Origin: a virus
IMG/VR virus record: IMGVR_UViG_3300043399_000459
Span: 1-58,714 of that record
Reading direction: 5' to 3' (one strand)
Length of the DNA stretch: 58,714 nucleotides
A model generated the notes under the pieces. That model was not told the origin of the DNA. It did no database searches and worked only from the letters and a program-made list of their open reading frames with translations. Made by a program: the position numbers and the translations under genes. Position 1 is the first letter of the stretch; the number at the start of each line of letters is the position of its first letter. This document shows, piece by piece, positions 1 through 58,714 of the stretch.

Positions 1-163
1 TGACATGGTGGTCCTCCGTTGCTGATGGCTTCCTACGCCACGTTCAATCGGCGGTTGCAAGAGGCTAGTTATCCCTGAATGCTGAGAGGGCAGATGCGAT
101 AGCCCACGTTCAGCACTGTGCCATTGCCATACTGGCACATGTGATCCCCGTTCTGATACCACT
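1..163. repeat. Terminal direct repeat, left copy
   Basis: These 163 bases recur at 58552-58714. The copies differ at one place (C at 36, T at 58587). The repeat covers the first codons of the gene starting at 58557, a leftward promoter-like element, and the 3' part of the small gene at 69-251. It marks either assembly overlap of a circular molecule or a short direct terminal repeat. Confidence 0.95.
19..60 (-). promoter_or_regulatory. Early leftward promoter, copy E
   Basis: On the minus strand it reads TTGCAA (55-60), a 16-bp spacer, GCGTAG, then GAAGCCATCAGCAACGGAGG. It matches four other elements at 4459, 5696, 46489 and 54144, but its -10 hexamer and leader are the most divergent. It would transcribe across the repeat junction into the gene starting at 58557. 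Position 36, the only base differing between the terminal repeats, lies in the -10 hexamer. Confidence 0.55.
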
Positions 164-251
164 GCGCAACGAGATAGTAGGTCATGGCGTGTGCCGGGGT
201 AGCTGCCAGCACGGCAGCGGCGAGAGCGATTGCTTTGATGACGTTACGCAT
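69..251 (-). CDS. Small predicted secreted protein
   Basis: The 60-residue protein has a classic signal peptide: a basic start (MRNVIK), a hydrophobic Ala/Leu-rich core and an AHA-type cleavage site near residue 22. The mature part is about 38 residues with two cysteines that could form a disulfide in the periplasm. AAGGAG lies just upstream of the ATG. It is the most promoter-distal gene of the leftward run that begins at 4435. No family is recognised. The 3' part is repeated in the terminal repeat at 58620-58714. Confidence 0.7.
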   Translation of the reverse strand: MRNVIKAIALAAAVLAATPAHAMTYYLVAQWYQNGDHMCQYGNGTVLNVGYRICPLSIQG

Positions 252-266
252 TGTTAGTCTCCTTGA

Positions 267-350
267 TTAAAACCTGATCTCATCATCGGCCCAGTCGTAA
301 ACGTCCCAACCGAATTGCTCCCATATCCACTGGCGCAGGGCGGGCGTCAT
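267..350 (-). CDS. 27-aa Trp-rich microprotein, copy 1
   Basis: This tiny ORF encodes a Trp-rich acidic peptide with the core LRQWIWEQFGWDVY and the C-terminus DWADDEIRF. A near-identical peptide with a different N-terminus is encoded at 1596-1679. Silent differences between the two DNA copies suggest selection on the protein. The start at 350 is favoured because its ATG overlaps the stop codon of the upstream mini-gene (ATGA). An in-frame ATG at 359 would add three residues. Function unknown. Confidence 0.5.
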   Translation of the reverse strand: MTPALRQWIWEQFGWDVYDWADDEIRF

Positions 351-418
351 GGGGTCCATTCATCCCTTGCTTCCAGCTTCGGCATCAGCACATCGGCGCG
401 GGCTTGTAGGTCAGTCAT
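347..418 (-). CDS. 23-aa mini-ORF
   Basis: This mini-ORF (MTDLQARADVLMPKLEA...) is held by ATGA overlaps on both sides: its ATG overlaps the stop of the 415-639 gene, and its stop overlaps the ATG at 350. Coupling is the only evidence that it is translated. It may merely pass ribosomes along to the next microprotein. Confidence 0.35.
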   Translation of the reverse strand: MTDLQARADVLMPKLEARDEWTP

Positions 419-639
419 TTCAGATGATCCCCCCCTTCGATGGCTTCGGCTATATCGGCAGGCGCTACGTAATCCGGCCAATCGTCCAGACGAAACCGTA
501 GCCATTCAACGATGTTGCCACGCTCTTGCTCGACACCATCATCTTTACCTTGGCGATACCAATACTCGGCTAGGGCTTGTAGGTCGGCTAGGGCTTGTAG
601 GTCGGGCGCGTACTGGTCTTCGTGTGCTGTGCTAGTCAT
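415..639 (-). CDS. Hypothetical early protein, 74 aa
   Basis: This acidic, helical protein carries a small internal duplication (ADLQALADLQALAEYW) that is also visible as an 18-bp tandem DNA repeat near 570-605. The start overlaps the stop of the upstream gene (ATGA at 636-639), so translation is probably coupled. No recognised domain. Confidence 0.6.
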   Translation of the reverse strand: MTSTAHEDQYAPDLQALADLQALAEYWYRQGKDDGVEQERGNIVEWLRFRLDDWPDYVAPADIAEAIEGGDHLK

Positions 640-899
640 GGCTTGCTCCTGTGTTCGCCGTTGCGGATGAAAACCTGCATCACGTGCGCCTTCATCTCGG
701 GATGCGCCTGCATGAAAGCTAACACGGCCTCCCGTTCCTCCCGCTCTATCTCGGGGCGCATCGCTTCGATTGCGGCGGTGGCTTCTGGCGTGTAGTTAAG
801 CCATTCGTTGTCCTCGACGGGAATAGCATCAGCTCCGTAGAGGTCTTTATGCATGGCTATAACAATCGCCCGCGCGACCTTCTCGACCAGTTCAGTCAT
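636..899 (-). CDS. Hypothetical early protein, 87 aa
   Basis: I start this at ATG 899 (MTELVEKVARAIVIAMHKDL). A longer frame to 947 lacks a better ribosome site and would run further into the upstream gene. It opens with a helix of the 'ELVEKVARAI' type often seen in small phage proteins of unknown function, and is rich in Glu/Arg with a helical C-terminus. It overlaps its neighbours by a few bases on both sides, as expected in a coupled early operon. Confidence 0.6.
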   Translation of the reverse strand: MTELVEKVARAIVIAMHKDLYGADAIPVEDNEWLNYTPEATAAIEAMRPEIEREEREAVLAFMQAHPEMKAHVMQVFIRNGEHRSKP

Positions 900-1038
900 C
901 GCTTCGCTTCCTCTCAATGGTAAATGACTGGCTTTCGTCATCGTCACGAACCACGGTGAAGCTGATTATTCGGAAGTCCGGGTTCTCCTTGGCGATGCGT
1001 CGGCAAAGGATGATGAGTCCGTGTTCTGGTTCAGTCAT
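892..1038 (-). CDS. Hypothetical early protein, 48 aa
   Basis: A short ORF (MTEPEHGLIILCRRIAKENP...) whose ATG lies inside the last codons of the upstream gene (stop 1031-1033) and whose stop overlaps the next gene's start. It has a helical N-terminus, then a likely beta-strand and an acidic/basic C-terminus. No family recognised. Confidence 0.5.
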   Translation of the reverse strand: MTEPEHGLIILCRRIAKENPDFRIISFTVVRDDDESQSFTIERKRSDD

Positions 1039-1264
1039 CGCTCAGTTCCTTCAAGAGTTCGGTGAGGCCGCAGTCGCAGGGGGATGGGTTGGGCCAAACT
1101 ATGCCGCTGGCACACCCATCGTCATGCACCGCATAGCCTTTCAGCTTTTCGAGCGCGTCGGCGGCTTGATGGCAGGTTCCAACGTCAATAAAGCGGACGA
1201 ACTTCCCTTTATCGCGTTCCATGATTTCGGCGTGTCCGCGCAGCCGTTCAATCAGTCCCGGCAT
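1031..1264 (-). CDS. Hypothetical early protein, 77 aa
   Basis: The start at 1264 (MPGLIERLRGHAEIMERDKG) is chosen because AAGGAG lies 8 bases upstream. The longer frame to 1330 lacks a site. The C-terminal half holds three cysteines (VHDDGC, CDCG) that could bind a metal. No family recognised. It is embedded in the coupled early operon. Confidence 0.6.
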   Translation of the reverse strand: MPGLIERLRGHAEIMERDKGKFVRFIDVGTCHQAADALEKLKGYAVHDDGCASGIVWPNPSPCDCGLTELLKELSDD

Positions 1265-1586
1265 CTGGCGTCTCCTTGGTTGCTTCGTTAGGAAATACTG
1301 CCAGCCTGCACTTGATAGCCCAGCGCCCATCTTCGGTTCGCCTCATATAGGGACGCATGCGCCATGCGATCTGCTCGGCATCTTCCACGTACCCTTCCAA
1401 TCCGGCCATAAATAGCCGCACCGCCTCGGCGTGCCCCTTTGCAGAAGGAACAGTGTCGCCTTCGTCCAAGACGCCAAGCAGACCAAAAGACACGTACGGA
1501 ATGCCAAAGCAGTGATTGGTCGATGGCCCATCAAACTGCAGGGCGTCAGTCTGCAACGCGAAAACGCTGTTCAGGTCTTCGTCCAT
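1248..1586 (-). CDS. Hypothetical early protein, 112 aa
   Basis: A strong ribosome site (AGGAGGAAGCT) precedes the ATG at 1586. The protein begins acidic (MDEDLNSVF) and has a central Gly/Leu-rich part, with no recognisable catalytic motif. It overlaps the next gene by 17 bases. Lying directly after the microprotein at 1596-1679, it may be co-expressed with it. Confidence 0.65.
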   Translation of the reverse strand: MDEDLNSVFALQTDALQFDGPSTNHCFGIPYVSFGLLGVLDEGDTVPSAKGHAEAVRLFMAGLEGYVEDAEQIAWRMRPYMRRTEDGRWAIKCRLAVFPNEATKETPDAGTD

Positions 1587-1595
1587 AGCTTCCTC

Positions 1596-1679
1596 CTAAA
1601 ACCTAATTTCATCATCGGCCCAGTCGTAAACATCCCAGCCGAATTGTTCCCATATCCACTGGCGCAGGGTGTCAGACAT
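1596..1679 (-). CDS. 27-aa Trp-rich microprotein, copy 2
   Basis: This is the second copy of the peptide at 267-350: the core LRQWIWEQFGWDVY and C-terminus DWADDEIRF are identical, with an N-terminus of MSDT instead of MTPA. DNA differences between copies fall mainly at third codon positions, which supports real coding. The ATG overlaps the stop of the upstream 30-aa gene. Function unknown. Confidence 0.55.
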   Translation of the reverse strand: MSDTLRQWIWEQFGWDVYDWADDEIRF

Positions 1680-1764
1680 TGCGCCTGCCATCCCCATAGC
1701 CTGCCCAGTATCCGATCACCACGCACAGGGCGCAGACGATCCATGCGACGGCGGGGTCAGTCAT
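1672..1764 (-). CDS. 30-aa membrane peptide
   Basis: MTDPAVAWIVCALCVVIGYW is a single predicted transmembrane segment followed by a short basic tail (GYGDGRRNV). The start overlaps the stop region of the 1757-2071 gene and the stop overlaps the microprotein start. Small inner-membrane peptides are common in early phage operons. Its role is unknown. Confidence 0.45.
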   Translation of the reverse strand: MTDPAVAWIVCALCVVIGYWAGYGDGRRNV

Positions 1765-2071
1765 GGTCGGGGCCTTTCAAACAGTAGATGGCAATGTCCT
1801 TGGCAGTCATGCCCGCCCATTTTGGTTCACGCTCTGGGCCTCGGTCTAGGATCGCGTTGAAGCCCTCCCGCAGCCGCTTATTCTCGGCAGCTTCATCTCG
1901 GTAACGCGCCTCCCAGTAGCGGCCACCATGCTCTTCTAATGCTTTTTCAAGCAGAACAATACGCGCTGCCTGCTGCCCAATCCTAGCCGCAGCCTTGTCG
2001 CACACAAGCTGGCTTTTTGTGACCGGGAGCCGGTGTGCCGTTAGCAGCAGTTCAATCAGATCGTCGGTCAT
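1757..2071 (-). CDS. Hypothetical early protein, 104 aa
   Basis: The start at 2071 (MTDDLIELLLTAHRL) overlaps the stop of the upstream gene by four bases, which decides against the longer frame to 2107. The protein is mostly helical, with a probable coiled coil through the middle (ARIVLLEKALEEHGG, AENKRLREGF). No family recognised. Confidence 0.6.
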   Translation of the reverse strand: MTDDLIELLLTAHRLPVTKSQLVCDKAAARIGQQAARIVLLEKALEEHGGRYWEARYRDEAAENKRLREGFNAILDRGPEREPKWAGMTAKDIAIYCLKGPDHD

Positions 2072-2346
2072 TGCGTGTCTCCCAGTGCGGCGCGGGCGAT
2101 GTCGCACCAGTTGCCGTAGCGGTGTGCCAAGACGTTTTCCAACGCCTCCCGCAGCCGCTCGATCTCGCGGGCTTGGGTTTCGATTAGGTCAGCATCCTGC
2201 GCGATCAGGTTGTCCATAATTTTGCTACGTTCTTCGGACATTACTGCTCTCTCCTCTAGTGCTGCTGCAATTGCCCTGAAGCCGCAATACACGGTGCCGC
2301 CAAACAGCGCGGCTAGGATTAATACGATCCACATCCAGTCAGTCAT
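2068..2346 (-). CDS. Membrane-anchored coiled-coil protein, 92 aa
   Basis: An N-terminal transmembrane segment (MTDWMWIVLILAALFGGTVY) is followed by a long amphipathic helix. The stretch DLIETQAREIE is also present in the neighbouring 2339-2761 product, and the underlying DNA (about 2157-2190 and 2637-2670) is a near-identical repeat, so part of one gene was copied into the other. The protein probably sits in the inner membrane with a cytoplasmic coiled coil. Confidence 0.6.
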   Translation of the reverse strand: MTDWMWIVLILAALFGGTVYCGFRAIAAALEERAVMSEERSKIMDNLIAQDADLIETQAREIERLREALENVLAHRYGNWCDIARAALGDTQ

Positions 2347-2761
2347 GGCTCTCTCCTAGTGCTGCGCGGGCTGCATTTAGAGGATACGGGGCATCGGGCA
2401 GCGCCATCCAGTGTGAGTAGTCGGTGATGCTCCACCCCTGCTCGCAGTCGGTATGAATGTCTCCGGTTTCATCATCCAGCCAGACGACATGATATTCCCA
2501 CCAGTGGCCCCCGTTTTTATGGCGAACCTCAATCGCGGCAAGGAACCAGTCGTCATCAGGTGCGGTTCCGATAGGCTTCCACTTAGTCAGCCGCTCAACA
2601 TCCAATGCTGCTTCGGTGTAATCGACCTTCCACTGCTCGATCTCGCGGGCTTGGGTTTCGATTAGGTCGGCGGCTTCTCCCCCGTCCCGATTGTATGGCA
2701 GGCCCGCGAGAAGACTATCGGCTAGTTTTTCTCGCAGCCGCTTAATCAGTTCCTCGCTCAT
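2339..2761 (-). CDS. DUF551-like protein, 140 aa
   Basis: The N-terminal third is a coiled coil with the DLIETQAREIE segment shared with the next gene. The C-terminal two-thirds (from KWKPIGTAPDDDW to HWMALPDAPYPL) resembles DUF551, a small domain frequent in phage genomes that ends in 'HWMPLPxPP'. ATG 2761 has AGGAG 8 bases upstream. A GTG at 2770 is possible but badly spaced. Biochemical role unknown. Confidence 0.65.
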   Translation of the reverse strand: MSEELIKRLREKLADSLLAGLPYNRDGGEAADLIETQAREIEQWKVDYTEAALDVERLTKWKPIGTAPDDDWFLAAIEVRHKNGGHWWEYHVVWLDDETGDIHTDCEQGWSITDYSHWMALPDAPYPLNAARAALGESHD

Positions 2762-2762
2762 C

Positions 2763-3038
2763 TCATTCACTCCTAATCCCAGCGCGATTGCTAACAGTGC
2801 CGTCGCCGTAGCCGTTGCCGTTGCCGTAGCCGTCGCCGTAGCCGTTGCCGTAGCCGTCGCCGTTGCCGTAGCCGTAGCCGTAGCCGTAGCCGTAGCCGTA
2901 GCCGTAGCCGTAGCCGTAGCCGTAGCCGTCGCCGTCGCCGTAGCCGTTGCCGTAGCCGTAGCCGTAGCCGTAGCCGTTGCCGTTGCCGTTGCCGTCGCCG
3001 TTGCCGTAGCCTATCGGCCTAAAGATAGTGGAGGCCAT
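2763..3038 (-). CDS. Gly-Tyr-Asn repeat protein encoded by a tandem repeat
   Basis: The 91-residue frame starts MASTIFRPIG, then runs for about 70 residues as alternating Gly with Tyr, Asn or Asp (GYGNGD units), and ends TVSNRAGIRSE. Its ATG overlaps the TGA of the upstream gene (TGATG), a typical coupled start. The repeat is built from GCCGTN hexamers. Either it is a true low-complexity protein or a slippage-prone repeat has expanded in a spacer. The plus-strand frame through it reads as Val-Ala repeats and has no ribosome site. Confidence 0.4.
   Translation of the reverse strand: MASTIFRPIGYGNGDGNGNGNGYGYGYGYGNGYGDGDGYGYGYGYGYGYGYGYGYGYGNGDGYGNGYGDGYGNGNGYGDGTVSNRAGIRSE
2799..3011. repeat. 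Tandem hexamer repeat (GCCGTN)n
   Basis: About 213 bp of imperfect tandem GCCGT(A/T/C) units, with no spacer structure. Units differ only at the last base, which switches Tyr, Asn and Asp codons on the minus strand. Such arrays vary in length by slippage and can be mis-assembled. Confidence 0.95.
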
Positions 3039-3340
3039 CACAGCCCCCATCCATCTGGCACTGGAACACTAAACACTTCCGCGCCCTGTGGGATGTCAAC
3101 GTCTGCGATCTTGCGCAGGTCTGCCTTGGCCTTCTTCGGGTCATCAACGACGGCGGCAAAGCCGACGCCCGCCCAGCGGAAAACGTGCAGGGCATTGGCG
3201 AGATGGATACGTCCATTCTCGCGGGTCACGTCACCAGCGAAAATCCAGCCACGGTCCACCACGACAACAGCGCGGGTGCCGGTCGGCTTGCTGCTTGCGG
3301 GGATGTATTCAATTCCGTTCACGGTGATTTTGTCAGTCAT
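3038..3340 (-). CDS. DUF6948-like hypothetical protein, 100 aa
   Basis: The protein begins MTDKITVNGIEYIPA and has the pattern RGWIFAGDVTRENGRIHLAN followed by an RW motif, which I associate with DUF6948-type phage proteins. The fold is probably beta-rich. The ATG overlaps the stop of the upstream 40-aa gene. The function of the family is unknown. Confidence 0.6.
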   Translation of the reverse strand: MTDKITVNGIEYIPASSKPTGTRAVVVVDRGWIFAGDVTRENGRIHLANALHVFRWAGVGFAAVVDDPKKAKADLRKIADVDIPQGAEVFSVPVPDGWGL

Positions 3341-3459
3341 TGGTTTGCTCCTTTGCTCAGTTCGTTGCTCAGTTCTTCCAACATATCCGCAGCGCGCAGG
3401 ATGTCGGCGTTGTCCCAGTTGCGGCGCAGGCGCTCGGCTAGGGCTTTAGGGTCGGTCAT
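3337..3459 (-). CDS. 40-aa helical early protein
   Basis: MTDPKALAERLRRNWDNADI... is a short amphipathic, probably two-helix protein ending LSNELSKGANQ. Start and stop both overlap neighbouring genes by four bases, which supports translation. No family recognised. Confidence 0.5.
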   Translation of the reverse strand: MTDPKALAERLRRNWDNADILRAADMLEELSNELSKGANQ

Positions 3460-3671
3460 GTCGTCTGCTCCATGGCTTGGCGGTGGACGATCGCCTTGAC
3501 GCTGCGCCGCCTGTCATGCGTCAGCCTGCGCTCGGCCACCGGCAGCGCCAGAGCCTCGCTCAGCGCGTCGACGACGCAACTGAACGTCTTCTCGGTGCCG
3601 TAGGGCGTCCTGTAGACCAGCATGCAGGCGTAGCGCCGCGTCGGCGCGTCGTGGAACCTGTGCCTCCTCAT
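3456..3671 (-). CDS. Hypothetical basic protein, 71 aa
   Basis: An Arg/His-rich N-terminus (MRRHRFHDAPTRRYA) is followed by a likely beta-strand and a helix (DALSEALALPVAERR). Its stop overlaps the next start by four bases and its start overlaps the upstream stop. No recognised domain. Confidence 0.55.
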   Translation of the reverse strand: MRRHRFHDAPTRRYACMLVYRTPYGTEKTFSCVVDALSEALALPVAERRLTHDRRRSVKAIVHRQAMEQTT

Positions 3672-3832
3672 CTCTCGCCCTCCGTCAGCAGGTGCCGCAT
3701 GCCGAGGCGCTCGGCCTCAGCCAGCAGGTGGCGGTAGCGCCGGCGTGCCAGCTCCAGTTGCTCGGGCAGCACCCTGCGCCTGTAGCGCAGGTAGTGCCGC
3801 TCGCGCGTCTCTCGTGCGGCCTCGTCGGTCAC
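3668..3832 (-). CDS. Hypothetical Arg-rich helical protein, 54 aa
   Basis: I start this at GTG 3832, whose bases overlap the TGA of the upstream gene (GTGA). The frame is open upstream to 3919 but only through the neighbour's sequence. The peptide (VTDEAARETRERHYLRYRRR...) is a highly charged helix. No family recognised. Confidence 0.5.
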   Translation of the reverse strand: MTDEAARETRERHYLRYRRRVLPEQLELARRRYRHLLAEAERLGMRHLLTEGER

Positions 3833-4044
3833 GTGATCAGGCCCCGGGCGCGACAGGACTGCTCGAGATGGTAGGGTGCAGTGCCCCACAGCCCCGCAGT
3901 CTGGTCCCAGAGGCGGCACAGGGCGCGCAGGCGGGCGCCAGAGGCCCTGACTGCCTTGCGCAGCTCCTCGGCCTCCCTGAGCGCCTCTACGGCCTCTGTG
4001 AGGACGTCCAGCTCAGTGTGGGTGCGTGTCAAAGTGTCAGACAT
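3829..4044 (-). CDS. Hypothetical helical protein, 71 aa
   Basis: The start at 4044 (MSDTLTRTHTELDVL) is used because the upstream extension to 4128 is Ser/Thr-rich shadow of the neighbouring gene. The protein is helical (EAVEALREAEELRKAVRASG) with two cysteines near the end. It overlaps the preceding gene by 8 bases. Confidence 0.55.
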   Translation of the reverse strand: MSDTLTRTHTELDVLTEAVEALREAEELRKAVRASGARLRALCRLWDQTAGLWGTAPYHLEQSCRARGLIT

Positions 4045-4435
4045 CGTCGCGCCCTCCCTGCTCGAACTGCTCCAGCCACTCCAGCCACTCGTTGGCGTCG
4101 TGTGCGACGTCGCCGAAGATGTGGCCAACGTGCTCGCCGTGCACGCTGGCCAGCAGGCACAGGCGGCGCAGGATGGCCTCGGCGGTCTCGACCTCGCGGG
4201 TCAGTTGTGCGTTGTCGTCCCTGAGATCCGCGACGGTGAGGCGGGTGTCGTCGAGCACACGCTCGAACTCTTTGTTCTCACGCTCGAGCGCAGTGATGTC
4301 GTCGAGGTCGGCGCAGTCCTGCAGGCGCTCGCCGAGGACGATCGCCAACTCGTTGCCGCTGTGGCGCGCTTCCTCGATGAGGCGCAGGTTGCTCTCTGAC
4401 CGCCAGTAGGTGCGGTCGTATGCGGTGATGGTCAT
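4037..4435 (-). CDS. Coiled-coil early protein, 132 aa
   Basis: First gene downstream of promoter copy B (4459-4500). After a basic start (MTITAYDRTYWRSESN) comes a long acidic coiled coil (ALERENKEFERVLDDTR, REVETAEAILRRL), ending with an acidic Trp-rich stretch (DANEWLEWLEQFEQGG). GGAGAC lies 9 bases upstream of the ATG. No catalytic motif. A scaffolding or inhibitor role would be conjecture. Confidence 0.65.
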   Translation of the reverse strand: MTITAYDRTYWRSESNLRLIEEARHSGNELAIVLGERLQDCADLDDITALERENKEFERVLDDTRLTVADLRDDNAQLTREVETAEAILRRLCLLASVHGEHVGHIFGDVAHDANEWLEWLEQFEQGGRDDV

Positions 4436-4458
4436 GTCGTTGTCTCCGTAGTGACGTG

Positions 4459-4500
4459 TTGCTGAGAAGCCCTACATACCAGTTCAACCGGGGGTTGCAA
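4459..4500 (-). promoter_or_regulatory. Early leftward promoter, copy B
   Basis: Minus-strand TTGCAA (4495-4500), a 16-bp spacer, TATGTA (4473-4478), then GGGCTTCTCAGCAACAC. The element is nearly identical at 5696-5737, and three diverged copies lie before other leftward operons. It sits immediately before the gene starting at 4435, so I read it as a promoter with a conserved initial transcript. Confidence 0.7.
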
Positions 4501-4509
4501 CACCTTTTT

Positions 4510-4878
4510 TCACTTTTTCTTTGGGAACACGCCCGGCGTCTTGGGTGGCGGCAGGACGATGATCGGCTCGACGATGCCGCCGTGGTGTGTGATCAGGCGG
4601 TTGATCGCGTCGACCGGCACGCGCATGTAGAGGTTGCTGTCGCGCGCCTCCCTGTAGGGCATGAGCGAGCGCAGGACGACCTTGGGGCTCATGACCTCGA
4701 CGTGCGTCCACGGGCCCGTGTCGCTCTTCGGCTCGCAGTAGTGCGTGCGCGACGCCTGAAGGCTGATGGTCAGCCCCTTGGCGCAGCGCAGGTGGGGCAC
4801 GACGGCGTGGCCGACCGTGCCGGGTGTCTTGTCCGCCTTTATGCGGCGCAGGTACTCGTTGGCGTAGTCAAAGGGCAT
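4510..4878 (-). CDS. Hypothetical early protein, 122 aa
   Basis: I start at ATG 4878 (MPFDYANEYLRRIKAD), which overlaps the end of the upstream gene. The frame extends to 4896 without a better site. The protein has a mixed composition and a proline-rich basic end (PPPKTPGVFPKKK). It is the last gene of the operon begun at 5672. No recognised domain. Confidence 0.6.
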   Translation of the reverse strand: MPFDYANEYLRRIKADKTPGTVGHAVVPHLRCAKGLTISLQASRTHYCEPKSDTGPWTHVEVMSPKVVLRSLMPYREARDSNLYMRVPVDAINRLITHHGGIVEPIIVLPPPKTPGVFPKKK

Positions 4879-5407
4879 CGACTTCGTCCCAGTCAATCTG
4901 GAAGGACACGTTCAGCTCCTTGAGCTGCGCGATCGTCATGGCGTTGAGCACGCAGGTGAGCCGCTTGCGCAGCTTGACGATCTGCTCGTCGCGCGCGTTC
5001 AGGAGTCGGCTCAGGCGGGTCACGTCGGCCTGCAAAGCGTTGTTGGTCTCGACCAGCCGCTCGTACTGCGCCACCTTCTGCTCAAGCTGCCACTCGAGCA
5101 TCTCGACCTGACTAGTTCCGGGCGTGTCCTCAATGAGAGGCTCCGGCTTGGGCCGGTACTCGTCCGGCATGTCGAGGGCGGCGCGGATGAGTTCGACGAT
5201 TTCGTTGCAGGCGCGCCGGCCAATACCCTTCTGTTTCTTCAACGTGCCGTCCAACAAAAGCCTCTCAGCGTCGAGCAGCGTCTTCGCGCCGAGGTTGTCC
5301 AACGCACGCAGCGTTCGCACGGACAACTCGCAATCCTTGAGCCAGACGCCCCGCAGCACGTCGTCGTTGGACTTGATCATCTCGTTGAGCTTGATGTCTA
5401 CGGCCAT
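4868..5407 (-). CDS. RNA polymerase alpha-CTD-like protein with coiled coil
   Basis: Residues about 24-75 (LKDCELSVRTLRALDNLGAK ... KGIGRRACNEIVELI) match the helix-hairpin-helix pattern of the bacterial RpoA C-terminal domain: an 'LSVRxxxxL' first helix and a Gly-x-Gly-Arg/Lys-x-x-x-x-Glu-Ile last helix. Residues about 100-155 form a coiled coil, and the end is acidic (IDWDEVDAL). In bacteria this domain binds UP-element DNA and activators. A free-standing phage version could redirect host RNA polymerase or recruit a partner through the coiled coil. Start 5407 (MAVDIKLNEM) follows the upstream stop by one base. The frame open to 5602 is a shadow of that gene. The domain call is by eye. Confidence 0.6.
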   Translation of the reverse strand: MAVDIKLNEMIKSNDDVLRGVWLKDCELSVRTLRALDNLGAKTLLDAERLLLDGTLKKQKGIGRRACNEIVELIRAALDMPDEYRPKPEPLIEDTPGTSQVEMLEWQLEQKVAQYERLVETNNALQADVTRLSRLLNARDEQIVKLRKRLTCVLNAMTIAQLKELNVSFQIDWDEVDAL

Positions 5408-5408
5408 G

Positions 5409-5672
5409 TCAGTTGCTCCCTTGTTGGATGGACAGCGCCTCGGCGAACACCGCCTCACGCAGATCCTGTACGATCTTGATGCGGACGTAGTGCGTCTCGC
5501 GGTCGGCGTGCAGGCGCTCGGTCTCGCCGGGGTAGTCGCGCCCGTTAGGTGTGGCGGCCCTGAGTGCGCCAACCAGCGCGTCACAGGCGTCGATGATCGC
5601 ACGCCGCTGGTCGACCAGATCGACGCGGCTGGTGCCGTTGTTGTTGACGGCGGGGCGGATGGTGGCGGTCAT
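5409..5672 (-). CDS. Hypothetical early protein, 87 aa
   Basis: First gene downstream of promoter copy A (5696-5737). It opens with a Thr/Asn-rich stretch (MTATIRPAVNNNGTSR) followed by helices (DQRRAIIDACDALVGALR) and ends RIKIVQDLREAVFAEAL. GAGGAG lies upstream of the ATG in the conserved leader. It is one base from the RpoA-CTD-like gene, with which it is surely co-transcribed. No recognised family. Confidence 0.6.
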   Translation of the reverse strand: MTATIRPAVNNNGTSRVDLVDQRRAIIDACDALVGALRAATPNGRDYPGETERLHADRETHYVRIKIVQDLREAVFAEALSIQQGSN

Positions 5673-5695
5673 GGTGTAAGTGCTCCTCGCGTGTA

Positions 5696-5737
5696 TTGCT
5701 GAGAAGCCCTACATAGCATGTACACCTGCGGTTGCAA
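5696..5737 (-). promoter_or_regulatory. Early leftward promoter, copy A
   Basis: Minus-strand TTGCAA (5732-5737), a 16-bp spacer, TATGTA (5710-5715), then GGGCTTCTCAGCAATAC. It lies in the divergent region between the leftward gene at 5672 and the rightward gene at 5857. TTGCAA is its own reverse complement, so the hexamer itself gives no direction. The conserved -10 and leader do. Confidence 0.7.
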
Positions 5738-5783
5738 TAGATTTTTTTCATAGGCGGACGGACAAATTAAAAGCGCAGAAGGC

Positions 5784-5823
5784 GCATGTCTGTCCGGTGT
5801 TGCCGTGCGGCAGACAGACATGC
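5784..5823. promoter_or_regulatory. Perfect 11-bp inverted repeat, possible operator or hairpin
   Basis: GCATGTCTGTC at 5784-5794 is repeated inverted and without mismatch at 5813-5823, separated by 18 bp. It lies between the divergent promoter region and the ATG at 5857. It could be a repressor operator or an RNA hairpin in the leader of the RepA-like gene. Confidence 0.5.
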
Positions 5824-5856
5824 TATATGGCGTCCGTCCTTAACACGGAGATTGAT

Positions 5857-6966
5857 ATGTGGACCGGAGATAGACTTGTATCCAACCCTTTGGTGGTGTT
5901 GCAGAATGCCGCAGAAACTAGGGACGTGCTGCGCGGCCTTGTGCCGGATAGGGGCATCACATGGCTGTATGGCTCGTCCATGAGCTTCAAGACGTTTGTC
6001 GCTATGTCGATGGCGGCGGCGATGTCCGACGAGCGCCCGTGGATGGGGCGCCAGACCGAGTCGGCGTTTGTGGTGTATCTTGGCGCAGAGGGCGGCAATG
6101 CGTTGCACATTCGGCGCGCTGCGGCGGAGTTGGATGCGGGGGCGTCCGGGCCGATGTACGTCGTGCAGGAGCGGCCTCAGCTTGACACGAGGTTCGGGGC
6201 TTTGCGTCTGCGCGGTATCCTTGCCGGGTTGACTGGCTTGTACCGCGGGGAGACGTACGAGGACATCGAGGAGGACGCGGTTTTCAGCGGCGCGTTTGCG
6301 AAATATGATGACGTCGGTGCGTGGGCGGAGGCGGACACGGCGGCGACTGTCGTGTGTTTCATTGACACGTACTCGCAGACGTCCGGCGGGGACGACAAGG
6401 CCAACGTGGCAGCCTACATCAAGAACCTTCGCGACTTGATTGACGCGGCTGCGCAGGAGGATTGGCGGCTGGCGTTTGTGGTGATCGACCACGCGACCAA
6501 GACTGGCGGGAGTTACATGGGCAGCGTCGCGAAGCTCAACGACGTGGACAGCCAAATTGAGGTGTTGCGCGCGTCCTCGGCCTACCGGGCTGTCCTGCAC
6601 CAGCGCAAGACGAAGGACGGCGTCGAGAGTAAGCCGCTAGACGTGGAGTTGGTACCCTTCGTGCTGGAGGGCTTCACAGACGCCTATGGGGACCCGCTCA
6701 GCACGTTGGTGGTCCGAGATGGCACCAAGGCCGCCCGGCTTGCTGAAGTCGCTGACGGGAAGGCTGGGGTGCTGCTCGGGCTGATCTTCAACCAAGGCGG
6801 CAGCGTGACGGACACCCAACTGCGTAGGCTGTTTGCGGAGGACAGCTCGAACGAGGGTATCAAGGCGGACAGCGTCAGCAAGGCGTATCGTCGATGCAAG
6901 GAAACCCTGCTCGACGGTGGCATGATTTCGGAGGCGGACGGGATCATCAACATCGGACACGGGTAG
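5857..6966 (+). CDS. RepA-like hexameric ATPase (AAA_25 type)
   Basis: This 369-residue RecA-fold ATPase of the RepA/AAA_25 kind has a variant Walker A GSSMSFKT, a Walker B ending FIDT, and the downstream His motif (VVIDHATKTGGSYMGSVAK) typical of this group. Such proteins act as replicative helicases or helicase loaders. The C-terminal part (SVSKAYRRCKETLLDGGMI) looks like a winged helix. ATG 5857 has GGAG 6 bases upstream. ATG 5827 is an alternative, and the frame open to 5680 runs through the promoter and inverted repeat. It is the only rightward gene outside the late block and shares its ATPase type with the primase-helicase at 54231-56273, but has no primase domain. Confidence 0.8.
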   Translation: MWTGDRLVSNPLVVLQNAAETRDVLRGLVPDRGITWLYGSSMSFKTFVAMSMAAAMSDERPWMGRQTESAFVVYLGAEGGNALHIRRAAAELDAGASGPMYVVQERPQLDTRFGALRLRGILAGLTGLYRGETYEDIEEDAVFSGAFAKYDDVGAWAEADTAATVVCFIDTYSQTSGGDDKANVAAYIKNLRDLIDAAAQEDWRLAFVVIDHATKTGGSYMGSVAKLNDVDSQIEVLRASSAYRAVLHQRKTKDGVESKPLDVELVPFVLEGFTDAYGDPLSTLVVRDGTKAARLAEVADGKAGVLLGLIFNQGGSVTDTQLRRLFAEDSSNEGIKADSVSKAYRRCKETLLDGGMISEADGIINIGHG

Positions 6967-6986
6967 GCCGGACACGAGACTACCCA

Positions 6987-7009
6987 CACCCCCCCCCTAA
7001 AGGGGGGTG
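6987..7009. terminator. GC hairpin after the RepA-like gene
   Basis: CACCCCCC and GGGGGGTG flank a short loop containing CCCTAAA. It lies 20 bp after the stop codon at 6966. No T-run follows directly (TTTTTT comes about 40 bp later), so terminator function is only likely. The rest of the 228-bp gap before 7195 holds a candidate promoter and repeated TCCG units. Confidence 0.4.
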
Positions 7010-7124
7010 CGGTATGTCCGTCCGTCCGTCTTCCGCCCAAGTGAGGTGCTTTTTTGCAATTTGTAAACGCTAAGTTGCAGCATCAGGTTGGTGTGACTCG
7101 TGCTGTATACTTGAGGTTGCAATC

Positions 7125-7153
7125 TTGCGGTCCCTTCGTGCAGGTGTTACATC
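7125..7153 (+). promoter_or_regulatory. Candidate late promoter before terminase
   Basis: TTGCGG (7125-7130), a 17-bp spacer and TACATC (7148-7153), followed by a G-run, resemble a sigma-70 promoter 40 bp before the terminase small subunit start. The match is moderate and there is no second copy for comparison. Confidence 0.35.
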
Positions 7154-7194
7154 GGGGGTTGAGTAATGCCTGCACAAGGATTGCGGAGCGGACT

Positions 7195-7695
7195 GTGGCC
7201 ACACCGATTAAGAAAACACCGGAATTGATTGAGCGGGTGCTCAGTCGCATCGCAATGGGCGAGACCCTTGCGGCGATCGCGAGGGACTTGGATTTCCATC
7301 CGGTGACGTGGAGCCAGTGGGTGGCCGCCGACGAGACCCTAAACATCGCACACCAGCGCGCACGGGCCGTCGGTGCCGACGTCATCGCGGACGACATCCT
7401 TGCCATCATCGACCAAGAGCCTGAGATGATCACTGGCGAGGGGGCAGCCCCGCGTCGCGACAGCGGCTACGTCGCGTGGCAGAAGGCCCGCGCCGAGACG
7501 CGCCTCAAGCTGCTCGCGAAGTGGCACCCCACTAAGTATGGCGACAAGCAGCAGGTCGAGCACAGCGGCCCGGGTGGCGCGCCGATCCAGATCGCCAACA
7601 CAGCCGGCGTCGCAACGGCCGCCGTTCGCGAGCTGCGTCAACTGCGGCTCAAGACTGGCGAGCTGCCCCCACCGGACGGCACCGACCTGCTGTGA
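7195..7695 (+). CDS. terS: Terminase small subunit
   Basis: The protein starts at GTG 7195 (GGAG 5 bases upstream), reading VATPIKKTPELIERVLSRIA, and has a helix-turn-helix of the terminase small subunit type (GETLAAIARDLDFHPVTWSQW). This is followed by a long helical oligomerisation region with ARAVGADVIADDILAI and the conserved ARAETRLKLLAKWHPTKYGD motif. It recognises the packaging site and stimulates the large subunit. Its TGA overlaps the GTG of the large subunit gene (GTGA at 7692), so translation is coupled. The frame is open to 7054, but that extension runs through the candidate promoter. Confidence 0.88.
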   Translation: MATPIKKTPELIERVLSRIAMGETLAAIARDLDFHPVTWSQWVAADETLNIAHQRARAVGADVIADDILAIIDQEPEMITGEGAAPRRDSGYVAWQKARAETRLKLLAKWHPTKYGDKQQVEHSGPGGAPIQIANTAGVATAAVRELRQLRLKTGELPPPDGTDLL

Positions 7696-9218
7696 CCTAC
7701 GCCCTCGAAAAGATGGCGGATCCGCGCGTGGCAAGCGCAATGCCTGCCAACGACCACGCGTACTTCGACTGGCAGGCGCGGTGGTATCGTACCGCACGCA
7801 CCGTCCAGATACCGCCAGAGCCGGAGGAGCAGGCTGACTGGCTGACAGAGAACGCCGGCAGCCTGTACTTCGCGCCCACGGACGTGAGCCTGCCTTGGAA
7901 CGAGATGGGCTACATGGCCGGGCGCGGCTTCGGTAAGACGCGGGTGGGCGCCGAGTGGCTGGGGCGCGTCGCCGTCGAGTGCACGCGGGGCCTGCCCTAC
8001 GCCGTTGTCGCGCCGACCCAGAACGACGTGCGCATGACGTGCTTCGAGGGCATGAGCGGCCTGCGCAATACCATCCCTGAGGAGTGCATCGAGAAGTACA
8101 GCGCGGACGACCTGCGCATCATCCTGAAGAACGGCGCGACGATCCGCGGGTTCAGCGCCGAGAAGGCGGAGCGCTTGCGCGGGCCTGAACATGCTGCGGC
8201 GTGGTGTGATGAAATCGCGGCGTGGGGCAAGGACGCAGAGTACACGCTGGACATGCTCCAGATGGGCCTCCGCCTCGGGGAGCGGCCACGCCTGCTGTGG
8301 ACCTCCACCCCCAAGCCGAACGCGCTTGTGCGCAACCTGACCACGCCCCGCCCCGGCCGCCTCATCGTGTGCGGCTCGACGTACGACAACAAGGCGAACC
8401 TTGCAGGTAGCTTCTTCGACAACCTCGAGAAGTATTCCGGGACAAACCTCGGCCGGCAGGAGCTATACGGCGAGCTGATCGACCCCGAAGAGGCGGGCAT
8501 CATCAGGCGGAGCTGGTTCAGGCTGTGGCCTGCCGGAAAGCCGCTGCCGCGCTTCGACTGGATCATCATGTCGCTCGACACGGCCTACACCGAGAAGAGC
8601 GTCGACACGAAGGGCGACCCGGATCCGACCGCGTGCAGCGTGTGGGGCGTCTTCCAGCACGAGAAGCGCGCCAACGTGATCCTGCTCGACTGCTGGGAGG
8701 ACCACCTCGGCCTGCCCGACCTCATGCGCCGCGTCAGGCGCGAACTCAACACGGCCTACGGCGACGACGAGGACACGGCGCTGATCAAGCCGATGTTCGG
8801 CAGCAGCAAGCCGCTCACCTCCGGCCGCAAGCCGGACATCCTGCTCATCGAGGACAAGGGCAGCGGCATCAGCCTGCGCCAGATGCTGGCCGAGGCGGGC
8901 ATCGAGGCCTACGCCTACAACCCGGGCCGCGCAGACAAGCTCAGCCGCCTGCACATCGTCAGCCCCGTCTTCGCGCAGAAGCGCGTGTGGCTGCCCGAGA
9001 GCGACCGGAGCCCGGGCAAGCCGCGCACGTGGGCCGACCCGCTGGTCACGCAGCTCTGCTCCTTCACTGGGGAGGGCAGCATCAAGCACGACGACCTCCT
9101 CGACAGTTGCACGCAGGCGCTGCGTCTCTGCATGGATAAGGGCTTGGTATCGTTGATCAAGCAAGCCCCAGTCGACAACACGCCGCCGAAGCAGTATATC
9201 AACCCCTATTCCCAGTGA
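7692..9218 (+). CDS. terL: Terminase large subunit
   Basis: The 508-residue packaging motor has an N-terminal ATPase with Walker A GRGFGKT (about residue 78) and Walker B AAWCDEIAAW. The C-terminal RNase H-like nuclease shows acidic residues in SLDTAYTEKS, IEDKGSG and HDDLLDS. It pumps DNA into the prohead and cuts concatemers. The order small subunit, large subunit, portal is the standard packaging module. The start is GTG 7692, coupled to the upstream stop. No intron or intein is visible here. Confidence 0.95.
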   Translation: MTYALEKMADPRVASAMPANDHAYFDWQARWYRTARTVQIPPEPEEQADWLTENAGSLYFAPTDVSLPWNEMGYMAGRGFGKTRVGAEWLGRVAVECTRGLPYAVVAPTQNDVRMTCFEGMSGLRNTIPEECIEKYSADDLRIILKNGATIRGFSAEKAERLRGPEHAAAWCDEIAAWGKDAEYTLDMLQMGLRLGERPRLLWTSTPKPNALVRNLTTPRPGRLIVCGSTYDNKANLAGSFFDNLEKYSGTNLGRQELYGELIDPEEAGIIRRSWFRLWPAGKPLPRFDWIIMSLDTAYTEKSVDTKGDPDPTACSVWGVFQHEKRANVILLDCWEDHLGLPDLMRRVRRELNTAYGDDEDTALIKPMFGSSKPLTSGRKPDILLIEDKGSGISLRQMLAEAGIEAYAYNPGRADKLSRLHIVSPVFAQKRVWLPESDRSPGKPRTWADPLVTQLCSFTGEGSIKHDDLLDSCTQALRLCMDKGLVSLIKQAPVDNTPPKQYINPYSQ

Positions 9219-9229
9219 CAGGACGCCCG

Positions 9230-11797
9230 ATGGACGAAGACGAAATCCAGAGCGAAGAGGACATCCGCGCGGGTGAGTACATGCCGCTGGACGGCGCGGA
9301 GGACGACGTCGAGGACACGCCTGACGGCGGCGCGATCGTCACCCTCGACGACGAGGACGGCCCGGCCAAGGGCGAGAGCGAGTTCTACGCCAACCTAGCC
9401 GAGACGCTGCCCGACAGCGAGCTGAACACCCTGTCGAGCAGCCTGCTGGACCTGATCAGCAAGGACAAGGAGGCGCGCAGCAAGCGCGACCAGCAGTACG
9501 AGGAGGGCATCAAGCGCACCGGCCTCGGCGACGAGGCACCCGGCGGCGCGCAGTTCTCCGGCGCGTCGAAGGTCGTGCACCCGATGCTGACCGAGGCGTG
9601 CATCGACTTCGCGGCGCGGGCCATGAAGGAACTGTTCCCGCCCATGGGTCCGGCCAAGGACTTCGTGCCGGGCAAGCAGACCGAGGACAAGCTCCTCAAG
9701 GCCAAGCGCAAGACGACGCTGCTCAACTGGCAGATGACCGTGCAGTGCCCCGAGGTGCGCGCGGAACTCGAGCAGCTCATGACGCAGGTGCCGCTCGGCG
9801 GCGCGCAGTACATGAAGCTGGGCTGGGACGACAAGCGCAACCGCCCGACGTTCCTGTTCGTCGCGATCGACGACATGTACCTGCCCTACGCGGCGACCAA
9901 TTTCTATACGGCGCAGCGCCGTACGCACGTACAGTACCTGACGCAGCTTGACTACGAGCAGCGCGTCAAGAGCGGCATGTATCGCGACGTCGACCTGACG
10001 CCGCCGGGCATGGAGCCGGAGCTGTCAGGCGCAGGCAAGGCCAACGACAAGATCGAGGGCCGCAGCGCCACGAGCTACAACGAGGACGGCCTGCGCATCG
10101 TCTACGAGGTCTACGCCATCGCGCAGATCGGCGACGACGAGGACGCGGCGCCCTACATCATCAGCATCGACAAGCCGACCGGCAAGGTGCTGTCGATCTA
10201 CCGCAACTGGGACGAGGAAGACGAGACCCGCGAGGAGCTTCAGTGGTTCGTCGAGTTCCCCTTCATCCCGTGGCGCGGCGCGTACCCGATCGGCCTGCCG
10301 CACATGATCGGCGGCCTCTCCGGCGCGGCGACCGGCGCGCTGCGTGCGCTGCTTGACGCGGCGCACATCCAGAACACGCCATCAGGCCTCAAGCTGAAGG
10401 GCGCCAAGATCGGCGGCCAGTCAGAGAGCCCCGTGCCGGGCGAGATCAAGGAGATCGAGGGCGGCCTGAACGTCGACGACGTGCGCAAGCTGTTCATGCC
10501 GATGCCCTACAACCCACCATCCCCGGTGCTGTTCTCGCTGCTCGGCTTCCTGATCGACGCGGGCAAGGGCGTGGTGCGCACGGCGCTGGAGGACATCGCC
10601 GACGGCAACCCCAACGCGCCTGTCGGCACGACGCTGGCCAAGCTTGAGCAGGGCATGGTGGTGTTCAGCGCCATCCACAGCCGCCTGCACGACAGCATGG
10701 CGCGCATGTTGCGCGTGTTGCACCGCCTCAACGCCATGTATCTCGACGACGAGGCGCTGGAGAACGAGGCGGGCGAGGAGTTGGCCGAGCGCAAGGACTT
10801 CGAGGGGCCGCTCGACGTGGTGCCGGTGTCCGACCCGAACATCTTCAGCGAGACGCAGCGCTTTGCGCAGATGCAGGCCGTCGCCCAGCGCGCGGCGCAA
10901 CTGCCGCAACTCTACGACCTGCGCAAGGTCGAGGAGCGCATCCTCGAGACGCTCAAGGTGCCCAACGCGAAGGACTTGCTGGTCCCGCCGATGGAGCCGA
11001 AGGAGCAGAACGCCGTCAACGAGAACGTCGCGGCGTCGCTCGGCAGGCCCATCCTCGCCTTCCCCGAGCAGGACCACCTCGCGCACCTGCAGACGCACGT
11101 GTCGTTCCTCACCAACCCGATCTTCGGCAGCAGCGAGCTGTTCGCCGGCACGTTCATCCCGGCCATCCTGAACCACATGAAGGAGCACATGGTGCTCTGG
11201 TATGCGGCGCAGGTGGTCGAGATCAGCAACGACGCGATCGGCGAGGATCTCGGCAAGGTGATGAAGGAGATGGGCAAGGACAACGAGGAGCGCCGCGCCC
11301 TCGACCGCATGCTCGCCGAGGCGTCGAACGTCGTCAGCGACGCGGGCAGCCAAGTCTTCAGCCAGCTTCCGGCGGTCATGCAGCAGGCGCAGCAGATCAT
11401 GGCGCAACTGCAGCAGGGTCAGCCCGCCCCGCAGGATCCGAGGCTGGCGCTTGAGGGCCAGAAGCTCCAGATGCAGGCCCAGCGCGACCAGCAGCAGATG
11501 CAACTGGCGCAGGCCAAGATGCAGGCCGACGCGCAGCAGGGCGCCATGGACGCCCAGACCGACGCGCAGCGCATGCAGATGGAGGCGCAGCAGAAGGCGG
11601 CAGAGTTGCAGGCACGCCTGCAGATCGAGGCGCAGCGCCAAGAGGCAGAGGACACCCGCAAGGCGGCGGATATCGACGCCAAGCTGGCCATGAACGCAGA
11701 GGACAACCAGACCGCGATGCGGCTGGCTGCCGCAGAGATCGCAAGCGGCGAGCGTGTCGCCGTGTCCACAGGGGCGGGGATAAACCCGAACCCTTGA
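9230..11797 (+). CDS. Portal protein
   Basis: This is the dodecameric DNA gate of the capsid, 855 residues from ATG 9230 (AGGA upstream). GTG 9215, overlapping the upstream stop, would add five residues. An acidic N-terminus is followed by the portal core (SKVVHPMLTEACIDFAARAM, GGAQYMKLGWDD), a 'stem/crown' helical region, and a long Gln/Ala-rich C-terminus (AQRDQQQMQLAQAKMQADAQ) that is predicted coiled coil. The length and barrel-like tail suggest a large P22/SU10-type portal. Gene order and sequence pattern are both consistent. Confidence 0.92.
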   Translation: MDEDEIQSEEDIRAGEYMPLDGAEDDVEDTPDGGAIVTLDDEDGPAKGESEFYANLAETLPDSELNTLSSSLLDLISKDKEARSKRDQQYEEGIKRTGLGDEAPGGAQFSGASKVVHPMLTEACIDFAARAMKELFPPMGPAKDFVPGKQTEDKLLKAKRKTTLLNWQMTVQCPEVRAELEQLMTQVPLGGAQYMKLGWDDKRNRPTFLFVAIDDMYLPYAATNFYTAQRRTHVQYLTQLDYEQRVKSGMYRDVDLTPPGMEPELSGAGKANDKIEGRSATSYNEDGLRIVYEVYAIAQIGDDEDAAPYIISIDKPTGKVLSIYRNWDEEDETREELQWFVEFPFIPWRGAYPIGLPHMIGGLSGAATGALRALLDAAHIQNTPSGLKLKGAKIGGQSESPVPGEIKEIEGGLNVDDVRKLFMPMPYNPPSPVLFSLLGFLIDAGKGVVRTALEDIADGNPNAPVGTTLAKLEQGMVVFSAIHSRLHDSMARMLRVLHRLNAMYLDDEALENEAGEELAERKDFEGPLDVVPVSDPNIFSETQRFAQMQAVAQRAAQLPQLYDLRKVEERILETLKVPNAKDLLVPPMEPKEQNAVNENVAASLGRPILAFPEQDHLAHLQTHVSFLTNPIFGSSELFAGTFIPAILNHMKEHMVLWYAAQVVEISNDAIGEDLGKVMKEMGKDNEERRALDRMLAEASNVVSDAGSQVFSQLPAVMQQAQQIMAQLQQGQPAPQDPRLALEGQKLQMQAQRDQQQMQLAQAKMQADAQQGAMDAQTDAQRMQMEAQQKAAELQARLQIEAQRQEAEDTRKAADIDAKLAMNAEDNQTAMRLAAAEIASGERVAVSTGAGINPNP

Positions 11798-11815
11798 GCC
11801 AGTGAGGAGTGACCG

Positions 11816-11947
11816 ATGGCGCGAACGCCCAAGCAGAAAACTACTCCTCAGCAGCCCCCGCTGGCTGTTGAGGAGACCACCGACAACGCCAAGCCTGACA
11901 CCAGCGAGCGTGCGCGCCTGCTGGCCATGGGCCAGAAGAAGGACTGA
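11816..11947 (+). CDS. Small protein with LLAMGQ end, 43 aa
   Basis: MARTPKQKTTPQQPPLAVEE... ends RARLLAMGQKKD. GAGGAG lies 9 bases upstream. The next gene's product has KLLKMGQQ, so the two tiny proteins share an LLxMGQ motif and are probably distant duplicates. Placed between portal and GroES-like genes, they could be minor head components. Function unknown. Confidence 0.55.
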   Translation: MARTPKQKTTPQQPPLAVEETTDNAKPDTSERARLLAMGQKKD

Positions 11948-11952
11948 CGACA

Positions 11953-12093
11953 ATGGCAAAGAACGACGCGTCCCTGAGCAAGGGCAAGGAGACCGGCAGC
12001 ATCAACGCCGAGAACACCAACATGCACAAGCTGCTCAAGATGGGCCAGCAGCCCAAGCTTGAAGTCGGCGGCGGCAAGAAGACGCCCGCGTGA
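11953..12093 (+). CDS. Small protein with LLKMGQ motif, 46 aa
   Basis: MAKNDASLSKGKETGSINAE continues with NMHKLLKMGQQ and a basic Gly-rich tail (GGGKKTPA). It shares LLxMGQ with the gene just upstream. Its TGA overlaps the GTG start of the next gene. Function unknown. Confidence 0.55.
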   Translation: MAKNDASLSKGKETGSINAENTNMHKLLKMGQQPKLEVGGGKKTPA

Positions 12094-12281
12094 GACTGGA
12101 GACCCTGCTTCAGTGCCTGAAGGACGAGCAGAGCAAGCTCGCCCAGCAGACGCTGGAGCAGCCCCTCCCGGGCGACTTCAACTACGGCAAGGCTGTAGGA
12201 ATGTACGCGGGCCTCGAGTTGGCCCAGCGCGTCCTGATCGACCTCGTGGCCGAGAAGGATAGGAGAGATTTCAACCTCTAA
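12090..12281 (+). CDS. Hypothetical protein, 63 aa
   Basis: It starts at GTG 12090, overlapping the previous stop (GTGA). The protein is helical (ETLLQCLKDEQSKLAQQTLE, AGLELAQRVLIDLVAEKDRR), typical of small conserved phage head-module proteins. No assigned function. Confidence 0.6.
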   Translation: MRLETLLQCLKDEQSKLAQQTLEQPLPGDFNYGKAVGMYAGLELAQRVLIDLVAEKDRRDFNL

Positions 12282-12300
12282 CCTGCTAGAAGGAGCGACC

Positions 12301-12729
12301 ATGCAGGCGTATGAAATGAACAAAGTAGAGTTCGCCTTTGATGGCGAGGAGGACGCATTCCCGGTTATGGATCCGGGCGTCCAGCCGTTCGGCAGCCGCG
12401 TGCTGCTGCAGATACGGCGGGCGAAGACCAAGACGAAGGGCGGCATCTTTCTGGCCGGCGAGACGCGTGACACGGAGATGTGGAACACGCAGGTCGCCAA
12501 GGTCATTGCCATGGGCCCCCTCGCCTTCCACAACCGCAACACCATGGAGCCTTGGCCTGAGGGCGCTTGGGTCCACGTGGGCGACTACGTCCGCGCGCCG
12601 AAATACGGGGGAGACCGCTGGTCTGTCCGTACCGAAGACGGGGAGGAGATCCTCTTCGTCATTTTCAACGACCTCGACTTGCTGGGCAAGATCACTGGCG
12701 ACCCGCTCGCAGTGAAGGCGTTCCTGTAA
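12301..12729 (+). CDS. GroES-like co-chaperonin
   Basis: The 142-residue protein has the GroES beta-barrel pattern: VQPFGSRVLLQIRRAK, a mobile-loop-like KTKGGIFLAGETRD, then VAKVIAMGPLA and WVHVGDYVRAPKYGGD. Phage co-chaperonins such as T4 gp31 replace host GroES to help GroEL fold the capsid protein. Its place just before the scaffold and capsid genes fits that job. AGAAGGAG precedes the ATG. The C-terminal extension beyond a normal GroES (about 97 residues) is unexplained. Confidence 0.82.
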   Translation: MQAYEMNKVEFAFDGEEDAFPVMDPGVQPFGSRVLLQIRRAKTKTKGGIFLAGETRDTEMWNTQVAKVIAMGPLAFHNRNTMEPWPEGAWVHVGDYVRAPKYGGDRWSVRTEDGEEILFVIFNDLDLLGKITGDPLAVKAFL

Positions 12730-12755
12730 CTCGATAAGGCTGAAAGGAGCCGGTC

Positions 12756-13694
12756 ATGAATACGTTGACTGAAGACGACGACAACACCCCCGACACCGAC
12801 GAGCTGATCCCCGTAGAGACGCCGCCCGAGGCTGAGGAAGCCGAGGACGACGATCAGGACGAGGAGGACGAGCGGCTCGCGCAGAGCGAGGATGACCACG
12901 AGGACGACATAGCATCCTCGAGCAACCGTGACCGCCGCCGCAAGCGCCGCGAGATCCAGAAGAAGGCCCGCGACGCGGCACAGCGTGAGCTGGAGGAGTT
13001 GCGGCGCACCGTCGCCGTCCTCTCGCAGCGCGTGGCGCAGACCGAGACGCAGTCCGCCACGGCGGCCGCGACTACAGCCGAGCAGACGATCGAGCAGCGC
13101 CTCGCCCAGACCCTGCGCGACATTCAGCAGGCCGAGGCCATCATGGCCAAGGCGGCGGAGGCCGGCAACGGTGACGACATGGTCGCGGCCATGAAGATCC
13201 GCGATCAGGCCATGCAGGAGGCGCAGCAGCTCCAGTACAACCGGCAGCAGGTCCAGCAGGCCAAGCAGCAGGCCACCCAGCCGCGTGTCGACCCGCAGGT
13301 GGTCAACTACGCCAAGGAGTGGATGCAGGCCAACCCGTGGTATGACCCCAACGCGGGGGACCGCGACAGCGCCCTGACCAAGGCGATCGACAACGAGCTG
13401 GCACGCGAGGGCTATGACCCTGCCAGCCGAATCTACTGGGAAGAACTGACTACCCGCGTCGCCGACGCGCTGTCCGAGAAGGGTGGCGACGAGGCCGCGA
13501 GGGCTCCGCGCCGCAAGGCACCGCCGACGGGCAACACGCGCGAGCACGCGCCCGCCAGCACCAAAAAAGAAATCTACGTGACACCTGAACGCAAACAGGC
13601 TATGATTGAGGCGGGCGTATGGGACGACCCTGTAGCCCGCAATCGTTACCTGAAAGCTTATCAGGAATATGATCGCGGAAATTCGGCACGCTAA
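12756..13694 (+). CDS. Capsid scaffolding protein (probable)
   Basis: The 312-residue protein has a very acidic N-terminus (LTEDDDNTPDTDELIPVE, EDDDQDEEDERL), a central coiled coil (RDAAQRELEELRRTVAVLSQ ... QQVQQAKQQATQ) and a basic C-terminal end. This composition and its place between portal and major capsid gene are typical of scaffolds, whose basic C-terminus binds the capsid protein. GAAAGGAG precedes the ATG. No protease motif is seen in it or next to it, so the scaffold may exit intact as in P22. Confidence 0.75.
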   Translation: MNTLTEDDDNTPDTDELIPVETPPEAEEAEDDDQDEEDERLAQSEDDHEDDIASSSNRDRRRKRREIQKKARDAAQRELEELRRTVAVLSQRVAQTETQSATAAATTAEQTIEQRLAQTLRDIQQAEAIMAKAAEAGNGDDMVAAMKIRDQAMQEAQQLQYNRQQVQQAKQQATQPRVDPQVVNYAKEWMQANPWYDPNAGDRDSALTKAIDNELAREGYDPASRIYWEELTTRVADALSEKGGDEAARAPRRKAPPTGNTREHAPASTKKEIYVTPERKQAMIEAGVWDDPVARNRYLKAYQEYDRGNSAR

Positions 13695-13710
13695 ACTTGG
13701 AGTGTGACAC

Positions 13711-14262
13711 ATGACTACAGAACGTGAAGACGCCCGCTTGAAGAAGGAATTTGATGTTGTTGGACGCCGCGAGGCTACCCGGCACTCTCAGGACCGGCAG
13801 GTTACCGAGAGCAGGGAGCTTAGCGAAGACGACCGACTGGAGATGTTCCGGAATCAGCTCTTTAACGACGCACTACCTGACCTGCCGGACCTTCCGGGCT
13901 ATCATATGTGCTGGCTCACAACTACCAACCCGCGCGACCCGATCTATCGCCGCATGCAGCTCGGATACGAGCCTGTGAAGGCGGAGGAGATGCCCGGGAT
14001 GGCCCACGCCACGGTCAAGACCGGCGAGTATGCCGGGATGCTCGGGGTCAACGAGATGCTCGCGTTTAAGCTGCCCTTGAGCCTCTACGAGAAGTTCATG
14101 CAGGAAGCTCACCACGAGGCTCCGCTGCGGGAAGAGAACAAATTGGCCGAAGTCGCGGAGATGATGCGCGAGCAGGCCGAGAGAGCCGGTACTACGCTAT
14201 TGGAAGGCGATGGCATGTCGGAGATGCGTGAATACGCTCCTCGCCGAGGTATATTCAACTAG
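13711..14262 (+). CDS. Conserved head-module protein, 183 aa
   Basis: A charged N-terminus (MTTEREDARLKKEFDVVGRR) precedes the segment PDLPGYHMCWLTTTNPRDP, which recurs in many phages next to the capsid gene, and a helical C-terminus (KLAEVAEMMREQAERAG). It may be a minor head or scaffold-associated protein. No enzyme motif. GGAG lies 9 bases upstream. Confidence 0.65.
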   Translation: MTTEREDARLKKEFDVVGRREATRHSQDRQVTESRELSEDDRLEMFRNQLFNDALPDLPDLPGYHMCWLTTTNPRDPIYRRMQLGYEPVKAEEMPGMAHATVKTGEYAGMLGVNEMLAFKLPLSLYEKFMQEAHHEAPLREENKLAEVAEMMREQAERAGTTLLEGDGMSEMREYAPRRGIFN

Positions 14263-14299
14263 GCGAGGGTAAACGCAATTCCTTTAGAGGAACCTAACG

Positions 14300-14848
14300 A
14301 TGGCTTCTATTTCTGCCCCGTTTGGTCTGCGCCCTTCGTACTCGCCAAGCGGTGTGGTTCGCCCCACCGCCTACTCGATTGCCGGGAACTACGCGACCAC
14401 CATCTACCAGAACCAGCCGGTAAAGCTGGTCGACGGTAACCTCGAAGCTGCCGCCGTGAACGACCGCTTTATCGGCACGTTCCAAGGCGTGGAGTGGACT
14501 GACAGCGACGGCCGCCGCCGCGTCAGCAACAAGTGGGTCGCCCAGTCGGGCGCAACCGACATCGTTGCCTACGCGACGCTCGACCCGAGCATTGTCTACG
14601 AGATCCAGTCGAACGCGGCACTCACCGCCGCCGACATTGGCGCTCAGTACGACTTTACCGCCGCCTCTGGCAGCGCCACCGTTGGCATCTCTACCCAGAT
14701 GCTCGACGTGGCCTCTGTTGCTAACAACGCCGCGTTTCGCGTTATTGGTATCACTCCCGGCGCGAACAACGCTTGGGGCGACACCTACGTGATCGTTCAG
14801 GTCCAGATCAGCGAGCATCAGAACGTCGCTGACGTGGTTGATTATTGA
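14300..14848 (+). CDS. Head decoration protein (probable)
   Basis: The 182-residue protein starts MASISAPFGLRPSYSPSGVV, a pattern of small beta-rich capsid decoration or head-fibre proteins encoded directly before the major capsid gene. GAGGAA precedes the ATG. Here the homing endonuclease gene at 14860-15600 has been inserted between it and the capsid gene. No hydrolase motif. Confidence 0.65.
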   Translation: MASISAPFGLRPSYSPSGVVRPTAYSIAGNYATTIYQNQPVKLVDGNLEAAAVNDRFIGTFQGVEWTDSDGRRRVSNKWVAQSGATDIVAYATLDPSIVYEIQSNAALTAADIGAQYDFTAASGSATVGISTQMLDVASVANNAAFRVIGITPGANNAWGDTYVIVQVQISEHQNVADVVDY

Positions 14849-14859
14849 TTTGTAGCCCC

Positions 14860-15600
14860 ATGAGCCACTACGCCTACATTCACGCCCGCCCAGACACCCG
14901 AGATGCTCTCGGCGTGTTCTATGTTGGCAAGGGTGCAGGCAGGCGGTTCCGCCCGAGTATCAGGCGGAACAGGCACCACAGCAATGTGGTTGCCAAGCAC
15001 GGCGCCGAGAACATCTTGGTTGGCGTAATTGAGTGCTCAAGCGAGGACATCGCCCACGCACTTGAGCGCGGCCTTATCAAGTGCCTTCGGCGCTCTGGCG
15101 CTAAACTGGTCAACCTGACCGACGGGGGCGAAGGCTCCTCCGGTTACGTCCCGACGGAAGAAGCCAAAGCCAAGATCGGCGAAGCTTTCCGTCGCAAGTG
15201 GTCCAACCCCGAGTATCGGGCAAAGGTCTCTGAAGCGCAGAAGCTCGCGCAGAAGAACCCCGCTAACTTCACTGAGAAGAAGCGGGCGTCCTCTCTACGC
15301 AATGCGGAAGTGGCGAGAGCAGCTTTGCAGAACCCGGAAGTCCGCGAACAGGCCAGACTTATAAACGCCGAGAAGTCACGGGCCATGTGGTCTGATCCCG
15401 CGTTCAAGGACGCGATGAAGAAGCGGCACGCCGCTTTGTGGGATGTGGATCGCAGAAAGGAAGTGTCCGCAAGAACTCGCGGGCGCGTCCGTATGACTAA
15501 CGGAGTGGAAGAGCGCAATGTGCTGCCCGAGCAAGTAGAAGAACTGCTTGCTATTGGCTGGACTAAGGGGCGCAGATCGTCTCCCAGAAAGGAATTATAA
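14860..15600 (+). CDS. Free-standing GIY-YIG homing endonuclease
   Basis: The 246-residue protein has the GIY-YIG core (YAYIHARP ... FYVGKG, then GAGRRFR and a catalytic-type Glu in HALERGLIKC), LVNLTDGGEG, NUMOD-like helical repeats (TEEAKAKIGEAFRRKW, PEYRAKVSEAQK) and a C-terminal DNA-recognition module (MTNGVEERNVLPEQVEELL ... GWTKGR). ATG 14860 is preferred over TTG 14845, which lies inside the previous stop. The ORF ends one base before the capsid start codon and its last codons supply the capsid ribosome site (AGAAAGGA). It sits next to, not inside, the group I intron at 15640, so it may cut the intronless capsid gene and mobilise both. Confidence 0.88.
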   Translation: MSHYAYIHARPDTRDALGVFYVGKGAGRRFRPSIRRNRHHSNVVAKHGAENILVGVIECSSEDIAHALERGLIKCLRRSGAKLVNLTDGGEGSSGYVPTEEAKAKIGEAFRRKWSNPEYRAKVSEAQKLAQKNPANFTEKKRASSLRNAEVARAALQNPEVREQARLINAEKSRAMWSDPAFKDAMKKRHAALWDVDRRKEVSARTRGRVRMTNGVEERNVLPEQVEELLAIGWTKGRRSSPRKEL

Positions 15601-15601
15601 A

Positions 15602-16777
15602 ATGGCAACGCCAATGCGTTCAACCGATTTCCGCAGCATTAAGTGACAGTGCCCTCATACCGCGAGGTATGTTGAATAACCGCCTCTAATTGACTTGGAA
15701 GCCCGGAAGCGGGCGACAGGGGGCAAGCAAGCGAAAGCTGTGCAGCCTGAACGACTAAGCGAGGTGGCCCTCTGGTAACAGAGGTGATGCGATAGTCTGA
15801 ACCCCGGTATAACCCAAGAAGCCGGGGAGGGAGATCCGAAGAGGTTTCCCCGCCTGCCGCGAGGTAGGTCAGTAAGCGAAAGCTGAAAGTAACAGAAGTG
15901 TGTTGAGCCGATCCTGAACGAAGAGTTCAACGGCATCTATGACCAGCGCGCTGACGAATGGTCGCAGGTCTTCAAGGAGTTCAAGGGCATCCCCCGGAAC
16001 TACCACGAAGAGCCTGTCCTGTTCGGCTTCGGTGCCGCCCCGGAACTTCCGGACGGCATGCCGGTCACCTACCAGTCGGGCGGCACGCTGTTCATCCAGC
16101 GCTACGTCTACCGGGTGTATGGCCTCGCCTTCGCCCTGACCAAGGTGCTGGTGGAAGACGGCGACCACATCCGTATCGGCCAGACCTATGCGCGTCACCT
16201 CGCGCAGTCGCTGGTCGAGACCAAGGAGACCCTCGGCGCCAACATCCTCAATCGTGCGTTCAATGCGACGTACGTTGGTGGTGACGGCAAGGAACTGGTG
16301 GCGACGGATCATCCGATCGCCAATGGCACCTTCTCGAACGAACTGTCCACGGCAGCCAACCTGTCGCAGACCTCACTCGAGCAGCTCCTGATCCAGATCC
16401 GCAACGCTGTGGACAACAACGGCAAGCGCATCCGCCTGACGCCGAAGAAGATCGTCACTGGTCCTTCGAACGTCTTCCAAGCGGAAGTTCTGCTGAAGTC
16501 AGCCCTGCGTGCAGGCACCGCCAACAACGACATCAATCCGGTCCGCTCGATGGGCCTGCTTGATGACGGTCAGGCCAACCTGTCGCGTGTCACCTCGACG
16601 ACTGCATGGTGGATCCAGACCGACGCGCAGGAGGGCCTCAAGCTCGCCATGCGCCGTGGCTTGGAGAAGTCCATGGAGGGCGATTTCGAGACGGATTCAA
16701 TGCGTTATAAAGCCACGGAACGCTATGCGTTCGGCTGGACCGATCCACGCGGCATTTATGGCACAACTGGGCTGTGA
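15602..16777 (+). CDS. Major capsid protein, interrupted by group I intron
   Basis: The coding sequence joins exon 1 (15602-15639) to exon 2 (15901-16777), giving 304 residues. The joint reads MATPMRSTDFRSI / VEPILNEEF. Without splicing, translation stops two codons after the 5' site (AAG TGA). The product resembles HK97-fold, Mu gpT-like major head proteins (LGANILNRAFNATYVGGDG, NPVRSMGLLDDG, WWIQTDAQEGLKLAMRRG, FGWTDPRGIYG). The codon frame is retained because the intron is 261 nt. Exon 2 alone has an open frame from ATG 16058, but that would remove about 65 N-terminal residues of an essential shell protein. The ribosome site comes from the end of the upstream endonuclease gene. A strong terminator follows. 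Confidence 0.88.
15640..15900 (+). ncRNA. Group I self-splicing intron in the capsid gene
   Basis: Predicted 261-nt intron without an ORF. The internal guide ACAGTGC (15646-15652) pairs with both exons: GTGC with the 5' exon end GCAT (with the U-G pair at the cleavage site) and ACA with TGT of the 3' exon. The intron ends in G. Core helices visible: P2 CATACC-GCGA-GGTATG (15656-15671), P3 CCGCCTC/GAGGTGG (15680-15686/15761-15767), P5 GCCCG/CGGGC, P7 GACTA/TAGTC (15753-15757/15793-15797), P8 CCTCTG-GTAA-CAGAGG (15769-15784), P9 CCCCGG/CCGGGG (15802-15827), and a GNRA hairpin at 15853-15868. Several loops are GNRA tetraloops. Confidence 0.9.
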
Positions 16778-16808
16778 TCTAACAGACTGAAAAGCAATGC
16801 TTTTCGAG

Positions 16809-16843
16809 GTGGCTCCCGTCTCAGTGACGGGGGCCACTTTTTT
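16809..16843 (+). terminator. Rho-independent terminator after the capsid gene
   Basis: GTGGCTCCCGTC pairs with GACGGGGGCCAC (12 bp, one G-U) around a 5-nt loop, followed by TTTTTT. It lies 31 bp after the capsid stop. A smaller perfect hairpin (GAAAAGC/GCTTTTC, 16789-16805) precedes it. It probably sets the high capsid mRNA end. Confidence 0.85.
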
Positions 16844-16901
16844 GTTTGCTATCCTGCGTCTGGTTTTGTATCTTACAAAGCCAGTCACGAAGGAGCGAAA
16901 T

Positions 16902-18452
16902 GTGAAAGCCAGCCTCTCAGAAGTCCTGTCCAAGTTCCACCCCGACATGCTCGCTCGCTACGATTTCAGTCGGGCTGAGTATCACGGCGCACTGGAGCGC
17001 ATGACCGGCATCGTCTGCCCGGATCACGGCGAGTTCACGCAGTACCCCGCGCAGCTACGCAAGAACGGGTCGGGCTGCCCCGCGTGCGGCGATGCGGTGC
17101 GGCGCGCCAAGCGCCGATCTTCGCAGGAGGACGTCATTCAGCAGGCGCACGAGCGGCATGGTGGTTTCTACACCTACGACCGAGCCGTCTACGTCAACAA
17201 CACCACCAAGTTTACCGTTACGTGCCCGCACCACGGCGACTTCAGCATCACGCCCAACGGCCATGTCTCAGGCGGCAAGGGCTGCCCGGTGTGTGGCGCG
17301 CTCAAACGCGGGCACCGCAAGGATGTCACGGGCGCCGCCCGCAAAACGGCCGACGCCAAGATGCTCGCGCATGCCGCCGACTTTGAGCGCGAGGCCCGCA
17401 AGGTGCATGGCGCTGCCTACGACTACAGCGCCGTTGTCTACGCCGGGCGCAAGAAGCCGGTGACTATCCTGTGTCGCGCTCACGGACCCTTTCAGCAGCG
17501 ACCCGAGCACCACCTGAAGCGCGCGCATGGCTGCCCGGAATGTTCGCACCACCGATCCAAGGGCGAGGCCGCGCTGGCCAAGTTCATGGCGATCTTCGGC
17601 CCCGTGGAGGAGCGCAACCGCAAGCTGATCGCGCCGAAGGAACTGGACATCTATGCACCCTACGCCAACGTGGCTGTGGAGTACTGCGGCGAGTACTGGC
17701 ACGCCTCGTCGTCAGCCGATGAGGAGCGCAAGGACCGCACCCGGCACCTCGATAAGCATCGCGCTTGCGAGGCTGCCGGTATCCGCCTGCTGACTGTCTA
17801 CGAGAGCGAGTGGTTGGAGAGGCCCGCTGCCATACGACGCCTGATCCGCAACGCACTGGGCAAGGCGCGTGGCCGCGTCATGGCCCGCAAATGCGCCGTT
17901 GAGGCAGTCGGCAGCGCCGAGGCAACGGCATTCTTCGAGCGCTACCATCCGCAGGGTGGTGCTGGGTGGGGCCAGACATACGGGCTGCGCTACAGCGGCA
18001 AGCTGGTGGCGTGTATGCGCTTCGCCTTTGGGGCAAATGACCGGGGCGCGAATGCCGAGCGCGCGTGGACGCTGACACGCTACGCTACCCGCGTATCGGT
18101 CCCCGGGGGAGCCTCAAGGTTGTTCGCGGCGTTTTTGGCAGACCGCGACCCCGAAAGCGTCAAGTCTTTCTCTGACAACCGCTACTTCACTGGGCGGATG
18201 TACGAGCAATTGGGCTTTGTGCTTGAGGAGGAGACCGATCCCGACTACCAAGTCTACCACCCCAAGACTGGCCTGCTGGCCAAGACGGCGTGGCAGCGCA
18301 AGAACATCCCTGCGCGCATTCGCGACATCGGCGCGTCGGAGGTCTTCAACCCGGCCACGGACCTGCGCAGCGAGCGCGACATGACGTACCTGCTTGGCGC
18401 CCAGCGCATGTTTGATTGCGGCAAGAAGCGATGGGTCTGGCGCAAAGCATGA
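16902..18452 (+). CDS. Free-standing homing endonuclease, zinc-ribbon plus Vsr-like
   Basis: I start at GTG 16902 with AAGGAG 6 bases upstream. The frame is open to 16797 but would run through the terminator. The 516-residue protein has repeated Cys-pair modules (VCPDHGEF ... GCPACG; TCPHHGDF ... GCPVCG; LCRAHGPF ... GCPECS), likely DNA-binding zinc ribbons. A Vsr/PD-(D/E)XK-like nuclease follows (KGEAALAKF, ELDIYAPYANVAVEYCGEYW, KHRACEAAGIRLLTVYESEW), then a C-terminal domain (FFERYHPQGGAGWGQTYGLR) with a GNAT-like look. Such proteins are mobile, site-specific endonucleases of phages. It is inserted between capsid and the next structural gene. Confidence 0.8.
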   Translation: MKASLSEVLSKFHPDMLARYDFSRAEYHGALERMTGIVCPDHGEFTQYPAQLRKNGSGCPACGDAVRRAKRRSSQEDVIQQAHERHGGFYTYDRAVYVNNTTKFTVTCPHHGDFSITPNGHVSGGKGCPVCGALKRGHRKDVTGAARKTADAKMLAHAADFEREARKVHGAAYDYSAVVYAGRKKPVTILCRAHGPFQQRPEHHLKRAHGCPECSHHRSKGEAALAKFMAIFGPVEERNRKLIAPKELDIYAPYANVAVEYCGEYWHASSSADEERKDRTRHLDKHRACEAAGIRLLTVYESEWLERPAAIRRLIRNALGKARGRVMARKCAVEAVGSAEATAFFERYHPQGGAGWGQTYGLRYSGKLVACMRFAFGANDRGANAERAWTLTRYATRVSVPGGASRLFAAFLADRDPESVKSFSDNRYFTGRMYEQLGFVLEEETDPDYQVYHPKTGLLAKTAWQRKNIPARIRDIGASEVFNPATDLRSERDMTYLLGAQRMFDCGKKRWVWRKA

Positions 18453-18522
18453 GCCTCTAGCAAATGCGCCGCCGGTGTGGTAATGTCGCGCCGCTATAGC
18501 ACTGTCCATAGAGGATACACCC

Positions 18523-19224
18523 ATGGGTAACATTTCGAACACGCGTTTCCCGTTCGGGCTCACCAATGTCGGTGAGACGAACCTGTTTGCCGACATGGTC
18601 CAGCCGGACCCGACGCTCTTCCACGAGTACTGGAACGACTTCGACACCTACACGGCTGGCGACTGGGTCGTCACCGAGACTGACGCCGGCGCGACGCAGG
18701 CCCTGACTGCCGGCGACGGCGGCCTCCTGCTGGTCACCAACACCGCAGCCAACGACGACCTCGTCGCGCTGCAGAAGACCCCGGCGGCCTTCACCTTCAC
18801 GGCAGGCAAGAAGACCTTCTTCCGCGCCCGCTTCAAGGTCTCGGACGCCACGCAGTCGGACGTCGTCATCGGCCTTCAGGTCGTCGACACCACCCCGCTC
18901 GACGTGACGGACGGCGTGTACTTCCTCAAGGCTGACGGCTCGACATCGTTCAGCTTCGTGTGCCGCAAGAACGCGACCACCGGCTCGACCTCCGTGGCGT
19001 CTGTCGCCACGCTGGCGGACGACACCTACATCACCCTCGGCTTCTACTACGACGGCGAGGGCAAGGTGGCGTATGAGGTCAATGGCGCGGTGCTCGGCTC
19101 GCTCGACGCCTCCTCGGCCTTCCTGCCTGACACCACCTGCACCGTGAGCTTCGCGCTGCAGAATGGTGAGGCTGTGGCCAAGACGATGACGGTCGATTAC
19201 CTGTACGCGGCGAAAGAGCGCTGA
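18523..19224 (+). CDS. Structural protein, concanavalin-like beta sandwich (probable)
   Basis: The 233-residue beta-rich protein (NDFDTYTAGDWVVTETDAGA, KKTFFRARFKVSDATQSDVV, YDGEGKVAYEVNGAVLGSLD) looks like a phage head-surface protein with a lectin-like sandwich. GAGGA precedes the ATG. It lies among virion genes downstream of the capsid, and a GC hairpin follows. The exact role is unknown. Confidence 0.65.
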   Translation: MGNISNTRFPFGLTNVGETNLFADMVQPDPTLFHEYWNDFDTYTAGDWVVTETDAGATQALTAGDGGLLLVTNTAANDDLVALQKTPAAFTFTAGKKTFFRARFKVSDATQSDVVIGLQVVDTTPLDVTDGVYFLKADGSTSFSFVCRKNATTGSTSVASVATLADDTYITLGFYYDGEGKVAYEVNGAVLGSLDASSAFLPDTTCTVSFALQNGEAVAKTMTVDYLYAAKER

Positions 19225-19234
19225 GAACTGATGG

Positions 19235-19252
19235 GGCGGGCTTCGGCCCGCC
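19235..19252 (+). terminator. UUCG hairpin between structural genes
   Basis: GGCGGGC-TTCG-GCCCGCC is a perfect 7-bp stem with a very stable UUCG loop, 11 bp after the stop at 19224. No clear T-run follows, so it may be an mRNA processing or stability hairpin rather than a full terminator. Confidence 0.5.
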
Positions 19253-19275
19253 TCTGACTTTGTGAGGATTGACAG

Positions 19276-19926
19276 ATGCGCCAGATTACCAAGAAGCTTA
19301 CTACGGGTGCCGCAGTCGGCAATGCGGTCTGCGCGTCGCAACAGCCCCTCGCCGCCGGCGCCTTGACCATCAATGGCGCCAACGCCACTGCGGGCGTCGC
19401 GACTTTCCCGGCGGCCTACGCCGTGTCGATCACTTCCAACGGCAACGACAGCACGCGCACCTTCACGGTGACCGGCACGGACGCCGCGGGCAACGTCATC
19501 AGCCAGACCGTCACCGGGCCGAATAACACCACGGTGTTTACCACGCTGGCCTTCAAGACCGTCACGCGCGTGACGATCAGCGCCGCCTCGGTGGGCACGG
19601 CCATCACTGTCGGCTTCGGCAGCTTCGCCGTGACTGAGCCTCTGCCGCTCGACATTCACGGGCGCCCGGACATCTCGCTGCAGGTGGTCGTGGACACGGC
19701 CCTCGGCACGCCGACGTGGACTGTGCAGCAGACGCTGGACAACCCCTTCACCTCGACCCCCGGCACGATGACGTGGTTCGATCACCCAGACGTCAACCTC
19801 GTGTCGCAGACCGTCAACCGGCAGGGCAACTACGCCTACGTGCCTGCGGCTGTGCGCCTGAGGATCAACGCCACTGCGGGCGCGGCGACGCTCACGATTA
19901 TCCAGTCTGGCGACAACAGGGCGTAA
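19276..19926 (+). CDS. Structural protein, 216 aa
   Basis: This beta-rich, Thr/Ala/Val-rich protein (NGNDSTRTFTVTGTDAAGNV, TTLAFKTVTRVTISAASVGT) is of the kind found as virion surface or head-fibre proteins. GAGGA lies 8 bases before the ATG. It is followed after three bases by the large LRR protein gene. No enzymatic motif. Confidence 0.65.
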   Translation: MRQITKKLTTGAAVGNAVCASQQPLAAGALTINGANATAGVATFPAAYAVSITSNGNDSTRTFTVTGTDAAGNVISQTVTGPNNTTVFTTLAFKTVTRVTISAASVGTAITVGFGSFAVTEPLPLDIHGRPDISLQVVVDTALGTPTWTVQQTLDNPFTSTPGTMTWFDHPDVNLVSQTVNRQGNYAYVPAAVRLRINATAGAATLTIIQSGDNRA

Positions 19927-19929
19927 GAT

Positions 19930-22140
19930 ATGGCTGTTGGCCTTTACAGCGGCGCTTCGGGCCTCGCGCTAGGCAGGGGGCTGTATCGCGACGTCTCTGG
20001 CCTGTGGGCCGGTTCGAGTGGTCTCATCGCGGGTTTTGGCGGCACTGCGTTCTCGCCCCTATCCCTGTTTGCCGCTGGTGAGCCGGGTGCGTGGTATGAC
20101 CCGTCCGACCTGTCCACGATGTTTCAGGACAGCGCAGGCACCACGCCCGTCACGGCGACGGGGCAGACGGTTGGGCTGCTTCTGGATAAGTCCAAGGGCT
20201 TGGTGCTGGGGCCTGAGTTGGTCACGAATGGTGATTTTAGTAACGGCAGCACGGGTTGGACTGCATCTTCTGTTACCGTTTCTGGCGGCGTTGCGTCTTG
20301 GGTGGCATCTTCCGGTACACTAGAGCAGGACATTGTAATAGCAGCCGGTAAAACTTATGCTTTGACATACACTGTTTCGGGATACGTTAGCGGGAACGTC
20401 ACTCCGCGCTTTACAGGGGGAACCCCAGTTATAGGCGTAGGCCGCGCAGCAAATGGCACCTTTACCGAGTATATGCTTGCAGTTGCTGACGCATCTTTGC
20501 GTTTTGTTGGAGGGGTGTTCACCGGCTCCCTCGACAACATCTCCGTCCGCGAACTCCCCGGCAACCACGCCTCCCAGAGCGTTCTGGCAAACAGGCCGAT
20601 CTACGGCATCGAGCCGTTCGGTGGGCGGCGGAACTTGCTGGTTCGGACCGAGGAGTTTCAGAGTTCGGCTTGGGCGAAATTTAGTGCTTCTGTTACAGCA
20701 GACAGCACGACTGCCCCCGACGGGACGTTGACAGCGGATAAAGTCACAGCACTTGGAGATTGGGCCGTATTGCAAACATTCTCTAGCGCCACTGTTGGAC
20801 AAACCTATACGTTTTCCGTATGGATTAAAGTCCCATCTCCACGAACAGTCCAATTGGTGTTGGACGGCGCGTTTATATCTGTTAGCGCCACAGCAGAGTG
20901 GAACAGGTTTTCTATTACAAAGGTTGCGGCAAATACGTCTTTCACAGTGGCGGTCCGAAGGAATACCCCCGGCGCAGAAACGGGATTTGAAACCTTCGTC
21001 TGGGGCGCACAACTCGAAACCGGCTCCACCGCCACGGCCTACCAGCAGGTAACGGACCAGTGGAACGTCACCGAGGCTGGCAAGCCCAGCGTGTCCTATC
21101 TCGCAGGCGACTTCGTTGACGACCGCCTTATTTTCAACGGTTCAACCGCAGTGGCGTGTGAAAGCGCATATGTGACTGAAAACGGGTGGATGGTCAGCGG
21201 CGCATCGGGCAGCAACTATGGCACTCTGTCTCGCATTCCGCTGGGCCGGGTTGCACAGTATGTGGTCAATCCCAATATCAAGATTAATGCTGACCAGCTG
21301 ACCTCATATTTCGGCGTGCCGCAATACTACTTTGTTGGCATGACCACTGACAGCACGGTGTTACACAACATTGTCAGCAGCGCGGGCCCTTATCCGATCA
21401 CCTATGTCGGCTCGAATGGGGTCACATATACGCAGACTGCAAATAACGTCACGACCGACCTTATTGCCCAAGGTCTGACTTCACCGTTTACAATGCTGGT
21501 TCCCAAGGCTGTTATTTCTGACACCGCACTGTCGGTGTTCGATTGCTACAACAACCAGTTAACGGGCAGCATCCCCAGCCTGACCGCTAACACCGCGCTG
21601 ACGGCTTTCCGGTGCTACAACAACCAGCTAACGGGCAGCATCCCCAGCCTGTCGGCTAACACTGCACTGTCGGTGTTCAATTGCTACAACAACCAGTTAA
21701 CGGGCAGCATCCCCAGCCTGTCGGCTAACACTGCACTGTCGGTGTTCCTGTGCTTCGGCAACCAGCTAACGGGCAGCATCCCCAGCCTGACCGCTAACAC
21801 CGCGCTGACGGATTTCCGGTGCTTCGGCAACCAGCTAACGGGCAGCATCCCCAGCCTGTCGGCTAACACTGCACTGTCGGTGTTCTATTGCTACACCAAC
21901 CAGTTAACGGGATGGAGCGGCGGCACTGTTTCCGCCACGCTCGGTGACTTTCAAGCGCAGAACAACTTGCTGACACAAGCCGCTGTGGACGCCATTCTCG
22001 CTGCTTTTGTCGCAGCAGGCAGAACGACTGGTACCCGCAACCTGAACCTCGGCGGCACAGGCAACGCAACACCCTCCGCTACAGGATTGACAGATAAAGC
22101 CACTCTGCAATCGCGCGGATGGACGGTGACAACGAACTAA
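19930..22140 (+). CDS. Large adhesin-like virion protein with leucine-rich repeats
   Basis: The 736-residue protein starts with a Gly-rich segment (LYSGASGLALGRGLY). Two carbohydrate-binding-module-like beta sandwiches follow (ELVTNGDFSNGSTGWTASSV; SAWAKFSASVTADSTTAPDG), each ending in a 'DNISVRE / FVWGAQLETGSTATAY' strand. Near residues 535-672 are six 23-residue leucine-rich repeats with the core NQLTGSIPSL. A short C-terminal cap ends RGWTVTTN. Carbohydrate-binding and LRR modules suggest host-surface recognition or capsid decoration. The LTGSIP core resembles plant-type LRRs, which is unusual in a phage. Confidence 0.7.
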   Translation: MAVGLYSGASGLALGRGLYRDVSGLWAGSSGLIAGFGGTAFSPLSLFAAGEPGAWYDPSDLSTMFQDSAGTTPVTATGQTVGLLLDKSKGLVLGPELVTNGDFSNGSTGWTASSVTVSGGVASWVASSGTLEQDIVIAAGKTYALTYTVSGYVSGNVTPRFTGGTPVIGVGRAANGTFTEYMLAVADASLRFVGGVFTGSLDNISVRELPGNHASQSVLANRPIYGIEPFGGRRNLLVRTEEFQSSAWAKFSASVTADSTTAPDGTLTADKVTALGDWAVLQTFSSATVGQTYTFSVWIKVPSPRTVQLVLDGAFISVSATAEWNRFSITKVAANTSFTVAVRRNTPGAETGFETFVWGAQLETGSTATAYQQVTDQWNVTEAGKPSVSYLAGDFVDDRLIFNGSTAVACESAYVTENGWMVSGASGSNYGTLSRIPLGRVAQYVVNPNIKINADQLTSYFGVPQYYFVGMTTDSTVLHNIVSSAGPYPITYVGSNGVTYTQTANNVTTDLIAQGLTSPFTMLVPKAVISDTALSVFDCYNNQLTGSIPSLTANTALTAFRCYNNQLTGSIPSLSANTALSVFNCYNNQLTGSIPSLSANTALSVFLCFGNQLTGSIPSLTANTALTDFRCFGNQLTGSIPSLSANTALSVFYCYTNQLTGWSGGTVSATLGDFQAQNNLLTQAAVDAILAAFVAAGRTTGTRNLNLGGTGNATPSATGLTDKATLQSRGWTVTTN
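21532..21945 (+). repeat. Six 69-bp leucine-rich repeat units
   Basis: Six tandem 69-bp units, each encoding 23 residues of the form SVFxCYNNQLTGSIPSLxAN plus TAL. Units are nearly identical at DNA level, and differences cluster at the positions between F and N (DCYN, RCYN, NCYN, LCFG, RCFG, YCYT). The last unit diverges after NQLTG. Confidence 0.95.
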
Positions 22141-22151
22141 GGAATTTACTA

Positions 22152-22496
22152 ATGCTATCCTGCGTACTCCTTCTCCCCGACAATCAGGTCGATACCGGCA
22201 ACGCCGTCAGCGAGGCTATGGGCTGGGGTTCGCCTGCCTACACTGTCCCGCTCTCGGCAGACGGCTCGGAGCCTGCATCACACTGGGGCCTGCACACATG
22301 GGCCGGTGATGACCTGCAAGCCATGATCGAGACGGGCTTCTACCCGCCGCAGGTCGAGGATGCAGGCATCACGCAGGACGCTTATAACGCCATGCTGGCC
22401 GTGCTGATCTACTCGTTCTGGCAGGACTATGTGGATCACTTTGCCACTGTTTGCGCGGAGAATGGGCTTACGGTTGTGGCGCCGGGCGATGCGTAG
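22152..22496 (+). CDS. Hypothetical protein, 114 aa
   Basis: ATG 22152 (MLSCVLLLPDNQVDTGNAVS) has AAGGAA 6 bases upstream. The frame open to 22119 overlaps the previous gene. Composition suggests a small mixed fold (GWGSPAYTVPLSADGSEPAS, YNAMLAVLIYSFWQDYVDHF). It probably belongs to the tail or adhesin module, possibly an accessory of the preceding adhesin. No recognised family. Confidence 0.6.
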   Translation: MLSCVLLLPDNQVDTGNAVSEAMGWGSPAYTVPLSADGSEPASHWGLHTWAGDDLQAMIETGFYPPQVEDAGITQDAYNAMLAVLIYSFWQDYVDHFATVCAENGLTVVAPGDA

Positions 22497-22511
22497 CGGA
22501 GGCCGCGTGAC

Positions 22512-22676
22512 ATGAGCGACAAGCCATTCTGGGCCAAGCCGAGACCCGAGGGCCAAAAGCCCAAGAGCCTCTCGGTCAAACGCAAGGCTGCGGCCAAGCG
22601 CCGCGCCAAGGCCGCTGGCCGACCTTGGCCGAATCTGGTAGATAATGCCTTCGCGGCACGCAAAAAGGGCAAGTGA
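22512..22676 (+). CDS. Small basic protein, 54 aa
   Basis: MSDKPFWAKPRPEGQKPKSL is followed by a Lys/Arg/Ala-rich stretch (VKRKAAAKRRAKAAGRPW). It is strongly basic, so it may bind DNA in the virion. It starts 15 bp after the previous stop and ends one base before the next ATG. No recognised family. Confidence 0.55.
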   Translation: MSDKPFWAKPRPEGQKPKSLSVKRKAAAKRRAKAAGRPWPNLVDNAFAARKKGK

Positions 22677-22677
22677 C

Positions 22678-23208
22678 ATGGACGGCTTCAAGAACAGCAC
22701 CAAGACCCACTACGCCAAGGGCGGCTACGCCAAGGGCGGCGACGCCAAGGGCGCGGCCAAGATCAGCAAGGTCATGGGTGAATTTAAGTCGGGCGCGCTG
22801 CACAGCGGCTCGAAGGGCGGCCCGAAGGTCACCAGCAAGAAGCAGGCCGTCGCCATCGCCATGAGCGAGGCAGGCAAGGCGAAGCCGGTCAAGAAGGCCA
22901 TGGGCGGCGCGGTCGACCTGAACCGCGGCGGCGTGCCGCGCGAGGGCGTCTCGACGCGCCCCATCAGCAAGCGCACGGGCAAGCCCGCGACTGAGGCAGA
23001 GATGCGCCAGCGCCAGCGTGACTTCGGCGACATGACCGACGCTGAGATTAAGGCGCTGCTTGGCCGCGCCAACCGCGCCTCGGCCGCAGAGGCAGGCGAG
23101 CGTGTCCTCATCCGCCGCGGGCCCGCCGGAGCTGGCTTCAGCGGCGAGCCCATGATCAGCCGCAAGACGGGCGGCCTCGCCGTCATGCCGCGCGGCAAGA
23201 AGTGCTGA
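22678..23208 (+). CDS. DUF6496-like basic protein
   Basis: I start at ATG 22678 (MDGFKNSTKTHYAKGGYAKG). The frame open to 22645 overlaps the previous gene. The N-terminal half contains VMGEFKSGALHSGSKGGPKV followed by TSKKQAVAIAMSEAGKA, the signature of DUF6496, a short basic domain common in phages and bacteria. The C-terminal half is basic and Arg/Gly-rich and ends MPRGKKC. At 176 residues it may be a DNA-binding virion or ejected protein. Confidence 0.65.
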   Translation: MDGFKNSTKTHYAKGGYAKGGDAKGAAKISKVMGEFKSGALHSGSKGGPKVTSKKQAVAIAMSEAGKAKPVKKAMGGAVDLNRGGVPREGVSTRPISKRTGKPATEAEMRQRQRDFGDMTDAEIKALLGRANRASAAEAGERVLIRRGPAGAGFSGEPMISRKTGGLAVMPRGKKC

Positions 23209-23222
23209 CAGGAGTCTAGACT

Positions 23223-23624
23223 ATGGCAAACGCCTTGTACCCGTCTTGGAAGCAGGCCCTGCTGGAGTTCACCGCCGGCAACGACCTCGACGGGCAGACC
23301 GTCAAGGCGGCTCTGGTGACGGCGGGCTACACCTACTCGGCAGCACACCAGTTCTACAACAGCGCCAGCGCGTCTGTCGTAGGCACGCCCCAGACGATCG
23401 GCAGCAAGACATTCACCAACGGCGTGTTTGACGGCGCGAATGTGACCTTCACGGCCGTCACCGGCTCTCAGGTCGTGGCCATCGTGCTCTACATCGACAG
23501 CGGCAACCCCGCCACGTCTCCACTGGTGGCGTTCCTCGACACCGGCATAACCAACCTCCCTGTGACACCGAATGGCGGGGATATTTCAATTACGTGGGAT
23601 GCGACTGGCATCTTCTCGCTCTGA
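23223..23624 (+). CDS. Conserved structural protein, 133 aa
   Basis: MANALYPSWKQALLEFTAGN begins a small beta-rich protein of a type common in phage structural modules (VKAALVTAGYTYSAAHQFYN, DTGITNLPVTPNGGDISITW). AGGAG lies 9 bases upstream. It probably decorates the head or tail. Exact role unknown. Confidence 0.65.
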   Translation: MANALYPSWKQALLEFTAGNDLDGQTVKAALVTAGYTYSAAHQFYNSASASVVGTPQTIGSKTFTNGVFDGANVTFTAVTGSQVVAIVLYIDSGNPATSPLVAFLDTGITNLPVTPNGGDISITWDATGIFSL

Positions 23625-23654
23625 GCCTTTTAATTCCTGCCGAGGGGCTTTGTC

Positions 23655-25151
23655 GTGGCCACTAAGACGGTCCTCCTCACATCCGGCACAACTTGGGTTC
23701 TCCCGAGCGACCTAGACACGTCCGTCAGCGTCACCGTCACGGCGATCGGCGGCGGCGGCGGCGGTGGCGGGGTTTCTGGCTCGTACGCCGGCTCGGGCGG
23801 GGGAGGCGGCGCTTGGTCCCAGAGCAGCGTATCCCTCTCAGGGCTGACGCCCGGCACTTCCAGCACCTACATTCGCATCGGCGCGGGTGGCACGGCTGCG
23901 GCAAGCGCCAATGGTGGACCCGGCGGCGATACGTGGTTCAACAAAACCTCAAACGCCGCGCCCGCATCAGCCACAGATGGCGCGCTGGCCAAAGGCGGCC
24001 TCGGCGGCACGCGAACCGGGGCTACCATTGCCGGCGGCGCGGCCGCGTCTGGCGTAGGCTCGACGAAGTATTCTGGTGGCAGTGGGGGCGCTGGTGGAAA
24101 CTATAGCGGCGGCGGTGGCGGTTCCGCAGGTTCGTCACTCGGCAACGGCGGCAATGGCGGATCCTCTGGCGCCGGTGTAAGATACGGCGGGGGCGGCGGC
24201 GGCGGCACCGGGGGTAACGGCGCGACAACCACTAGCGGGGTAGGTGGCGCTGGCGGCCTAACCTATACTGGCGCCGCCGGTGGCGCTGGCGGCACGACAG
24301 GTTCCGGCTCTGCTGGCAACAACGGCGGGGGTGGCGGAGGCGGCTATTCTGCCGCCGCTGTCACCTTGAGTCTCGGCGGCGCTGGCGGCGCTGGCACCGA
24401 GACATCTATCACGGCGGGGGGCACGGCGGGCTCCGGCGGCGGTGGCGGCGGCGGCGGCTACGGTGATTCCGGCCTGTTCACGGGCGGCGCGGGTGGCCTG
24501 TATGGTGGTGGCGGTGGCGGTGGCGGTTACGACTCAAACGAAGCTGGCGGCGTGGGCGCGCAGGGTGCGCTCATCATCACTTACACAGCCGTAACAACGG
24601 TCAACCTGACGGCCACGCGTTACAACAACTCGAACACCTTCTACACGGCGTCGATCGGCGCCACGTACGGCCTAGCCCCAAGCCGTTACGGCAACACGAA
24701 CACGTTCTACACGGCTGCCGTTGCTGCGGGCGCTGTCGGCCTTCAGCCAACTCGCTACGGCAACACGAACACGTTCTACACGGCTACGGTAGTCCCCGGC
24801 GATACGCTGCGGCCGGAACGCTACGACAACGCGAACACGTTCTACGCGGCCGCCATCACTACGGGCAATGTCGACATTACGCCGACCCGATACGACAACG
24901 CCAACACGTTCTACGCAGCCACGCTGGGGTTCGACCAGACGCTGTCGGCCAGCCGCTACGCCAACGCCACCGTCTTCTACGCCGCGTTGCTCACGGGCGG
25001 CAGCCCGGTGCCGGTCCCGTACTACCCGCGCGACCAACGCGGCAACATGCTGGTTGGCGAGATGTCGCGCGGCGCGATGGTGGTCACCGAGTTGCCGCGC
25101 GATGCCATGTCGATACAGCAGCTCCCGCGAAATGCGGTGGAGCCGGGCTGA
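23655..25151 (+). CDS. Glycine-rich tail or head fibre protein with RY-N-FY repeats
   Basis: GTG 23655 starts a 498-residue protein. The first 30 residues (VLLTSGTTWVLPSDL) are typical of the beta start of glycine-rich phage adhesins. Residues about 35-310 are a glycine-rich domain of GGGGG and GGAGG runs. Residues about 320-450 are six repeats with core RYGNTNTFYTA. The end is charged (PRDQRGNMLVGEMSRGAMVV) with repeated 'LPRDAM' units. Glycine-rich polyproline-II bundles form receptor-binding tips in some phage adhesins, so host recognition is a reasonable guess. Confidence 0.7.
   Translation: MATKTVLLTSGTTWVLPSDLDTSVSVTVTAIGGGGGGGGVSGSYAGSGGGGGAWSQSSVSLSGLTPGTSSTYIRIGAGGTAAASANGGPGGDTWFNKTSNAAPASATDGALAKGGLGGTRTGATIAGGAAASGVGSTKYSGGSGGAGGNYSGGGGGSAGSSLGNGGNGGSSGAGVRYGGGGGGGTGGNGATTTSGVGGAGGLTYTGAAGGAGGTTGSGSAGNNGGGGGGGYSAAAVTLSLGGAGGAGTETSITAGGTAGSGGGGGGGGYGDSGLFTGGAGGLYGGGGGGGGYDSNEAGGVGAQGALIITYTAVTTVNLTATRYNNSNTFYTASIGATYGLAPSRYGNTNTFYTAAVAAGAVGLQPTRYGNTNTFYTATVVPGDTLRPERYDNANTFYAAAITTGNVDITPTRYDNANTFYAATLGFDQTLSASRYANATVFYAALLTGGSPVPVPYYPRDQRGNMLVGEMSRGAMVVTELPRDAMSIQQLPRNAVEPG
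24613..25005 (+). repeat. Six protein-level RY-N-FY repeats
   Basis: Six units of about 22-23 codons share R-Y-x-N-x-N-T-F-Y (RYNNSNTFY, RYGNTNTFY twice, RYDNANTFY twice, RYANATVFY). Linkers vary. The pattern resembles the short repeats of bacterial and phage surface proteins. Confidence 0.85.
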
Positions 25152-25248
25152 CAAGTTTACAGCGCCCGCGCTTTTTGATAAGACGAGGCTGCCAGAGATG
25201 CTTGCCCCACGTGGCGAGCTGCTGCCCTGAACCAGCGAGCGACATCTT

Positions 25249-26235
25249 ATGGCCTACTCCGGCACGGTATCTCAGACTGTCTTCGACACGCGGCGCGTGA
25301 TCGAACACGCCGCGCGCCGATGCAAGCTGCCTGCGCAGAGCCTGAGTGCCGAGCACGTCGACATCGCGAACGACCTGCTCTATCTGCTCCTGTCGGATCT
25401 CGCCAATCAGGGCACACCCCTGTGGTGTATCCAGAAGAGCATATACCCGCTCTACGACGGCACGCCCTACGTCACCACCTTCAGCGGCACGGTCGACATC
25501 CTCAACGCCAACTTGCGCTGGCTGCAGCAGGTCAGCGGCACCGACGTCGTGACGGCCACGAGCAGCGTCACCGAGTTCGCCAGCCCGGCGGCCGTGAGCA
25601 CGGTCGGCGTCAAGTGGTCGGCGGCCGCCGCGCCTATTGAACTCGCCCGCTCAAATGACGGCTTGACTTGGACGATCATTCAGAGTGAAGTGCCGAACGC
25701 AGGCACCGGGGAGTGGTCTTGGTACGATCTCGACAGCAGCGTTTCCGCCAAGTATTTCCGCGTCCGGGCAACCAGCGGCACCCTCGACTTCAGCCAGATA
25801 TATCTCGGGAACACGCCGACGGAGATCCCGCTGGCGAGGCTGAACAAGGACGACTACACCAACCTCCCGAACAAGACCTTCCAGAGCAACAGGCCCCTCC
25901 AATACTGGCTTGACCGCCAGTCGCTCTCGCCGGTCATGAACCTGTGGCCGGTGCCTAACAGTGCCGCCACAGTCATGCAGATCGTCGTCTGGGCGCAGCG
26001 CCAGATCATGGACGTCGGCAGCATGACGCAGGAGCTTGAGCTGCCGCAGCGCTGGTATGAGGCCGTCGTCTCGATGCTGGCCGCCAAGCTCGCCATGGAG
26101 TACATCGAGGTCGACCCGGGCATCGTGCCCATGCTCGACGCCAAGGCGCAGCAGGCGCTGTACATCGCGCAGCAGGAGGAGCGGGACGACAGCCCGCTCA
26201 ACATCGCGCCGAACATAGGGGCCTACACACGATGA
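25249..26235 (+). CDS. Conserved virion protein, possible neck or tail component
   Basis: MAYSGTVSQTVFDTRRVIEH begins a 328-residue protein of a family widespread in podovirus-like phages. It shows HVDIANDLLYLLLSDLANQG and TPLWCIQKSIYPLYDG, then a beta-rich middle with a discoidin-like segment (AAPIELARSNDGLTWTIIQS) and a helical C-terminus (PQRWYEAVVSMLAAKLAMEY). The last part resembles head-tail adaptor proteins that dock on the portal. The 97-bp gap before it holds only a possible 32-codon ORF (25132-25230). Its stop overlaps the next ATG. Confidence 0.65.
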   Translation: MAYSGTVSQTVFDTRRVIEHAARRCKLPAQSLSAEHVDIANDLLYLLLSDLANQGTPLWCIQKSIYPLYDGTPYVTTFSGTVDILNANLRWLQQVSGTDVVTATSSVTEFASPAAVSTVGVKWSAAAAPIELARSNDGLTWTIIQSEVPNAGTGEWSWYDLDSSVSAKYFRVRATSGTLDFSQIYLGNTPTEIPLARLNKDDYTNLPNKTFQSNRPLQYWLDRQSLSPVMNLWPVPNSAATVMQIVVWAQRQIMDVGSMTQELELPQRWYEAVVSMLAAKLAMEYIEVDPGIVPMLDAKAQQALYIAQQEERDDSPLNIAPNIGAYTR

Positions 26236-26462
26236 GCGTGTTCCTCGACACCACGGGCAAGGCATCCCTTGCGATCGGCATCTGCGGCAGGTGCTCGCGC
26301 AAGTTCCCGATTGACGAGTTGATGCCCGACCCCAACTACCCCGGCTTGCGCGTATGTGCGGTCGATCGGGACGATTTCGACCCCTACCGCCTGCCTGCAC
26401 GGCAGACGGAGAATATCGCCCTCCGCTTCCCTCGGCCCGACACGCCGCTAGACGGGGCCTAG
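26232..26462 (+). CDS. Small zinc-ribbon-like phage protein
   Basis: The 76-residue protein has ICGRCSRKFPIDELMPDPNY then GLRVCAVDRDDFDPYRLPAR, a compact Cys-based motif (CxxC plus a third Cys) recurrent next to tail-adaptor genes in many phages and prophages. It probably binds a metal structurally. Its ATG overlaps the stop of the upstream gene (ATGA), suggesting partner proteins. Confidence 0.7.
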   Translation: MSVFLDTTGKASLAIGICGRCSRKFPIDELMPDPNYPGLRVCAVDRDDFDPYRLPARQTENIALRFPRPDTPLDGA

Positions 26463-26467
26463 GCGAG

Positions 26468-26584
26468 ATGCACAGGAGCATTTCCGAGACCATGCTGGCG
26501 GGATCGCTCCCCTTGCCGCGTGGCGACGCCGGCGGGTACTCGCGCGACCTCCTCCCCGCCGGCGTCATCACTCACAGGACATAA
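26468..26584 (+). CDS. 38-aa hypothetical protein
   Basis: MHRSISETMLAGSLPLPRGD continues to AGVITHRT. It begins 6 bp after the previous stop, with GGCGAG just upstream, and ends 3 bp before the next start. No recognised family. Spacing is the main support. Confidence 0.45.
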   Translation: MHRSISETMLAGSLPLPRGDAGGYSRDLLPAGVITHRT

Positions 26585-26587
26585 GAC

Positions 26588-27190
26588 ATGGCCAACAAGA
26601 AGATCTCTGACCTAGACCCGGCGACGACGCCACTAGCCGGCTCGGAGCTGATAGAGTTGTCTCAACTCGCAGGCGGCGTCTACGCCAGCGTGCAGGCCGA
26701 TGCGGCGGACGTCGCCTTCGCCGGGACCAAGTACGGCTCGTTCTACGACGTGACGGACCAGACGGGCAGCGTAAGCGCCGCCACGGCCGTCAAGTTAGGC
26801 ACGAACGACATCAACACCAAGGGCGTGACCGTCGTGACCAACGGCTCGGCCCTGACCCGCATCACGTATTCGACGGCGGGGACGTACATGGTCTCGCCCA
26901 GCCTGCAGTTCGCCAACTCGGACAGCAGCGACCACGACGCCACCGTGTGGCTCGCCAAGAACGGCACCGCCATCCCGGCCACAGCTACCACTGTCACAGT
27001 CCCCAAGGCGGCTGACGGAGGCTCTGCCTTCTTCGCCACGGTCTTCTACGTGACAGTCACGGCGGGCCAGTACATCGAAGTCATGTGGCTGCCTGAGAGC
27101 GTGCTGGTGACGTTGAACCACACCCTCGCGGGCGCGATTGCGCCGGCCATCCCCTCGGCGCTTGTCGTCACGGAAAGGATCGACTTGTGA
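26588..27190 (+). CDS. Structural protein with C1q/TNF-like look, 200 aa
   Basis: MANKKISDLDPATTPLAGSE is the typical beginning of phage tail-fibre or head-fibre proteins with an N-terminal anchoring segment. The C-terminal domain (STAGTYMVSPSLQFANSDSS, GGSAFFATVFYVTVTAGQYI) has the beta pattern of C1q-like jelly rolls. AGGA precedes the ATG. The stop overlaps the next GTG. Confidence 0.6.
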   Translation: MANKKISDLDPATTPLAGSELIELSQLAGGVYASVQADAADVAFAGTKYGSFYDVTDQTGSVSAATAVKLGTNDINTKGVTVVTNGSALTRITYSTAGTYMVSPSLQFANSDSSDHDATVWLAKNGTAIPATATTVTVPKAADGGSAFFATVFYVTVTAGQYIEVMWLPESVLVTLNHTLAGAIAPAIPSALVVTERIDL

Positions 27191-27549
27191 TCGAGCAACT
27201 CATCGCCCGCGTCTTCTACGCCCGCAACGTCGCCCACTTCGAGCACTGGCGCGCGACCGGCAGCGGCAGCTACGCCAAGCATCAGGCTCTGGGCGACTTC
27301 TACGACAACGTCATCGACGCGCTGGACAGCCTCGTGGAGGCCTACCAAGGCGCGTTTGAGCTGGTCGGCGGCATACCCGCGCCGGAGACCAAGACGGGTG
27401 ACGTCCTGAAGCTTCTGGAGGCAGACGCGGCGTGGATCGAGGAGAACCACGAGAGCATCTGCAAGAAGAACCGCGCCGTGGGCAATCTGGTTGACGGCGT
27501 GACCGACACGTACCTCTCCACCATCTACAAGCTGCGGAACCTGAAATGA
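27187..27549 (+). CDS. Helical, ferritin-like phage protein (DUF5856-like)
   Basis: The 120-residue protein (IARVFYARNVAHFEHWRATG, SYAKHQALGDFYDNVIDALD) resembles the DUF5856 phage family, whose four-helix pattern is Dps- or ferritin-like. The His/Glu positions in AHFEHW and ALGDFYD could bind iron, but this is inference. GTG 27187 overlaps the upstream stop, and its own stop overlaps the next ATG. Confidence 0.6.
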   Translation: MIEQLIARVFYARNVAHFEHWRATGSGSYAKHQALGDFYDNVIDALDSLVEAYQGAFELVGGIPAPETKTGDVLKLLEADAAWIEENHESICKKNRAVGNLVDGVTDTYLSTIYKLRNLK

Positions 27550-27815
27550 ACGACGTGGATTATCAAGTGCTGTTCAACATCGTCTTCGCCGTCGCCGGCT
27601 TTCTGGGAGGGTGGGTCTTGAACAACCTAGCCAAGTCTATCGAGCGGCTTGATGCGGACGTCCGCGCCATGCCTCACACCTACGTCTCCAAGGACGACTG
27701 GCGCGACGCTATGAAGGAGATGAAGGAGGAGATGCGCTCTGGCTTCGACAAGCTGGACAAGACCCTCGGCACCATCTTCAAGAAGATCGACGGCAAAGAG
27801 GACAAGGCCAAATGA
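27546..27815 (+). CDS. Membrane-anchored coiled-coil protein, possible lysis accessory
   Basis: The 89-residue protein has one N-terminal transmembrane helix (LFNIVFAVAGFLGGWVLNNL) followed by a charged coiled coil (KEMKEEMRSGFDKLDKTLG). This resembles XhlA-type haemolysin or holin-associated proteins. It is translationally coupled to both neighbours and directly precedes the holin candidate. Confidence 0.6.
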   Translation: MNDVDYQVLFNIVFAVAGFLGGWVLNNLAKSIERLDADVRAMPHTYVSKDDWRDAMKEMKEEMRSGFDKLDKTLGTIFKKIDGKEDKAK

Positions 27816-28069
27816 AGCTGCACCTCATCGACGACTGGGCACGCAAGTGGTGGCGCCTGTGGTCCGTGCGCCTCAACGCCATCGGCCTCGCCATCCTCGC
27901 GTGGGTGCAGATCGACCCGGTCGGCGCGCTTGCCGTCTGGGCGATGATGCCCTCCGAAGTCCGCGCCGCGCTGCCCCCTAACTTTGTCACGGTGGTCGGC
28001 CTGCTGTTCTTCGGCCTCTCCATGCTGGCGCGCCTCGTCGTGCAGCCTAGGCTGGATCGCAAGCCGTGA
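27812..28069 (+). CDS. Holin (probable)
   Basis: The 85-residue protein has two hydrophobic segments (LNAIGLAILAWVQIDPVGAL and VTVVGLLFFGLSMLARLVV) and a short basic tail, matching small two-TM phage holins encoded directly before the endolysin. Holins trigger lysis timing by permeabilising the inner membrane. With a SAR-type endolysin, a pinholin is also possible. Start and stop overlap its neighbours. Confidence 0.72.
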   Translation: MKLHLIDDWARKWWRLWSVRLNAIGLAILAWVQIDPVGALAVWAMMPSEVRAALPPNFVTVVGLLFFGLSMLARLVVQPRLDRKP

Positions 28070-28617
28070 GCCTGCTTGACTACTTCCGCCCGCGTGCCGA
28101 CGGGCGCGCCGAGCCTATCTCGCCGCCGCGCATTCAGCCGATGGAGGAGCCAACGAGCGGGCGCGCGAGGCTGGCCAAGATCGTCGGCGCGGGCGCAGTC
28201 GCCGGCCTGATCGCCGTCGTCGCGCAGTGGGAAGGCAAGAGCAACGATCCATATCGTGACATCATTGGCGTGTGGACAGTTTGCTATGGTGAGACGCGCA
28301 CGACTATGCGGAAATATACCGACGCAGAGTGTAAGGATATGCTCGCACATGGGTTGGCAGACTTCGCGGGCCCTGTGCTGGCCCGCAATCCCGAATTGCG
28401 CGGGCGCGACCCGCAACTGATCGCAGCTACGTCACTGGCGTATAACATCGGCACACGTGCCTACAACCGCTCGACCGTCGCGCGCCGCTTCTCGGCAGGT
28501 GACTGGCGCGGAGCGTGTGACGCCTTCCTGATGTGGACCAAGGCGGGCGGGCGTGAGGTCAAGGGCCTCCGGGCTCGTCGAGAGGCGGAGCGCAAGATAT
28601 GCCTGCGTGGGTTGTAG
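28066..28617 (+). CDS. Endolysin, GH24 lysozyme with N-terminal membrane anchor
   Basis: The 183-residue muramidase has its catalytic triad Glu56, Asp65, Thr71 (WEGKSNDPYRDIIGVWT), exactly the spacing of T4 lysozyme Glu11/Asp20/Thr26. A hydrophobic segment rich in Gly/Ala (IVGAGAVAGLIAVVAQ) directly before Glu56 indicates a SAR-type signal-anchor-release enzyme: exported by the host Sec system, held inactive in the membrane, and released when the membrane depolarises. The first 30 residues are cytoplasmic and proline-rich, an unusually long pre-anchor tail. GTG 28066 overlaps the holin stop, and the stop overlaps the Rz gene. Confidence 0.9.
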   Translation: MSLLDYFRPRADGRAEPISPPRIQPMEEPTSGRARLAKIVGAGAVAGLIAVVAQWEGKSNDPYRDIIGVWTVCYGETRTTMRKYTDAECKDMLAHGLADFAGPVLARNPELRGRDPQLIAATSLAYNIGTRAYNRSTVARRFSAGDWRGACDAFLMWTKAGGREVKGLRARREAERKICLRGL

Positions 28618-29009
28618 CGGTGCCCGTCTGGCTCTACGCCGCGGCAGGCGCGCTGGCCGTCGGCTCTGTCGGCGGCTGGGTTGTTCGGGACGCCTTCTGC
28701 GACGCGGCTAAGGCCGACGTCATCGAGAAGGCCATGAAGGCGGCAGAGAAGCAGGCGCAGCGCGCCAACGAGGCCGCCGGGCGGTTGGAGGATTACAGAG
28801 ATGTCAACGACCAAGACGCCATTGCCACGCGGCGGGAGATCCGGACTATATACCGCGATCGCGTCGTCCGCGTTGGCTGCGACATTGATCCTGCTTCTCG
28901 GGGGCTGCTCGACAGGGCGCGCGATAACGCCAATGCCGCAGCTTCCGGCGAACCTCGCATCCCCATGCCCGACGCTGCCGCCAATCCCCAACCCGCTCGT
29001 CAGCCCTGA
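28599..29009 (+). CDS. Rz-like inner-membrane spanin
   Basis: The 136-residue protein has an N-terminal transmembrane helix (VWLYAAAGALAVGSVGGWVV) and a periplasmic coiled coil (EKAMKAAEKQAQRANEAAGR), the i-spanin layout. It pairs with the nested o-spanin gene at 28801-29100 to fuse inner and outer membranes at the last step of lysis, which implies a Gram-negative host. Overlap with the endolysin end is normal in lysis cassettes. Confidence 0.82.
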   Translation: MPAWVVAVPVWLYAAAGALAVGSVGGWVVRDAFCDAAKADVIEKAMKAAEKQAQRANEAAGRLEDYRDVNDQDAIATRREIRTIYRDRVVRVGCDIDPASRGLLDRARDNANAAASGEPRIPMPDAAANPQPARQP

Positions 29010-29100
29010 GCTTGACTTGTGGCTGGTTGACGTATTCGCCGCCTACGGGGAGTGCGCGGCCAAGCACCGCTTGGCGGTGGAAGCTCACCCCAAAAGCTGA
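28801..29100 (+). CDS. Rz1-like outer-membrane lipoprotein spanin
   Basis: The 99-residue protein is in another frame, starting inside the Rz-like gene and ending 91 bp beyond it. A signal peptide ends in the lipobox LLGGC (Cys36). The mature part is proline-rich at first (MPQLPANLASPCPTLPPIPN), typical of Rz1 o-spanins. The partly nested arrangement is the classic Rz/Rz1 one. It is longer than lambda Rz1 (60 residues). Confidence 0.82.
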   Translation: MSTTKTPLPRGGRSGLYTAIASSALAATLILLLGGCSTGRAITPMPQLPANLASPCPTLPPIPNPLVSPELDLWLVDVFAAYGECAAKHRLAVEAHPKS

Positions 29101-29112
29101 TATGAGGTCGAC

Positions 29113-29766
29113 ATGGCTACGACGATGACCTTTGAGACGCTGAAGCAAGACGTGCAGCGCTATCTGGAGCGCGGCAGCACGTTTGCGTCGGACCCCATCG
29201 TCTTTGAGCAGATACCGCGCCTGATCAACCTCGCAGAGCGGCGCATCGCGCGCGAGTTGAAGGTGCAGGGCTTCATCAATGTCGTGACGGACACGCTCAC
29301 GCCGGGCCAGTCCGTCTACCAGAAGCCTGACCGCTGGCGCGACACGGTCTCCATCAACATCGGCACCGGGGCAAACAACACGAAGCGCAAGACGCTCTTC
29401 ACCCGCGACTACGAGTATATGCGCGCATACTGGCCCGACGAGAGCGAGACGGGCGAGCCGATCTTCTACGGCGAGTATGACTACACCCACTGGCTGATCG
29501 CGCCGACGCCAGACGAGGCGTACCCCTTTGAGGTGCTTTACTACGAGTTGCCCCCGCTGCTCGACGAGAGCATCCAGACCAACTGGCTGACCGAGTACGC
29601 GTCGCAGCTTCTGCTGTACGGCACGCTGCTCGAGGCGACGCCATTCCTGAAGAACGACGAGCGCATCGCCACGTGGCAGGCATACTACGACCGGGCCGCC
29701 GCGATGCTTAACGGCGAGGATCTAGCCAAGATCCTTGACCGCGCGGCGACGCGCAAGGAGGTTTGA
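29113..29766 (+). CDS. Head-tail adaptor protein, SU10-type
   Basis: The 217-residue protein (MTFETLKQDVQRYLERGSTF, IPRLINLAERRIARELKVQG, then a beta region and IQTNWLTEYASQLLLYGTLL) matches the phage adaptor family exemplified by phage SU10. These proteins ring the portal exit and join it to the tail nozzle. GAGGT precedes the ATG. It lies outside the head block, at the start of the tail-tip genes. Confidence 0.75.
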   Translation: MATTMTFETLKQDVQRYLERGSTFASDPIVFEQIPRLINLAERRIARELKVQGFINVVTDTLTPGQSVYQKPDRWRDTVSINIGTGANNTKRKTLFTRDYEYMRAYWPDESETGEPIFYGEYDYTHWLIAPTPDEAYPFEVLYYELPPLLDESIQTNWLTEYASQLLLYGTLLEATPFLKNDERIATWQAYYDRAAAMLNGEDLAKILDRAATRKEV

Positions 29767-29768
29767 AC

Positions 29769-32564
29769 GTGAGCTATACCAACATTTTCGGTGGCACTAC
29801 CGTATACCCCTCCGACGTATCATACCTTGCGCTGGCGCTTGACGCGGACGTCACCCTCGAGTGGCCGCTGGAGAACTCCGGCGAGGCTCCCCCGGCGGCG
29901 CGCATCATCGACGTGACGCCCGACGCCTCGACGTGGGCCGTCTCCATGCCCAACGCCACGCTGACGGGCGCGGGCCAGACTGTGCTCTTCAACAACCTGA
30001 GCGTCACTGACAGTTTCGAGGTCAAGGACTACATAGGCGGCACCCTTGCTACGGTGGGCGCGGGTGAGCAGTGGCAGGTCTACCTCGCCGCGACGACCAC
30101 GGCTGCGGGCACGTGGCGCGTCTTCCGCTACGGCGCCTCGACGGCCACCGTGCAGCCATCTGCGCTGGCGGGCTTCGGCCTCGTCACGACGGGCGCGACG
30201 CTCTCGCAGTCCCTGCCCGTGACCACATTCAACACCAGCGGCCTGACGCTGGCCGTCTCCAACCGCGCCTCGGCCTTCGTCTGGGATGGCACGGGCAGCG
30301 GCACGCTCAACCTGCCGACCGTGGCGGCTGCGGGTAACAACTTCTTTGTCTTCATCCGCAACGCGGGCGGCGGCGACCTCATCGTTGACCCGGCAGGCAC
30401 GGACGCCATCAATGGCGCCCTGACGCTGGTCCTGCGCCCCGGCGACAGCGCTACGCTGATTACGGACGGGCTTGAGTGGTACACCATCGGCCTCGGGCAG
30501 GAGCCGGTATTCGCGTTCGACTACACGTCGATCACCGTCACGGGCGGCACCAAGACGCTGACAGGCTCCGAGCTTAACCGCATCGCCTACAACTTCGTCG
30601 GAACGCTGGCCGCCGACCAGTACATCATTCTGCCATCCACGGTGCAGCAGTACTGGATTACGAACGGCACGAGCGGGCCGTTCAACCTGTTCTTCCAAAC
30701 GGCCTCCGGCACCCCCGTCCAGATCAATCAGGGCGCGCGAGGCATCTACTACTGCGACGGCGTCAACCTCGTGCTGGCGTCTGACCCGCTCTCCATCACC
30801 ACGCCGCTGGTGATCAGCGAGGGTGGCACCGGCTCAACCACGGCGTCCGGCGCCCGCCTGAGCCTCGGCATCACGGCGTTTGCGGATCCGATCGTCACCG
30901 CCTCGAACGCCGCCGCAGTGCGCACGGTCATCAACGCCGCAGGCTCCGGCGCCAACACCGACATTACCAGCATATCCGGCCTGACGACGCCCCTCAACGT
31001 CGCGCAAGGCGGCACAGGCTCGGCTACGGCGTCCGGCGCACGCACCAACCTCGGCGCGGCGGCGTCGGGCACGAACACCGACATCACGACGCTGAACCCG
31101 GCGGCTGGCCTGCAAGTCGGCACGCCTACCGGCGGCGCGCAAGGCGCGGGCACGATCAACGCAGCAGGCCTGTTCGTCAACGGCGCGGCGGTCGGCACCG
31201 GCTCGGGTTCTGTGACCTCGGTCGCCCTGTCGGGCGGCACGACGGGCCTGACGGCTTCAGGCTCGCCAATCACAACGTCTGGCACCATCACGCTGGGCGG
31301 CACGCTGGCTGCGGCCAATGGCGGCACCGGGCAGACGACGTACAGCAACGGCCAACTGCTCATCGGCAACGGCACCGGGCTTACCAAGGCGACGCTGACG
31401 GCTGGCTCAGGCATTACGATCACCAACGGCGCAGGCTCGATCAGCATCGCGGCTACGGCTGGCGGCGGCGGCACGGTTACGTCTGTCGCCCTGTCGGGCG
31501 GCACGACGGGCCTGACGGTCACCGGCTCACCGATCACCACCAGCGGCACGATCACGCTTGCCGGCACGCTCGTTGCGGGCAATGGTGGCACCGGGCGCAG
31601 CACGCTCACTGCTAACTCTTTGCTGGCCGGTAACGGCACGAGCGCCGTCAACCTCATCGCCCCCAGCACCTCGGGGAACGTGCTTACGTCCAACGGCACT
31701 GCGTGGGTGTCGTCGCCCTTGAATTCGATTGGGCTTAGCGACGGGACGGCGGCAGCCCCCTCATTGTATTTCAATGCTGAGTCGGGGACAGGCGTGTACC
31801 GCCCCTCGGCAAGCACTCTTGGCTTTGCGGTGGGCGGCGTGTTCGCTGGTTCGATTACATACACCGCGAGCGGTGAGGGCAATGTAAAAGTAGGTGATCG
31901 GGCTGGCACCTCTGCCTCTGGGACACGCAATGTTGCTGTAGGTAGCTGGGCTGGATTTGATCTAACTAGCGCGAACAACACAACGCTGATCGGGGCGTCG
32001 GCTGGCGCAAATATCACGACTGCGTCAGGCAGCACATTTGTAGGGTTTAGCGCAGGCGCGAACGTCACCACAGCGCAGGACAATACCGCGCTAGGATATA
32101 ACGCGGGCAGCACCATAACATCTGGCAGCAATAACACATGCCTAGGTAACGAGGCGCAGCCTTCTTCGGCCACTGTCTCTAACACAATCACACTTGGCAA
32201 CGCTTCAATCGCCACCCTCCGGTGTCAGGTGACGACCATCACCTCACTGTCCGACGCGCGTGACAAGACCGATGTCGCCGCGCTCGACGCGGGGCTTGCT
32301 TTCATCAACGCTCTTAATCCTGTCCGCTTCACGTGGGACGCGCGTGACCCTGACGGCAAGCACGGCGAGGCCGATACCGGCTTCATTGCGCAAGACCTTA
32401 AGGCGGCGCAGGAGCAGCTTGGTATCGACATCCCCGGCCTCGTCTACGCAGACAACCCAGACAAGCTGGAGGCTGGCTACGGCAAGTTGCTCCCCGTGCT
32501 GGTGAAGGCAATCCAAGAGCTATCCGCCAAGGTCGAGGCGCTCGAAGCACAGCTTGGAGGCTGA
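29769..32564 (+). CDS. Tail fibre with C-terminal S74 intramolecular chaperone
   Basis: The 931-residue protein has an N-terminal virion-binding part (to about residue 330) and a Gly/Thr/Ser-rich shaft with a duplicated module (VALSGGTTGLTASGSPITTS and VALSGGTTGLTVTGSPITTS). The end is a peptidase S74 chaperone: LSDARDKTDVAALDAGLAFI with its Ser/Lys dyad, FTWDARDPDGKHGEADTGFI, and a final coiled coil (QELSAKVEALEAQLGG). S74 domains trimerise the fibre, then cut themselves off. I start at GTG 29769 with AAGGAGG 7 bases upstream rather than TTG 29763. Confidence 0.85.
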   Translation: MSYTNIFGGTTVYPSDVSYLALALDADVTLEWPLENSGEAPPAARIIDVTPDASTWAVSMPNATLTGAGQTVLFNNLSVTDSFEVKDYIGGTLATVGAGEQWQVYLAATTTAAGTWRVFRYGASTATVQPSALAGFGLVTTGATLSQSLPVTTFNTSGLTLAVSNRASAFVWDGTGSGTLNLPTVAAAGNNFFVFIRNAGGGDLIVDPAGTDAINGALTLVLRPGDSATLITDGLEWYTIGLGQEPVFAFDYTSITVTGGTKTLTGSELNRIAYNFVGTLAADQYIILPSTVQQYWITNGTSGPFNLFFQTASGTPVQINQGARGIYYCDGVNLVLASDPLSITTPLVISEGGTGSTTASGARLSLGITAFADPIVTASNAAAVRTVINAAGSGANTDITSISGLTTPLNVAQGGTGSATASGARTNLGAAASGTNTDITTLNPAAGLQVGTPTGGAQGAGTINAAGLFVNGAAVGTGSGSVTSVALSGGTTGLTASGSPITTSGTITLGGTLAAANGGTGQTTYSNGQLLIGNGTGLTKATLTAGSGITITNGAGSISIAATAGGGGTVTSVALSGGTTGLTVTGSPITTSGTITLAGTLVAGNGGTGRSTLTANSLLAGNGTSAVNLIAPSTSGNVLTSNGTAWVSSPLNSIGLSDGTAAAPSLYFNAESGTGVYRPSASTLGFAVGGVFAGSITYTASGEGNVKVGDRAGTSASGTRNVAVGSWAGFDLTSANNTTLIGASAGANITTASGSTFVGFSAGANVTTAQDNTALGYNAGSTITSGSNNTCLGNEAQPSSATVSNTITLGNASIATLRCQVTTITSLSDARDKTDVAALDAGLAFINALNPVRFTWDARDPDGKHGEADTGFIAQDLKAAQEQLGIDIPGLVYADNPDKLEAGYGKLLPVLVKAIQELSAKVEALEAQLGG

Positions 32565-32568
32565 ATGA

Positions 32569-34188
32569 ATGGCCGAGAGTATTGTTCCGATCAGATCACA
32601 GCCCGGCATCAAGCGGGACGGCACGAAGTTTGAGGGGGACAACTACGTCGACGGCCAGTGGGTGCGCTTCCAGCGCGGCCTGCCCCGCAAGATGGGCGGC
32701 TACCGCTCGATCAACAAATACCTGAATGGCGTCGTGCGTGCGCTCCACGAGTACACGCTCGACCAGATCACCTATGTCCACGCGGGATCCGCCAACCTGC
32801 TGGAGCGCTTCTTCATCGACGGGACGCTCAACACCAGCACCATCTCCGACCGCACCCCGACCACTCTCGCCCTGAGCGACGAGAACCTCTGGCAGTTCGA
32901 CGTCGACACGGCGCTGGGCGGGGGCTTGCAGATCGTGGCGCAGGTTGCGCCAAACCTGAACTGCATCTGCAACAGCGCGGGCGGGCAACTCTTCACCGGG
33001 GACGCCTTCGGCACAGGGCGCCTCACCGAGGTGACCAACTTCCCTTCGACATACAGCGTCACGGGCGGCGTCGTGTCCCTGCACCCCTACACCGTGGCAT
33101 TCGGCAGCGACGGCTTCGTCATGTGGTCCGTGCCGGGCGACCCGACGGACTTCACCGGCTCAGGCGCGGGCAACGCCTACGTTACGGGCCAGAAGATCGT
33201 GCGCGGCATGCCGCTGCGTGGCGGACCCGGCAACAGCCCCTCGGGCCTGCTCTGGTCGGCTGACAGCCTCGTCCGCATGTCTTTCATAGGTGGCACCACC
33301 ACCTTCCAGTTCGACACGATCAGCGCGCAGTCGTCGATCCTCTCGGCGCAGTCCGTGATCGAGTACGACGGTATCTTCTACTGGATTGGCACGGATCGCT
33401 TCCTGTCGTTCAACGGCGTCGTGCGCGAGGTCGAGAACAACCTGAACCTCAATTTCTTCTTCGACAACCTCAACTTTGCGCAGCGCCAGAAGGTGTTCGC
33501 CTACAAGGTGCCGCGCTACGGCGAAATCTGGTGGTGCTTCCCCTTCGGCGACAGCGAGGAGCCGAACCACGCGGTGATCTACAACGTCCGCGAGAACACG
33601 TGGTACGACACGGCGCTGCCCGTAGGCGGGCGCTCTGCCGGCCTGTTTCCCGCCGTGTTCCGCAGGCCGCTGCTGGCGTCCCCAGACCCGACGTTCAACC
33701 CCACGGACCTGCGCATCACGCAAGTCGACGACCCGCGCATCACCGAGCAACTCGACAACAACCGGATCACCGAGCAGAGCGGGCAGGCGCGCTACCGCTT
33801 CTGGGTACACGAGCAGGGCGTCGACGAGATCGACGGCCTCAACCGCAACCCGATCCGATCCTACTTCGAGACGGCAGACATCTCGCTTCCGGTTCAGGCG
33901 CAAGTCAGCCGCGCCACGCAGGTGCTCATGCTCGAGCCGGACTTCATCCAGTCCGGGCCGCTGACTGTGCAGGTGGTGGGGCGCGCCAACGCCCGCGCGC
34001 CGGAGGTCTTCGGCCCGATCATGACCATCGTCGAGACGCCGCAGACGCCGCAGGAGCAGGTCGTCTTCTTCAAGGAGCAGCGCCGCGAGTTGCGCTTCCG
34101 CTTCGAGAGCAACTGCATCGAGGGTGATTATCAGATGGGCCTTGTTCTGGCGCACATGCAGCCCGGTGACGGCACGGTACTCGGCTGA
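32569..34188 (+). CDS. Tail hub or nozzle protein, P22 gp10-like
   Basis: The 539-residue protein starts MAESIVPIRSQPGIKRDGTK with FEGDNYVDGQWVRFQRGLPR, a pattern of P22 gp10-like tail accessory (packaged-DNA stabilisation) proteins. Repeated beta segments (SVIEYDGIFYWIGTDRFLSF, NHAVIYNVRENTWYDTALPV) suggest a beta-propeller. These proteins form the nozzle below the adaptor ring. GGAGG precedes the start. It overlaps the next gene by one base. Confidence 0.75.
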   Translation: MAESIVPIRSQPGIKRDGTKFEGDNYVDGQWVRFQRGLPRKMGGYRSINKYLNGVVRALHEYTLDQITYVHAGSANLLERFFIDGTLNTSTISDRTPTTLALSDENLWQFDVDTALGGGLQIVAQVAPNLNCICNSAGGQLFTGDAFGTGRLTEVTNFPSTYSVTGGVVSLHPYTVAFGSDGFVMWSVPGDPTDFTGSGAGNAYVTGQKIVRGMPLRGGPGNSPSGLLWSADSLVRMSFIGGTTTFQFDTISAQSSILSAQSVIEYDGIFYWIGTDRFLSFNGVVREVENNLNLNFFFDNLNFAQRQKVFAYKVPRYGEIWWCFPFGDSEEPNHAVIYNVRENTWYDTALPVGGRSAGLFPAVFRRPLLASPDPTFNPTDLRITQVDDPRITEQLDNNRITEQSGQARYRFWVHEQGVDEIDGLNRNPIRSYFETADISLPVQAQVSRATQVLMLEPDFIQSGPLTVQVVGRANARAPEVFGPIMTIVETPQTPQEQVVFFKEQRRELRFRFESNCIEGDYQMGLVLAHMQPGDGTVLG

Positions 34189-34433
34189 TGTCACGCGGCG
34201 CTGTAAACCCATTCGGCATGACTTGGCAGCAGTGGGCCGATGCTGCTATATTAAACGCCAACGACACCTACGCCCTCGGCAAGGCCGGCGGCGAGGAGAC
34301 GTGGCAAGATTGGGCTGTGGGGTTTGTACGCGCGCCGGGTTATGCGCAGCGCACCCTTCCAGACCCCTACCAATTTTCGGATTGGCGCGAGTGGGCCATG
34401 CGCGTATTTCCGATGCTTGAGGGTGTGGACTAG
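34188..34433 (+). CDS. Hypothetical tail-module protein, 81 aa
   Basis: A Trp-rich small protein (FGMTWQQWADAAILNANDTY, FSDWREWAMRVFPMLEGVD) placed between the nozzle-type and large internal-protein genes. Its ATG shares a base with the previous stop, and the next ATG follows directly. Possibly a minor tail protein. No recognised family. Confidence 0.6.
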   Translation: MSRGAVNPFGMTWQQWADAAILNANDTYALGKAGGEETWQDWAVGFVRAPGYAQRTLPDPYQFSDWREWAMRVFPMLEGVD

Positions 34434-36848
34434 ATGAACTTTAACATTAATCCGGCACTCTTGCAGCAAGCCTCGGCACAGCAGGCTCTGGCACAGCAGG
34501 CTCTGGCACAGCAAGCCGCAACGCAGCAAGCCGCAGCACAGCAAGCCGCAGCGCCTTCGCTGGCCGTACAGCCTACTATGCAGGCCATGCAGACTGCCGC
34601 CCCGATGGGCGGCAGCAGCGACTTCTCATTGAAGCCGACCACGGCTGCCACCTTAGCCCCGCAGCCCGCCGCCATGGCAGCCCAGCCCTTTGCGATGCCA
34701 GCGCCCTCTCTGCCGGCGCCCTCTCTGCCGGCGCCCTCTCTGGCGGCGCAGCCCACTGCGGCTATCGGCGAGACGGCGAACGCCCTTCGCGTCTATACGC
34801 CAGCCAACTTGCAGACCGCCACGACGCCGCCCATGCCGACACCCATGATGTCAACTACGGCAGCGCAGCCCGCCGCGCCGCAGGCGGGCGTGCCCGTCCC
34901 CGGCGGGACGCGGTTCTCGCTGCTTCCCAAACCAGCGGCACCGGCAGGCGCGGGCGTGCCTGTTCCGGGTGGCCAGAGCTTCGCGCTCCCGCCCAAGGCG
35001 CCGACCAGCGCGCTGCCGACTACGCCCCCCGCGAATTACAACACCATGTTCGGCGGCTTCGCGCTGCCGCCCGAGTACGCGCAGCAGATACAGCAGCGGC
35101 AGGCCGATTACGCCGCCAAAAACACATACACGATGACGCGCCCCACGTCAGGCCTCAGCGCGGCGAACCTCGACTTCCAACTGCGCGACGGGCAGCAGGG
35201 CTTCCAGTTCGTCACGAACAAGGGCAACGCGGCGGGCGTCGGCAAGAAGGCCGCCGGCACCAAGGGCGCGGCTGGCTACGTCAACGAGTCCGGCTTCGTG
35301 CCGCTGGTTGATAACGCCGTGTACCGCATTCGCAACGAGAAGGGCAAGGACCAGATCCTCTACTCCGGCACTGGTGCCGAGGGGCTGAAGAACGTCTACG
35401 CCTACGCCCAGAACCTCTCTGCCACGAAAGGCAAGAAGGCCAACTGGGGCGTCGAGATGCAACTGCCCGGCGAGACGGGCTGGCGGCGCGTGGCGGACGA
35501 TGACCCGGCCAAGGGCACCCTCAGCAAGATCGGCAAGATCGTCGGCACGGCGCTGCCGCTCGGCGTGGCGTTTATTCCGGGCCTCAACGCGCTCGGAGCC
35601 ATCGCTGCCGCAACCGCTGCCGGCGGTGCTGGCGCGGCGATGGCTGGGCGCAATCCGCTCAAGGGCGCGATCATGGGCGGCCTGTCCGCAGCAGGCGGGT
35701 CTTTGCTCGGCCCAGCGCTTAACGTGGGTAGTAAGGCAGCCTCAACTGCTATCGGCACCGGCATCGGCGCGACGGCAGGCGGCCTCGCAACAGGCCAGAG
35801 CTTGCAGAACTCGCTGATCGGCGGCGTTACCGCTGGCGGCCTGTCCGCCCTCGGCAGCGAGTTGGGCATCGGGCGCAAGCCGGGCGCGGCTACCGGCAAC
35901 GGTGGGCCCGCCAACCTGCTGGAGGGCACCCCGTTCAACGGTATCGCGACCACGCCCGCTGGTGGTCTTGTTGGGTCGAGTGGTTTAGGTGGCGCTGGTG
36001 GCTCAAGTGCCTCTTGGGATGGTGATCAAATCGCAATCACGGCAATTAAGTCGCCCGGCGGCACGACTGGTGGCGCTCCCGGTGGCGTTACCGGGGGGCT
36101 TACCACTGGCGGAAGCAAGCCTGCCACGTATGACGAGGCGACCGACGAACTAAAGATCACCGCTGACAAGAAGCCGGAGCCAATCCCCGGCGCTGGCGCG
36201 ATGTTCGGCGCAAGCCCCGAGTTGCAACAAGCCGTCAAGGACGCCGTCGACAACGACCCGAAGAACAAGGACAAGTCGACTACCGAGAAGATGGCCGACT
36301 ACCTCCAGCTTGCCTCGCTGGTCATCGGCCTCGGCGGCAGCCTGTTCGAGAAGGACAAGACGAACAAGCCCGGCAAGATACCCTTCGGCTTTGGCCCCGG
36401 CGGCCTCGGAGGCCCCTTCGCAGGCGGCCTGCCTGCGCCCAGCATGCCCGGCCTGAAGCCCGGCGGCAGCCTCGCGGCGCGCCCCATGACCGACACCGAC
36501 TGGTATCGCTACGGCTACGGCCCCGAGCAGTCCTTCTTCGAGCACGTCGCGCCGGGCGCAGCCAACACCAGCCGCGCCTATACCGGCTACGCGACTGGCG
36601 GCTTCGCCGTTGGTGGACCCGGCGACGGGCGCGACGACAAGATCCCGGCGATGCTCTCCGACGGCGAGTATGTTATCGACGCAGAGACCGTCGCCCTGCT
36701 CGGCAACGGCTCAAGCAAGGCTGGCGCAGACGCGCTTGACGTATTCCGCACCAACATCCGCAAGCACAAGGGCCAGAAGCTGGCCAAGGGCAACTTCAGC
36801 GTCAACGCGAAGAAGCCCGAGAAGTACCTCAAGAAGGGACGTAACTAA
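34434..36848 (+). CDS. Large Ala/Gln-rich internal virion protein
   Basis: The 804-residue protein has an Ala/Gln repeat N-terminus (ALAQQALAQQAATQQAAAQQ), then proline-rich repeats (PAPSLPAPSLPAPS). A hydrophobic Gly/Ala block near residues 375-470 (FIPGLNALGAIAAATAAGGA) could insert into membrane, and the conserved phage C-terminal motif is GPGDGRDDKIPAMLSDGEYV followed by DAETVALLG. It opens a run of four long helical proteins, the usual layout of podovirus internal or ejected proteins that form the trans-envelope channel. Exact role is inferred from context. Confidence 0.65.
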   Translation: MNFNINPALLQQASAQQALAQQALAQQAATQQAAAQQAAAPSLAVQPTMQAMQTAAPMGGSSDFSLKPTTAATLAPQPAAMAAQPFAMPAPSLPAPSLPAPSLAAQPTAAIGETANALRVYTPANLQTATTPPMPTPMMSTTAAQPAAPQAGVPVPGGTRFSLLPKPAAPAGAGVPVPGGQSFALPPKAPTSALPTTPPANYNTMFGGFALPPEYAQQIQQRQADYAAKNTYTMTRPTSGLSAANLDFQLRDGQQGFQFVTNKGNAAGVGKKAAGTKGAAGYVNESGFVPLVDNAVYRIRNEKGKDQILYSGTGAEGLKNVYAYAQNLSATKGKKANWGVEMQLPGETGWRRVADDDPAKGTLSKIGKIVGTALPLGVAFIPGLNALGAIAAATAAGGAGAAMAGRNPLKGAIMGGLSAAGGSLLGPALNVGSKAASTAIGTGIGATAGGLATGQSLQNSLIGGVTAGGLSALGSELGIGRKPGAATGNGGPANLLEGTPFNGIATTPAGGLVGSSGLGGAGGSSASWDGDQIAITAIKSPGGTTGGAPGGVTGGLTTGGSKPATYDEATDELKITADKKPEPIPGAGAMFGASPELQQAVKDAVDNDPKNKDKSTTEKMADYLQLASLVIGLGGSLFEKDKTNKPGKIPFGFGPGGLGGPFAGGLPAPSMPGLKPGGSLAARPMTDTDWYRYGYGPEQSFFEHVAPGAANTSRAYTGYATGGFAVGGPGDGRDDKIPAMLSDGEYVIDAETVALLGNGSSKAGADALDVFRTNIRKHKGQKLAKGNFSVNAKKPEKYLKKGRN

Positions 36849-38254
36849 TGGCTGACATCTCCTCTTTCCTCAGCGAGGGTCAGGAAATACCGGCAGGCTC
36901 CGCCTTCAAGGCGCTGCAGAGCCAGACGGTGCTCCCCGAGTGGTACACCAACTACGGCATGCAACTCCTGTCGAATCAGCAGGCGCTGATGAACCAGCCG
37001 TACCAGTCCTACGCGGGTCCGCGCGTGGCCGAGTTCTCGCCGACGCAGCAGCAGGCCTTCGGCGCAACTCAGCAGGCCGCCAACGCCTACCAGCCCGCCC
37101 TCGGGCAGGCCACGTCCGCCGCGCAAGGCCTTCTCGGCGCGAATGCCCTCGGGCAGGCGCAGCCCTACTTCAGCCAAGCGGCGGGCATCAACGCCCCCAG
37201 CGCGGCGTCACCCTACCTCAGCCAATCGGCTGGCATGAACAGCGTGGGCGCCGCAACGCCCGCGCTCCAGCAGGGTGCGCAAATGTCTGCGCAGAGCGCG
37301 AACGCCCTCGGCATGCAGGCAGCCCAGCCCTATCTCAGCGCCGCAGGCCAGACGAGTGTGGCCAACATCGGCCAGTACATGAACCCCTACACCGAGCAGG
37401 TCGTCAACCGCATCGGCCAGCTTGGCGCGCGCAACCTGTCCGAGAACCTGATGCCCGCCATCGAGGGCCGCTACATCGCGTCAGGCCAACTTGGCTACGG
37501 CACGAGGCAGCCCGGCGGGAGCACGCCCTCGGGCATGATGACCGACACGGCGCGCGCACTGCGCGACACGCAGGAGGCGACCCTCGCGCAGCAGGCAGAG
37601 GCGCTCCGGCAGGGCTACGGCGAGGCCGCGACGCTGTCGGGTACGGACCTCGCACGGCAGGCGCAACTCGGCCAGTTCGCAGGCCAGCTTGGCATGGAGC
37701 AGCAGGGCGCTCTGGCGCGGGCGGGTCAGCAACTGGCCAACATCGGCCAGACCTACGGCACGCTCACCGCCGACCAGCAGCGGACACTCGCCGACATCGG
37801 CCAGACCTACGGCAACCTCACGGCACAGCAGCAGCAGGCCCTCGCCAACATCGGCGGCCAGATCGGCAACATCGGGGCCAACGACATCCAGAACCGCCTC
37901 GCCGCGTCGCAGCAGCTTGGCAACTTGGCCGAGTCCGCGCAGACGCTCGGCCTGCAGGGCGCGGGCGCCCTCAACGCCATCGGCACTCAGCAGCAGCAGC
38001 AGGCGCAGGCCAACCTCGACACGGCCTATCAGGACTACCTGCGGCAGCAGGCCTACAACCAGCAGCAGATTGACGCGGCCGCCAAGACGCTTCAGGGCGT
38101 CGCGCCAGCCGTGCCGACCGGCACGCAGGAATACGGCATCGTGCCATCCGGCCAGCCGGCGGAGTATAAGCCCGGCACGGCGGCGACGATCGCGGGTGCG
38201 CTGTCCGGCGCGGGCAGCCTGATAAGCAGCCTCGGCAAGACGTTTAAGCTGTAG
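36848..38254 (+). CDS. Gln/Ala-rich internal virion protein
   Basis: The 468-residue protein begins MADISSFLSEGQEIPAGSAF and continues with long Gln/Ala helices. Repeats of 'LANIGQTYGTLTADQQ' and 'LADIGQTYGNLTAQQQ' lie near residues 296-336. The start overlaps the previous stop by one base. The composition suggests an ejected helical protein. No enzyme motif. Confidence 0.65.
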   Translation: MADISSFLSEGQEIPAGSAFKALQSQTVLPEWYTNYGMQLLSNQQALMNQPYQSYAGPRVAEFSPTQQQAFGATQQAANAYQPALGQATSAAQGLLGANALGQAQPYFSQAAGINAPSAASPYLSQSAGMNSVGAATPALQQGAQMSAQSANALGMQAAQPYLSAAGQTSVANIGQYMNPYTEQVVNRIGQLGARNLSENLMPAIEGRYIASGQLGYGTRQPGGSTPSGMMTDTARALRDTQEATLAQQAEALRQGYGEAATLSGTDLARQAQLGQFAGQLGMEQQGALARAGQQLANIGQTYGTLTADQQRTLADIGQTYGNLTAQQQQALANIGGQIGNIGANDIQNRLAASQQLGNLAESAQTLGLQGAGALNAIGTQQQQQAQANLDTAYQDYLRQQAYNQQQIDAAAKTLQGVAPAVPTGTQEYGIVPSGQPAEYKPGTAATIAGALSGAGSLISSLGKTFKL

Positions 38255-38263
38255 GGTGATAGC

Positions 38264-39313
38264 ATGAGCGAGTACCTCGCCTACCTCGCGAAGATGGCGG
38301 AACAATACGGCGTCCCACTCGAGGAGGCGCGCGCCCTGTACGAGTTGGAGAGCAGCAGCGGGCAGAATGTCCGCGACTCGTCGGCGGGCGCGATCGGCCA
38401 CATGCAACTCATGCCCGGCACCGCGCGCGAGCTTGGCGTCGACCCGCGCGACCCGTATCAGAACATTCGGGGCGGCGTGCAGTACTACGCCCAGCAGCGC
38501 AAGGCGTTCGGAGATCCGGCGCTGGCTGCGGCGGCCTACAACGCAGGTCCGGGCCGCGTGCGCCGCGCCGGGGGCATCCCGCGCATCGCCGAGACACAGA
38601 ACTACGTGCGCCGCTTTCGTGACATGCTCGGGATGGCGCAGGCCGCGCCATCTGCTATACCTCCGGCACAGGATCAAGGAACCACGCCCATGCAGCCACA
38701 GACTGGCGGCCTCTCAAGCATAGCAGGCAGCGAGCCGGACGACCCACGCGGCGAGTATTTCCGCCTGATGCAGGAGGCTGCGGCGCTGCCGGGTGAATAC
38801 GAGCAGCAGCGCAAGGCGCAGTTCGAAGCTGCGCAGAAGCGCATCGAGCAGATGTACTCCGGCCCCTCGCGCGCCGCGACGCTCGCCGCGCTGTCACAGG
38901 CCTTCCTCTCCCCGCGCCGCTACAAGGGCTTCGGCGGAACCATGCTCAACGTCTCGCAAGCGCTTGGTGGTGTCGCAGAGCGGCGCGACGAGGCGGCGCG
39001 CAACCGTCAGGAGGCCATGGCGGCGCTTGAGTCCAGTTACGGCAAGGGCAGCCTCGACGCCAAGAGCAGTTCGCTCAAGGCGCGTATGGACATGCTCAAG
39101 GCCAAGATGGATCTCGAAGCAGAGCAGGCCAAGGCTGGCAGACCCTCGTACCAACTCAGCCCGACAACCGGCGAAGTTGTCGAGGTGCCCAAGCAGGCGG
39201 AGCGCCCGCGCACCAAAGCCGAGTACGACGCGCTCCCGATTGGCACATACTACGTCGTGCCCGCCGGCCCGAAGATGGGCAAAGTCATCATGAAGACCGC
39301 CACTGGCGGCTGA
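38264..39313 (+). CDS. Virion lytic transglycosylase
   Basis: Residues 1-125 form an SLT transglycosylase domain: catalytic Glu29 in ELESSSG, GHMQLMPGTA (45-54), GVQYYAQQ and AYNAGPGRV (91-99). The rest is helical (AQFEAAQKRIEQMY, AALESSYGKGSLDA). Such proteins are ejected with DNA and cut peptidoglycan locally so the genome can cross the cell wall. Its location within the internal protein cluster supports this rather than a lysis role. Confidence 0.87.
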   Translation: MSEYLAYLAKMAEQYGVPLEEARALYELESSSGQNVRDSSAGAIGHMQLMPGTARELGVDPRDPYQNIRGGVQYYAQQRKAFGDPALAAAAYNAGPGRVRRAGGIPRIAETQNYVRRFRDMLGMAQAAPSAIPPAQDQGTTPMQPQTGGLSSIAGSEPDDPRGEYFRLMQEAAALPGEYEQQRKAQFEAAQKRIEQMYSGPSRAATLAALSQAFLSPRRYKGFGGTMLNVSQALGGVAERRDEAARNRQEAMAALESSYGKGSLDAKSSSLKARMDMLKAKMDLEAEQAKAGRPSYQLSPTTGEVVEVPKQAERPRTKAEYDALPIGTYYVVPAGPKMGKVIMKTATGG

Positions 39314-39323
39314 AAGGTTAAGC

Positions 39324-42239
39324 ATGGCCAAGCAGGACGAGTGGTGGGCGGGTGACGTAGCCGCGGCAGGCGGCCCCACCCCAGAGAGTCGCAAGACTGA
39401 GGCGACCATCGGCTCTTCTGAGGCGTCTGCCCGCTCCTCGGGCGTCAGCGCCGCGACCGGCGAGGCTCGGCTGCCTTACGTCGCGCCGCGCGAGCAGGCC
39501 GAACTGCAGGCCACGCTTCTGCGCAACATTCAGCTTCAGCAGGACTTGCTGCGCAGCACTAAGGGCGAGCGCCTCGGCAAGGACGAACGTAGCGACCTTG
39601 AGACGCTGGTCTCCGGTTTCGAGAACGTCACTACTCTGCTGCGCCGCTTCAGGGATGACTATACCGGCGCGGGCCTCGGCTTCCCGACACAAATTGAGAG
39701 CGCCATTCAGAAGCGCGCCTCGGGCTTTGGGACGCCCGGTCAGGCGAGTTGGTGGCAGAGCGCCAACGTACTCGACATGATTGAGCGCAACCGCTTCTTT
39801 GGCGCGTCGCTGACCGAAGGCGAGAAGGCTGCGTGGCAGGCGACCACCATCACCCCAGCAATGGACCCCGCAAGCATTCGCGAAAACCTGCGCCGACGTC
39901 AGGAGATCGTCGAGAAGGCCCTCGGCCGCTCCGTCGCCACCCTGCGCGCTGGCGGCTATCGTCCGGCTCAAATAGAGGCGGCGCTGGGCGGCGTCGCGCC
40001 GATGTTCACGCCGAAGAAGATCGTTGATCGCCAGAAGTTCTTCGCCAGCGAGGCGGGTACGCCCGCAGAAGGCGGCGGCGGTGAAGCGCCTCCGCCCGAG
40101 GGTGCGCAGGTCGGCGGCGAGCCGATCAAGGGCTTTCGCTTCAGCGCTGGCAGCGAGGCTGACATCGTCAAGTACACCCGCAGCCCCGAATTTACGCCGG
40201 AAGGATACGGCGAACTGGTCGCGCGCAAGGCCCTCGAGGAAGGCCAGATCCAACCCGAGCAGGCGGCGGACTACGCGGCGCGCACTGCGGCCGCCGCTGC
40301 CGAGCGCTACAGCGGCCTGACACCTGAAGAGCGCAGCCGCGTCCCGGGCGCGATCGACTACTCGGCGATTGACGAGGCGGCGCAAGAGAACGCAGGCCTC
40401 GGCGCTATCGCCATGCAGGCGCTGACAAACGCGCCTGAGAGCGCCGTGCAGTTGGCGCAGGGCCTTACTGCGCTGCCGGTGGACGCCGTGCGCAGCGTGC
40501 TTGAGGGGCAGCGCACAGGCTCCATCAAGACGTTGACCGACCTCGCCGGAGAGCTTGTCGCGCAGGCTGGCGGCGACCCGCAAGGCCCGACAACGCAGGC
40601 CGTCGTGGCGGCCATGAAGGAGCGCTACGAAGATCCGCTTCTAACCTTCTCGACTGACCCGCTCGGCATGCTGGGTGACCTGTCGGTCGTGCTGACCGCT
40701 GGCGGCACTGCCGGCGCTCGGCTCCCCGGCGCTGTCGGCAGTGCGGCGCAGAAGGTGGCCACCGCTGGCCGCGTCATCGACCCGCTGTCCGCCGTCGCCG
40801 CTGTGCCCGAGGCCTACCGCGCCGTTGGCGCGGCGGCCCCCAAGGCGATGGACACCATCACCAACGCACCCGGAGCGGCGACCAAGTTCGCCCTCGGACT
40901 GACGACCGGCGTGCCGGGCGGCGAGGGCTACGGGCGTGCCTTCCAAGTCGGCCGCGAGCGCGGCCAAGCTGGCGCGCCGACCGCGCGCGAGCAGAGTTTT
41001 GTCGAGCAGATGCGCGGCGGTGCGCCTGATGAAGTCATCGCGCAGGCCGAGAGCGCCGTGCGCAACATGCAGGAGCAGGCGTCGCAGGCCTACAAGTCGG
41101 GCATGGTCGACGTCAGTGGAGACGCCACGGTGCTGGACTTCGGTGGCATCGACAAGACACTCGACAACTTGCGCGACCGCGCCTTCTACAAGGGGCAGGT
41201 TCGCGACGCGCGCTCAGCCGCTGTGTATGAGAAGATCAAGGGCGTCGTCGACGAGTGGAAGACCCTCGACCCGGCCCAGTACCACACGCCCGAAGGTATG
41301 GACGCGCTCAAGCAGCGCATCGGCGACGTGGCGGATGACATGGCCGTCGCCAACGACCGCAAGGCGTCGAGCATCGCCACGGGCGTCTACCGCTCTGTGC
41401 GGCAGGAGATTGCCAAGCAGGTGCCGTCCTACGACCGCACCATGAAGGACTACGAGAAGGCGGCCGACACGCTGCGCGACATTCGCCGCACGTTCAGCCT
41501 CAATCCGACAGCCTCCGTCGACACTCAGCTTCGCAAGCTACAGTCGGTCATGCGAAATAACGCCAACACGAACTATGGCTATCGGCAGGAACTTGCCGAC
41601 CTCATGGAGCGGCAGGGTGGTGCGAACCTGATGGACAGCCTGTCGGCCCAGAGCATAAGCTCCTTCCAGCCGCGAGGCCTCGCGTCGATCCCCGCCACCG
41701 GCCTCGGCCTGAGCGGCATCGGCGGCGTCGCCACGGCGACCATGCAGAACGCGCCGGGCTTCTTCGATCCGACGTCGCTGGCTCTGCTGCCACTCACCTC
41801 ACCTCGGGCAGTGGGCGAGGCGTCTTACTATGCCGGGCGCGGCGTTGGCGCAGCCGAACGCGCCGGAGCCGCAATGGCAGACATCGCGCGACCCGTTACT
41901 GACCGGCTGGCGGATCTCTACCAGCGCTATCCGGCTGCGACGTTGGCGACGGCGCAACTCGGCTCGCGCACGCAGGATGTCGAGAACCAGTTCCTTGCCG
42001 ATGCCGCCCAGCGCTACGCTCAGACGCCGACACCTGTCGCCGAGGCACCAGTAGCCGAGCAGCCTGTCTGGCAGTCTCCCGAGACGCCGTCGCTGCCCGA
42101 GGGTAGCAGCGTCGTCAACGTCGACGGCGTAGACATCGCGTTGCCGCCCGGCACGACGTACGACCCCGAGACCCGCGAGATCGTCGGACCCGGCGGCGTC
42201 CGCATCCCGCTAAGCGCGCTGGCAGGAGGGCAACAGTAA
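39324..42239 (+). CDS. Very large internal virion or ejection protein, 971 aa
   Basis: The protein is predominantly helical, with an early coiled coil (REQAELQATLLRNIQLQQDL), Gly/Ala hydrophobic stretches (LGDLSVVLTAGGTAGARLPG, GLASIPATGLGLSGIGGVAT) and a Pro/Thr-rich end (QTPTPVAEAPVAEQP). The size and composition match podovirus ejection proteins that follow the transglycosylase. AAAGG precedes the ATG. No catalytic motif. Confidence 0.65.
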   Translation: MAKQDEWWAGDVAAAGGPTPESRKTEATIGSSEASARSSGVSAATGEARLPYVAPREQAELQATLLRNIQLQQDLLRSTKGERLGKDERSDLETLVSGFENVTTLLRRFRDDYTGAGLGFPTQIESAIQKRASGFGTPGQASWWQSANVLDMIERNRFFGASLTEGEKAAWQATTITPAMDPASIRENLRRRQEIVEKALGRSVATLRAGGYRPAQIEAALGGVAPMFTPKKIVDRQKFFASEAGTPAEGGGGEAPPPEGAQVGGEPIKGFRFSAGSEADIVKYTRSPEFTPEGYGELVARKALEEGQIQPEQAADYAARTAAAAAERYSGLTPEERSRVPGAIDYSAIDEAAQENAGLGAIAMQALTNAPESAVQLAQGLTALPVDAVRSVLEGQRTGSIKTLTDLAGELVAQAGGDPQGPTTQAVVAAMKERYEDPLLTFSTDPLGMLGDLSVVLTAGGTAGARLPGAVGSAAQKVATAGRVIDPLSAVAAVPEAYRAVGAAAPKAMDTITNAPGAATKFALGLTTGVPGGEGYGRAFQVGRERGQAGAPTAREQSFVEQMRGGAPDEVIAQAESAVRNMQEQASQAYKSGMVDVSGDATVLDFGGIDKTLDNLRDRAFYKGQVRDARSAAVYEKIKGVVDEWKTLDPAQYHTPEGMDALKQRIGDVADDMAVANDRKASSIATGVYRSVRQEIAKQVPSYDRTMKDYEKAADTLRDIRRTFSLNPTASVDTQLRKLQSVMRNNANTNYGYRQELADLMERQGGANLMDSLSAQSISSFQPRGLASIPATGLGLSGIGGVATATMQNAPGFFDPTSLALLPLTSPRAVGEASYYAGRGVGAAERAGAAMADIARPVTDRLADLYQRYPAATLATAQLGSRTQDVENQFLADAAQRYAQTPTPVAEAPVAEQPVWQSPETPSLPEGSSVVNVDGVDIALPPGTTYDPETREIVGPGGVRIPLSALAGGQQ

Positions 42240-42240
42240 C

Positions 42241-44208
42241 ATGGCAACCCGCAAGTCTTCGGCCGCAAGCACCCTGTCGCTCGGCGCAAAGAACAGAGAT
42301 CCGTACGGCACCGTGAACCCGCTGTGGCGCGTCCCCGTCCGCACAAAGGTGCCTGAGACGCGGCGCGAGACACCCAAGCGCGACTTCAGCGTCAACGTCC
42401 GGCGCGGGGAGGCACCCGACGCCGTGAAGCGCGCCCTGCAAGAGCGGTTCGGGCTTGAGCCTGGCATCGACCGCTCGGCGTTGCTGCCCCTCGCGCGGAA
42501 CCCTGACACTGGCGAGATTGAGCTGACCGCGCCGCAACTTCTCTACGACGCCGCGCGGGCCTTGGCGGCACCCAGCGTCATCCTCAGCGGCCAGCCCGTC
42601 GATCTCGAGAGCGAGGCGCAGAACCTCGCGCTGAACTTTAGTGGCGCCGGCTTAGGCGCTGGCGCACTGGCCCCGCTTGAAGGCGCGGCGCTGGGCATGG
42701 CCGGGGGTGTATCCGCTCGCAAGTTGGGCGTCATAGCCTCCGAATATAGCCCAGACATCGCACGCCGCCTTGACGGCCTGCTCGAACCTGACGCGCCGCT
42801 TGCCGTGTGGCGCGATGCCGCCGACCGTCTGGCGGGTTCTGCCAAGTCGAACGTGCCGCCAGCGCCTAAGGCTCCCGCCAAAGCTCTGGCCAAGAAAGCG
42901 GCCAAGAAACCTGCGCCGCCCAAGCCCGCCGCACCTGCGATCATCAGCAGCCGCTCTGGCACACCGCAGGCGGTGGCGAAGGACGTGCTGCGCGAGGCAA
43001 GCAAGCCCAGTAAAGGCAGCCCCTCCTACGCCGATTGGCGCGCCAAGAACACGGATACCGGGAAGCTGTTCGACCTCAGCAATCTCTCGGCAGTCCCCAA
43101 CGTCCCGCAGTTCCAGATTCAGCGCGTAAACCCGGCGCGGGGTCCGTCAGAGCGTATTGTTGACGTGCTCGCGAACCCTGAAGTCGAGCAAGGCATCAAC
43201 GAGACCGTTCAGCGCGGCATCGAGGGCGGCGGCAAGGAATGGTACAACACGGATCCGATGCTGCAGCGCATGCAGGGCGTTGTTCCGGCCAGCCAAGTCG
43301 GCAGCACCTACGCGCGGCTGATGGACCTGATGGCAGCGACCAGCCCCCGCGCTCGCGTGCCGGACAATGTCCGCACCGGCACCTACTACAACTATCTTCT
43401 CTCGCAGGGCATGCCAGTTCCGTCCTCGCCATCGGGCGGCTACGGTTCGATTGCCCAGAAGCTGCACCGCGACAATGTGCTCGGCCTGCAGCAGAGGGGC
43501 GGCTGGGACATTTTCAAGAACCCCAAGCCCGCTAGCTTCTCAAGCAACCTGCAAGGCAATCAGCAAGTCGCGACGATCGACACGCACAACTTCCGGCTCC
43601 CCGGCATTCTGTCGGCCGATCCCCGCTTCCTTGAGACCTCAATCGCCGAGCTTGCCAAGACACCGGAAAGCGCTTTCGAGACGCTCAAGCGGCAGTATCC
43701 CGGCCTGCTGGATGACATCGCGATGTCTGCGATCAAGACGAAGCCCGGCAAGGTGAACAAGAAGGGTGAGATCGGCGAGGATGTGACTTCCATCACGTAC
43801 CGGCCGCAAGAGTGGGTGGCGGAAGGTTACATTCCGATGGAGGATGCGGTCAACGATCCGGCGCTGTGGGCCTCCAAGCCGCGCGACAACGAATACCAGT
43901 ACTACGAGCAGTGGCAGCAGGACCAAGCACGTAAGCTCGGCATCTCGCCGGCCCAGTACCAAGCTTCGATGTGGCTGGGCGGCGGCGAAGCCACCGGCCT
44001 AGGTTCGGCTGCGGAGCCGTTCATAGGCACGGTCGAGGCGCGCGTCCGTTACACCGCCGATCGCCTCGGCATGGACCCCGAGACCGTACTTGAGATGATG
44101 CTCAAGGGCGAGATCCCGCTTTTGGCGAAGGGCGGCGCGGTCGACGCGAAGCGGTTTGCGGTGAAGCGGAAGGCTCGCAAGGCGAAGAAGGCACAAAGAC
44201 GGGGATAG
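42241..44208 (+). CDS. Last internal virion protein with basic tail, 655 aa
   Basis: Residues about 250-520 hold a conserved phage module: GKEWYNTDPMLQRMQGVVPA, RLMDLMAATSPRARVPDNVR, NYLLSQGMPVPSSPSGGYGS and a TIDTHNFRLPG segment. I have seen this around other phage internal proteins, but it has no known activity. The last 15 residues are very basic (VKRKARKAKKAQRRG), suitable for DNA contact. The conserved His/Asn/Asp pattern leaves open an enzymatic role. It is the last gene of the rightward block, and a convergent gene stops 39 bp later. Confidence 0.65.
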   Translation: MATRKSSAASTLSLGAKNRDPYGTVNPLWRVPVRTKVPETRRETPKRDFSVNVRRGEAPDAVKRALQERFGLEPGIDRSALLPLARNPDTGEIELTAPQLLYDAARALAAPSVILSGQPVDLESEAQNLALNFSGAGLGAGALAPLEGAALGMAGGVSARKLGVIASEYSPDIARRLDGLLEPDAPLAVWRDAADRLAGSAKSNVPPAPKAPAKALAKKAAKKPAPPKPAAPAIISSRSGTPQAVAKDVLREASKPSKGSPSYADWRAKNTDTGKLFDLSNLSAVPNVPQFQIQRVNPARGPSERIVDVLANPEVEQGINETVQRGIEGGGKEWYNTDPMLQRMQGVVPASQVGSTYARLMDLMAATSPRARVPDNVRTGTYYNYLLSQGMPVPSSPSGGYGSIAQKLHRDNVLGLQQRGGWDIFKNPKPASFSSNLQGNQQVATIDTHNFRLPGILSADPRFLETSIAELAKTPESAFETLKRQYPGLLDDIAMSAIKTKPGKVNKKGEIGEDVTSITYRPQEWVAEGYIPMEDAVNDPALWASKPRDNEYQYYEQWQQDQARKLGISPAQYQASMWLGGGEATGLGSAAEPFIGTVEARVRYTADRLGMDPETVLEMMLKGEIPLLAKGGAVDAKRFAVKRKARKAKKAQRRG

Positions 44209-44227
44209 GCATCTGCTCCGCGTCTTT
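44195..44227. terminator. Possible bidirectional terminator between convergent operons
   Basis: AAAGACGGGGA (44195-44205) can pair with TCCGCGTCTTT (44217-44227) with one mismatch, with short A and T tracts at the ends. It spans the gap where the late rightward block meets the leftward operon. The tracts are short, so this is moderate evidence. Confidence 0.4.
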
Positions 44228-44247
44228 CCACGGGCCGGTGCGTGTCG

Positions 44248-44613
44248 TCATCGCCCCGCTCCCTTCGCCTCGGCCATAAGCGCTAGATAGGCGATAGCAT
44301 CTTCCGCGCTATCGCCATGGTAGGCGCTGCGCGTGAACAGCCGCACCTGCTTGAGCAGCGCCATGAGCAGCCAGCCCTCGCTCTCGCTCAGGTCGCGCCC
44401 GGTCACGGCGTTGAACGCCGTCACGGTCTTGCCCATGGACCTCTCGCCCTCTGGTTCGTCGTAGGTCGACGCGCGGTCGTGCATGTGCATGGCGGCGCGG
44501 CCAAGCAACTCAGGTGCCAGCGGATCCGGCAGCGTTTGCTGCGGCGTCTCCAGCGTGACGCTCTCCTCCAGCACGTGCTCGTTCGGCTCGGTGTCGCAGG
44601 GCAGGTCGTTCAT
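44248..44613 (-). CDS. DUF6378-like protein, 121 aa
   Basis: The C-terminal 80 residues (LLGRAAMHMHDRASTYDEPE, GRDLSESEGWLLMALLKQVR, YHGDSAEDAIAYLALMAEA) match DUF6378, a small helical domain common in phages. Its His/Asp/Glu pattern recalls all-alpha NTP pyrophosphatases, so a nucleotide-related role is possible but unproven. The ATG overlaps the helicase stop. It is the last gene of the leftward operon. Confidence 0.7.
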   Translation of the reverse strand: MNDLPCDTEPNEHVLEESVTLETPQQTLPDPLAPELLGRAAMHMHDRASTYDEPEGERSMGKTVTAFNAVTGRDLSESEGWLLMALLKQVRLFTRSAYHGDSAEDAIAYLALMAEAKGAGR

Positions 44614-45980
44614 CGTTTCGCTCCTTTGCGTTGCATCGCCTCTAGCAGGACGTCCTGAACCGACCGCTTCGACGCGAGCCGCTCCATGACAACCTCGTCC
44701 ATCGTGTCCTTGGCGAGTATGGGGTAGATGAGGCAGGGCCGGTCGAAGCCGGCCTGCTTCTGTCGGGCTGGGCCGATGCGCTCGATGACCTGCATGTAGT
44801 CCTCAAGCGACCAGTTCACTCCGAAAAGCGCCATGATGTTACCGCCATATTGGAGGTTTAATCCGTGTGCGGCGCTTTTAGGATGAAGGAAAAGTAATGG
44901 TATCTTCCCGTCGTTCCACTCTTTAACCGTATCAGCGTTACTGTCCAACACCCGAGCTTTAGGGTAGCGACGCCGTAGCCGCTCGAGGTCGTGCCTGAAC
45001 TGGTACGCCACGAGAACAGGCGCGCCATTCGCCTCTTCGATGATGCTATCCAGCGCATCCAACTTTGCCCCATGCACTTCCTCCCAATTGCCTTGATCAT
45101 CCGTATAGATAGCCCCGTTGGCGATCTCCAAGCACCTCTGCGTCTTGACCGCCGCGTTCGCCGCCTCGACCCCCGTCTCCTCCAGCTCCGCGAACATGTG
45201 GGCCTCCATGCTGTCGTAGACGTGGCGCACGGAGGGGATGAGGCGGACGTAGACCGGGTTGACGATCGGCTCGTCTACGTCGAGGCCCTTCACAGTCAGG
45301 CAGATGTCCTTGAGCTTCTCCTGTATCTCCACCTGCGCGTGCTCCATGGGCTGCAGGCTGTAGCCGTCATAGCCCTTGCGGAACCAGCGCATCTCGAAGG
45401 CGCTGAACGTGCGGCCCAGCCGCTCGCCTTGGTCGAGGAAAAAGGTCTGCCCCCAGAGATCCTTCAGGCCGTTCGGCGCGGGCGTGCCGGTCAGTCCGAT
45501 GAAGCGGCGGACGCGCGTGTGCGCGACCTCGGCCAGCGCCTTGGCGCGGCTGCCACCCTGCCTGATGCGGAAGGATTTCAAACGCGGTAATTCGTCAGCC
45601 ACCACGGTCTTGAACGGCCACGCGTCGCCGTAGAACGATCGCAGCCAGCCGAGGTTCTCGTAGTTCGTGCAGTAGATGTCCGCATCCGCGGCAGCCGCCC
45701 GGTCGCGCTGCTTCGGCGTGCCTGCGATGACGCTGACGCGCAGGTGGCTGAGGTGCTGCCAGCGCTTGACCTCCTCGGGCCACGTCGACCGGGCGACGCG
45801 CAGCGGTGCCAGCACAAGCGCCGGGTAGACGTCGTCGACCAGCGAGAGTTGGTCAAGGGCCGTCAGCGTCGAGACGGTCTTCCCGCCGCCCATTGGCGCC
45901 CACACGGCGCAGCGCTTGTTCTGGCATATGAAGTCAATGACGTCTTCTTGGTACGGATGCGGCTTGAAGGTCTGCGTCAC
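44610..45980 (-). CDS. SNF2-type DNA helicase/translocase
   Basis: The 456-residue superfamily 2 protein has Walker A APMGGGKT (residues 28-35), motif Ia ALVLAPLRVARSTWPEEV, motif II VVADELPR, motif III GLTGTPAPN, and motif V/VI LLFLHPKSAAHGLNLQYGGN with ERIGPARQKQAG. This is the stand-alone SNF2-like helicase often found near VRR-NUC nuclease genes in phages, and a VRR-NUC gene indeed lies at 46535-46825. Likely roles are recombination or replication-fork processing. It overlaps the genes on both sides. Confidence 0.88.
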   Translation of the reverse strand: MTQTFKPHPYQEDVIDFICQNKRCAVWAPMGGGKTVSTLTALDQLSLVDDVYPALVLAPLRVARSTWPEEVKRWQHLSHLRVSVIAGTPKQRDRAAAADADIYCTNYENLGWLRSFYGDAWPFKTVVADELPRLKSFRIRQGGSRAKALAEVAHTRVRRFIGLTGTPAPNGLKDLWGQTFFLDQGERLGRTFSAFEMRWFRKGYDGYSLQPMEHAQVEIQEKLKDICLTVKGLDVDEPIVNPVYVRLIPSVRHVYDSMEAHMFAELEETGVEAANAAVKTQRCLEIANGAIYTDDQGNWEEVHGAKLDALDSIIEEANGAPVLVAYQFRHDLERLRRRYPKARVLDSNADTVKEWNDGKIPLLFLHPKSAAHGLNLQYGGNIMALFGVNWSLEDYMQVIERIGPARQKQAGFDRPCLIYPILAKDTMDEVVMERLASKRSVQDVLLEAMQRKGAKR

Positions 45981-46156
45981 TTGCAGTCCTCACAGAAGTG
46001 CATCCACTCGCCCACCTCGAGGCGCGCCACGCCGCCCCTGTCCTTGTACTCGTCGAGCGCGTCGTGGAAGTCGAGGCCGTCAGCCTCGAACATCTCGCCA
46101 CACCCGTCGCACTCAAAGGTGATGGTCCGGTCGGCGTAGTTCTTGCGGAAGCCCAT
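45977..46156 (-). CDS. Small zinc-ribbon protein, 59 aa
   Basis: MGFRKNYADRTITFECDGCG ends HFCEDCK, giving two CxxC pairs (ECDGC and FCEDC) that can hold one zinc. Its stop overlaps the start of the helicase gene. Small zinc-ribbon proteins of this kind are common companions of phage replication genes. Function unknown. Confidence 0.6.
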   Translation of the reverse strand: MGFRKNYADRTITFECDGCGEMFEADGLDFHDALDEYKDRGGVARLEVGEWMHFCEDCK

Positions 46157-46160
46157 GCTC

Positions 46161-46313
46161 TTATCCTTTCACGATCGTGATCTTGCCCTGCATCTCCATC
46201 GTCGTGAGCAGCCACGCGCGGTCGCGTGACATGCCACGGTCGATGCGATCTTGCGCGCGGCGGTTAAACTCCGCAACCGCCGCGAGCGCCTTGGGGTTGG
46301 GTTCTTGCTCCAT
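46161..46313 (-). CDS. 50-aa helical early protein
   Basis: MEQEPNPKALAAVAEFNRRA continues through DRAWLLTTMEMQGKITIVKG. I start at 46313. The frame open to 46457 is a shadow of the neighbouring gene. GGAG lies upstream near the end of the previous gene. No recognised family. Confidence 0.5.
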   Translation of the reverse strand: MEQEPNPKALAAVAEFNRRAQDRIDRGMSRDRAWLLTTMEMQGKITIVKG

Positions 46314-46314
46314 G

Positions 46315-46473
46315 TCAGTAGCTCCTCGGTGTCGGGTTCTTCTCCCACGACCACTTCTCCATCGCGCCGAGTTCGGCCCAAGGGAGGCGCGGCAGGACGG
46401 TGCCGTCGACGCGCGGGTGATAGAACGGCTTGCGGCGCACGTCCTCTTCGTAGGCAATCTGTCCGGGTGTCAT
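46315..46473 (-). CDS. 52-aa early protein
   Basis: MTPGQIAYEEDVRRKPFYHP ends WSWEKNPTPRSY. It is the first gene after promoter copy C. GGAG lies 9 bases upstream of ATG 46473. The frame open to 46524 would start inside the promoter. The pattern 'YEEDVRRxPxYHPRxxxxRxxWxxLG' looks conserved-phage-like, but I know no function. Confidence 0.55.
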   Translation of the reverse strand: MTPGQIAYEEDVRRKPFYHPRVDGTVLPRLPWAELGAMEKWSWEKNPTPRSY

Positions 46474-46488
46474 GTGAGGTACTCCGTG

Positions 46489-46531
46489 TTGCTGAGAAGC
46501 CCTAGCTATCGCATTCAACTGCACGTTGCAA
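46489..46531 (-). promoter_or_regulatory. Early leftward promoter, copy C
   Basis: Minus-strand TTGCAA (46526-46531), a 17-bp spacer, TAGCTA, then GGGCTTCTCAGCAACAC, the leader shared with copies A, B and D. It lies just after the VRR-NUC gene and drives 46473 to 44248. Confidence 0.65.
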
Positions 46532-46534
46532 CCC

Positions 46535-46825
46535 CTATTTCAGGCCGTTGCGCACAATTTCCACGATCGCCTCGATGTCGGACATGTCCCGCGCCGTGAA
46601 GACCGGGATCCCCGCGTTCTGCATCCGCTCGACCTCCCGCTGCTGGAGCTTGCTGTAGCGGTCGTCCCCGGCCTTGATCTCGACGAACGCGGCGGCAGGC
46701 CAGTCCCACCAGATGTAGCAGTCAGGGCAGCCCCGGCGGCCCTCCCAGCGCACCTTGCGGTACTGGCCTCCGCTACCCTGCACCAGCTTCTTGAGGCGGT
46801 CCTGCAGCTTGCCTGCGGGGGTCAT
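46535..46825 (-). CDS. VRR-NUC endonuclease
   Basis: The 96-residue protein is almost exactly one VRR-NUC domain: GKLQDRLKKLVQGSGGQYRK, RRGCPDCYIWWDWPAAAFVE, IKAGDDRYSKLQQREVERMQ, GIPVFTARDMSDIEAIV. Catalytic candidates are Asp in CPDCY, Glu and Lys in FVEIKAG and Gln in LQQREV, the PD-(D/E)XK pattern. Such phage enzymes are structure-specific nucleases, possibly cutting Holliday junctions. Start 46825 overlaps the previous stop by four bases. The frame to 47017 is a shadow. Confidence 0.85.
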   Translation of the reverse strand: MTPAGKLQDRLKKLVQGSGGQYRKVRWEGRRGCPDCYIWWDWPAAAFVEIKAGDDRYSKLQQREVERMQNAGIPVFTARDMSDIEAIVEIVRNGLK

Positions 46826-46950
46826 GCAAACGCCCACCGGATCCAAGCCACGCCCTTGGCGATCTCGACCACCAGTACCCACAGGATCAGGATCGCGACC
46901 GCCGCTACGCCAGCACAGCCCGTCAAAGTACTTTTGAGGTCTTCGTCCAT
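46822..46950 (-). CDS. 42-aa single-span membrane protein
   Basis: MDEDLKSTLTGCAGVAAVAI continues as one long transmembrane segment (AAVAILILWVLVVEIAKGVA) and ends WIRWAFA. It starts 3 bp after the polymerase stop codon and its stop overlaps the nuclease start. Function unknown. Confidence 0.5.
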   Translation of the reverse strand: MDEDLKSTLTGCAGVAAVAILILWVLVVEIAKGVAWIRWAFA

Positions 46951-46953
46951 TTC

Positions 46954-49900
46954 TCAGTCCTTGCGATAGCGATGGCACTCGAACCCTGTGGCCGCCAACG
47001 GCAGCCCCAGCGACCAACTCGGGTTCGTCGCCATCATGCCAGCCAACGCCTCCGCCGTGAAGTCCGGAGTGTCAGGCACCTCGCACACAAGCTCGTCGTG
47101 GACGCGCAGGACCACCGGATAGCCCGCCTGCTCGGCGCGGTAGAAGCCGACGAAGAACACGTCGCGGGCAGTAGCCTGCACAACATTCTCGCAGTTGTGC
47201 ACGATCATCGTGTCGCCGTTTTCGCCAGCCACCACAAACCTGCGAAGCGGCCCACTATTCACCAAATCGTAAACTTCCGCGATGTGTCGGGTGCCTCGAA
47301 CAGCCTGCTGTCCGGCACTCCGGTGTTCACTCGATAGTACAGCGTCGTCCGGTTCAGCCCCGATCGGTCTGCCGCTTCCGCAACTGTCATCCGGCCCCAT
47401 GGTGTGTTTATCGGTACGTTCGCCCGCCTGTTTCGGGCCTGCCTCGTGTACGTCGCCCAGACGCAGTTCTGCGGGCTGTATCCTGCGGAATTGTCGCGCC
47501 GCTCTAGCGTCAAGCCCTCCTTGTACGTCGGGCCCATGTCTGCCCAGAAGGCGGAGAAGGAGCGACGCCACTCTTCGCACACTTTGATACCGCGACCGCC
47601 GTAGTTTTTCCAAGCCTGATGCGTAGGCAGCGTGCAACGGTCGATCATGCTCCGCCAGACCGCAAAGGCCTTGTGGTGCGACATCCCGTGCGTCTTGCGC
47701 TTGGTCGATATGGTGTGCCGCTTCATGCACCCGCAGGACGCTTGCACGCCGCGCTTCTGCTGTTTTGTTATCTCGATCGCGGGGAGAATTATCTCTTTCC
47801 CGCATACGCAGCGGAGCGACCACAGTGATCGGCTGCCATCGCTGCCTTGGTAGATCAAAACCGTCAGGTATCCGAGTGTCTGCCCGCTCAAGTCCCTCGC
47901 TCTGTGATGCACGCACCCATCCTTCCGTAGACAGCACTTCATGGTCAGGCGTCATCCAAACGCCATTCAGACAGATTACCTCTTTAATACCCCTCCTGAC
48001 AAGACCCTCGTGCTCGACCCAAGCGCCCCCGTCCCAGAGCTTATGCGTTGTGCTGACATGTTCGATTGGCAGCCATCCGGCGTCTGTCAGTACTAGCGTC
48101 CCCTGTGCTAAGCACAGTTTGCCGTAGTATGTCTCCAGCCACTCCCACTTGCGCGTGAACTGGTTGACACCCTCGTAGAGGATCTTGCCGTCGTCGTTCA
48201 CGTGCATGTTGCGGTAGCATATGTAGCGGCCGCTCGGCAGCTTGCAGCGCACGTACATCGCGCCGTCTGGCCCCTCGCGGCGGTCGAACTGGACGTAGCC
48301 GCGCACGTCGTACGTGTCGCCCACCTCACCCCTGATCGCCTTGCGGCACGCCGCCTCGACGTCGTACCAGAAGGCCTTGGTCGCCGGGTGCGCCTTGCGC
48401 CAGCTCCAGACCACATCTTGCACCTCTTCATCGGACATAGCGTCAACACGAGTGCCGCCCATTTTGCGAAAGGCACCAACGGATCCACCAAATCCACAGT
48501 TATGGACTATCACCGGCCCTGCGTCAGTCAGGATCGCAAACCGATTTCGCGGCCCCACATTGGCAATGTCGTAGACGTTCTTCCAATTCGAGGATGCGGG
48601 CTTGTAGAACTGGGATGCGTCGACCGGGGTTACGATTGGCTCGCCGTCCGATGAAACGGAGATTACCCGGCTCGTAACCCCGGTCGACATCAATTCGATC
48701 AAGCTCGAGTTCTGGTCTATCCCAGCCATCAAGCGTGACAAGATACCTGAGAAAAGCTGCTCGATCTGTTCGCCACGGCTCAAAGACGCGGATGCCTCGA
48801 CTGCCGTAGTTGGTGTAGGCTTTGTCGTTCGGGTTGTGGCACCTGTTGAGGCAAGCGGAGATGCGATTGCACAAACGCCGTCTATGCTCGTCATCTGGGC
48901 ATACGTCTGCATAGCGGAACCACGCTTTTGTCCAACGCCCCGCTTTCTTTTTTGCGCAGCTATTGCAGCGGGTGCTGGCTCCGCGACGGATATTGTGGAT
49001 GTCGGTTCCGTACGGGCCTGCCCCGCAAGAACATTTAACAAGAACAGCTCTAAGTCCTCCGCGAGGGCCGAGATCAAAGCCAACGACTTCAAGCTCTCCG
49101 AACCTGTCGCCAATGCTTGGTCGCGGCAGTTCGGGAAGGTAGCGACCGTCTGGGCCGATTGCCAAGTCTCTCCGCACAAGATGAGATGATCCGGTGTTAT
49201 CTCCACTCCGTCTAGCTGGACGACTTGTCTCCGGCCTCGGTCCACTAGGCCTGTATTTGGCACCCACTCCACTCCGTCCCATAGCAAGTCCTCCGCTGTA
49301 ACCTCTGTAATCAGCTTTACGCCAGTTTTGGTAATAACGCGGGTACGGGGGCCTAGGCAAGCGAGTTCGGATACTTTTCCGGGGTTTTGCCGCTCGTCCT
49401 TCGTTATGTCGCCCGGATCCTTGCCGAGGATGCGCCCGGCGGTGACCTTGTAGAGGTCCGGCCCCTCGCCCCGGTCGTACGCCTTGAAGGCCTCGATCTT
49501 CCACTGCTCGCCCGCCAGCCACGCCAGCACGCGCCCCTCGATGTTCGACAGGTCTGCGATCACGAACTTCTTGCCCGGCTCGGCCACGAGGCAGCCGCGC
49601 ACGGCCATGGAGCAGCGCTCGCTGACATTGCCCCACAGGATGTCGTCGCAGTCCGCCTTGAACGCCGCGACGGTCATCTCCTGTACGTCGCCGTCGAACC
49701 AGTCGGGTGTCCTAGGTAAATTTTGCGGCTGGAAAATACGACCCGCGTCCCTGAGAGTACGTGATGCGCCGCCGTACTGCACGGTTCCCCTAAGCCGCCC
49801 GTCACTCGACACTGCGCCGAGCAAAGCCTTGTACTTCGACGGGCTGGTGGCTGCCGCCTGCTGGCGCATCTTGAGCAGCTTGCGCACCTCTGCGGGCAGC

Positions 49901-50703
49901 TCACCGGCAAGCAGCTTCCCGACGTCGTCCTTGGTCAGGCCCTCGGCGTTGACGCCCAGCTCCGCCATGCGGGCGAGGAGCGCGTTGCGCTGCGTGGTCG
50001 AGCCCAGAGCGCCGCCGGTCAGAAGGGCGGTAGCGTCGGCCAGAGATCGAGAAGCTCGTTCAAAAGCTCGGAGAGCGGATCGGGCGAGTTCTCGGTCGAC
50101 GGCGATACCACTGTCAGAAGTTCTTTGGTCGAGTAGCCAGAACTGGCGCTCAGCCCGATTACAATTCCAATCCGGCAGCCGTCGATATACGGATCGCATC
50201 GCGTCCACATCGAGGCGGGCGTATTCGATGAACCTTTCCCACTCATCCGGGTGCGTCTCCCGCGTAGCTCTGCGAAGCTTCTGGTTCTTGGGCCGGGGCT
50301 TCGAGAACAGTTGTATCAGCTTCTTGCCGTCCTTGTCCTTAGCCTTGTCGGTAGGCACCTCGAGGACGTCACAGAGTTGACCCAGAGACGCAGGCAGCGC
50401 GTGTTGGAGCGCAATTACCATGGTGTCCGTGATTTTATCCACAGGAATATGCACGCCGCGGTGGCGCAGCACGGTGCGGTCAAAGGCGCTGTTGTGGATC
50501 ACGACCTCGTCCGCCGTGTCGATCATGAGCTGCACTGGACCCTTGGCGGCCTGCCAGTCGTCGCTCGTGTCAAGCACCGTCACAGGCTCGTCGTCCCACG
50601 CGTACGCCACCAGCAAGATCTCGGCGTCCTCGGCATAGCGGTGCGCGCCGTGCTTGATGGGGGTGTCGGAGTAGGTCTCGAGGTCAAGATACAGTGTAGA
50701 CAA
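46954..50703 (-). CDS. Family A DNA polymerase with two inteins
   Basis: One open frame of 1249 codons from a TTG start (AGGAGGG 5 bases upstream). Removing two inteins (residues 449-735 and 864-1170) leaves a 655-residue polymerase, the usual size for phage enzymes with exonuclease plus polymerase. The 3'-5' exonuclease has DLET (7-10), HNSAFD (70-75) and YARLDVDAM (161-169). Polymerase motif A is DLSNIEGRVLAWLAGE (384-399). Motif B is rebuilt as GKVSELA/CGFGGSVGAF, and VHDE (1201-1204) is motif C. Both inteins lie in these conserved blocks and both end next to Cys, as splicing requires. An RNA stem upstream may control translation. It is the replicative polymerase. Confidence 0.92.
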   Translation of the reverse strand: MSTLYLDLETYSDTPIKHGAHRYAEDAEILLVAYAWDDEPVTVLDTSDDWQAAKGPVQLMIDTADEVVIHNSAFDRTVLRHRGVHIPVDKITDTMVIALQHALPASLGQLCDVLEVPTDKAKDKDGKKLIQLFSKPRPKNQKLRRATRETHPDEWERFIEYARLDVDAMRSVYRRLPDWNCNRAERQFWLLDQRTSDSGIAVDRELARSALRAFERASRSLADATALLTGGALGSTTQRNALLARMAELGVNAEGLTKDDVGKLLAGELPAEVRKLLKMRQQAAATSPSKYKALLGAVSSDGRLRGTVQYGGASRTLRDAGRIFQPQNLPRTPDWFDGDVQEMTVAAFKADCDDILWGNVSERCSMAVRGCLVAEPGKKFVIADLSNIEGRVLAWLAGEQWKIEAFKAYDRGEGPDLYKVTAGRILGKDPGDITKDERQNPGKVSELACLGPRTRVITKTGVKLITEVTAEDLLWDGVEWVPNTGLVDRGRRQVVQLDGVEITPDHLILCGETWQSAQTVATFPNCRDQALATGSESLKSLALISALAEDLELFLLNVLAGQARTEPTSTISVAEPAPAAIAAQKRKRGVGQKRGSAMQTYAQMTSIDGVCAIASPLASTGATTRTTKPTPTTAVEASASLSRGEQIEQLFSGILSRLMAGIDQNSSLIELMSTGVTSRVISVSSDGEPIVTPVDASQFYKPASSNWKNVYDIANVGPRNRFAILTDAGPVIVHNCGFGGSVGAFRKMGGTRVDAMSDEEVQDVVWSWRKAHPATKAFWYDVEAACRKAIRGEVGDTYDVRGYVQFDRREGPDGAMYVRCKLPSGRYICYRNMHVNDDGKILYEGVNQFTRKWEWLETYYGKLCLAQGTLVLTDAGWLPIEHVSTTHKLWDGGAWVEHEGLVRRGIKEVICLNGVWMTPDHEVLSTEGWVRASQSEGLERADTRIPDGFDLPRQRWQPITVVAPLRMRERDNSPRDRDNKTAEARRASVLRVHEAAHHIDQAQDARDVAPQGLCGLAEHDRPLHAAYASGLEKLRRSRYQSVRRVASLLLRLLGRHGPDVQGGLDARAARQFRRIQPAELRLGDVHEAGPKQAGERTDKHTMGPDDSCGSGRPIGAEPDDAVLSSEHRSAGQQAVRGTRHIAEVYDLVNSGPLRRFVVAGENGDTMIVHNCENVVQATARDVFFVGFYRAEQAGYPVVLRVHDELVCEVPDTPDFTAEALAGMMATNPSWSLGLPLAATGFECHRYRKD
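47194..48114 (-). mobile_element. Intein 2 in the DNA polymerase (307 aa)
   Basis: It starts at Cys864 (CLAQGTLVLTDAGWLPIEHV), has block B NGVWMTPDHEVL, block F VYDLVNSGPLRRFVV and ends MIVHN before Cys1171. It interrupts YGKL/CENVVQATARD just before the catalytic motif C region. Between block B and block F the intein frame reads as Arg/Asp/Ala-rich sequence without motifs. This is because an HNH endonuclease is encoded there in the next frame (47259-47942). The splicing blocks resemble those of intein 1 (LWDG, WV, GLV.RG, TPDH), so the two inteins are related. Confidence 0.88.
47259..47942 (-). CDS. HNH homing endonuclease out of frame inside intein 2
   Basis: The 227-residue frame is shifted +1 relative to the polymerase. 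It has a zinc-like CVCG ... CGC pair, the HNH-type block KNYGGRGIKVCEEWRRSFSA, LTLERRDNSAGYSPQNCVWA, ARNRRAN and a C-terminal helix-turn-helix-like part (MTVAEAADRSGLNRTTLYYR). This is the common phage HNH homing family. The ATG at 47942 lies inside the codons for intein block B (PDH), and the stop lies in block F (VYDLV). Later starts before RDLSGQ are possible. All of the gene lies within the intein, so nearly 700 bp are dual coding. Confidence 0.85.
   Translation of the reverse strand: MKCCLRKDGCVHHRARDLSGQTLGYLTVLIYQGSDGSRSLWSLRCVCGKEIILPAIEITKQQKRGVQASCGCMKRHTISTKRKTHGMSHHKAFAVWRSMIDRCTLPTHQAWKNYGGRGIKVCEEWRRSFSAFWADMGPTYKEGLTLERRDNSAGYSPQNCVWATYTRQARNRRANVPINTPWGRMTVAEAADRSGLNRTTLYYRVNTGVPDSRLFEAPDTSRKFTIW
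48499..49359 (-). mobile_element. Intein 1 in the DNA polymerase (287 aa)
   Basis: It starts at Cys449 (CLGPRTRVITKTGVKLITEV), has block B GVEITPDHLIL, block F VYDIANVGPRNRFAILTDAG and ends VIVHN before Cys736. It splits motif B (GKVSELA/CGFGGSVGAF). The in-frame middle (about residues 515-700) is Ser/Thr/Ala-rich, with no LAGLIDADG or in-frame HNH motif. The endonuclease is instead encoded in another frame at 48524-49177. Confidence 0.9.
48524..49177 (-). CDS. HNH homing endonuclease out of frame inside intein 1
   Basis: The gene is in the third frame relative to the polymerase (the other endonuclease uses the second). GTG 49177 gives 217 residues, and TTG 49165 (GGAG 4 bases upstream) is an alternative. 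The start is uncertain. The frame is open to 49636, but that part is shadow. The product has VKCSCGAG ... CNSCAKK zinc-type cysteines, NRISACLNRCHNPNDKAY, NYGSRGIRVFEPW, LELDRIDVDRGYEPGNLRF and a coiled C-terminus ending RHCQCGAAKSVCDPD, a recognisable phage HNH family. Its last codons overlap intein block F. Confidence 0.85.
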   Translation of the reverse strand: MRRDLAIGPDGRYLPELPRPSIGDRFGELEVVGFDLGPRGGLRAVLVKCSCGAGPYGTDIHNIRRGASTRCNSCAKKKAGRWTKAWFRYADVCPDDEHRRRLCNRISACLNRCHNPNDKAYTNYGSRGIRVFEPWRTDRAAFLRYLVTLDGWDRPELELDRIDVDRGYEPGNLRFIGRRANRNPGRRIPVLQARILELEERLRHCQCGAAKSVCDPD

Positions 50704-50707
50704 GAAA

Positions 50708-50794
50708 GCCCTCCTCTTTTGGAGAGGCGCGCAGCGGTTTCAGCAACACGAGGAGACCCCACGTTCCGCTGCGCACCTCACCAAAAGGGAGGGC
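50708..50794 (-). promoter_or_regulatory. Long RNA stem-loop burying the polymerase ribosome site
   Basis: Arms 50708-50737 and 50766-50794 are inverted copies. As RNA they form about 29 pairs with one G-U, one mismatch and one bulged base, around a 28-nt loop. The proximal arm contains AGAGGAGGGC, the ribosome site of the TTG start at 50703. A smaller alternative hairpin (CCTCT/AGAGG) is possible. It looks like a translational switch, reminiscent of the T4 polymerase operator. Confidence 0.7.
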
Positions 50795-50826
50795 TGCCGG
50801 TCCCAAGGCAGCAGGGACCGACAGCC
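50792..50826 (-). terminator. Stable hairpin downstream of the GapR-like gene
   Basis: GGCTG-C-CGGTCCC (50792-50804) pairs with GGGACCG-A-CAGCC (50814-50826), 12 bp with one mismatch. On the minus strand it is followed by CCTCCCTTTT, a weak U-tract. It may attenuate transcription between the GapR-like and polymerase genes, and it partly adjoins the long stem. Confidence 0.5.
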
Positions 50827-50838
50827 CAAGGTATAGCG

Positions 50839-51093
50839 TCAGATAAGGTCCATGCCAAGCTCATCCGCGTAAAGGTTCAGGATAGCGTTGCGCTCCCTGA
50901 GATCGTCCGGCTTCAGCTTCCTGAGCCGCACGATTTCACGCATGATCTTGGCGTCGTATCCGACCGCCTTGGCCTCTGCGTAGACGTCCTTGACGTCGTC
51001 GGCGATGGCCTTCTTCTCCTCCTCCAGCCGCTCTACTCGCTCCACGAGCAGCCGGAGGCGGTCGTTCGCCGTGCTTTCGCGCCCCGTACTCAC
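50839..51093 (-). CDS. GapR-like DNA-binding protein (DUF2312)
   Basis: The 84-residue protein matches GapR/DUF2312: a coiled-coil N-terminus (LRLLVERVERLEEEKKAIAD), DVKDVYAEAKAVGYDAKIMR, then EIVRLRKLKPDDLRERNAIL. GapR of Caulobacter is a ring-forming protein that clamps overtwisted DNA in front of forks and RNA polymerase and stimulates topoisomerases. A phage copy next to polymerase and SSB could do the same on phage DNA. Its start overlaps the SSB stop by four bases. Confidence 0.85.
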   Translation of the reverse strand: MSTGRESTANDRLRLLVERVERLEEEKKAIADDVKDVYAEAKAVGYDAKIMREIVRLRKLKPDDLRERNAILNLYADELGMDLI

Positions 51094-51674
51094 AGGATGT
51101 CATCCGCTTCAGCCTTGGCCTTCGCCAGCCCGGAGAACTCATCGGCACTGGCCGGTGACGACCCGCCGCCGAAGTTCTCACCCTCGCCAGTCAGCATAAT
51201 GCCGCGCAGCGAGCAGTTGATGCGGCGCCCCCATTTGTTGTCTTGGGCCCAGATCTCGACCGAGGCGTTGACCTTGGCCCCGCTGAACGCTTGGCGCTCG
51301 ATGTCGCCCTTGCCAGACAGCCCTTCGCCGTATTGGTTATAGACGCTGGGCTGGGTCTTGGCGTTGCGCGCGGACAGGTAGTGCGTGCCCTCAAAGCCCT
51401 GATACGCCTCGCCAGTCTTCTTCGAACGGTAGACCTTCTTGGCGAAGGCAACCTTGCCGTCTTCGATCAGCATGCCGAGGGTGGCGTCGGCTTTGTCCTT
51501 CCACGCCTCCTTGGCCTCTACCTTCATGGCGTCCTCAATGAGCTTCTGGTGCTCGCTGTTGGGCACGATCGGGAACTTGGCCCCGTATGCGGGCTCGCCT
51601 TCGCCGAAAGACTGCGGCTCGGCCAGAGCCGGAAAAGCCATCGTGACGCCCTTAAGCATGATCCTAGTAGCCAT
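51090..51674 (-). CDS. Single-stranded DNA-binding protein, Enc34/DUF2815 type
   Basis: The 194-residue protein (MLKGVTMAFPALAEPQSFGE, AYGAKFPIVPNSEHQKLIED, YLSARNAKTQPSVYNQYGEG, FSGAKVNASVEIWAQDNKWG) is of the DUF2815 family, whose member from phage Enc34 is an OB-fold ssDNA-binding protein. The C-terminus is acidic with a terminal hydrophobic pair (EADDIL), as in SSB tails that recruit partners. It is encoded beside polymerase and a DUF2800 nuclease, a standard phage replication/recombination set. Confidence 0.87.
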   Translation of the reverse strand: MATRIMLKGVTMAFPALAEPQSFGEGEPAYGAKFPIVPNSEHQKLIEDAMKVEAKEAWKDKADATLGMLIEDGKVAFAKKVYRSKKTGEAYQGFEGTHYLSARNAKTQPSVYNQYGEGLSGKGDIERQAFSGAKVNASVEIWAQDNKWGRRINCSLRGIMLTGEGENFGGGSSPASADEFSGLAKAKAEADDIL

Positions 51675-51692
51675 ATGTCAATTATCCACTTC

Positions 51693-52934
51693 TCAGTTTT
51701 CAGTCTTGAAAAGACCAGCGAAGTCATCGCTGGCCGATGGGACGGCAATTTCTTGCCGCCTGTCAGTGACCGGAGCCACAGACGGCTTTCCGGCAGACTG
51801 GGTGATGAGGCCCTGCGCCTTCTCCCAGCGTGCCGAAGTCAGAAGCTTCTCAGCCTTGGTCGGGCTGATCAGCGAATAGTCATACATCTCCTCGTGCTTC
51901 AGGCGGAACGACTTAAAGAGCTTCTCCACCGCCTTGTCGTCACTCCACTTGCGCGCGCCGCGCTTGCCGGTGACCAGCTTGAAGCCCTCGACGGGTTTGC
52001 CTGCCAGCAGGCGGCGCTCGACCTCTGCGCGCACGCCCTTGCACCAGTCCTCGACCAGCCCGACTTTGGCCATGGCGATCGACAGGTAGTTGTCGCCCGT
52101 CTGGCTGTCCGGCACCTCCGGCAGGAACTGCGCGAAGTCCTCGGCGGTCGCGACGGACGATCCGCCCACGACTTCGGTGACCTCCGCACGCAGCGCCGGG
52201 CACGCCGCCTTGGCCTTGCAGAAGCGGCACTGCTTCTCGCCGGGGTTCAGGTACATCCAGTCGAGCTTGTCGTTCTGGGCAAGCACGTCCTGCGCGTCTC
52301 TGGCGATGTTGGCCGCCGCGCGCGCCTCTAAGCCGAACTCCTCCAACTGCGCGACCGGGATGCTCCACTCGCTCACGTGGTTCAGCCGCGGCTGGTGGAT
52401 CAGCATCGTGACGTAGGAGAAGTCCGAGATCAGGCCATACTCGTGCAGCGCGCCGAGGGCGTACATCTGCGTCTGCTCGTTGTCCTCAGCCAGCACCTGC
52501 ACGCCCATGCCGTACTTCAGGTCGATGACCTCGATCGCCTCTTGATCGTAGTCGATGATCACGGCGTCGCTCGTGCCGGTCGCGCCCTCCTCGCCCGTGA
52601 TGTGGCCGATCGGCAGCTTCTGTTCGACTAGCAGCGTCTTGCCCGCCGCGCGCTCGCGGACCAGCTTGACGTAGTCGTCGACGTGCGCCGCCATGTCAGG
52701 CGTGACGGGCCACGAGACGCGCTTGCCGTGGTCGTCGAACTCGATGTCGCGGCCGACGTAGTCACGCGCGGCGCTGTCAGGGTCGTTGAGGACCCGCGCC
52801 GCCAACTCGTGCGCCGCGGTGCCCTCGCGGGCGTAGCTGCTGCTCGTGTCGGGTATGCCCTCCGACAGCGCGACGCTGCCGGGGCACGCCATCCACCTAG
52901 AGGCCCCCGAGGGGCTGAGCTTGGCGTGCGCCAT
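51693..52934 (-). CDS. DUF2800 family PD-(D/E)XK exonuclease (Cas4/RecB-like)
   Basis: I start at 52934 (MAHAKLSPSGASRWMACPGS), overlapping the upstream stop (TAATG). The protein has ATGTSDAVIIDYDQEAIEVI, DLKYGMGVQVLAEDNEQTQM and the cysteines of a Cas4/AddB-like iron-sulfur site (MACPGS; EKQCRFCKAKAACPALR). DUF2800 members are predicted recombination exonucleases. With SSB and the GapR-like protein it probably handles replication ends or annealing. 413 residues. Confidence 0.82.
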   Translation of the reverse strand: MAHAKLSPSGASRWMACPGSVALSEGIPDTSSSYAREGTAAHELAARVLNDPDSAARDYVGRDIEFDDHGKRVSWPVTPDMAAHVDDYVKLVRERAAGKTLLVEQKLPIGHITGEEGATGTSDAVIIDYDQEAIEVIDLKYGMGVQVLAEDNEQTQMYALGALHEYGLISDFSYVTMLIHQPRLNHVSEWSIPVAQLEEFGLEARAAANIARDAQDVLAQNDKLDWMYLNPGEKQCRFCKAKAACPALRAEVTEVVGGSSVATAEDFAQFLPEVPDSQTGDNYLSIAMAKVGLVEDWCKGVRAEVERRLLAGKPVEGFKLVTGKRGARKWSDDKAVEKLFKSFRLKHEEMYDYSLISPTKAEKLLTSARWEKAQGLITQSAGKPSVAPVTDRRQEIAVPSASDDFAGLFKTEN

Positions 52935-53383
52935 TAGAGGGCGTCCGACAGGGCGTTGCACAGCTCCGGCCAGCGGGCCTCGTCGACCTCAGAGGCGCGC
53001 GCCGCGCCGAACTGGCTGAGGATCTCGATGGCGACGTCCTTGCCCTTCTCCTTGGCCACGCGCAGCACCAGAGGCGTGACGTCCTTGTCGAAGTCGAGAA
53101 CAGGCGCGTCTGGCTCAGAAGGGGCAGGCGCACTTTCCACAGTCGGCGTATCCGGCTCGCTGCTCAAAGTCGCTGAGGGGGCCTCCACAGTCGACGCAGG
53201 TGGCGCGTTTCCCGCCTCTTCCTTCTTCGCCTTGGCGGCCTTCGGCTTGGCGGGAGCCGCGTCGCGGATCTCAGGCATCACAGGGTCGGACGGCGCCGCG
53301 GTGTGGAACTGGCTGGCCATGGCCAGAAGCTTGCCGCCCAGCTCGCTCATGGTGTCGGCGGTAATCTCAATACGGTAGGTCAT
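52934..53383 (-). CDS. Hypothetical replication-module protein, 149 aa
   Basis: A helical N-terminus (MTYRIEITADTMSELGGKLL) is followed by a Pro/Ala/Glu-rich linker and a conserved-looking C-terminal domain (DVTPLVLRVAKEKGKDVAIE, ILSQFGAARASEVDEARWPE) that recalls C-terminal segments of phage ssDNA-handling proteins. AGGAG precedes the ATG. It is coupled to the DUF2800 gene, so the products may interact. Confidence 0.65.
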   Translation of the reverse strand: MTYRIEITADTMSELGGKLLAMASQFHTAAPSDPVMPEIRDAAPAKPKAAKAKKEEAGNAPPASTVEAPSATLSSEPDTPTVESAPAPSEPDAPVLDFDKDVTPLVLRVAKEKGKDVAIEILSQFGAARASEVDEARWPELCNALSDAL

Positions 53384-53396
53384 GTCTTCTCCTCTG

Positions 53397-53606
53397 TCAG
53401 GCTGTGCGCCACACGCGGCCGACGTCGCCGGTCGTGCGTGTCACGAAATTGCAGCCGGGGTTGCGGCGCTTTAAGTTGTTAATGGTGATGCGGACATTCT
53501 GAAGCTTATCAAGAGGCAGCACGAAGCTGTCTCCGACCTCCATCACCTTCAGGGGGTAGTTCTCGCGCGTCGCCGGCATAGGCACATTCTTCTCGATCAC
53601 GTACAT
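53397..53606 (-). CDS. DUF7303-like protein, 69 aa
   Basis: MYVIEKNVPMPATRENYPLK with MEVGDSFVLPLDKLQNVRIT resembles a small conserved phage family (DUF7303-like) with a beta-rich fold and basic helix. ATG 53606 has GAGGAGG 7 bases upstream, so the frame open to 53663 is not used. It may bind DNA, judging by basic residues (NNLKRRNPG). Unproven. Confidence 0.6.
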   Translation of the reverse strand: MYVIEKNVPMPATRENYPLKVMEVGDSFVLPLDKLQNVRITINNLKRRNPGCNFVTRTTGDVGRVWRTA

Positions 53607-53619
53607 GTCAAGCTCCTCC

Positions 53620-53799
53620 TCAGAAGTTCCAGCAGGTGGCAGAATAGCGCTTGGCGATATCACGCGCCTCGCGCTTGCCGCTTACGTTGAAGCCGAGCAC
53701 CTTGGTGCGGCGACCGTCGATGATCCGGTTCAGGATCACCGTGGCCCCAGACCTACTGGTCCGGGGATAGAACTCGGCGGCGAGGATGTTGCAGATCAT
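53620..53799 (-). CDS. 59-aa hypothetical protein
   Basis: MICNILAAEFYPRTSRSGAT continues to KREARDIAKRYSATCWNF. It fits exactly between its neighbours (10 bp after the upstream gene, 13 bp before the next) and has the beta-beta-alpha look of small phage proteins. No recognised family. Confidence 0.55.
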   Translation of the reverse strand: MICNILAAEFYPRTSRSGATVILNRIIDGRRTKVLGFNVSGKREARDIAKRYSATCWNF

Positions 53800-53809
53800 G
53801 CCGGCCCCC

Positions 53810-54121
53810 TTACGCCTTGCGAGCCACGACCTTGAGGGTCGTGTAGCCCTTAGTGACCTTCTGGTTCTTGCTGAACCAGCGGCCGTCTACACCCAACTCG
53901 CGCAGCTTGGCCTCGGCGGCCTTGACGTCGAGCGACTGGCGCTCCGCGACTTCCGAGACAGATGCGCGGAAGGTGTCGCCGTCGTGCGCGCCAACGCCGA
54001 GGGCCTTGATCTCCTCGATCAGGAAAGCCTCGATGTCCTTGAGGCGGGCGATCTCGGCCTTGACGTCGCCGAGGCGATCGACGGGCGAGACATTTGCGAT
54101 AAAGGTGGGTGCAGTTGCCAT
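53810..54121 (-). CDS. First gene of the polymerase operon, 103 aa
   Basis: MATAPTFIANVSPVDRLGDV begins a helical protein (VKAEIARLKDIEAFLIEEIK) with a conserved-looking middle (HDGDTFRASVSEVAERQSLD) and a basic end. Similar short proteins occur in phage replication operons. GAGGAA precedes the ATG, directly downstream of promoter copy D. Function unknown. Confidence 0.65.
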   Translation of the reverse strand: MATAPTFIANVSPVDRLGDVKAEIARLKDIEAFLIEEIKALGVGAHDGDTFRASVSEVAERQSLDVKAAEAKLRELGVDGRWFSKNQKVTKGYTTLKVVARKA

Positions 54122-54143
54122 GGTAGAGTTCCTCGTATGTGTG

Positions 54144-54185
54144 TTGCTGAGAAGCCCCAGTTAGCAGTTACACGGTAGGTTGCAA
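54144..54185 (-). promoter_or_regulatory. Early leftward promoter, copy D
   Basis: Minus-strand TTGCAA (54180-54185), a 16-bp spacer, TAACTG, then GGGCTTCTCAGCAACAC. It lies between the primase-helicase end and the gene starting at 54121, and should drive the operon through SSB, the GapR-like protein and polymerase. Two further TTGCAAAA motifs lie just upstream (54194, 54204). Confidence 0.65.
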
Positions 54186-54230
54186 TCCCCTATTTGCAAA
54201 AGTTTGCAAAAAGATTGTATGCGCCTGTAA

Positions 54231-56273
54231 TCACTCGTAGAAAATTACGCTGCCACCCGTCAGTTTGAGCGGCCCGTCCGGCTCGCGGCTGATCTTCTGC
54301 ACGGCGCGCATGACCGTCTGGCGGCGCGTGTCGCGCTTGTCCGGGTCGGGTGCGGGCATCGTGTCGACGGCGGTGCGGATGAGGCGCTCAAGCGACACAG
54401 CGTCGTCCTTGCCGAACGTCGCCATGGTCTCGATGACGTGCGTCTCGATGGCGCCGCGGCGCTTGACGCCCTTGCGGTCGCCCTCGACCTGCTGGGCCGG
54501 CTCGGCCTCAAGCACGACGCAGCTCGTGATGTCGTCGCCGTCGTCGTCCAAGCCGAGCACGACGGTGTCGAGCTTGAACGGCCACTGCAGGCCGTCCGTG
54601 CCGTCCTTCTGCTTCGTCAGCTTGATCTGCCGGTAGTTCGTGTCCAAGTCGCGGCTGACCTCCAGCTCGGCGTCTACGGCCGCCTTGATGCCCGACCAGC
54701 CGCGCGAGCCGCGCGCGAGATCCTTGCCGGCGTGGTGGACCAGCTCGACCGTCGCGTCCGTCGCCGTGCTGATCGTGCGGCAGTGCGACAGTGCTAGGCC
54801 CATGTCCTCGCCGGCGTTCTCGTTGGCGCCGGGTGTCACCTGCGCGAAGGTGTCGATGATGATGAGCGCGATGTCGTTGATCGTCTTGAGGGCCGCGATC
54901 AGTTCGGTGACGTCCTCCTGCTCGAGTAGGTTGGGGGGCACGGTGATCAGGCCGATGTCGAGCACTGCCGGGTCCACACCGTAATGCTGGCAGGCGGCCA
55001 GTATGCGATTGCCGTACCCCCCGGCGCCCTCGGCCGCGACGATCACAACCTTACCGCGACGCGTCTTGTGACCACGCCACGGCGTCCCCTGTGCGATCGC
55101 CAGCGCCATGTCGAGGGCGACGAAACTCTTGCCCGAGCCGCTTGCCCCATAGAGCAGGATCAAGTCGGCGGCGGGCAGCACGCCCTTGATCAGCCAGTCG
55201 ACCGGCTTGCGCCGGGTGGCCGTCAGGGCGGTGCTGATGGGAAACTTGCCCGCGTATCCTGCGGGCGTCTGTACGCCGAGAGCTGGCTCAAGGTCCGCCA
55301 CCATCGCCTCGGCGCGTTCGATGATGGCGGCGCTCCCCTGCGCCTGCTGCGCCTCCTTGACCATCTTCAGCACGCTGGCCATGGTCACCTGCCTACGGCG
55401 TGTGCCTGCCCGGCGGTCGAAGCCCTCCCACTGGGCGCGTAGCGCCTCCTCGGACGGGTACTTGCCGCCCTGCTCTGACCAGTCGTTCCAGACATCGAAG
55501 CCCTCTTCGGCTCCGTCCGTCTCATGGTGGATGGCCATGCCGACCCGTATCCAGCCGTCGCGGTCCATGTCGGCGTCGAGCTGGCTGACCTTGTCGGCGA
55601 TCTCCTCCAGCGAGAGGCCGATCTTCGGCTCATGCCCGAGCATGAAGTCGTCGGGGTCGACCGGCGCCGGGCCTTCGCCTGCGAAGCGGGTGCGGCAGTA
55701 GTCGATGACGCGGGCGGGCAGGGGCGCAACGCGGTCCTCCCAGCCCATCAGGTCGATGTGGTCGAGCATCCAGCCGGTGACGGTGACGAAGCCGTTCGAG
55801 CTGAACACCTCGGCTCCGAAGCGCTCGGCCGTGGCGGCAGACTTGCGGTTGCCGAGGATGTCGGCCGCGCCAGTGAAGAAGGCACGCACGCCTGCGCCGC
55901 TGGGCGACAACTCGGCATAGGTGCCCTGCACGAGGTCCAGCACGGCGTCGTCGACCTTGCCGTCCACGACGCAGTGGTCGAAGTCGAGGGCGACGATGCC
56001 CGCGTCGGGCGTCAGGGCGAAGCCCACGCCGTCGAGGCCGCGCCGGGCTGCCGCCTCACGCGCGACGGCGAAGGTGGTCAGCTTGGCCAGATCCGACGGC
56101 GAGCCCTGCTGGCCGTAGCGCCTGCCGCCCATGCTGTACTGCGGCACCTTGCGGGGCTTGGCCTCGCCCTCGTGCTGCTCGTAGGCCCACGTGAGCCAGA
56201 GCGGCACGTCCCGCAGCGGCGCAGGGACGTGGATGTCGCGAATGTTGGGCGAAATACGTTGCACGGCGCTCAT
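54231..56273 (-). CDS. Bifunctional primase-helicase
   Basis: The 680-residue protein has three parts. Residues 1-200 form a primase-polymerase-like domain (GFALTPDAGIVALDFDHCVV with acidic residues at 97-99; AELSPSGAGVRAFFTG). Residues about 222-285 resemble PriCT-2 (RDGWIRVGMAIHHETDGAEE, FDVWNDWSEQGGKYPSEEAL). Residues about 355-600 are a RepA/AAA_25 helicase with Walker A GASGSGKS (376-383), Walker B IIIDT (471-475) and VELVHHAGKD. It primes and unwinds phage DNA. It shares the ATPase type with the smaller protein at 5857-6966. Confidence 0.88.
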   Translation of the reverse strand: MSAVQRISPNIRDIHVPAPLRDVPLWLTWAYEQHEGEAKPRKVPQYSMGGRRYGQQGSPSDLAKLTTFAVAREAAARRGLDGVGFALTPDAGIVALDFDHCVVDGKVDDAVLDLVQGTYAELSPSGAGVRAFFTGAADILGNRKSAATAERFGAEVFSSNGFVTVTGWMLDHIDLMGWEDRVAPLPARVIDYCRTRFAGEGPAPVDPDDFMLGHEPKIGLSLEEIADKVSQLDADMDRDGWIRVGMAIHHETDGAEEGFDVWNDWSEQGGKYPSEEALRAQWEGFDRRAGTRRRQVTMASVLKMVKEAQQAQGSAAIIERAEAMVADLEPALGVQTPAGYAGKFPISTALTATRRKPVDWLIKGVLPAADLILLYGASGSGKSFVALDMALAIAQGTPWRGHKTRRGKVVIVAAEGAGGYGNRILAACQHYGVDPAVLDIGLITVPPNLLEQEDVTELIAALKTINDIALIIIDTFAQVTPGANENAGEDMGLALSHCRTISTATDATVELVHHAGKDLARGSRGWSGIKAAVDAELEVSRDLDTNYRQIKLTKQKDGTDGLQWPFKLDTVVLGLDDDGDDITSCVVLEAEPAQQVEGDRKGVKRRGAIETHVIETMATFGKDDAVSLERLIRTAVDTMPAPDPDKRDTRRQTVMRAVQKISREPDGPLKLTGGSVIFYE

Positions 56274-56286
56274 CTCAACCCCTCAG

Positions 56287-57738
56287 TCATATCAGCGCGA
56301 TAAGGTCGTCGACCATTTGAATGCGTTCACCGATCCAGCGCATTACTGGCACTGCCATGCTGTTGCCCAGCGCCTTGTAGCGCGGGCCATCAGGACACTG
56401 GTCGGCGTTTTTCTTGCGCCACGGGATCGCCGTGAAGCCATCAGGAAAGCCCTGCAGTCTTTCACACTCGACAGGGGTGAGGCGGCGCACCGCGCTGGCG
56501 GCAACATAGCTGCGGCTTGATCCACCGCTCGCTGCGCGGATGTTCGCTGTATCGTGCGGGCCTTCAAATTGGGCGCCGCCTTCTCGACCGCGCATATCAA
56601 AAGCCACGGCAGGCGTTTGCGACTTGATGAGCGCAGGTGCGAACCCATCAGTCACTTCAAGGTTTTGCGTTGAGCCTCTCTGCCGTTCAAAAGCCACCAC
56701 ATCCGGGCCTCTGTCCGCGCACGAGCTGCTGTCATAACGCCGGGTCAAAGTGCGGGCGGTGCCATCTTCGCTGAACGTGGCTACCGCTTGCGGCACGGTG
56801 CGTGCCTCCATTGTGTACGCAACATCGTCGCTGCGTATTCCAATACCGTCAGGACCAGCATCGGGGTTCTCGCTAATCGCGCGCTCCTGTATTGCGTATG
56901 CCACACAGGACGCAGTGTCCTGATCATTACGCGCCGCTACCGTCTTCGACACGCCTGAAGTCTCCTGCTGGTTGTAGCAGTCGAACGCTATGACGTTTTC
57001 GTCCTTGTTGTGGCCCGTGCCTGAGTTGGCCAAGGAGGAGGTGATCGCATTGGCGGTACCAGCAGCCCACTTTACAGAAGATCGCTGCCCTCCGGCAACC
57101 GCTGCAAAGTTGTCGCTGTCCTCTCTGTGACTGCTCTGAGACTGCGCTCTAAGGCTGCGGGCAACGCCTTGCCCCTTTTCTCTGCGCGGCGCAGGATGCC
57201 CTGACAGGCTGTGGCGCTCAAAAAGAACCGCTGCGGCACGGCGCCAGTCTCCAAGGTATCCGACAACAAACACACGGCGGCGTCGCTGGGCCACTCCGAA
57301 GTACTGAGCGTCCAGCACTCGGTAGGCGAGGCCGTACCCGAGGTCTTCCAGCGCCCCGAGGATGGAACCAAAGTCCCGTCCTCCGTTCGATGACAAGACA
57401 CCGGGGACGTTTTCCCAGACGATCCAACGAGGCCGCTCTCTCTGAGCAAGTCGGCAAAACTCAAGCGCGAGGTTACCACGCTCGTCGTCCAGTCCTCCTC
57501 GGAGGCCTGCGACGCTGAAGGATTGGCAGGGTGTCCCGCCAACGAGGAGATCAATTTTGCCATACTGGTTCTGCTCAATAGTGGTGAAGTCGCCGTGTAG
57601 GGGAACCTCCGGGTAGCGGTGTTCTAGCACCGCCCGGGGAAACGCCTCTATCTCGGAAAAGAACGCAGGCTCCCACCCCATGTGGTGCCACGCCATCGTC
57701 GCGGCCTCAATGCCGCTGCAAACCGATCCGTAACGCAT
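56287..57738 (-). CDS. DNA (cytosine-5) methyltransferase
   Basis: The 483-residue C5-methyltransferase has motif I VCSGIEAATMAWHHMGW, motif IV GGTPCQSFS with catalytic Cys71, motif VI WENVPG, motif VIII QRRRRVF and motif IX/X PVECERLQGFPDGF ... ALGNSMAVPVMRWIG. It methylates phage DNA, probably against host restriction. The target-recognition part (about 170-400) is unusually long and rich in Ser/Asn/Asp, and no restriction nuclease gene lies nearby, so it is an orphan enzyme. Confidence 0.93.
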   Translation of the reverse strand: MRYGSVCSGIEAATMAWHHMGWEPAFFSEIEAFPRAVLEHRYPEVPLHGDFTTIEQNQYGKIDLLVGGTPCQSFSVAGLRGGLDDERGNLALEFCRLAQRERPRWIVWENVPGVLSSNGGRDFGSILGALEDLGYGLAYRVLDAQYFGVAQRRRRVFVVGYLGDWRRAAAVLFERHSLSGHPAPRREKGQGVARSLRAQSQSSHREDSDNFAAVAGGQRSSVKWAAGTANAITSSLANSGTGHNKDENVIAFDCYNQQETSGVSKTVAARNDQDTASCVAYAIQERAISENPDAGPDGIGIRSDDVAYTMEARTVPQAVATFSEDGTARTLTRRYDSSSCADRGPDVVAFERQRGSTQNLEVTDGFAPALIKSQTPAVAFDMRGREGGAQFEGPHDTANIRAASGGSSRSYVAASAVRRLTPVECERLQGFPDGFTAIPWRKKNADQCPDGPRYKALGNSMAVPVMRWIGERIQMVDDLIALI

Positions 57739-57749
57739 TGCGAGAAACC

Positions 57750-57995
57750 TCAGATGATGCTGGTAGCGGCCCGCATGTCAAGCGCGCTGCGGACGGAGGG
57801 CTCGACGATCTGCTCGCTCATGATGCCGAAGATCGCCTCGATGACGACGGCGCGCTCAAGTGGCACCCAGCCGCGCCGCATCCAGTTGTAGACGGCCTGA
57901 TGGCTGACGCCCATGGACTTGGCGAACTTGATGATGCCGCCGCCCCGCTGGATGGCCTCCTTGATGGCGGCGACGCGCTCTTCCTTGGTGGTCAC
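57750..57995 (-). CDS. Cro/YdaS-like DNA-binding regulator
   Basis: The 81-residue protein has a helix-turn-helix (GGIIKFAKSMGVSHQAVYNW) followed by MRRGWVPLERAVVIEAIFG, the layout of YdaS/Cro-type phage regulators ('RGWVPxxRAxxIE'). It is encoded just upstream of the methyltransferase and could repress the TTGCAA early promoters or the inverted repeat at 5784. The target is inference. Confidence 0.8.
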   Translation of the reverse strand: MTTKEERVAAIKEAIQRGGGIIKFAKSMGVSHQAVYNWMRRGWVPLERAVVIEAIFGIMSEQIVEPSVRSALDMRAATSII

Positions 57996-58264
57996 TGGAA
58001 TGTCTGTCCCTTCTTGCCGATGCGGCCCGTCTCTGGGTTGCGGAAGTGGCCGGTGGCGATCTTCTTGCGCAGCTTGGCGATCTCGTTCTCGGCGAGCAGG
58101 AGGCGCAGCTCCTTCTCGCGCAGGTTGCCGTCGATCTCACCCAGCTTGTATTCATAGGCGTCGACGCGCAGCTCCAGTTCGCGCAGGTTCTCGCGCGCCC
58201 GGCACAGGCGGCTGCGCTCCCTACGCAGGGCAGCCCACGGCCAGATGATGTCTGTGATGCTCAT
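57992..58264 (-). CDS. Coiled-coil early protein, 90 aa
   Basis: I start at 58264 (MSITDIIWPWAALRRERSRL), overlapping the upstream stop. The frame open to 58486 is a shadow. The protein is a near-continuous charged coiled coil (RARENLRELELRVDAYEYKL, REKELRLLLAENEIAKLRKK) with a basic tail (RNPETGRIGKKGQTF). It begins with an amphipathic Trp-rich segment that might touch membrane. Function unknown. Confidence 0.6.
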   Translation of the reverse strand: MSITDIIWPWAALRRERSRLCRARENLRELELRVDAYEYKLGEIDGNLREKELRLLLAENEIAKLRKKIATGHFRNPETGRIGKKGQTFQ

Positions 58265-58557
58265 GCTTCCTCTCCCTGCTCGACCGGGACTACCTCCGCG
58301 ATCAGTTCTGCCAGCTTGACGTAGCTGCGGACGGTGTCGATCTCGTCGACGCAGTTGTGTGGGCCGTGCCCCTCGAAGAGGCTGAGGCCGGTGGGGTAGT
58401 CGACGGCGTAGAAGCTCGTCGGCTCGCCGTAGACGTGCACGTTGAAGTGCGCCGGGTCGTCGCGGCTGACGGGTTGGCCGTCCCACTCGATGCGGATAGG
58501 CGCGTCGGTGATGCGGGCGAGGTAGCCGTTGACGGTGTCTTGGATGTAGTCTGACAT
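58261..58557 (-). CDS. First gene of the primase operon, 98 aa
   Basis: I start at ATG 58557 (MSDYIQDTVNGYLARITDAP) with GGAGG 6 bases upstream. The frame open to 58713 is a shadow across promoter copy E. The protein seems alpha/beta (RIEWDGQPVSRDDPAHFNVH, VYGEPTSFYAVDYPTGLSLF). No recognised family. Its first codon is repeated at positions 4-6 of the window. Confidence 0.6.
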   Translation of the reverse strand: MSDYIQDTVNGYLARITDAPIRIEWDGQPVSRDDPAHFNVHVYGEPTSFYAVDYPTGLSLFEGHGPHNCVDEIDTVRSYVKLAELIAEVVPVEQGEEA

Positions 58558-58569
58558 GGTGGTCCTCCG

Positions 58570-58611
58570 TTGCTGATGGCTTCCTATGCCACGTTCAATC
58601 GGCGGTTGCAA
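58570..58611 (-). promoter_or_regulatory. Early leftward promoter, copy E in the right repeat
   Basis: Same element as 19-60, but position 58587 is T, giving GCATAG in the -10 place instead of GCGTAG, one base closer to a -10 consensus. It lies directly upstream of the gene starting at 58557. Confidence 0.6.
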
Positions 58612-58619
58612 GAGGCTAG

Positions 58620-58714
58620 TTATCCCTGAATGCTGAGAGGGCAGATGCGATAGCCCACGTTCAGCACTGTGCCATTGCCATACTGGCACATGTGATCCCC
58701 GTTCTGATACCACT
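58620..58714 (-). CDS. Partial copy of the small secreted protein gene
   Basis: It is identical to the 3' part of the 69-251 gene (its C-terminal 30 or so residues, including CQYGNGTVLNVGYRICPLSI). It is cut by the window end only because the sequence wraps. It is not a second gene if the molecule is circular. Confidence 0.7.
   Translation of the reverse strand, partial: WYQNGDHMCQYGNGTVLNVGYRICPLSIQG

Follow-up and report, generated by a model that had tools for sequence, protein, structure and literature searches.

A group I intron and a GIY-YIG endonuclease gene at the start of a phage capsid gene: a candidate for collaborative homing

Does a group I intron that lacks an open reading frame move with the help of the endonuclease gene beside it, and how would two such elements have become partners? 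Cyanophage S-PM2, with its psbA intron and the endonuclease F-CphI, is the defining case of collaborative homing (PMC6083498, PMC3984707), and the origin of collaborative homing pairs has been raised as an open question (PMC10448857). The locus examined here poses both questions at once. It lies in a 58.7-kb IMG/VR virus record, referred to below as the window, to which the Caulobacter phages RW, KcrB, RLK and GB2A come closest among the named members of the phage collection. The major capsid gene of this phage is interrupted close to its start, and a gene of the GIY-YIG type stands directly upstream of it, such that the point of endonuclease insertion and the intron site are 39 bp apart. The original prediction had read this arrangement as collaborative homing.

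In this study, we examine the intron, the endonuclease gene and the short stretch of capsid gene between them, and we compare their distribution among relatives of each. The features of the region are collected in Table 1.

Table 1. Features at and around the capsid gene of the window.
Feature	Position	Strand	Remarks
Upstream gene, phrog_37556	14300..14848	+	182 aa, function not assigned; PHROGs match
Free-standing GIY-YIG homing endonuclease gene (predicted)	14860..15600	+	246 aa, ATG start; phrog_314 homing endonuclease, 1.2e-13
AAAGGA, capsid gene Shine-Dalgarno	15588..15593	+	inside the endonuclease reading frame
Exon 1, major capsid gene	15602..15639	+	38 nt; codons 1-12 and two bases of codon 13; foreign-looking
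ORF-less group I intron	15640..15900	+	261 nt; model R1 115.5 bits, E 1.3e-22 (window intron in the model's seed)
P1	15636..15652	+	GCAU.U (15636-15640) with AGUGC (15648-15652); U15639.G wobble at the 5' splice site
P3	15680..15767	+	15680-15686 with 15761-15767; encloses P4, P5 and P6; covariation
P4	15694-15697/15717-15720	+	inside P3
P5	15701-15704/15711-15714	+	inside P3
P7 and P8	15753..15797	+	P7 GACUA 15753-15757 with UAGUC 15793-15797; P8 hairpin 15769-15784
Exon 2, major capsid gene (Phage_capsid_4 / Mu gpT-like)	15901..16777	+	Pfam PF25209 6.6e-10, PF10124 7.3e-08
Second endonuclease-like gene, directly downstream of the capsid gene	16902..18452	+	516 aa, GTG start

The capsid gene and its intron

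Translated without splicing, the frame that begins in exon 1 runs into a stop at codon 15 within the insert. Joined at 15639/15901, the two exons encode MATPMRSTDFRSI followed by VEPILNE..., and in all 83 capsid relatives compared the motif (I/V)VEP spans the position of the junction uninterrupted and without any change in length. Because these 83 relatives are intronless, the comparison places the splice sites without recourse to RNA folding, and it supports the predicted splicing of the intron out of the capsid mRNA. The original prediction had placed a 261-nt group I intron in codon 13, and this holds, in that splicing restores the N-terminus of the intronless relatives. An assembly artefact was considered and is unlikely: a second contig contains the same 12 kb, although it may come from a linked sample, the reading frame continues across the splice, and other phages carry relatives of the intron.

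The insert is almost certainly a group I intron. Exon 1 ends in U15639, which pairs with G in P1, and the intron ends in G15900, both of which are hallmarks of the group; a P10 pairing, UGUU/GACA (15901-15904 with 15645-15648), can be read from the sequence. When 25 diverse introns were aligned, 99.6% of the cells of the core helices P3, P4, P5, P6, P7 and P8 formed pairs, and 14 pairs had changed on both sides, with covariation in P3, P6 and P8 and invariance in P4, P5 and P7. The covariation score was 0.357, as compared to 0.121 in shuffles, none of 500 of which scored as high, and the signal was lost when pairing partners were slid. A 301-nt stretch folded 3.6 SD below its shuffles. T4-type IA introns are known to carry P7.1 and P7.2, for which the window intron has no room between P7 and P3, and it contains no ORF of note.

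Searches of Rfam, both at the gathering cut-off and at E-values up to 10, returned no group I match for the window intron or for its relatives; the Rfam group I model (gpI) has been described as incomplete (PMC11878797). In place of Rfam, a covariance model was built from 25 introns. Relatives of the intron were gathered by three core patterns, which yielded 50 contigs, then 14 hits, then 11. The core pattern gave 0 hits in genome contigs, and hence no bacterial or prophage copy with the exact core.

The endonuclease gene and a foreign-looking tract

The gene upstream of the capsid gene is very probably intact, and its product is, as judged by its alignment and structural model, a putative free-standing homing endonuclease of the I-TevI/Seg type. 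Residues Y6, Y21, R29, E69 and N85 are invariant across 32 sequences and match the catalytic positions of I-TevI, namely the GIY-YIG tyrosines plus the Arg, Glu and Asn of motifs B, D and E (PMC2988022). An AlphaFold model with a mean pLDDT of 85 begins with a beta-beta-alpha-beta-alpha arrangement (E-E-H-E-H) and continues as a row of helices. Foldseek related it to the catalytic domains of UvrC and I-TevI with TM values of 0.51-0.56 by target length and non-significant E-values, and gave no significant match to the whole model. Among solved structures, a profile search matched GIY-YIG chains (1.7e-4) and phmmer with the protein alone found nothing. Pfam at 0.01 likewise returned nothing for this protein, which was identified by PHROGs and by the alignment of relatives; phrog_314 has been linked to GIY-YIG I-TevI-like domains and to NUMOD3 (PMC11878797). 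NUMOD3 scores 13.4 bits in the window protein, under the cut-off of 20.4 that most scanned relatives pass. The likeness to T4 I-TevI and the Seg enzymes, several of which are encoded by free-standing genes and act on neighbouring genes (PMC2988022), is limited to the catalytic domain, whereas the DNA-binding part in the window consists of successive helices in which NUMOD3 is matched once at best, and weakly.

As had been predicted, this reading frame is complete and ends one base before the capsid ATG (15602), and it also supplies the ribosome site of the capsid gene, AAAGGA being the sole Shine-Dalgarno-like motif there. In 76 of the 83 relatives GGAG or GAGG precedes the capsid ATG, and this is gone in the window. 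That loss of the endonuclease gene would harm the phage, as was also proposed, can be kept only as conjecture, as a clean exchange with a relative would restore a normal site. The ATG of the endonuclease gene itself has no clear Shine-Dalgarno before it.

The window was compared with all 83 relatives in chunks of 30 nt. At the 3' end of the upstream gene, over ~60 nt, only 1-2 of 30 nt differ from the nearest relative, and this identity breaks off at about 14834-14848. The endonuclease gene, sampled at its edges, matches none of the 83 (at least 9 mismatches per 30 nt); exon 1 has 3-7 mismatches per 30 nt against the nearest relative; and exon 2, from its second base, has 0-1 per 30 nt over about 110 nt. 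The spacer found in relatives is absent from the window, having been removed by the endonuclease insertion. Exon 1 differs from each of 81 relatives at no fewer than 7 of its 38 nt, yet encodes the family's standard N-terminus. Its end, GCAU, fits the guide sequence of the intron, and most relatives shown have CAAU, CCAU or CGAU instead. In a leave-one-out control, only 1 of 81 relatives was as isolated as exon 1 of the window (about the 2% level), and minimum distances like those of exon 1 were also seen elsewhere, in variable parts of the capsid gene. The divergence of exon 1 is therefore good, but not overwhelming, evidence of a foreign origin.

A foreign-looking tract between near-identical flanks is as expected of co-conversion, and a single recombination event probably replaced the spacer and brought in the endonuclease gene, exon 1 and the intron. 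The joint arrival of these three gains from the finding of one foreign tract and is tempered by its being a single case, by the leave-one-out control, and by a search of viral contigs with the pattern of the 3' part of exon 1, which returned only the same phage and no donor. The import tract is unusually legible; the foreign look of exon 1 and the endonuclease-like gene downstream both go beyond what the original prediction had noticed.

With that downstream gene, endonuclease-like genes stand on both sides of the capsid gene, an arrangement that resembles the HEG-islands (PMC10448857). The downstream protein has DUF723 and CapR zinc-finger domains and matches phrog_559 'HNH endonuclease' at 3.6e-96; phmmer against solved structures gave nothing useful for it. 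Caulobacter phages RW and GB2A and two further loci (L036, L042) carry a gene 60-70% identical to it beside an uninterrupted capsid gene. The head module of the window also includes a GroES-like (Cpn10) gene (12301-12729), annotated too in MW202545.1 and in phage RW. Farther downstream, a long ORF (19930-22140) contains many near-identical 'NQLTGSIPSL(S/T)ANTALS' repeats and probably encodes a tail or fibre protein with leucine-rich-like repeats.

Distribution of the intron and the endonuclease

Both elements are absent from all 83 capsid relatives examined, which include the best 80 of at least 597 in IMG/VR, and within the capsid family they co-occur in the one phage that has either. The intron occurs at this capsid site in only one further contig, from sample 3300047548 (L086/L126), which matches the window with 100% identity across stretches of 10.7 and 12.0 kb; the two therefore represent one independent case.

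Beyond the capsid family, the intron is part of a clade of which 108 introns were mapped at 75 loci (L004, L088-L138, L145-L157, L238-L248), figures that count copies and not independent insertions, as many of the contigs are near-duplicates. Most members are without an ORF, and they reside almost only in capsid genes, which are of unrelated families. P22-like coat genes hold 66 of the 108 introns, in 44 loci and at 11 positions mapped on both sides, which correspond to approximately residues 22, 39, 45, 50, 73, 86, 104, 109, 204, 369 and 389 of the intact MW202520.1 coat protein. Capsid genes of the Phage_capsid_4/phrog_1357 family account for a further 28, SU10-type genes for 2 and a Mu gpT-like gene for 1; the 11 without an assignment include one in a ribonucleotide reductase gene and others in long tape-measure-like genes. 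No description of this clade was found in the open-licence literature.

Several members are of interest in their own right. In Roseobacter phage CRP-118 a clade intron lies outside any capsid gene, between two annotated ribonucleotide reductase fragments (L138, 2991-3104). Up to three clade introns occur in or around a single capsid gene at L098, L131, L145 and L155. Public annotation splits such genes, as in MW202674.1, where a hypothetical protein separates two annotated P22 coat fragments. LAGLIDADG or HNH genes are located inside or beside clade introns at L147, L151, L156 and L157 and at L101, L136 and L135, which suggests that the clade is also able to use endonucleases of its own.

By pairwise identity, the intron most like that of the window is the one at coat residue 39, at 88% over 238 nt, a value that denotes similarity only, since support in the intron core tree is too low to name the sister of the window intron. 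The two share T^TGTTG at the junction (GCCGT^TGTTGG at residue 39, GCAT^TGTTGAG in the window), in genes that are unrelated.

Pairing of intron and endonuclease does not recur among these relatives. Members of the intron clade were found at 0 of the 80 loci of the best GIY-YIG relatives (up to 52% identical), and besides the window's own phage a GIY-YIG gene was found at 1 of the 75 intron loci (L117), about 6 kb from the intron, in a check that covered the loci gathered by the first two core patterns. Relatives with the intron but never the endonuclease had been named in advance as evidence against a partnership, and across the wider clade this is close to what is observed. In a tree of the GIY-YIG proteins, the window protein grouped, with moderate support, with genes that lie directly upstream of head genes. 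Such relatives are directly upstream of uninterrupted P22-like coat genes at six loci (L162, L166, L168, L169, L170 and L176), with a gap of 126-158 nt, and directly upstream of another head-gene candidate at eight. Given these separate neighbourhoods, both elements circulate in P22-like head modules, but apart, and the window may show an intron and an endonuclease that are freshly joined.

Collaborative homing and other explanations

The arrangement is already known from S-PM2 psbA and from the terminase gene of ICP1, and is found here in a new gene. S-PM2 shares with the window an ORF-less group I intron and a free-standing homing endonuclease (PMC6083498, PMC3984707). The difference is that F-CphI is of the Endo VII type and its specificity for the intronless gene, with blocking by the intron, has been demonstrated, whereas the window enzyme is a GIY-YIG protein known from its sequence. 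In the Vibrio phage ICP1, a gene for T5orf172, a GIY-YIG subfamily, lies beside a short N-terminal exon, and the likeness extends to the free-standing state of that gene and to the essential late function of the interrupted one (PMC10448857). ICP1 differs in the gene (terminase), in the enzyme (T5orf172) and in that its splicing was established by RNA-seq and RT-PCR; the window has a capsid gene, a phrog_314 enzyme and predicted splicing. The mycobacteriophage introns of the LittleE capsid gene and the BAKA tail gene are also virion-gene introns, one in a capsid gene and one without an ORF, but the LittleE endonuclease is inside the intron and no free-standing partner has been proposed for BAKA (PMC3706429). 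Clade introns of MW202674.1 and of IMG/VR contigs (L004, L115 and others) are likewise ORF-less and in capsid genes, and are ~78-88% identical to the window intron where aligned; they differ in capsid family (P22-like coat) and in site, and have no adjacent GIY-YIG gene.

Collaborative homing driven by the GIY-YIG enzyme is the best explanation of the locus, and one that we hold with about even confidence. Both elements, with the 38 nt of capsid gene between them, would have entered an ancestor as one recombination tract. The enzyme would recognise the uninterrupted capsid start at a site presumably long enough to overlap both insertion points, and would cut intronless relatives during co-infection, such that repair of the break would copy the endonuclease gene, exon 1 and the intron together. 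Protection of the resident allele would come from the intron, the endonuclease insertion or the two combined, as in collaborative or trans homing. I-TevI has a 38-bp site, cleaves 23/25 nt upstream of the intron site, and co-converts with a bias to exon I because it stays bound on the exon II side (PMC2988022). In the window all foreign sequence is on the exon 1 side, and the distance between the two insertion points is about one I-TevI-like recognition site; by analogy, a similar geometry may apply to the window enzyme. The earlier collaborative-homing reading retains the ORF-less intron, the intact free-standing enzyme and the joint tract, with the proposed cut in the uninterrupted capsid sequence near 15639/15901 as a prediction. 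A lasting partnership is argued against by how seldom the two elements meet at the 80 endonuclease loci and the 75 intron loci. It also counts against collaborative homing that the most similar introns are in P22-like coat genes without an adjacent GIY-YIG gene.

These same distributions bear on the alternatives. The GIY-YIG gene may be an ordinary case of intronless homing, in which it targets the upstream spacer or the capsid start and is protected by its own insertion, the intron being a passenger or a separate arrival. Related GIY-YIG genes do lie beside uninterrupted head genes without an intron, and the insertion itself removes the spacer of relatives; that the two elements occur in the capsid family only together, so close to each other and with a foreign exon 1 between them, leaves this a tentative alternative. 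A related suggestion, which we also consider rather doubtful, is that a capsid-specialised intron clade hops between unrelated capsid genes, mobilised in trans by ad hoc free-standing endonucleases of head modules, with the GIY-YIG gene as a temporary partner drawn from P22-like head modules. It is improbable that the intron moved without the GIY-YIG enzyme altogether, whether through reverse splicing into capsid mRNA, then reverse transcription and recombination, or with the aid of other endonucleases of the clade, and that the adjacency is due to chance. Consistent with it, expression of capsid mRNA is high, ORF-less relatives are found at no fewer than 11 P22-like coat positions and in several capsid families, mostly with no adjacent endonuclease seen, and the most similar intron has the same start of the 3' exon, T^TGTTG, in an unrelated gene. 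However, such movement leaves the foreign exon 1 and the missing spacer of the same tract unexplained, and the LAGLIDADG or HNH genes of some clade members indicate that DNA homing probably operates in the clade.

Mobilisation of the intron by the downstream DUF723/CapR gene is very unlikely. In its favour are its position beside the same capsid gene and its membership of families annotated as endonucleases, and endonuclease genes that bracket essential genes have been described (PMC10448857). Its counterparts in RW, GB2A, L036 and L042, however, are beside intronless capsid genes, so that the window intron is not needed for protection, with the caveat that the junction sites of RW/GB2A, L036 and L042 differ from that of the window by 9-11 of 40 nt. 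The foreign tract, moreover, is on the opposite side of the intron.

Collaborative homing at this capsid gene would be an apparently young case, with the import visible as a single tract that takes in spacer, endonuclease gene, exon and intron. A single enzyme and a synthetic capsid fragment lacking the intron would suffice here to test how collaborative homing pairs arise. The wider clade has a consequence for phage annotation as well: because the standard RNA library misses these capsid-centred introns, many environmental phages probably have capsid genes that annotation presents as broken or truncated.

Follow-up and report, generated by a model that had tools for sequence, protein, structure and literature searches.

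How can a single polymerase gene carry two inteins, each enclosing a homing endonuclease gene in another reading frame, and still be read through from end to end? We addressed this question for the window, the whole 58,714-base stretch of an IMG/VR virus record (64% GC), in which a family A DNA polymerase frame runs from TTG 50703 to 46954 without interruption, its 1,249 codons spanning both inteins (Table 1). A preliminary description had claimed an unbroken polymerase frame and two inteins with complete splicing blocks, and both claims were borne out: the frame is stop-free throughout, and every block was found in each intein. Our preferred reading, to which we assign a probability of roughly 0.88, is that these are two-layer mobile inteins, each composed of an in-frame splicing intein and a separate, internally initiated, captured HNH homing gene. 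The proposal draws on the architecture, its conservation, selection on both products, and the Cys+1 at occupied sites, all read from sequence.

Both inteins open with Cys1 and block A, and C1 was invariant in both alignments. Block B carries the TxxH motif in each case (TPDH at 49197-49186 in intein 1 and at 47952-47941 in intein 2), and blocks F and G, the terminal HN, and Cys+1 are likewise present in both (VYD.., IVHN/C; here and below, a slash marks the junction). Intein 1 lies at SELA/CGFGG and intein 2 at YYGKL/CENVV. Intein-less relatives that are 65 to 69% identical read PELA/GGYGG at site 1 and GKL/VENIV at site 2; relative to these, Cys+1 replaces Gly and Val, respectively. The inserts are in frame and missing from relatives, with four loci empty at both sites (L004, L005, L007, and L008), and when the window was compared with empty relatives, a +1 Cys was seen only in intein-occupied polymerases. 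Joining the exteins in silico, with both inteins removed, gave a 655-residue family A polymerase. Neither intein has an endonuclease fused in frame, as canonical bifunctional mobile inteins do, and the host gene in the window is unbroken, unlike fractured genes, which are interrupted by stops with their halves encoded apart. Because the host frame is never interrupted, we infer that both inteins are spliced in cis from one polypeptide.

Table 1. Coordinates of the polymerase gene, its inteins, and the embedded HNH genes in the window
Feature	Coordinates	Strand	Evidence or remark
Family A DNA polymerase precursor, 1249 aa	46954..50703	-	Pfam PF00476, PHROG 17
Intein 1, 287 aa, class-1-type	48499..49359	-	CLGPRT...TPDH...VYDI...IVHN/C
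HNH endonuclease 1, polymerase frame +2	48524..49177	-	PHROG 374, E=5e-29
Shine-Dalgarno-like GGAGAG	49168..49173	-	Precedes candidate HNH1 start TTG 49165
Intein 2, 307 aa, class-1-type	47194..48114	-	CLAQGT...TPDH...VYDL...IVHN/C
HNH endonuclease 2, frame +1, 217 aa from GTG 47912	47259..47912	-	PHROG 374, E=4e-52
Shine-Dalgarno-like GGAAGG, in codons of intein 2 block B	47921..47926	-	8 nt before HNH2 GTG
Intein 2 residues 91-275, filler overlapping HNH2	47290..47844	-	AlphaFold pLDDT <50, no confident fold

Comparison with phage protein families identified both embedded products as predicted HNH homing endonucleases (PHROG 374/3377) with invariant motif residues. The closest relatives of HNH1 lie inside polymerase genes of Salmonella and Vibrio phages. 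For HNH2, the nearest solved sequence was the HNH homing endonuclease 1U3E, a weak match (E = 0.09), and Foldseek gave no informative match to the predicted HNH2 structure. An NCBIfam profile search named nothing useful. The two ORFs had originally been described as out of frame at 48524-49177 and 47259-47942. Their positions and frames held, but for HNH2 the proposed ATG start at 47942 is less likely than GTG 47912, a position conserved among relatives. HNH1 probably starts at TTG 49165 or GTG 49177; clear conservation of the HNH1 start among relatives was not found.

Across the +1 class, the start codon falls just past block B, at the identical base in 39 of 83 clusters, with an ATG, GTG, or TTG near the expected position in 76 of 83. 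In all 36 clusters whose overlying intein residue is D, N, Y, C, H, or AGY-Ser, the codon takes the form NRT, with the final T that an RTG start requires and never a C. Roughly 8 nt upstream of the HNH start lie the GG-rich codons of block B (often Glu-Gly-Trp). Predicted anti-Shine-Dalgarno pairing there was −6.2 kcal/mol, versus −5.1 kcal/mol after synonymous resampling (P = 1e-4); this excess is slight because the block B Gly-Trp already yields GG-rich codons. A conserved RTG after block B is a plausible route for HNH translation, and the pattern points to internal initiation.

The HNH protein might instead be made as a fusion of the N-terminal intein region to HNH by programmed ribosomal frameshifting, which we consider unlikely. 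The block B region is open in both frames, so a shift could join them, and both +1 and −1 offsets are known among programmed frameshifts in general. Against this stand the conserved start in the +1 class and the T retained under it; moreover, the aligned upstream region held no conserved slippery site that could be seen by eye, and several members carry a stop in the HNH frame right upstream of the start. Internal initiation accounts better for these features.

We then asked whether the intein frame is open across the HNH genes by chance. Over each HNH ORF in the window, the HNH and intein frames contain no stops, versus 15 (HNH1) and 13 (HNH2) in the third frame. Within the window alone, this openness was significant but modest, both when HNH codons were resampled synonymously with genome codon usage (P = 0.001 for HNH2 and 0.019 for HNH1) and when each gene's own codons were shuffled (P = 0.009 and 0.044, respectively). 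We therefore turned to 134 public loci with the same layout, which collapsed to 96 clusters when grouped at 80% nucleotide identity. In 95 of these 96 clusters, no stop interrupts the intein frame across the HNH gene; the 4 stops observed in total all fall in one relative (L069). Synonymous resampling with local codon usage predicted 803 stops and own-codon shuffling 576, and the third frame of the same genes held 1,147. Since an intein-based search may favor open frames, a second search was made by HNH alone. Among 59 HNHs recovered between recognizable intein halves, 58 lay in a different frame from the intein, whose own frame was open; the sole exception (L120) resembles an indel. As a control, neither alternative frame was open in any of 52 free-standing HNH homologs. 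The open clusters include members down to 38% GC. Chance openness due to GC content is ruled out by the codon resampling, the third-frame stops, and the free-standing controls. Recurrence of the layout in independent isolates and metagenomes likewise rules out a frameshift or sequencing error, L120 being the only locus that resembles an indel. As to whether the insertion always keeps the host frame open, it does so in all clusters except the one represented by L069.

Selection on the two frames was estimated with an overlap-aware dN/dS, in which substitutions are counted by their effect in both frames, for eight pairs of the +1 class and seven of the +2 class, two of the latter being near duplicates. 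The HNH frame was constrained in both classes (dN/dS = 0.135 [0.09 to 0.17] in +1; 0.09 [0.05 to 0.12] in +2), whereas over the same bases the intein frame gave 0.99 (0.84 to 1.21) in +1 and 0.54 (0.30 to 0.77) in +2. The nonoverlapping N-terminal splicing domain gave 0.11 and 0.23. This contrast indicates selection on the HNH protein and on the splicing domain, with the overlapping intein residues largely free to vary as long as no stop arises. It is possible that some residual constraint acts on the intein frame of the +2 class. The near-neutral ratio of the +1 intein frame in the overlap gives no support for a second functional protein there. Together with the stop-free clusters, the near-neutral amino acid change in this frame upholds the original claim that selection holds a second frame open through the HNH gene.

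Structural prediction agreed with the selection data. AlphaFold modeled residues 1-90 and 276-307 of intein 2 with a pLDDT of ~90 and residues 91-275 with a pLDDT below 50, and Foldseek matched the folded part to the RecA, DnaB, and DnaE inteins (probability, 1.00). The ends of the intein are thus predicted to fold as a splicing domain, with a disordered middle. The Hint fold is supported by a model for intein 2 and by homology alone for intein 1.

These data bear on whether the inteins could be dead, with the HNH genes persisting, splicing lost, and the frame left open by GC-rich chance. The GC content of the window and the openness over HNH1 in the window alone (P = 0.02 to 0.04) would fit such a history, but it is made very improbable by the open clusters at low GC, by the constraint on the splicing domain (dN/dS, 0.11 to 0.23), and by the terminal HN and Cys+1, which are retained in nearly all relatives; in addition, the polymerase would probably be harmed by an unspliced insert of ~300 amino acids next to its active-site motifs. 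The least probable reading takes each insert for a group I intron that houses an HNH gene. It has in its favor the 'type I self-splicing intron' annotation of gp38/gp39 in the Sodalis phage SO-1 record and the fact that HNH genes are common within introns. It is rejected on the absence of any Rfam match in 46900-50800, even at E ≤ 1, and is further opposed by an insert that is open in the host frame over its whole length, encodes all splicing blocks and a predicted intein fold, and is followed by a Cys+1 in place of Gly or Val, a residue required for protein splicing but not for RNA splicing.

Far from being confined to this phage, the arrangement is widespread, and known phages carry it, Salmonella jerseyviruses among them. 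A scan of IMG/VR with the intein alignment confirmed 395 loci; in the 80 that were fetched, the HNH frame was +1 in every case and the intein frame was open in 79. A scan of bacterial genomes found the layout on contigs of Bacillota, Synergistota, Verrucomicrobiota, Spirochaetota, and Pseudomonadota. Insertion sites include two motifs in the polymerase, a second-site variant displaced by three residues, and a helicase gene. Caulobacter phage RW carries an unannotated HNH gene at the second site in frame +1, and Salmonella phage Ent1 carries one, also unannotated, at the first site in frame +2. In Sodalis phage SO-1, the HNH is gp39, inside gp38 (L240:876-4064). In phage APSE-1, the second site within P45 holds the HNH, again in frame +1 and annotated too short as P46. 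The annotated APSE-1 P46 (L015:3743-4165) starts internally, and the HNH reading homologous to the others starts at about locus base 3515. In the most extreme pairs, HNH identity was 60 to 63% versus 7 to 12% for the exteins. Inserts far more alike than their hosts in such pairs are consistent with horizontal movement. Because the same arrangement recurs in about a hundred distinct relatives, we conclude that the layout is a real, long-maintained, and largely unannotated way to build a mobile intein.

Where did the embedded genes come from? A tree of 142 HNH domains placed the main +1 embedded group in a single clade of 70 (99/79) adjoining free-standing phage HNH genes; the +2 group made up one side of a branch (93/62), and a +1 group from Clostridia/Synergistes was the third. 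This grouping suggests two or three captures of free-standing HNH genes, or frame switches; on this phylogeny, the arrangement appears to have arisen at least twice or to have switched frame. Related sites also hold mini-inteins of 357 to 534 nt that lack an HNH insert (L145, L147, L153, L155, and L158, from about 4001). Such mini-inteins, along with the clade beside free-standing HNH genes, support the earlier suggestion that a free-standing HNH gene invaded a mini-intein. The description of the result as a nested, "overprinted" element applies to the intein filler but not to the HNH gene, which belongs to an old family. In L069 (4001-4963), five stops break the intein frame, the HNH remains intact, and the ATG of the C-terminal half overlaps the HNH stop (ATGA). 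Reading L069 as a stop-recoded phage is unsupported, since all three stop types occur among the five, and a split intein fits better. This layout, an operon in which the HNH gene sits between two split-intein halves, may have been derived from the overlapping one, or the reverse.

Mobile inteins usually carry an in-frame homing endonuclease of the LAGLIDADG type, with HNH in some. The elements described here share with them a Hint domain, an endonuclease between blocks B and F, placement in conserved motifs of replication genes, and a disjunct distribution, but their endonuclease is a separate protein in another frame and the in-frame middle is disordered filler. Group I introns with an intronic HNH gene (I-HmuI type) likewise hold an independent endonuclease frame within a splicing element; here that element is a protein, and its reading frame therefore has to remain open across the endonuclease gene. 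Dassa et al. reportedly described, in 2009, fractured genes in which split inteins have an endonuclease between the halves. There, too, splicing halves flank a free-standing endonuclease, and L069 is of this kind, whereas the host frame is unbroken in the window and in the other 95 clusters.

In the records of APSE-1 (P45/P46) and Sodalis phage SO-1 (gp38/gp39), an HNH ORF had already been placed in a polymerase gene in another frame, but these cases were annotated singly and the intein/HNH architecture was not recognized. The closest published case is the ShiLan domain, an HNH hidden out of frame in an insert of a phage DNA methylase (Arsenault, Gosselin and Gogarten 2025, PMC11855218). As here, the insertion is open in the host frame and the HNH is out of frame, and the HNH-coding stretch of Pacc40 gp60 is a homolog of HNH2 (40% identical). 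ShiLan lacks splicing blocks, and its authors concluded that it does not splice (PMC11855218), whereas both inserts in the window contain complete splicing domains. Translation may also differ, with an internal ribosome-binding-like site here in place of leaderless initiation. The claim of an unrecognized class may hold only in part: an out-of-frame HNH in phage genes was published in 2025 (PMC11855218), though not in inteins. The open-access literature yielded no description of out-of-frame HNHs in inteins, although a preprint on the "Non-Canonical Architecture" of actinobacteriophage inteins may overlap.

We propose the following mechanism. In the first layer, the polymerase frame would be translated straight through both inserts, the ends of each insert pairing up as a Hint splicing domain with the ~185-residue middle as a disordered linker, and the inteins would excise themselves to leave the 655-residue polymerase. 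In the second layer, the HNH homing endonuclease, encoded by a gene of its own in the stretch from block B to block F, would be translated in its own frame by internal initiation at the conserved RTG just past block B, probably via the Shine-Dalgarno-like stretch that block B encodes. The expressed HNH protein would then home by cutting polymerase genes without the insert, and repair from the occupied copy would spread intein and HNH as one unit. On at least two occasions (+1 and +2), ancestral mini-inteins would have taken in a free-standing phage HNH gene out of frame, after which selection would preserve both the HNH protein and the splicing blocks and keep the intein frame clear of stops and frame-changing indels.

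More broadly, we lean toward the view that these elements represent a widespread third architecture of mobile inteins, in which the HNH is an independent cistron overlapped by stop-free filler, captured two or three times, and spread as a unit to polymerase and helicase sites; it may also lead directly to split inteins whose endonuclease is free-standing, as L069 suggests. Such an architecture would uncouple the halves of a mobile intein, such that the endonuclease may evolve, be lost, or be expressed apart from splicing, while the splicing frame has to be read through a foreign gene. It would form an evolutionary link among contiguous inteins, split inteins, and free-standing homing endonucleases. 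The relatives also provide a large natural set of long overlaps between a real enzyme and near-neutral filler, which is useful for the study of overlapping genes and of new coding sequence. Unannotated endonucleases lie hidden in many database entries for phage polymerase genes, including those of the Salmonella jerseyviruses and Caulobacter phage RW.

Two individual loci show further features. L137:3212-4924 has two intein N-domains in a single polymerase frame, as in the window. At L099:4001-4864, the HNH frame stops after ~100 codons and the intein frame is open, possibly reflecting decay of the endonuclease with splicing retained.

Follow-up and report, generated by a model that had tools for sequence, protein, structure and literature searches.

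The window analysed here is a stretch of 58,714 nucleotides, positions 1 to 58,714 of the IMG/VR virus record IMGVR_UViG_3300043399_000459. Its minus strand carries a phage family A DNA polymerase gene with two predicted inteins, each of which overlaps an HNH endonuclease gene in another reading frame. The features of the locus are as follows.

46954..50703, minus strand: family A DNA polymerase gene of a phage (DNA_pol_A, 9e-13; phrog_17, 7e-92)
48499..49359, minus strand: intein 1, 287 aa, between GKVSELA and CGFGG (polymerase motif B)
49290..49294, minus strand: Shine-Dalgarno sequence GGAGG, 7-nt spacer before ATG 49282
48524..49282, minus strand: HNH1 endonuclease gene, +2 relative to intein 1, from ATG 49282, with GTG 49267 as alternative start
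47194..48114, minus strand: intein 2, 307 aa, between YYGKL and CENVVQA of the polymerase
47941..47952, minus strand: block B of intein 2, TPDH, as read in the sequence
47940..47942, minus strand: ATG in block B of intein 2, unconserved and probably not the start of HNH2
47920..47924, minus strand: Shine-Dalgarno sequence AAGGA, 7 nt before GTG 47912
47259..47912, minus strand: HNH2 endonuclease gene, 217 aa, GTG 47912 to TGA, +1 relative to intein 2
47194..47274, minus strand: C-terminal splicing domain of intein 2, VYDLVN...IVHN (blocks F and G), containing the HNH2 stop codon

The polymerase ORF (50703-46954) is a single open frame of 1249 codons that continues uninterrupted across both inteins. 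Intein 2 extends in this frame from the Cys at 48114 to the Asn at 47194 and is followed by the +1 Cys. Both inteins begin with Cys1 in block A (CLAQGTLVLTDAGWLPIE and CLGPRTRVITKTGVKLIT), contain TPDH as the TxxH motif of block B, and end in VHN/C; N-domain and C-domain profiles match at both, indicating that the splicing domains are complete. Removal of the inteins joins the flanks as GKVSELA-CGFGG and YYGKL-CENVVQA (GKVSELACGFGG and YYGKLCENVVQA) and leaves the polymerase motif intact. The N-domain profile also matched the solved inteins NEQ068, PI-MtuI, and Spl DnaX with E values of 8e-5 to 0.025. On the basis of Cys1, TPDH, VHN/C, the restored flanks, and relatives with empty sites, the two elements are assigned to the Hint family, with protein splicing predicted from these motifs. 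The N-terminal ends of the two inteins align at 45% (66 aa) and the C-terminal ends at 48% (27 aa), with no alignment in the middle; a relatedness of the splicing domains had also been stated from the sequence alone.

The two nested HNH genes

A 227-codon ORF (47942-47259) in the +1 frame of intein 2 matches the HNH endonuclease family phrog_374 with an E value of 4e-52, in agreement with the sequence-only reading, which had described a +1 HNH gene starting in block B and ending in block F. The end of the gene lies as described, since its TGA (47261-47259) overlaps the Val-Asn codons of VYDLVN. The proposed start, the ATG at 47942, exists because the block B His codon is CAT and is followed by Glu; it therefore spans the His-Glu codons (CAT|G) and not the Asp-His codons to which it had been ascribed. 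This ATG is probably not the start of HNH2, as it is absent in the close relatives L001 and L003, which have CAC, and it was rejected because many members of clade A, the HNH2 lineage described below, have an HNH-frame stop at nt 184, downstream of the equivalent of 47942. The conserved start lies at nt 202 from Cys1, which corresponds to GTG 47912, ten codons past block B, and the HNH2 protein is accordingly 217 aa long. In clade A the start is found at nt 202, or at nt 187 or 220 in subgroups, with a Shine-Dalgarno sequence upstream; L001, for instance, has AGGAGGT-7 nt-GTG, and the studied virus has AAGGA-7 nt-GTG 47912.

HNH1 occupies the +2 frame of intein 1, so that the two genes do lie in different frames, as had been noted. 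It matches phrog_374 with an E value of 6e-29, and its homology to HNH proteins starts near 49125. The start is most likely ATG 49282 or GTG 49267, upstream of block B, through which the HNH frame runs in parallel with the intein frame; the HNH frame of intein 1 is open as far as 352 nt before Cys1. The helix-turn-helix attributed to the C-terminus of HNH2 was recovered as a weak match, and HNH1 has none.

The best match of both HNH proteins is phrog_374, and in both the match spans the zinc-ribbon and HNH regions. Both retain, in columns of the phrog_374 profile, the zinc cysteines 34, 36, 55, and 57, Arg87-Cys88, Tyr99-Gly100, and Ile104, together with Trp110, Phe117, Arg134, Tyr141, and Asn145; HNH1 deviates at several other conserved columns, including 81, 84, 107, 109, 146, 148, 154, and 157. 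Their mutual alignment reaches 33% over 84 aa. The earlier description of the two as clearly different subtypes thus holds insofar as they belong to different well-supported clades, but not with respect to the best match, which they share. The possibility that one of them is a decayed pseudogene finds no support in view of the retained zinc cysteines and most other conserved residues and the strong purifying selection on the HNH frame. The Pfam HNH profile PF01844 gave no match in the window, and detection needed the PHROGs families; no solved structure was matched by the sequence of HNH1 or HNH2.

Conservation and mobility in the intein family

Related loci were gathered by searches with intein 2, with HNH1 and HNH2, and with the splicing-domain alignments A2 and A3, which are independent of HNH, and annotated phages also supplied loci; most composites were found by the splicing domain alone. 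For scanning the collection, an alignment comprising 19 N-domains proved too heterogeneous and was replaced by two subsets; a separate scan of genome contigs returned only two loci. Among 124 related inteins with an HNH gene in an open intein, the HNH gene lies in the +1 frame in 74, in the +2 frame in 50, and in the intein frame in none; four more HNH-bearing loci have the HNH gene in +1 and a broken intein frame (fractured forms). No in-frame HNH of the canonical intein type was found downstream of any family N-domain with an HNH gene. The proposal that out-of-frame capture is a general route gains from this survey, since every HNH found in the related inteins is out of frame. The placement may be explained by the stop codon of the HNH gene, which in-frame insertion would put into the polymerase, and this explanation fits 124 of 124 cases. 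Named members comprise the APSE phages, Caulobacter phage RW and its kin, Shewanella SFCi1, Pseudomonas MR14, Vibrio 97.13, EBPR siphovirus 2, Jerseyvirus Ent1, Gardnerella AB1, and Streptococcus Javan255. The insertion sites, named by inspection, include several in polymerase motif B, the YGGKL/CEN region of the polymerase, and helicase-like genes. L010, considered as a large HNH-free intein, was rejected as such because its C-domain had been missed and a +2 HNH is present. L237:3501-4697 is a 399-aa intein in which the +1 HNH frame extends into a long, apparently repeated C-terminal part, and L003:8409 and L006:8409 carry, in another gene, a third intein N-domain belonging to the family, truncated by the sequence end.

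The closest relative of HNH2 is L002 (78% identity) and that of HNH1 is L101 (76%), each at the same polymerase site and in the same frame. In a careful HNH tree, three clades of nested genes were recovered, namely clade A (+1, containing HNH2; support 100/98), which includes the split form L146, clade B (+2, containing HNH1; 100/99), and clade C (+1; 88/79); clades B and C group together with two split forms (97/78), and the best trees put clade A amid free-standing HNHs. Frame labels form clades on the HNH tree, and along the intein tree the frame changes twice, compared with about 38 times when shuffled.

Both frames are maintained across the family. Over the HNH core, intein-frame stops number 0 in the 74 +1 members, against 462 expected under synonymous shuffling, and 0 in 46 +2 members, against 153 expected; this count (0 vs about 615) is conditioned on open inteins, a condition that only four HNH-bearing loci failed. 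The third frame shows no stop avoidance (737 vs 712 expected and 559 vs 552 expected) and is open in 0 of 120 present-day members; in 58 free-standing HNH genes, neither frame is ever open. For the studied virus alone, the intein frame would stay open over the HNH core by chance with a probability of 0.025 (HNH2) or 0.04 (HNH1); across the whole intein family, chance openness is negligible. Over the core, the HNH-frame translation of HNH2 is 73-78% identical to those of its nearest relatives, while identity of the intein-frame translations is 45-46%, no higher than in the third frame. The changes between HNH2 and L002 fall at HNH codon positions in the numbers 35, 27, and 86, with the third position dominant, and Jerseyviruses Ent1 and SETP5 differ at 12 of 192 residues in the HNH and at 30 in the intein frame. 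From these comparisons, openness seems to be the only constraint on the intein frame within the core.

Selection also acts on the starts of the nested genes. A start codon with a Shine-Dalgarno sequence of at least 4 bases is present in 89% of clade A, against 26% under synonymous resampling, and one with at least 5 bases in 75% of clade C, against 23%. In clade B, the +2 frame contains 1 stop at nt 93-186 of the N-domain, a stretch that includes block B, against 44.5 expected, with no avoidance at nt 0-90 (76 vs 52); no avoidance is seen in clade A over nt 93-186 (147 vs 142.5). Since clade B is stop-free from about nt 93, the N-terminal part of its HNH frame overlaps conserved splicing-domain sequence. 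At nt 90 of clade B, GAA, which gives the ATG, is used in 33 of 42 Glu codons, compared with 217 of 533 (p 2.5e-6).

The composites are polymorphic for presence and absence. In APSE-8 and in strains of APSE-7 and APSE-2, the polymerase gene is shorter by exactly the intein of 306 codons (2064 vs 2982 nt), and the polymerases of the APSE phages L262, L263, and L264, annotated as partial and missing internal portions, are intein-free alleles. Empty sites are found in APSE-8 and other APSE phages, in BPP-1, and in Jerseyvirus S119, where the empty site is exact. When APSE-1 is compared with intein-minus alleles, 12 of 25 N-extein differences lie within the 141 nt before the site (Fisher p 6e-8) and 8 of 9 C-extein differences within the first 24 nt (Fisher p 3e-8), p values that are optimistic because both boundaries were picked from the data. 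Differences thus cluster near the site in the pattern predicted by homing co-conversion. Among 404 Jerseyvirus records, 151 contain at least 80% of the intein-bearing gene, and a group at 71% lacks the intein. Escherichia phage buks matches only 71% of the query, as would be expected of an intein-free gene, and vB-Eco-KMB36 matches 93%. In the Jerseyviruses, differences are more numerous in the 100 nt preceding the site, but the flanks are too strongly mosaic for co-conversion to be clearly claimed. In the window itself, a helicase-like gene (44610-45980, minus strand) has the intein-free sequence NAAVKTQR/CLEIANGAIYTDD, with the junction near 45134; by its similarity to the site of a +1 composite in L173 (KTQK/C...N/CLQIASGAAYV), it is possibly an empty target.

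Some relatives are fractured or decaying. L146:3500, L243:3500, L142:135, and L152:694 consist of an IntN ending in a stop, an HNH gene, and an IntC in another open frame, and in L146 the HNH stop overlaps a possible IntC start (TAATG); L191:1892 has the same order with a GIY-YIG-like ORF between IntN and IntC. The position of L146 inside clade A points to fracture of contiguous composites as a possible source of split inteins. The APSE-like composite L121:3500-4418, whose HNH frame stops early and whose downstream polymerase is also interrupted by a stop, is to be read from these lesions as a decaying copy, and L009:5254-5725, a 157-aa intein with only an HNH remnant left in the +1 frame, is apparently a composite shrinking to a mini-intein.

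Proposed mechanism, alternatives and origin

The anatomy of these elements, the conservation of both frames, the selection on starts and Shine-Dalgarno sequences, and the presence/absence polymorphism with co-conversion-like flanks are observed features. As judged from the sequences, each insert is very probably a composite mobile intein made of two overlapping genes, a Hint intein and an out-of-frame HNH gene. In the proposed mechanism, the polymerase mRNA would be translated through both inteins, and the Hint inteins would splice themselves out as proteins, the long and probably unstructured middle of each intein being the HNH gene read in a wrong, stop-free frame. Ribosomes would also initiate internally, at the HNH gene's own start and Shine-Dalgarno sequence within the N-terminal splicing domain, to yield separate HNH proteins. 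In coinfected cells, the HNH protein could cut intein-free polymerase alleles at the insertion site, and repair would then copy the whole composite into the cut allele, resulting in homing. Such an element may have originated when an intact HNH gene was captured out of frame by an intein.

Three other readings of the inserts were weighed against this composite. They could be degenerating inteins whose once in-frame endonuclease was knocked out of frame and is now decaying, and single members do decay, such as L121 and the HNH remnant at L009:5254; nevertheless, this is highly improbable for the family, in which there is no in-frame HNH, both frames stay open over large divergence, start codons and Shine-Dalgarno sequences are under selection, and substitutions follow the HNH codon structure. 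Equally hard to sustain is programmed ribosomal frameshifting from the intein N-domain, which would produce an intein-HNH fusion with no independent initiation. It could draw on the long open HNH frame of intein 1, but in clade A a stop at nt 163 or 184 usually interrupts the HNH frame directly before the selected start and Shine-Dalgarno sequence, and in most of clade B the frame is interrupted before nt 107. Phage group I introns commonly carry HNH endonucleases (PMC3428280), which gives some background to a reading of the inserts as RNA introns carrying HNH genes. That reading was rejected and is exceedingly unlikely, because Cys1, block B, and His-Asn/Cys are present and the host frame is maintained without stops, a feature not required of an intron; a search of the whole locus against Rfam at E values up to 1 gave no match.

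Whether the composites go back to one capture or to several bears on the sequence-only reading, which had proposed two independent captures and not one duplicated composite. The nearest relatives of HNH1 and HNH2, L101 and L002, are in other phages, so the two genes were not duplicated at this locus, and this part of the proposal stands; the captures, however, are not events of this phage. Judged by these relatives, both composites are of old origin and also occupy the same sites in other phages; as members of two old lineages, they arrived with their frames already fixed. A firm claim of independent capture was also abandoned: a quick tree split HNH1 and HNH2 by free-standing HNHs, but the AU test favoured the constrained tree, and one clade for all nested HNHs is not rejected (p 0.892 on the quick tree and 0.243 on the careful tree).

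That related mini-inteins in the lineage ancestors captured different HNH genes independently, giving the +1 and +2 composites, has about an even chance of being correct. Frames that differ and are fixed by lineage, strong support for clades A and B with A among free-standing HNHs in the best trees, and HNH starts that differ relative to the intein (nt 187-202 vs 77-92) argue for this origin, while the AU results, the relatedness of the splicing domains, and the position of all insertions in the same linker argue against it. A single ancestral out-of-frame capture, after which paired linker indels shifted the HNH gene between frames, is a serious possibility, if on balance a slightly doubtful one. 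It is compatible with both AU tests, and the grouping of clades B (+2) and C (+1) on the careful tree suggests a frame change inside the nested set; however, each switch needs two compensating indels plus a second stop-free frame, and the third frame is closed in all present-day members examined.

For the composite inteins as a whole, the two-layer arrangement of intein and HNH gene apparently represents a widespread, mobile, and working kind of selfish element. With arguments about equally balanced for and against, these phage inteins may form a superfamily in which the homing endonuclease is present solely out of frame, as a separately initiated, overprinted gene that is stable over deep divergence and at many insertion sites; out-of-frame capture would then be the usual route by which mini-inteins become mobile and occasionally lead to split inteins, not a rare accident.

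Comparison with known systems

How inteins gain homing endonucleases is an old question, and the usual answer is in-frame insertion of a domain. With both genes intact and independently translated, a reason is predicted for the success of out-of-frame capture, in that the stop codon of the captured HNH gene stays outside the host frame. Surveys of inteins that follow only the host frame would call such elements endonuclease-free or overlook the nuclease, and alleles lacking the intein can be mistaken in annotation for truncated polymerases, as happened in APSE. The annotation of Salmonella phage Ent1 reads 'intein encoding splicing domains', with the nuclease overlooked. The family, with its near-identical intein-plus and intein-minus phages, offers a test set for homing, for translation of the nested gene, and for the transition from contiguous to split inteins.

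In 2009, Dassa et al. reportedly described fractured genes in which a split intein is accompanied by a free-standing endonuclease, in the order IntN, endonuclease gene, IntC. The same IntN-nuclease-IntC order occurs in five relatives (L146, L243, L142, L152, and L191), whereas the inteins of the studied virus are contiguous within one ORF (50703-46954) and the endonuclease overlaps in another frame. Canonical inteins such as PI-SceI and PI-MtuI (PMC6801210, PMC8966425) share with the present elements the Hint domain, a central endonuclease, and homing at conserved sites, but their endonuclease is an in-frame domain of the same polypeptide.

Out-of-frame HNH genes in phage genes are already known from the ShiLan domain and the Pacc40 gp60 insertion, with an HNH nested in mycobacteriophage methylases, for which the authors detected neither intein or intron motifs nor a ribosome-binding site (PMC11855218). 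The ShiLan domain and the present composites have in common an out-of-frame HNH in an open host gene and a distribution like that of homing elements, and HNH1 has a relative in the Pacc40 HNH (31% over 67% of the query). In contrast to ShiLan, the host insert here is a full intein with its splicing domains, and a conserved Shine-Dalgarno sequence precedes the HNH start. A preprint on non-canonical actinobacteriophage inteins (Gosselin et al., bioRxiv 10.1101/2025.01.02.630785), cited by PMC11855218, may report related arrangements. No description of inteins with an overlapping out-of-frame endonuclease was found in the literature covered, which excluded most subscription journals and this 2025 preprint, and priority is uncertain. 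The overlap of P46 with P45 in APSE-1 (NC_000935) was likewise already known. There, the same polymerase site as that of intein 2 carries the same +1 arrangement, with 36.5% identity across the whole intein; P46 is annotated as an HNH endonuclease overlapping P45, and the annotation records merely a CDS overlap.

Follow-up and report, generated by a model that had tools for sequence, protein, structure and literature searches.

Genetic context of the element

The stretch of viral DNA analysed here (the window, 58,714 nucleotides) codes on its minus strand for a GapR-like protein followed by a DNA polymerase. The region between the stop codon of the first gene (50839) and the TTG start of the second (50703) carries an element predicted to fold into two adjacent hairpins. 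The succession of GapR-like gene and element is also found in the relatives that bear the element. The two flanking genes are:

50839..51093, minus strand: gene of a GapR-like (DUF2312) DNA-binding protein (Pfam GapR_DNA-bd, E = 4.7e-31), with the element right after its stop codon
46954..50703, minus strand: family A DNA polymerase gene with a TTG start and two intein-like insertions

The TTG codon (50703-50701), considered the polymerase start in the initial annotation, agrees with the starts of polymerase homologues (M-x-x-L-Y-L-D-L-E-T). The nearest named phages are the Caulobacter phages RW, KcrB, RLK and GB2A, whose polymerase is 57% identical, and the host of the window phage is likely an alphaproteobacterium.

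The intein-like insertions of the polymerase ORF (49359-48499 and 48114-47194, minus strand) have 287 and 307 amino acids. Both feature a cysteine at their start and the residues VHN at their end, followed by a cysteine. When the two are removed the polymerase has 655 amino acids, the same length as its relatives. The first insertion holds a perfect 17-bp inverted repeat (48619-48635 / 48672-48688) with a gap of 36 nt. Elsewhere in the window, a C-5 cytosine methyltransferase (56287-57738, minus strand) has its N- and C-terminal motifs separated by a long additional stretch and also matches a PHROG labelled primase.

Anatomy of the two-hairpin leader

The leader RNA is composed of hairpin P1 (50827-50791) and, directly downstream, hairpin P2 (50792-50709), both on the minus strand and with bases shared between P1 and the P2 foot. 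Its features are:

50791..50827, minus strand: hairpin P1, GGGCTGTCGGTCCC / GGGACCGGCAGCCC, 14 pairs and a 9-nt loop, predicted by folding and kept with different letters in relatives
50709..50792, minus strand: long hairpin P2, with a lower helix holding the Shine-Dalgarno sequence (SD), a 1x1 mismatch, an upper helix and an apical domain, defined by a covariance model match (50792-50710) and covariation
50781..50792, minus strand: P2 lower helix, 5' strand (anti-SD, CCTCCC...), partner 50722-50710
50780, minus strand: recurrent non-canonical pair, 5' side U, opposite U 50723
50723, minus strand: recurrent non-canonical pair, 3' side U, opposite U 50780
50766..50779, minus strand: P2 upper helix, 5' strand, partner 50737-50724, from covariation and the model alignment
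50724..50737, minus strand: P2 upper helix, 3' strand, from covariation and the model alignment
50748..50764, minus strand: inner helix P3, ACG-U-GG / CC-U-CGU, seen in the plus-strand fold and enclosing the letters CTCCTC
50739..50747, minus strand: apical 3' bulge GTTGCTGAA (consensus GUUGCUGAU), which in most relatives complements the start region, here by GAAA/UUUC only
50709..50715, minus strand: SD AGGAGGG, sequestered in P2, 5 nt before the TTG start

P2 is the stem described in the initial annotation and forms the second half of the leader. Its arms, 50794-50766 (5') and 50737-50708 (3') in mRNA sense, pair nearly perfectly as had been claimed, the irregularities being one bulged A, the U·U mismatch 50780/50723 and one G·U pair. 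The AGGAGGG ribosome site is located in the 3' arm (50715-50709), and the CTCCTC motif that had been noticed in the loop (50755-50750) is part of the small P3 helix. A short P3-like helix was recognised by inspection also in L155 and other relatives. That description was correct for the stem itself but overlooked the GC hairpin P1, a conserved TATA box upstream and the recurrence of the non-canonical pair.

Folding of the region 50690-50830 yields a minimum free energy of -70 kcal/mol, compared to -43.5 ± 3.9 kcal/mol for shuffled sequences; the z-score of -6.8, obtained by folding the plus strand, is not equalled by any of 200 shuffles. The sense-strand fold reaches -86.5 kcal/mol over a 149-nt stretch, and the P2 stem ranks among the strongest short-range inverted repeats of the window. 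The SD is predicted to be hidden, as had been proposed, with a mean probability of being unpaired of 0.15 for the window (relatives: 0.13).

Conservation and distribution

Relatives were gathered with the polymerase as query, and some of them show both hairpins ahead of the gene. A loop pattern search added more, giving about 45 distinct phage elements once chance matches were removed, and a wider polymerase alignment yielded divergent ones. The two-hairpin architecture thus found by sequence, GapR and polymerase searches recurs in many viral contigs. Read in mRNA sense, family members usually have a TATA box, P1, the P2 lower helix with the SD, an unpaired 1x1 position, the P2 upper helix (10-15 bp), a small P3, the 3' bulge (consensus GUUGCUGAU) and the start codon. 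The length of P2 is consistently ~23-26 bp, with its single mismatch near the middle.

Covariation across relatives, one of the checks put forward in the initial annotation, is strong and of the kind left by RNA pairing. Among 24 divergent sequences that exclude the window, 97.4% of the cells in P2 are paired and 16 of its 21 pairs changed on both sides, while on each of the five measures used the real alignment surpasses all 500 shuffles. Sliding the partner by one column lowers P2 pairing to 42-45%. A covariance model built from the same 24 relatives matches the window over its full length (1-84) with 63.9 bits (E = 2.4e-16); the next-best site within the window scores only 12.6 bits, so that it holds no second element. 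With this model the element is detected in 77 of 80 polymerase relatives; of the three without a match, two are contigs that start inside the polymerase. The element is present in single copy in 10 long phage contigs. Comparison of these relatives shows that P1 and P2 are maintained as RNA by almost every phage of the polymerase clade. The fold is shared by about a hundred related sequences of viruses, and since the same shape is kept with different letters it is very probably a real RNA switch, not described before, for the genes that copy the viral DNA.

The 1x1 position between the lower and upper P2 helices was studied with a descriptor blind to letters (a long helix with one unpaired position, P1 upstream and any mismatch permitted), which gave 61 distinct matches. 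The set was limited to C·A, U·U and C·U after inspection of the few others, so that 52 matches were kept; the nine dropped, which had other mismatches (one case C·C/C·T lacking the other features), were judged unrelated by sequence and position. The 52 kept elements have C·A in 33 cases, U·U in 17 and C·U in two, the unpaired state itself being required by the search. The window has the family mismatch as U50780·U50723.

Searches outside this group of phages were negative. Rfam 15 gave no family match at gathering score for the window and five relatives, and none came near gathering at a lax threshold, while blastn of one relative's element against annotated phages found no match. The polymerase search of genome contigs, aimed at prophage hosts, produced one 71% match on a 4.2-kb MAG contig and others of at most 56% identity, none of them with the element. 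No close polymerase was found in 385 genomes of one class, in a search that had no positive control. The element was also considered as a general companion of GapR, an idea rejected by its absence from 74 other GapR-bearing phage loci.

Selection on the RNA strand

G·U and A·C oppositions were counted as isolated mismatches in distinct contexts, with the register fixed by Watson-Crick pairs only. In P1 G·U occurs in 16 distinct contexts and A·C in one. The counts for P2 are 10 and 8, several of the A·C cases coming from spurious extension past the helix. The covariance model scores 63.9 bits on the sense strand of the window versus 41.4 bits on the antisense strand, and in the relatives the sense strand prevails every time, by about 15-45 bits. 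The tolerance of P1 to G·U and not to A·C argues for selection acting on the operon's own transcript. A DNA-level element, either the origin cruciform suggested in the initial annotation or a single-strand replication origin, would suit inverted repeats lying in a replication gene cluster beside a GapR-like gene, but it is highly improbable given this 16:1 asymmetry, the strand preference of the model and the lack of a GC-skew switch at the site.

Candidate promoter

Two short motifs upstream of P1 could form a promoter:

50830..50835, minus strand: TATACC, conserved TATA box, candidate -10, 2-4 nt before P1
50853..50858, minus strand: TTGGCA, -35-like hexamer of a candidate promoter, inside the end of the GapR-like gene

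A TATA motif near P1 occurs in 34 of the 39 distinct sequences of the element, compared to 5 of the 74 GapR loci that lack it, and most relatives have the arrangement TTGGCN-N17-TATANN. The conservation of the -35-like hexamer is confounded because it also encodes conserved GapR residues. A consensus promoter scan did not report the sigma-70 candidate. The predicted transcript start would lie inside P1 and cut the P1 foot, whose pairs covary. The two motifs do no more than suggest a sigma-70 promoter, the TATA box pointing to a transcript that may begin near P1. In L002 and L003 (same contigs as L206 and L208) a deletion cuts the GapR-like gene short and eliminates the TATA box together with half of P1, leaving P2 and its tail intact.

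Genes downstream of the element

P2 holds the SD of the next gene throughout, with the start codon 5-17 nt downstream in nearly all of the 77 relatives and across several different downstream genes. The gene following the element is the polymerase in 37 of them. In the other 40 it codes for a ~97-amino-acid protein (MKLTIPQIRDL...), a protein starting MIKAIETRYKGYRFRSRLEARW, a QueD-like protein or others, and the polymerase follows within about 1 kb. The element therefore belongs to the operon and not strictly to the polymerase gene, which weakens its reading as a polymerase-only operator. Its position is fixed beside GapR instead of beside one downstream gene, and it may also have a role in the upstream mRNA.

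The QueD-like gene is found directly behind the element in L071 and L087, while in L119 it is preceded by GapR and a hairpin resembling P1, with P2 absent, hinting that deazaguanine metabolism genes may enter the slot behind the element.

Pairing between the bulge and the start region

Among 48 variants, 31 have an apical bulge that can pair with the start region over at least 7 consecutive bases, and the longest complementary run averages 7.5 over all 48, compared to 3.9 with shuffled tails. Bulge and start carry matched changes: GCTGATAC/GTATCAGC, GCTGATAAC/GTTATCAGC, GCTGATCC/GGATCAGC, which extends to GCTGATCC(TT)/(AA)GGATCAGC, and GTTGCTGACA/TGTCAGCAAC. Bulge and tail are about 45 nt apart and recombination could have carried matched haplotypes together.

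The bulge-start pairing and the SD helix should be mutually exclusive on geometrical grounds, because the closed lower part of P2 keeps the tail from spanning ~24 bp to reach the bulge. The duplex energies of the two helices are -13.8/-14.0 in L055, -16.6/-13.8 in L103 and -19.0/-14.4 in L008. Exclusive and nearly isoenergetic helices suggest a two-state switch in the relatives that have the bulge-start pairing. Membership of the family does not depend on this complementarity. In the window the run is only 4 bp (GAAA/UUUC, -3.6 kcal/mol), which is not above chance, and since the pairing is absent there and in about a third of the relatives it cannot be the general mechanism. A trans-acting role, in which the bulge would target other mRNAs, found no support: TATCAGC is not placed before other start codons.

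Possible mechanisms

The element is probably a conserved leader RNA that acts in cis on the replication operon of the phage and works as a translational lock, with a competing start-site pseudoknot in most relatives. P2 encloses the SD of whatever gene comes next, and its closed form would cause poor translation of the first cistron of the polymerase operon, setting the timing or the amount of replication protein. In most relatives the apical bulge could pair with bases beside the start codon only if the lower helix containing the SD opens. Two exclusive states are then probable, one with the SD locked and one with a start-site pseudoknot, in the manner of rpsO/S15, and a putative factor recognising the upper helix, the mismatch and the bulge would shift the balance between them. 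The window phage has the SD lock and no significant bulge-start pairing. A more specific form of this reading can be proposed tentatively: a new class of double-lock leader RNA for the replication operon in which hiding of the SD in the 24-bp stem with its non-canonical pair opposes bulge-start pairing, a replication protein or a host factor switching the states.

Simple equilibrium opening of P2 is implausible. The great stability of the hairpin implies that some active factor, a phage replication protein or the host RNase III, would have to open the lock. A helix of the length of P2, which amounts to about two turns of double-stranded RNA, is sufficient for RNase III. Cleavage of P2 by the host enzyme, which would free the SD and set the 5' end and the stability of the polymerase mRNA, is a serious possibility, if short of an even chance. 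The length of ~23-26 bp with one mid-helix mismatch is suitable, the stem is too stable to open spontaneously, and a precedent is listed for phage lambda, whose translational repression by N is modulated by RNase III (Wilson et al. 2002, listed in PMC5725501). Processing alone leaves the conserved bulge letters and the bulge-start complementarity unexplained. It can coexist with the translational lock.

The initial annotation proposed autoregulation of the T4/RB69 type, with the polymerase binding the leader RNA and repressing its own translation. The element is in the polymerase operon, directly before the polymerase in the window, the polymerase clade and the element occur together, and T4 gp43 acts in this way through a hairpin of its own (PMC3014915). 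Such autoregulation is nonetheless unlikely here. The gene context does not favour it, a different gene following the element in 40 of 77 relatives, and the polymerase belongs to family A, not B. Structure and position also differ: the operator of T4 gene 43 is a hairpin of 18 bases located some 40 nt ahead of the gene (PMC3014915), and not a 24-bp stem that contains the SD.

An antiterminator resembling HK022 put, whose two nascent-RNA hairpins would bind RNA polymerase and allow terminator read-through in a long operon, is very doubtful. Two adjacent stem-loops close to a conserved TATA box, possibly a promoter, recall put, whose two stem-loops include a C·A pair (PMC9378689), the resemblance being one of architecture. 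Put has about 70 nt versus about 120 in this leader, and it needs neither an SD inside its second hairpin nor a start codon 5-17 nt away.

Relation to known systems

The rpsO/S15 operator replaces its double hairpin with a start-site pseudoknot. The complementarity and the energy balance of the phage leader fit this behaviour in most relatives, not in the window, and the exclusivity of the two states is deduced from geometry. The rpsO (S15) leader is described as a pseudoknot translational operator (PMC3014915). Compared to E. coli rpsO, the phage element has a different sequence, a much longer SD stem and a place in a phage replication operon, and the window lacks the pseudoknot.

T4 gene 32 is likewise a phage replication gene whose translation is controlled by a leader RNA fold: a pseudoknot 67 nt upstream nucleates cooperative binding of gp32 over an A+U-rich site (PMC3014915). 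The difference is that here the SD lies inside a 24-bp stem. The T4/RB69 gene 43 operators are, like the element, hairpins in the RNA ahead of a phage DNA polymerase. They have 18/16 bases and precede a family B polymerase, with no second hairpin or recurrent mismatch pair described, while in the present family the long stem overlaps the SD, 5-17 nt from the start. In lambda, RNase III modulates the translational repression of a phage gene by way of the structured N leader; that gene is an early regulator and N/Nus-dependent. In HK022 put, two neighbouring stem-loops open the transcript of a phage operon; this RNA acts on RNA polymerase and does not sequester an SD. None of these nearest known systems (T4 gene 43, gene 32, lambda N, put) has the defining anatomy of the element.

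The Caulobacter phages RW, KcrB, RLK and GB2A share the gene order DUF2800, DUF2815, GapR-like protein and polymerase. Phage RW, the one examined, also has two adjacent hairpins with the SD inside the second (L195:3904-4001). This second hairpin ends in a triloop and lacks the P3/bulge domain, and the covariance model does not match the leaders of the four phages. No description of the Caulobacter phage leader as an RNA element was found.

Very few systems of autoregulatory leader RNAs are known, to our knowledge, for phage replication genes. According to a 2010 review, translational autoregulation by a viral pseudoknot may be confined to the T4-type gene 32 (PMC3014915). The element described here is an RNA family new to Rfam that is nearly fixed in one clade of phages with GapR, and its covariation is strong. 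Because the site around the mismatch and the bulge is conserved, a specific protein or processing partner can be tested for directly, and the cultivable Caulobacter phages with their reduced leader are a starting point.
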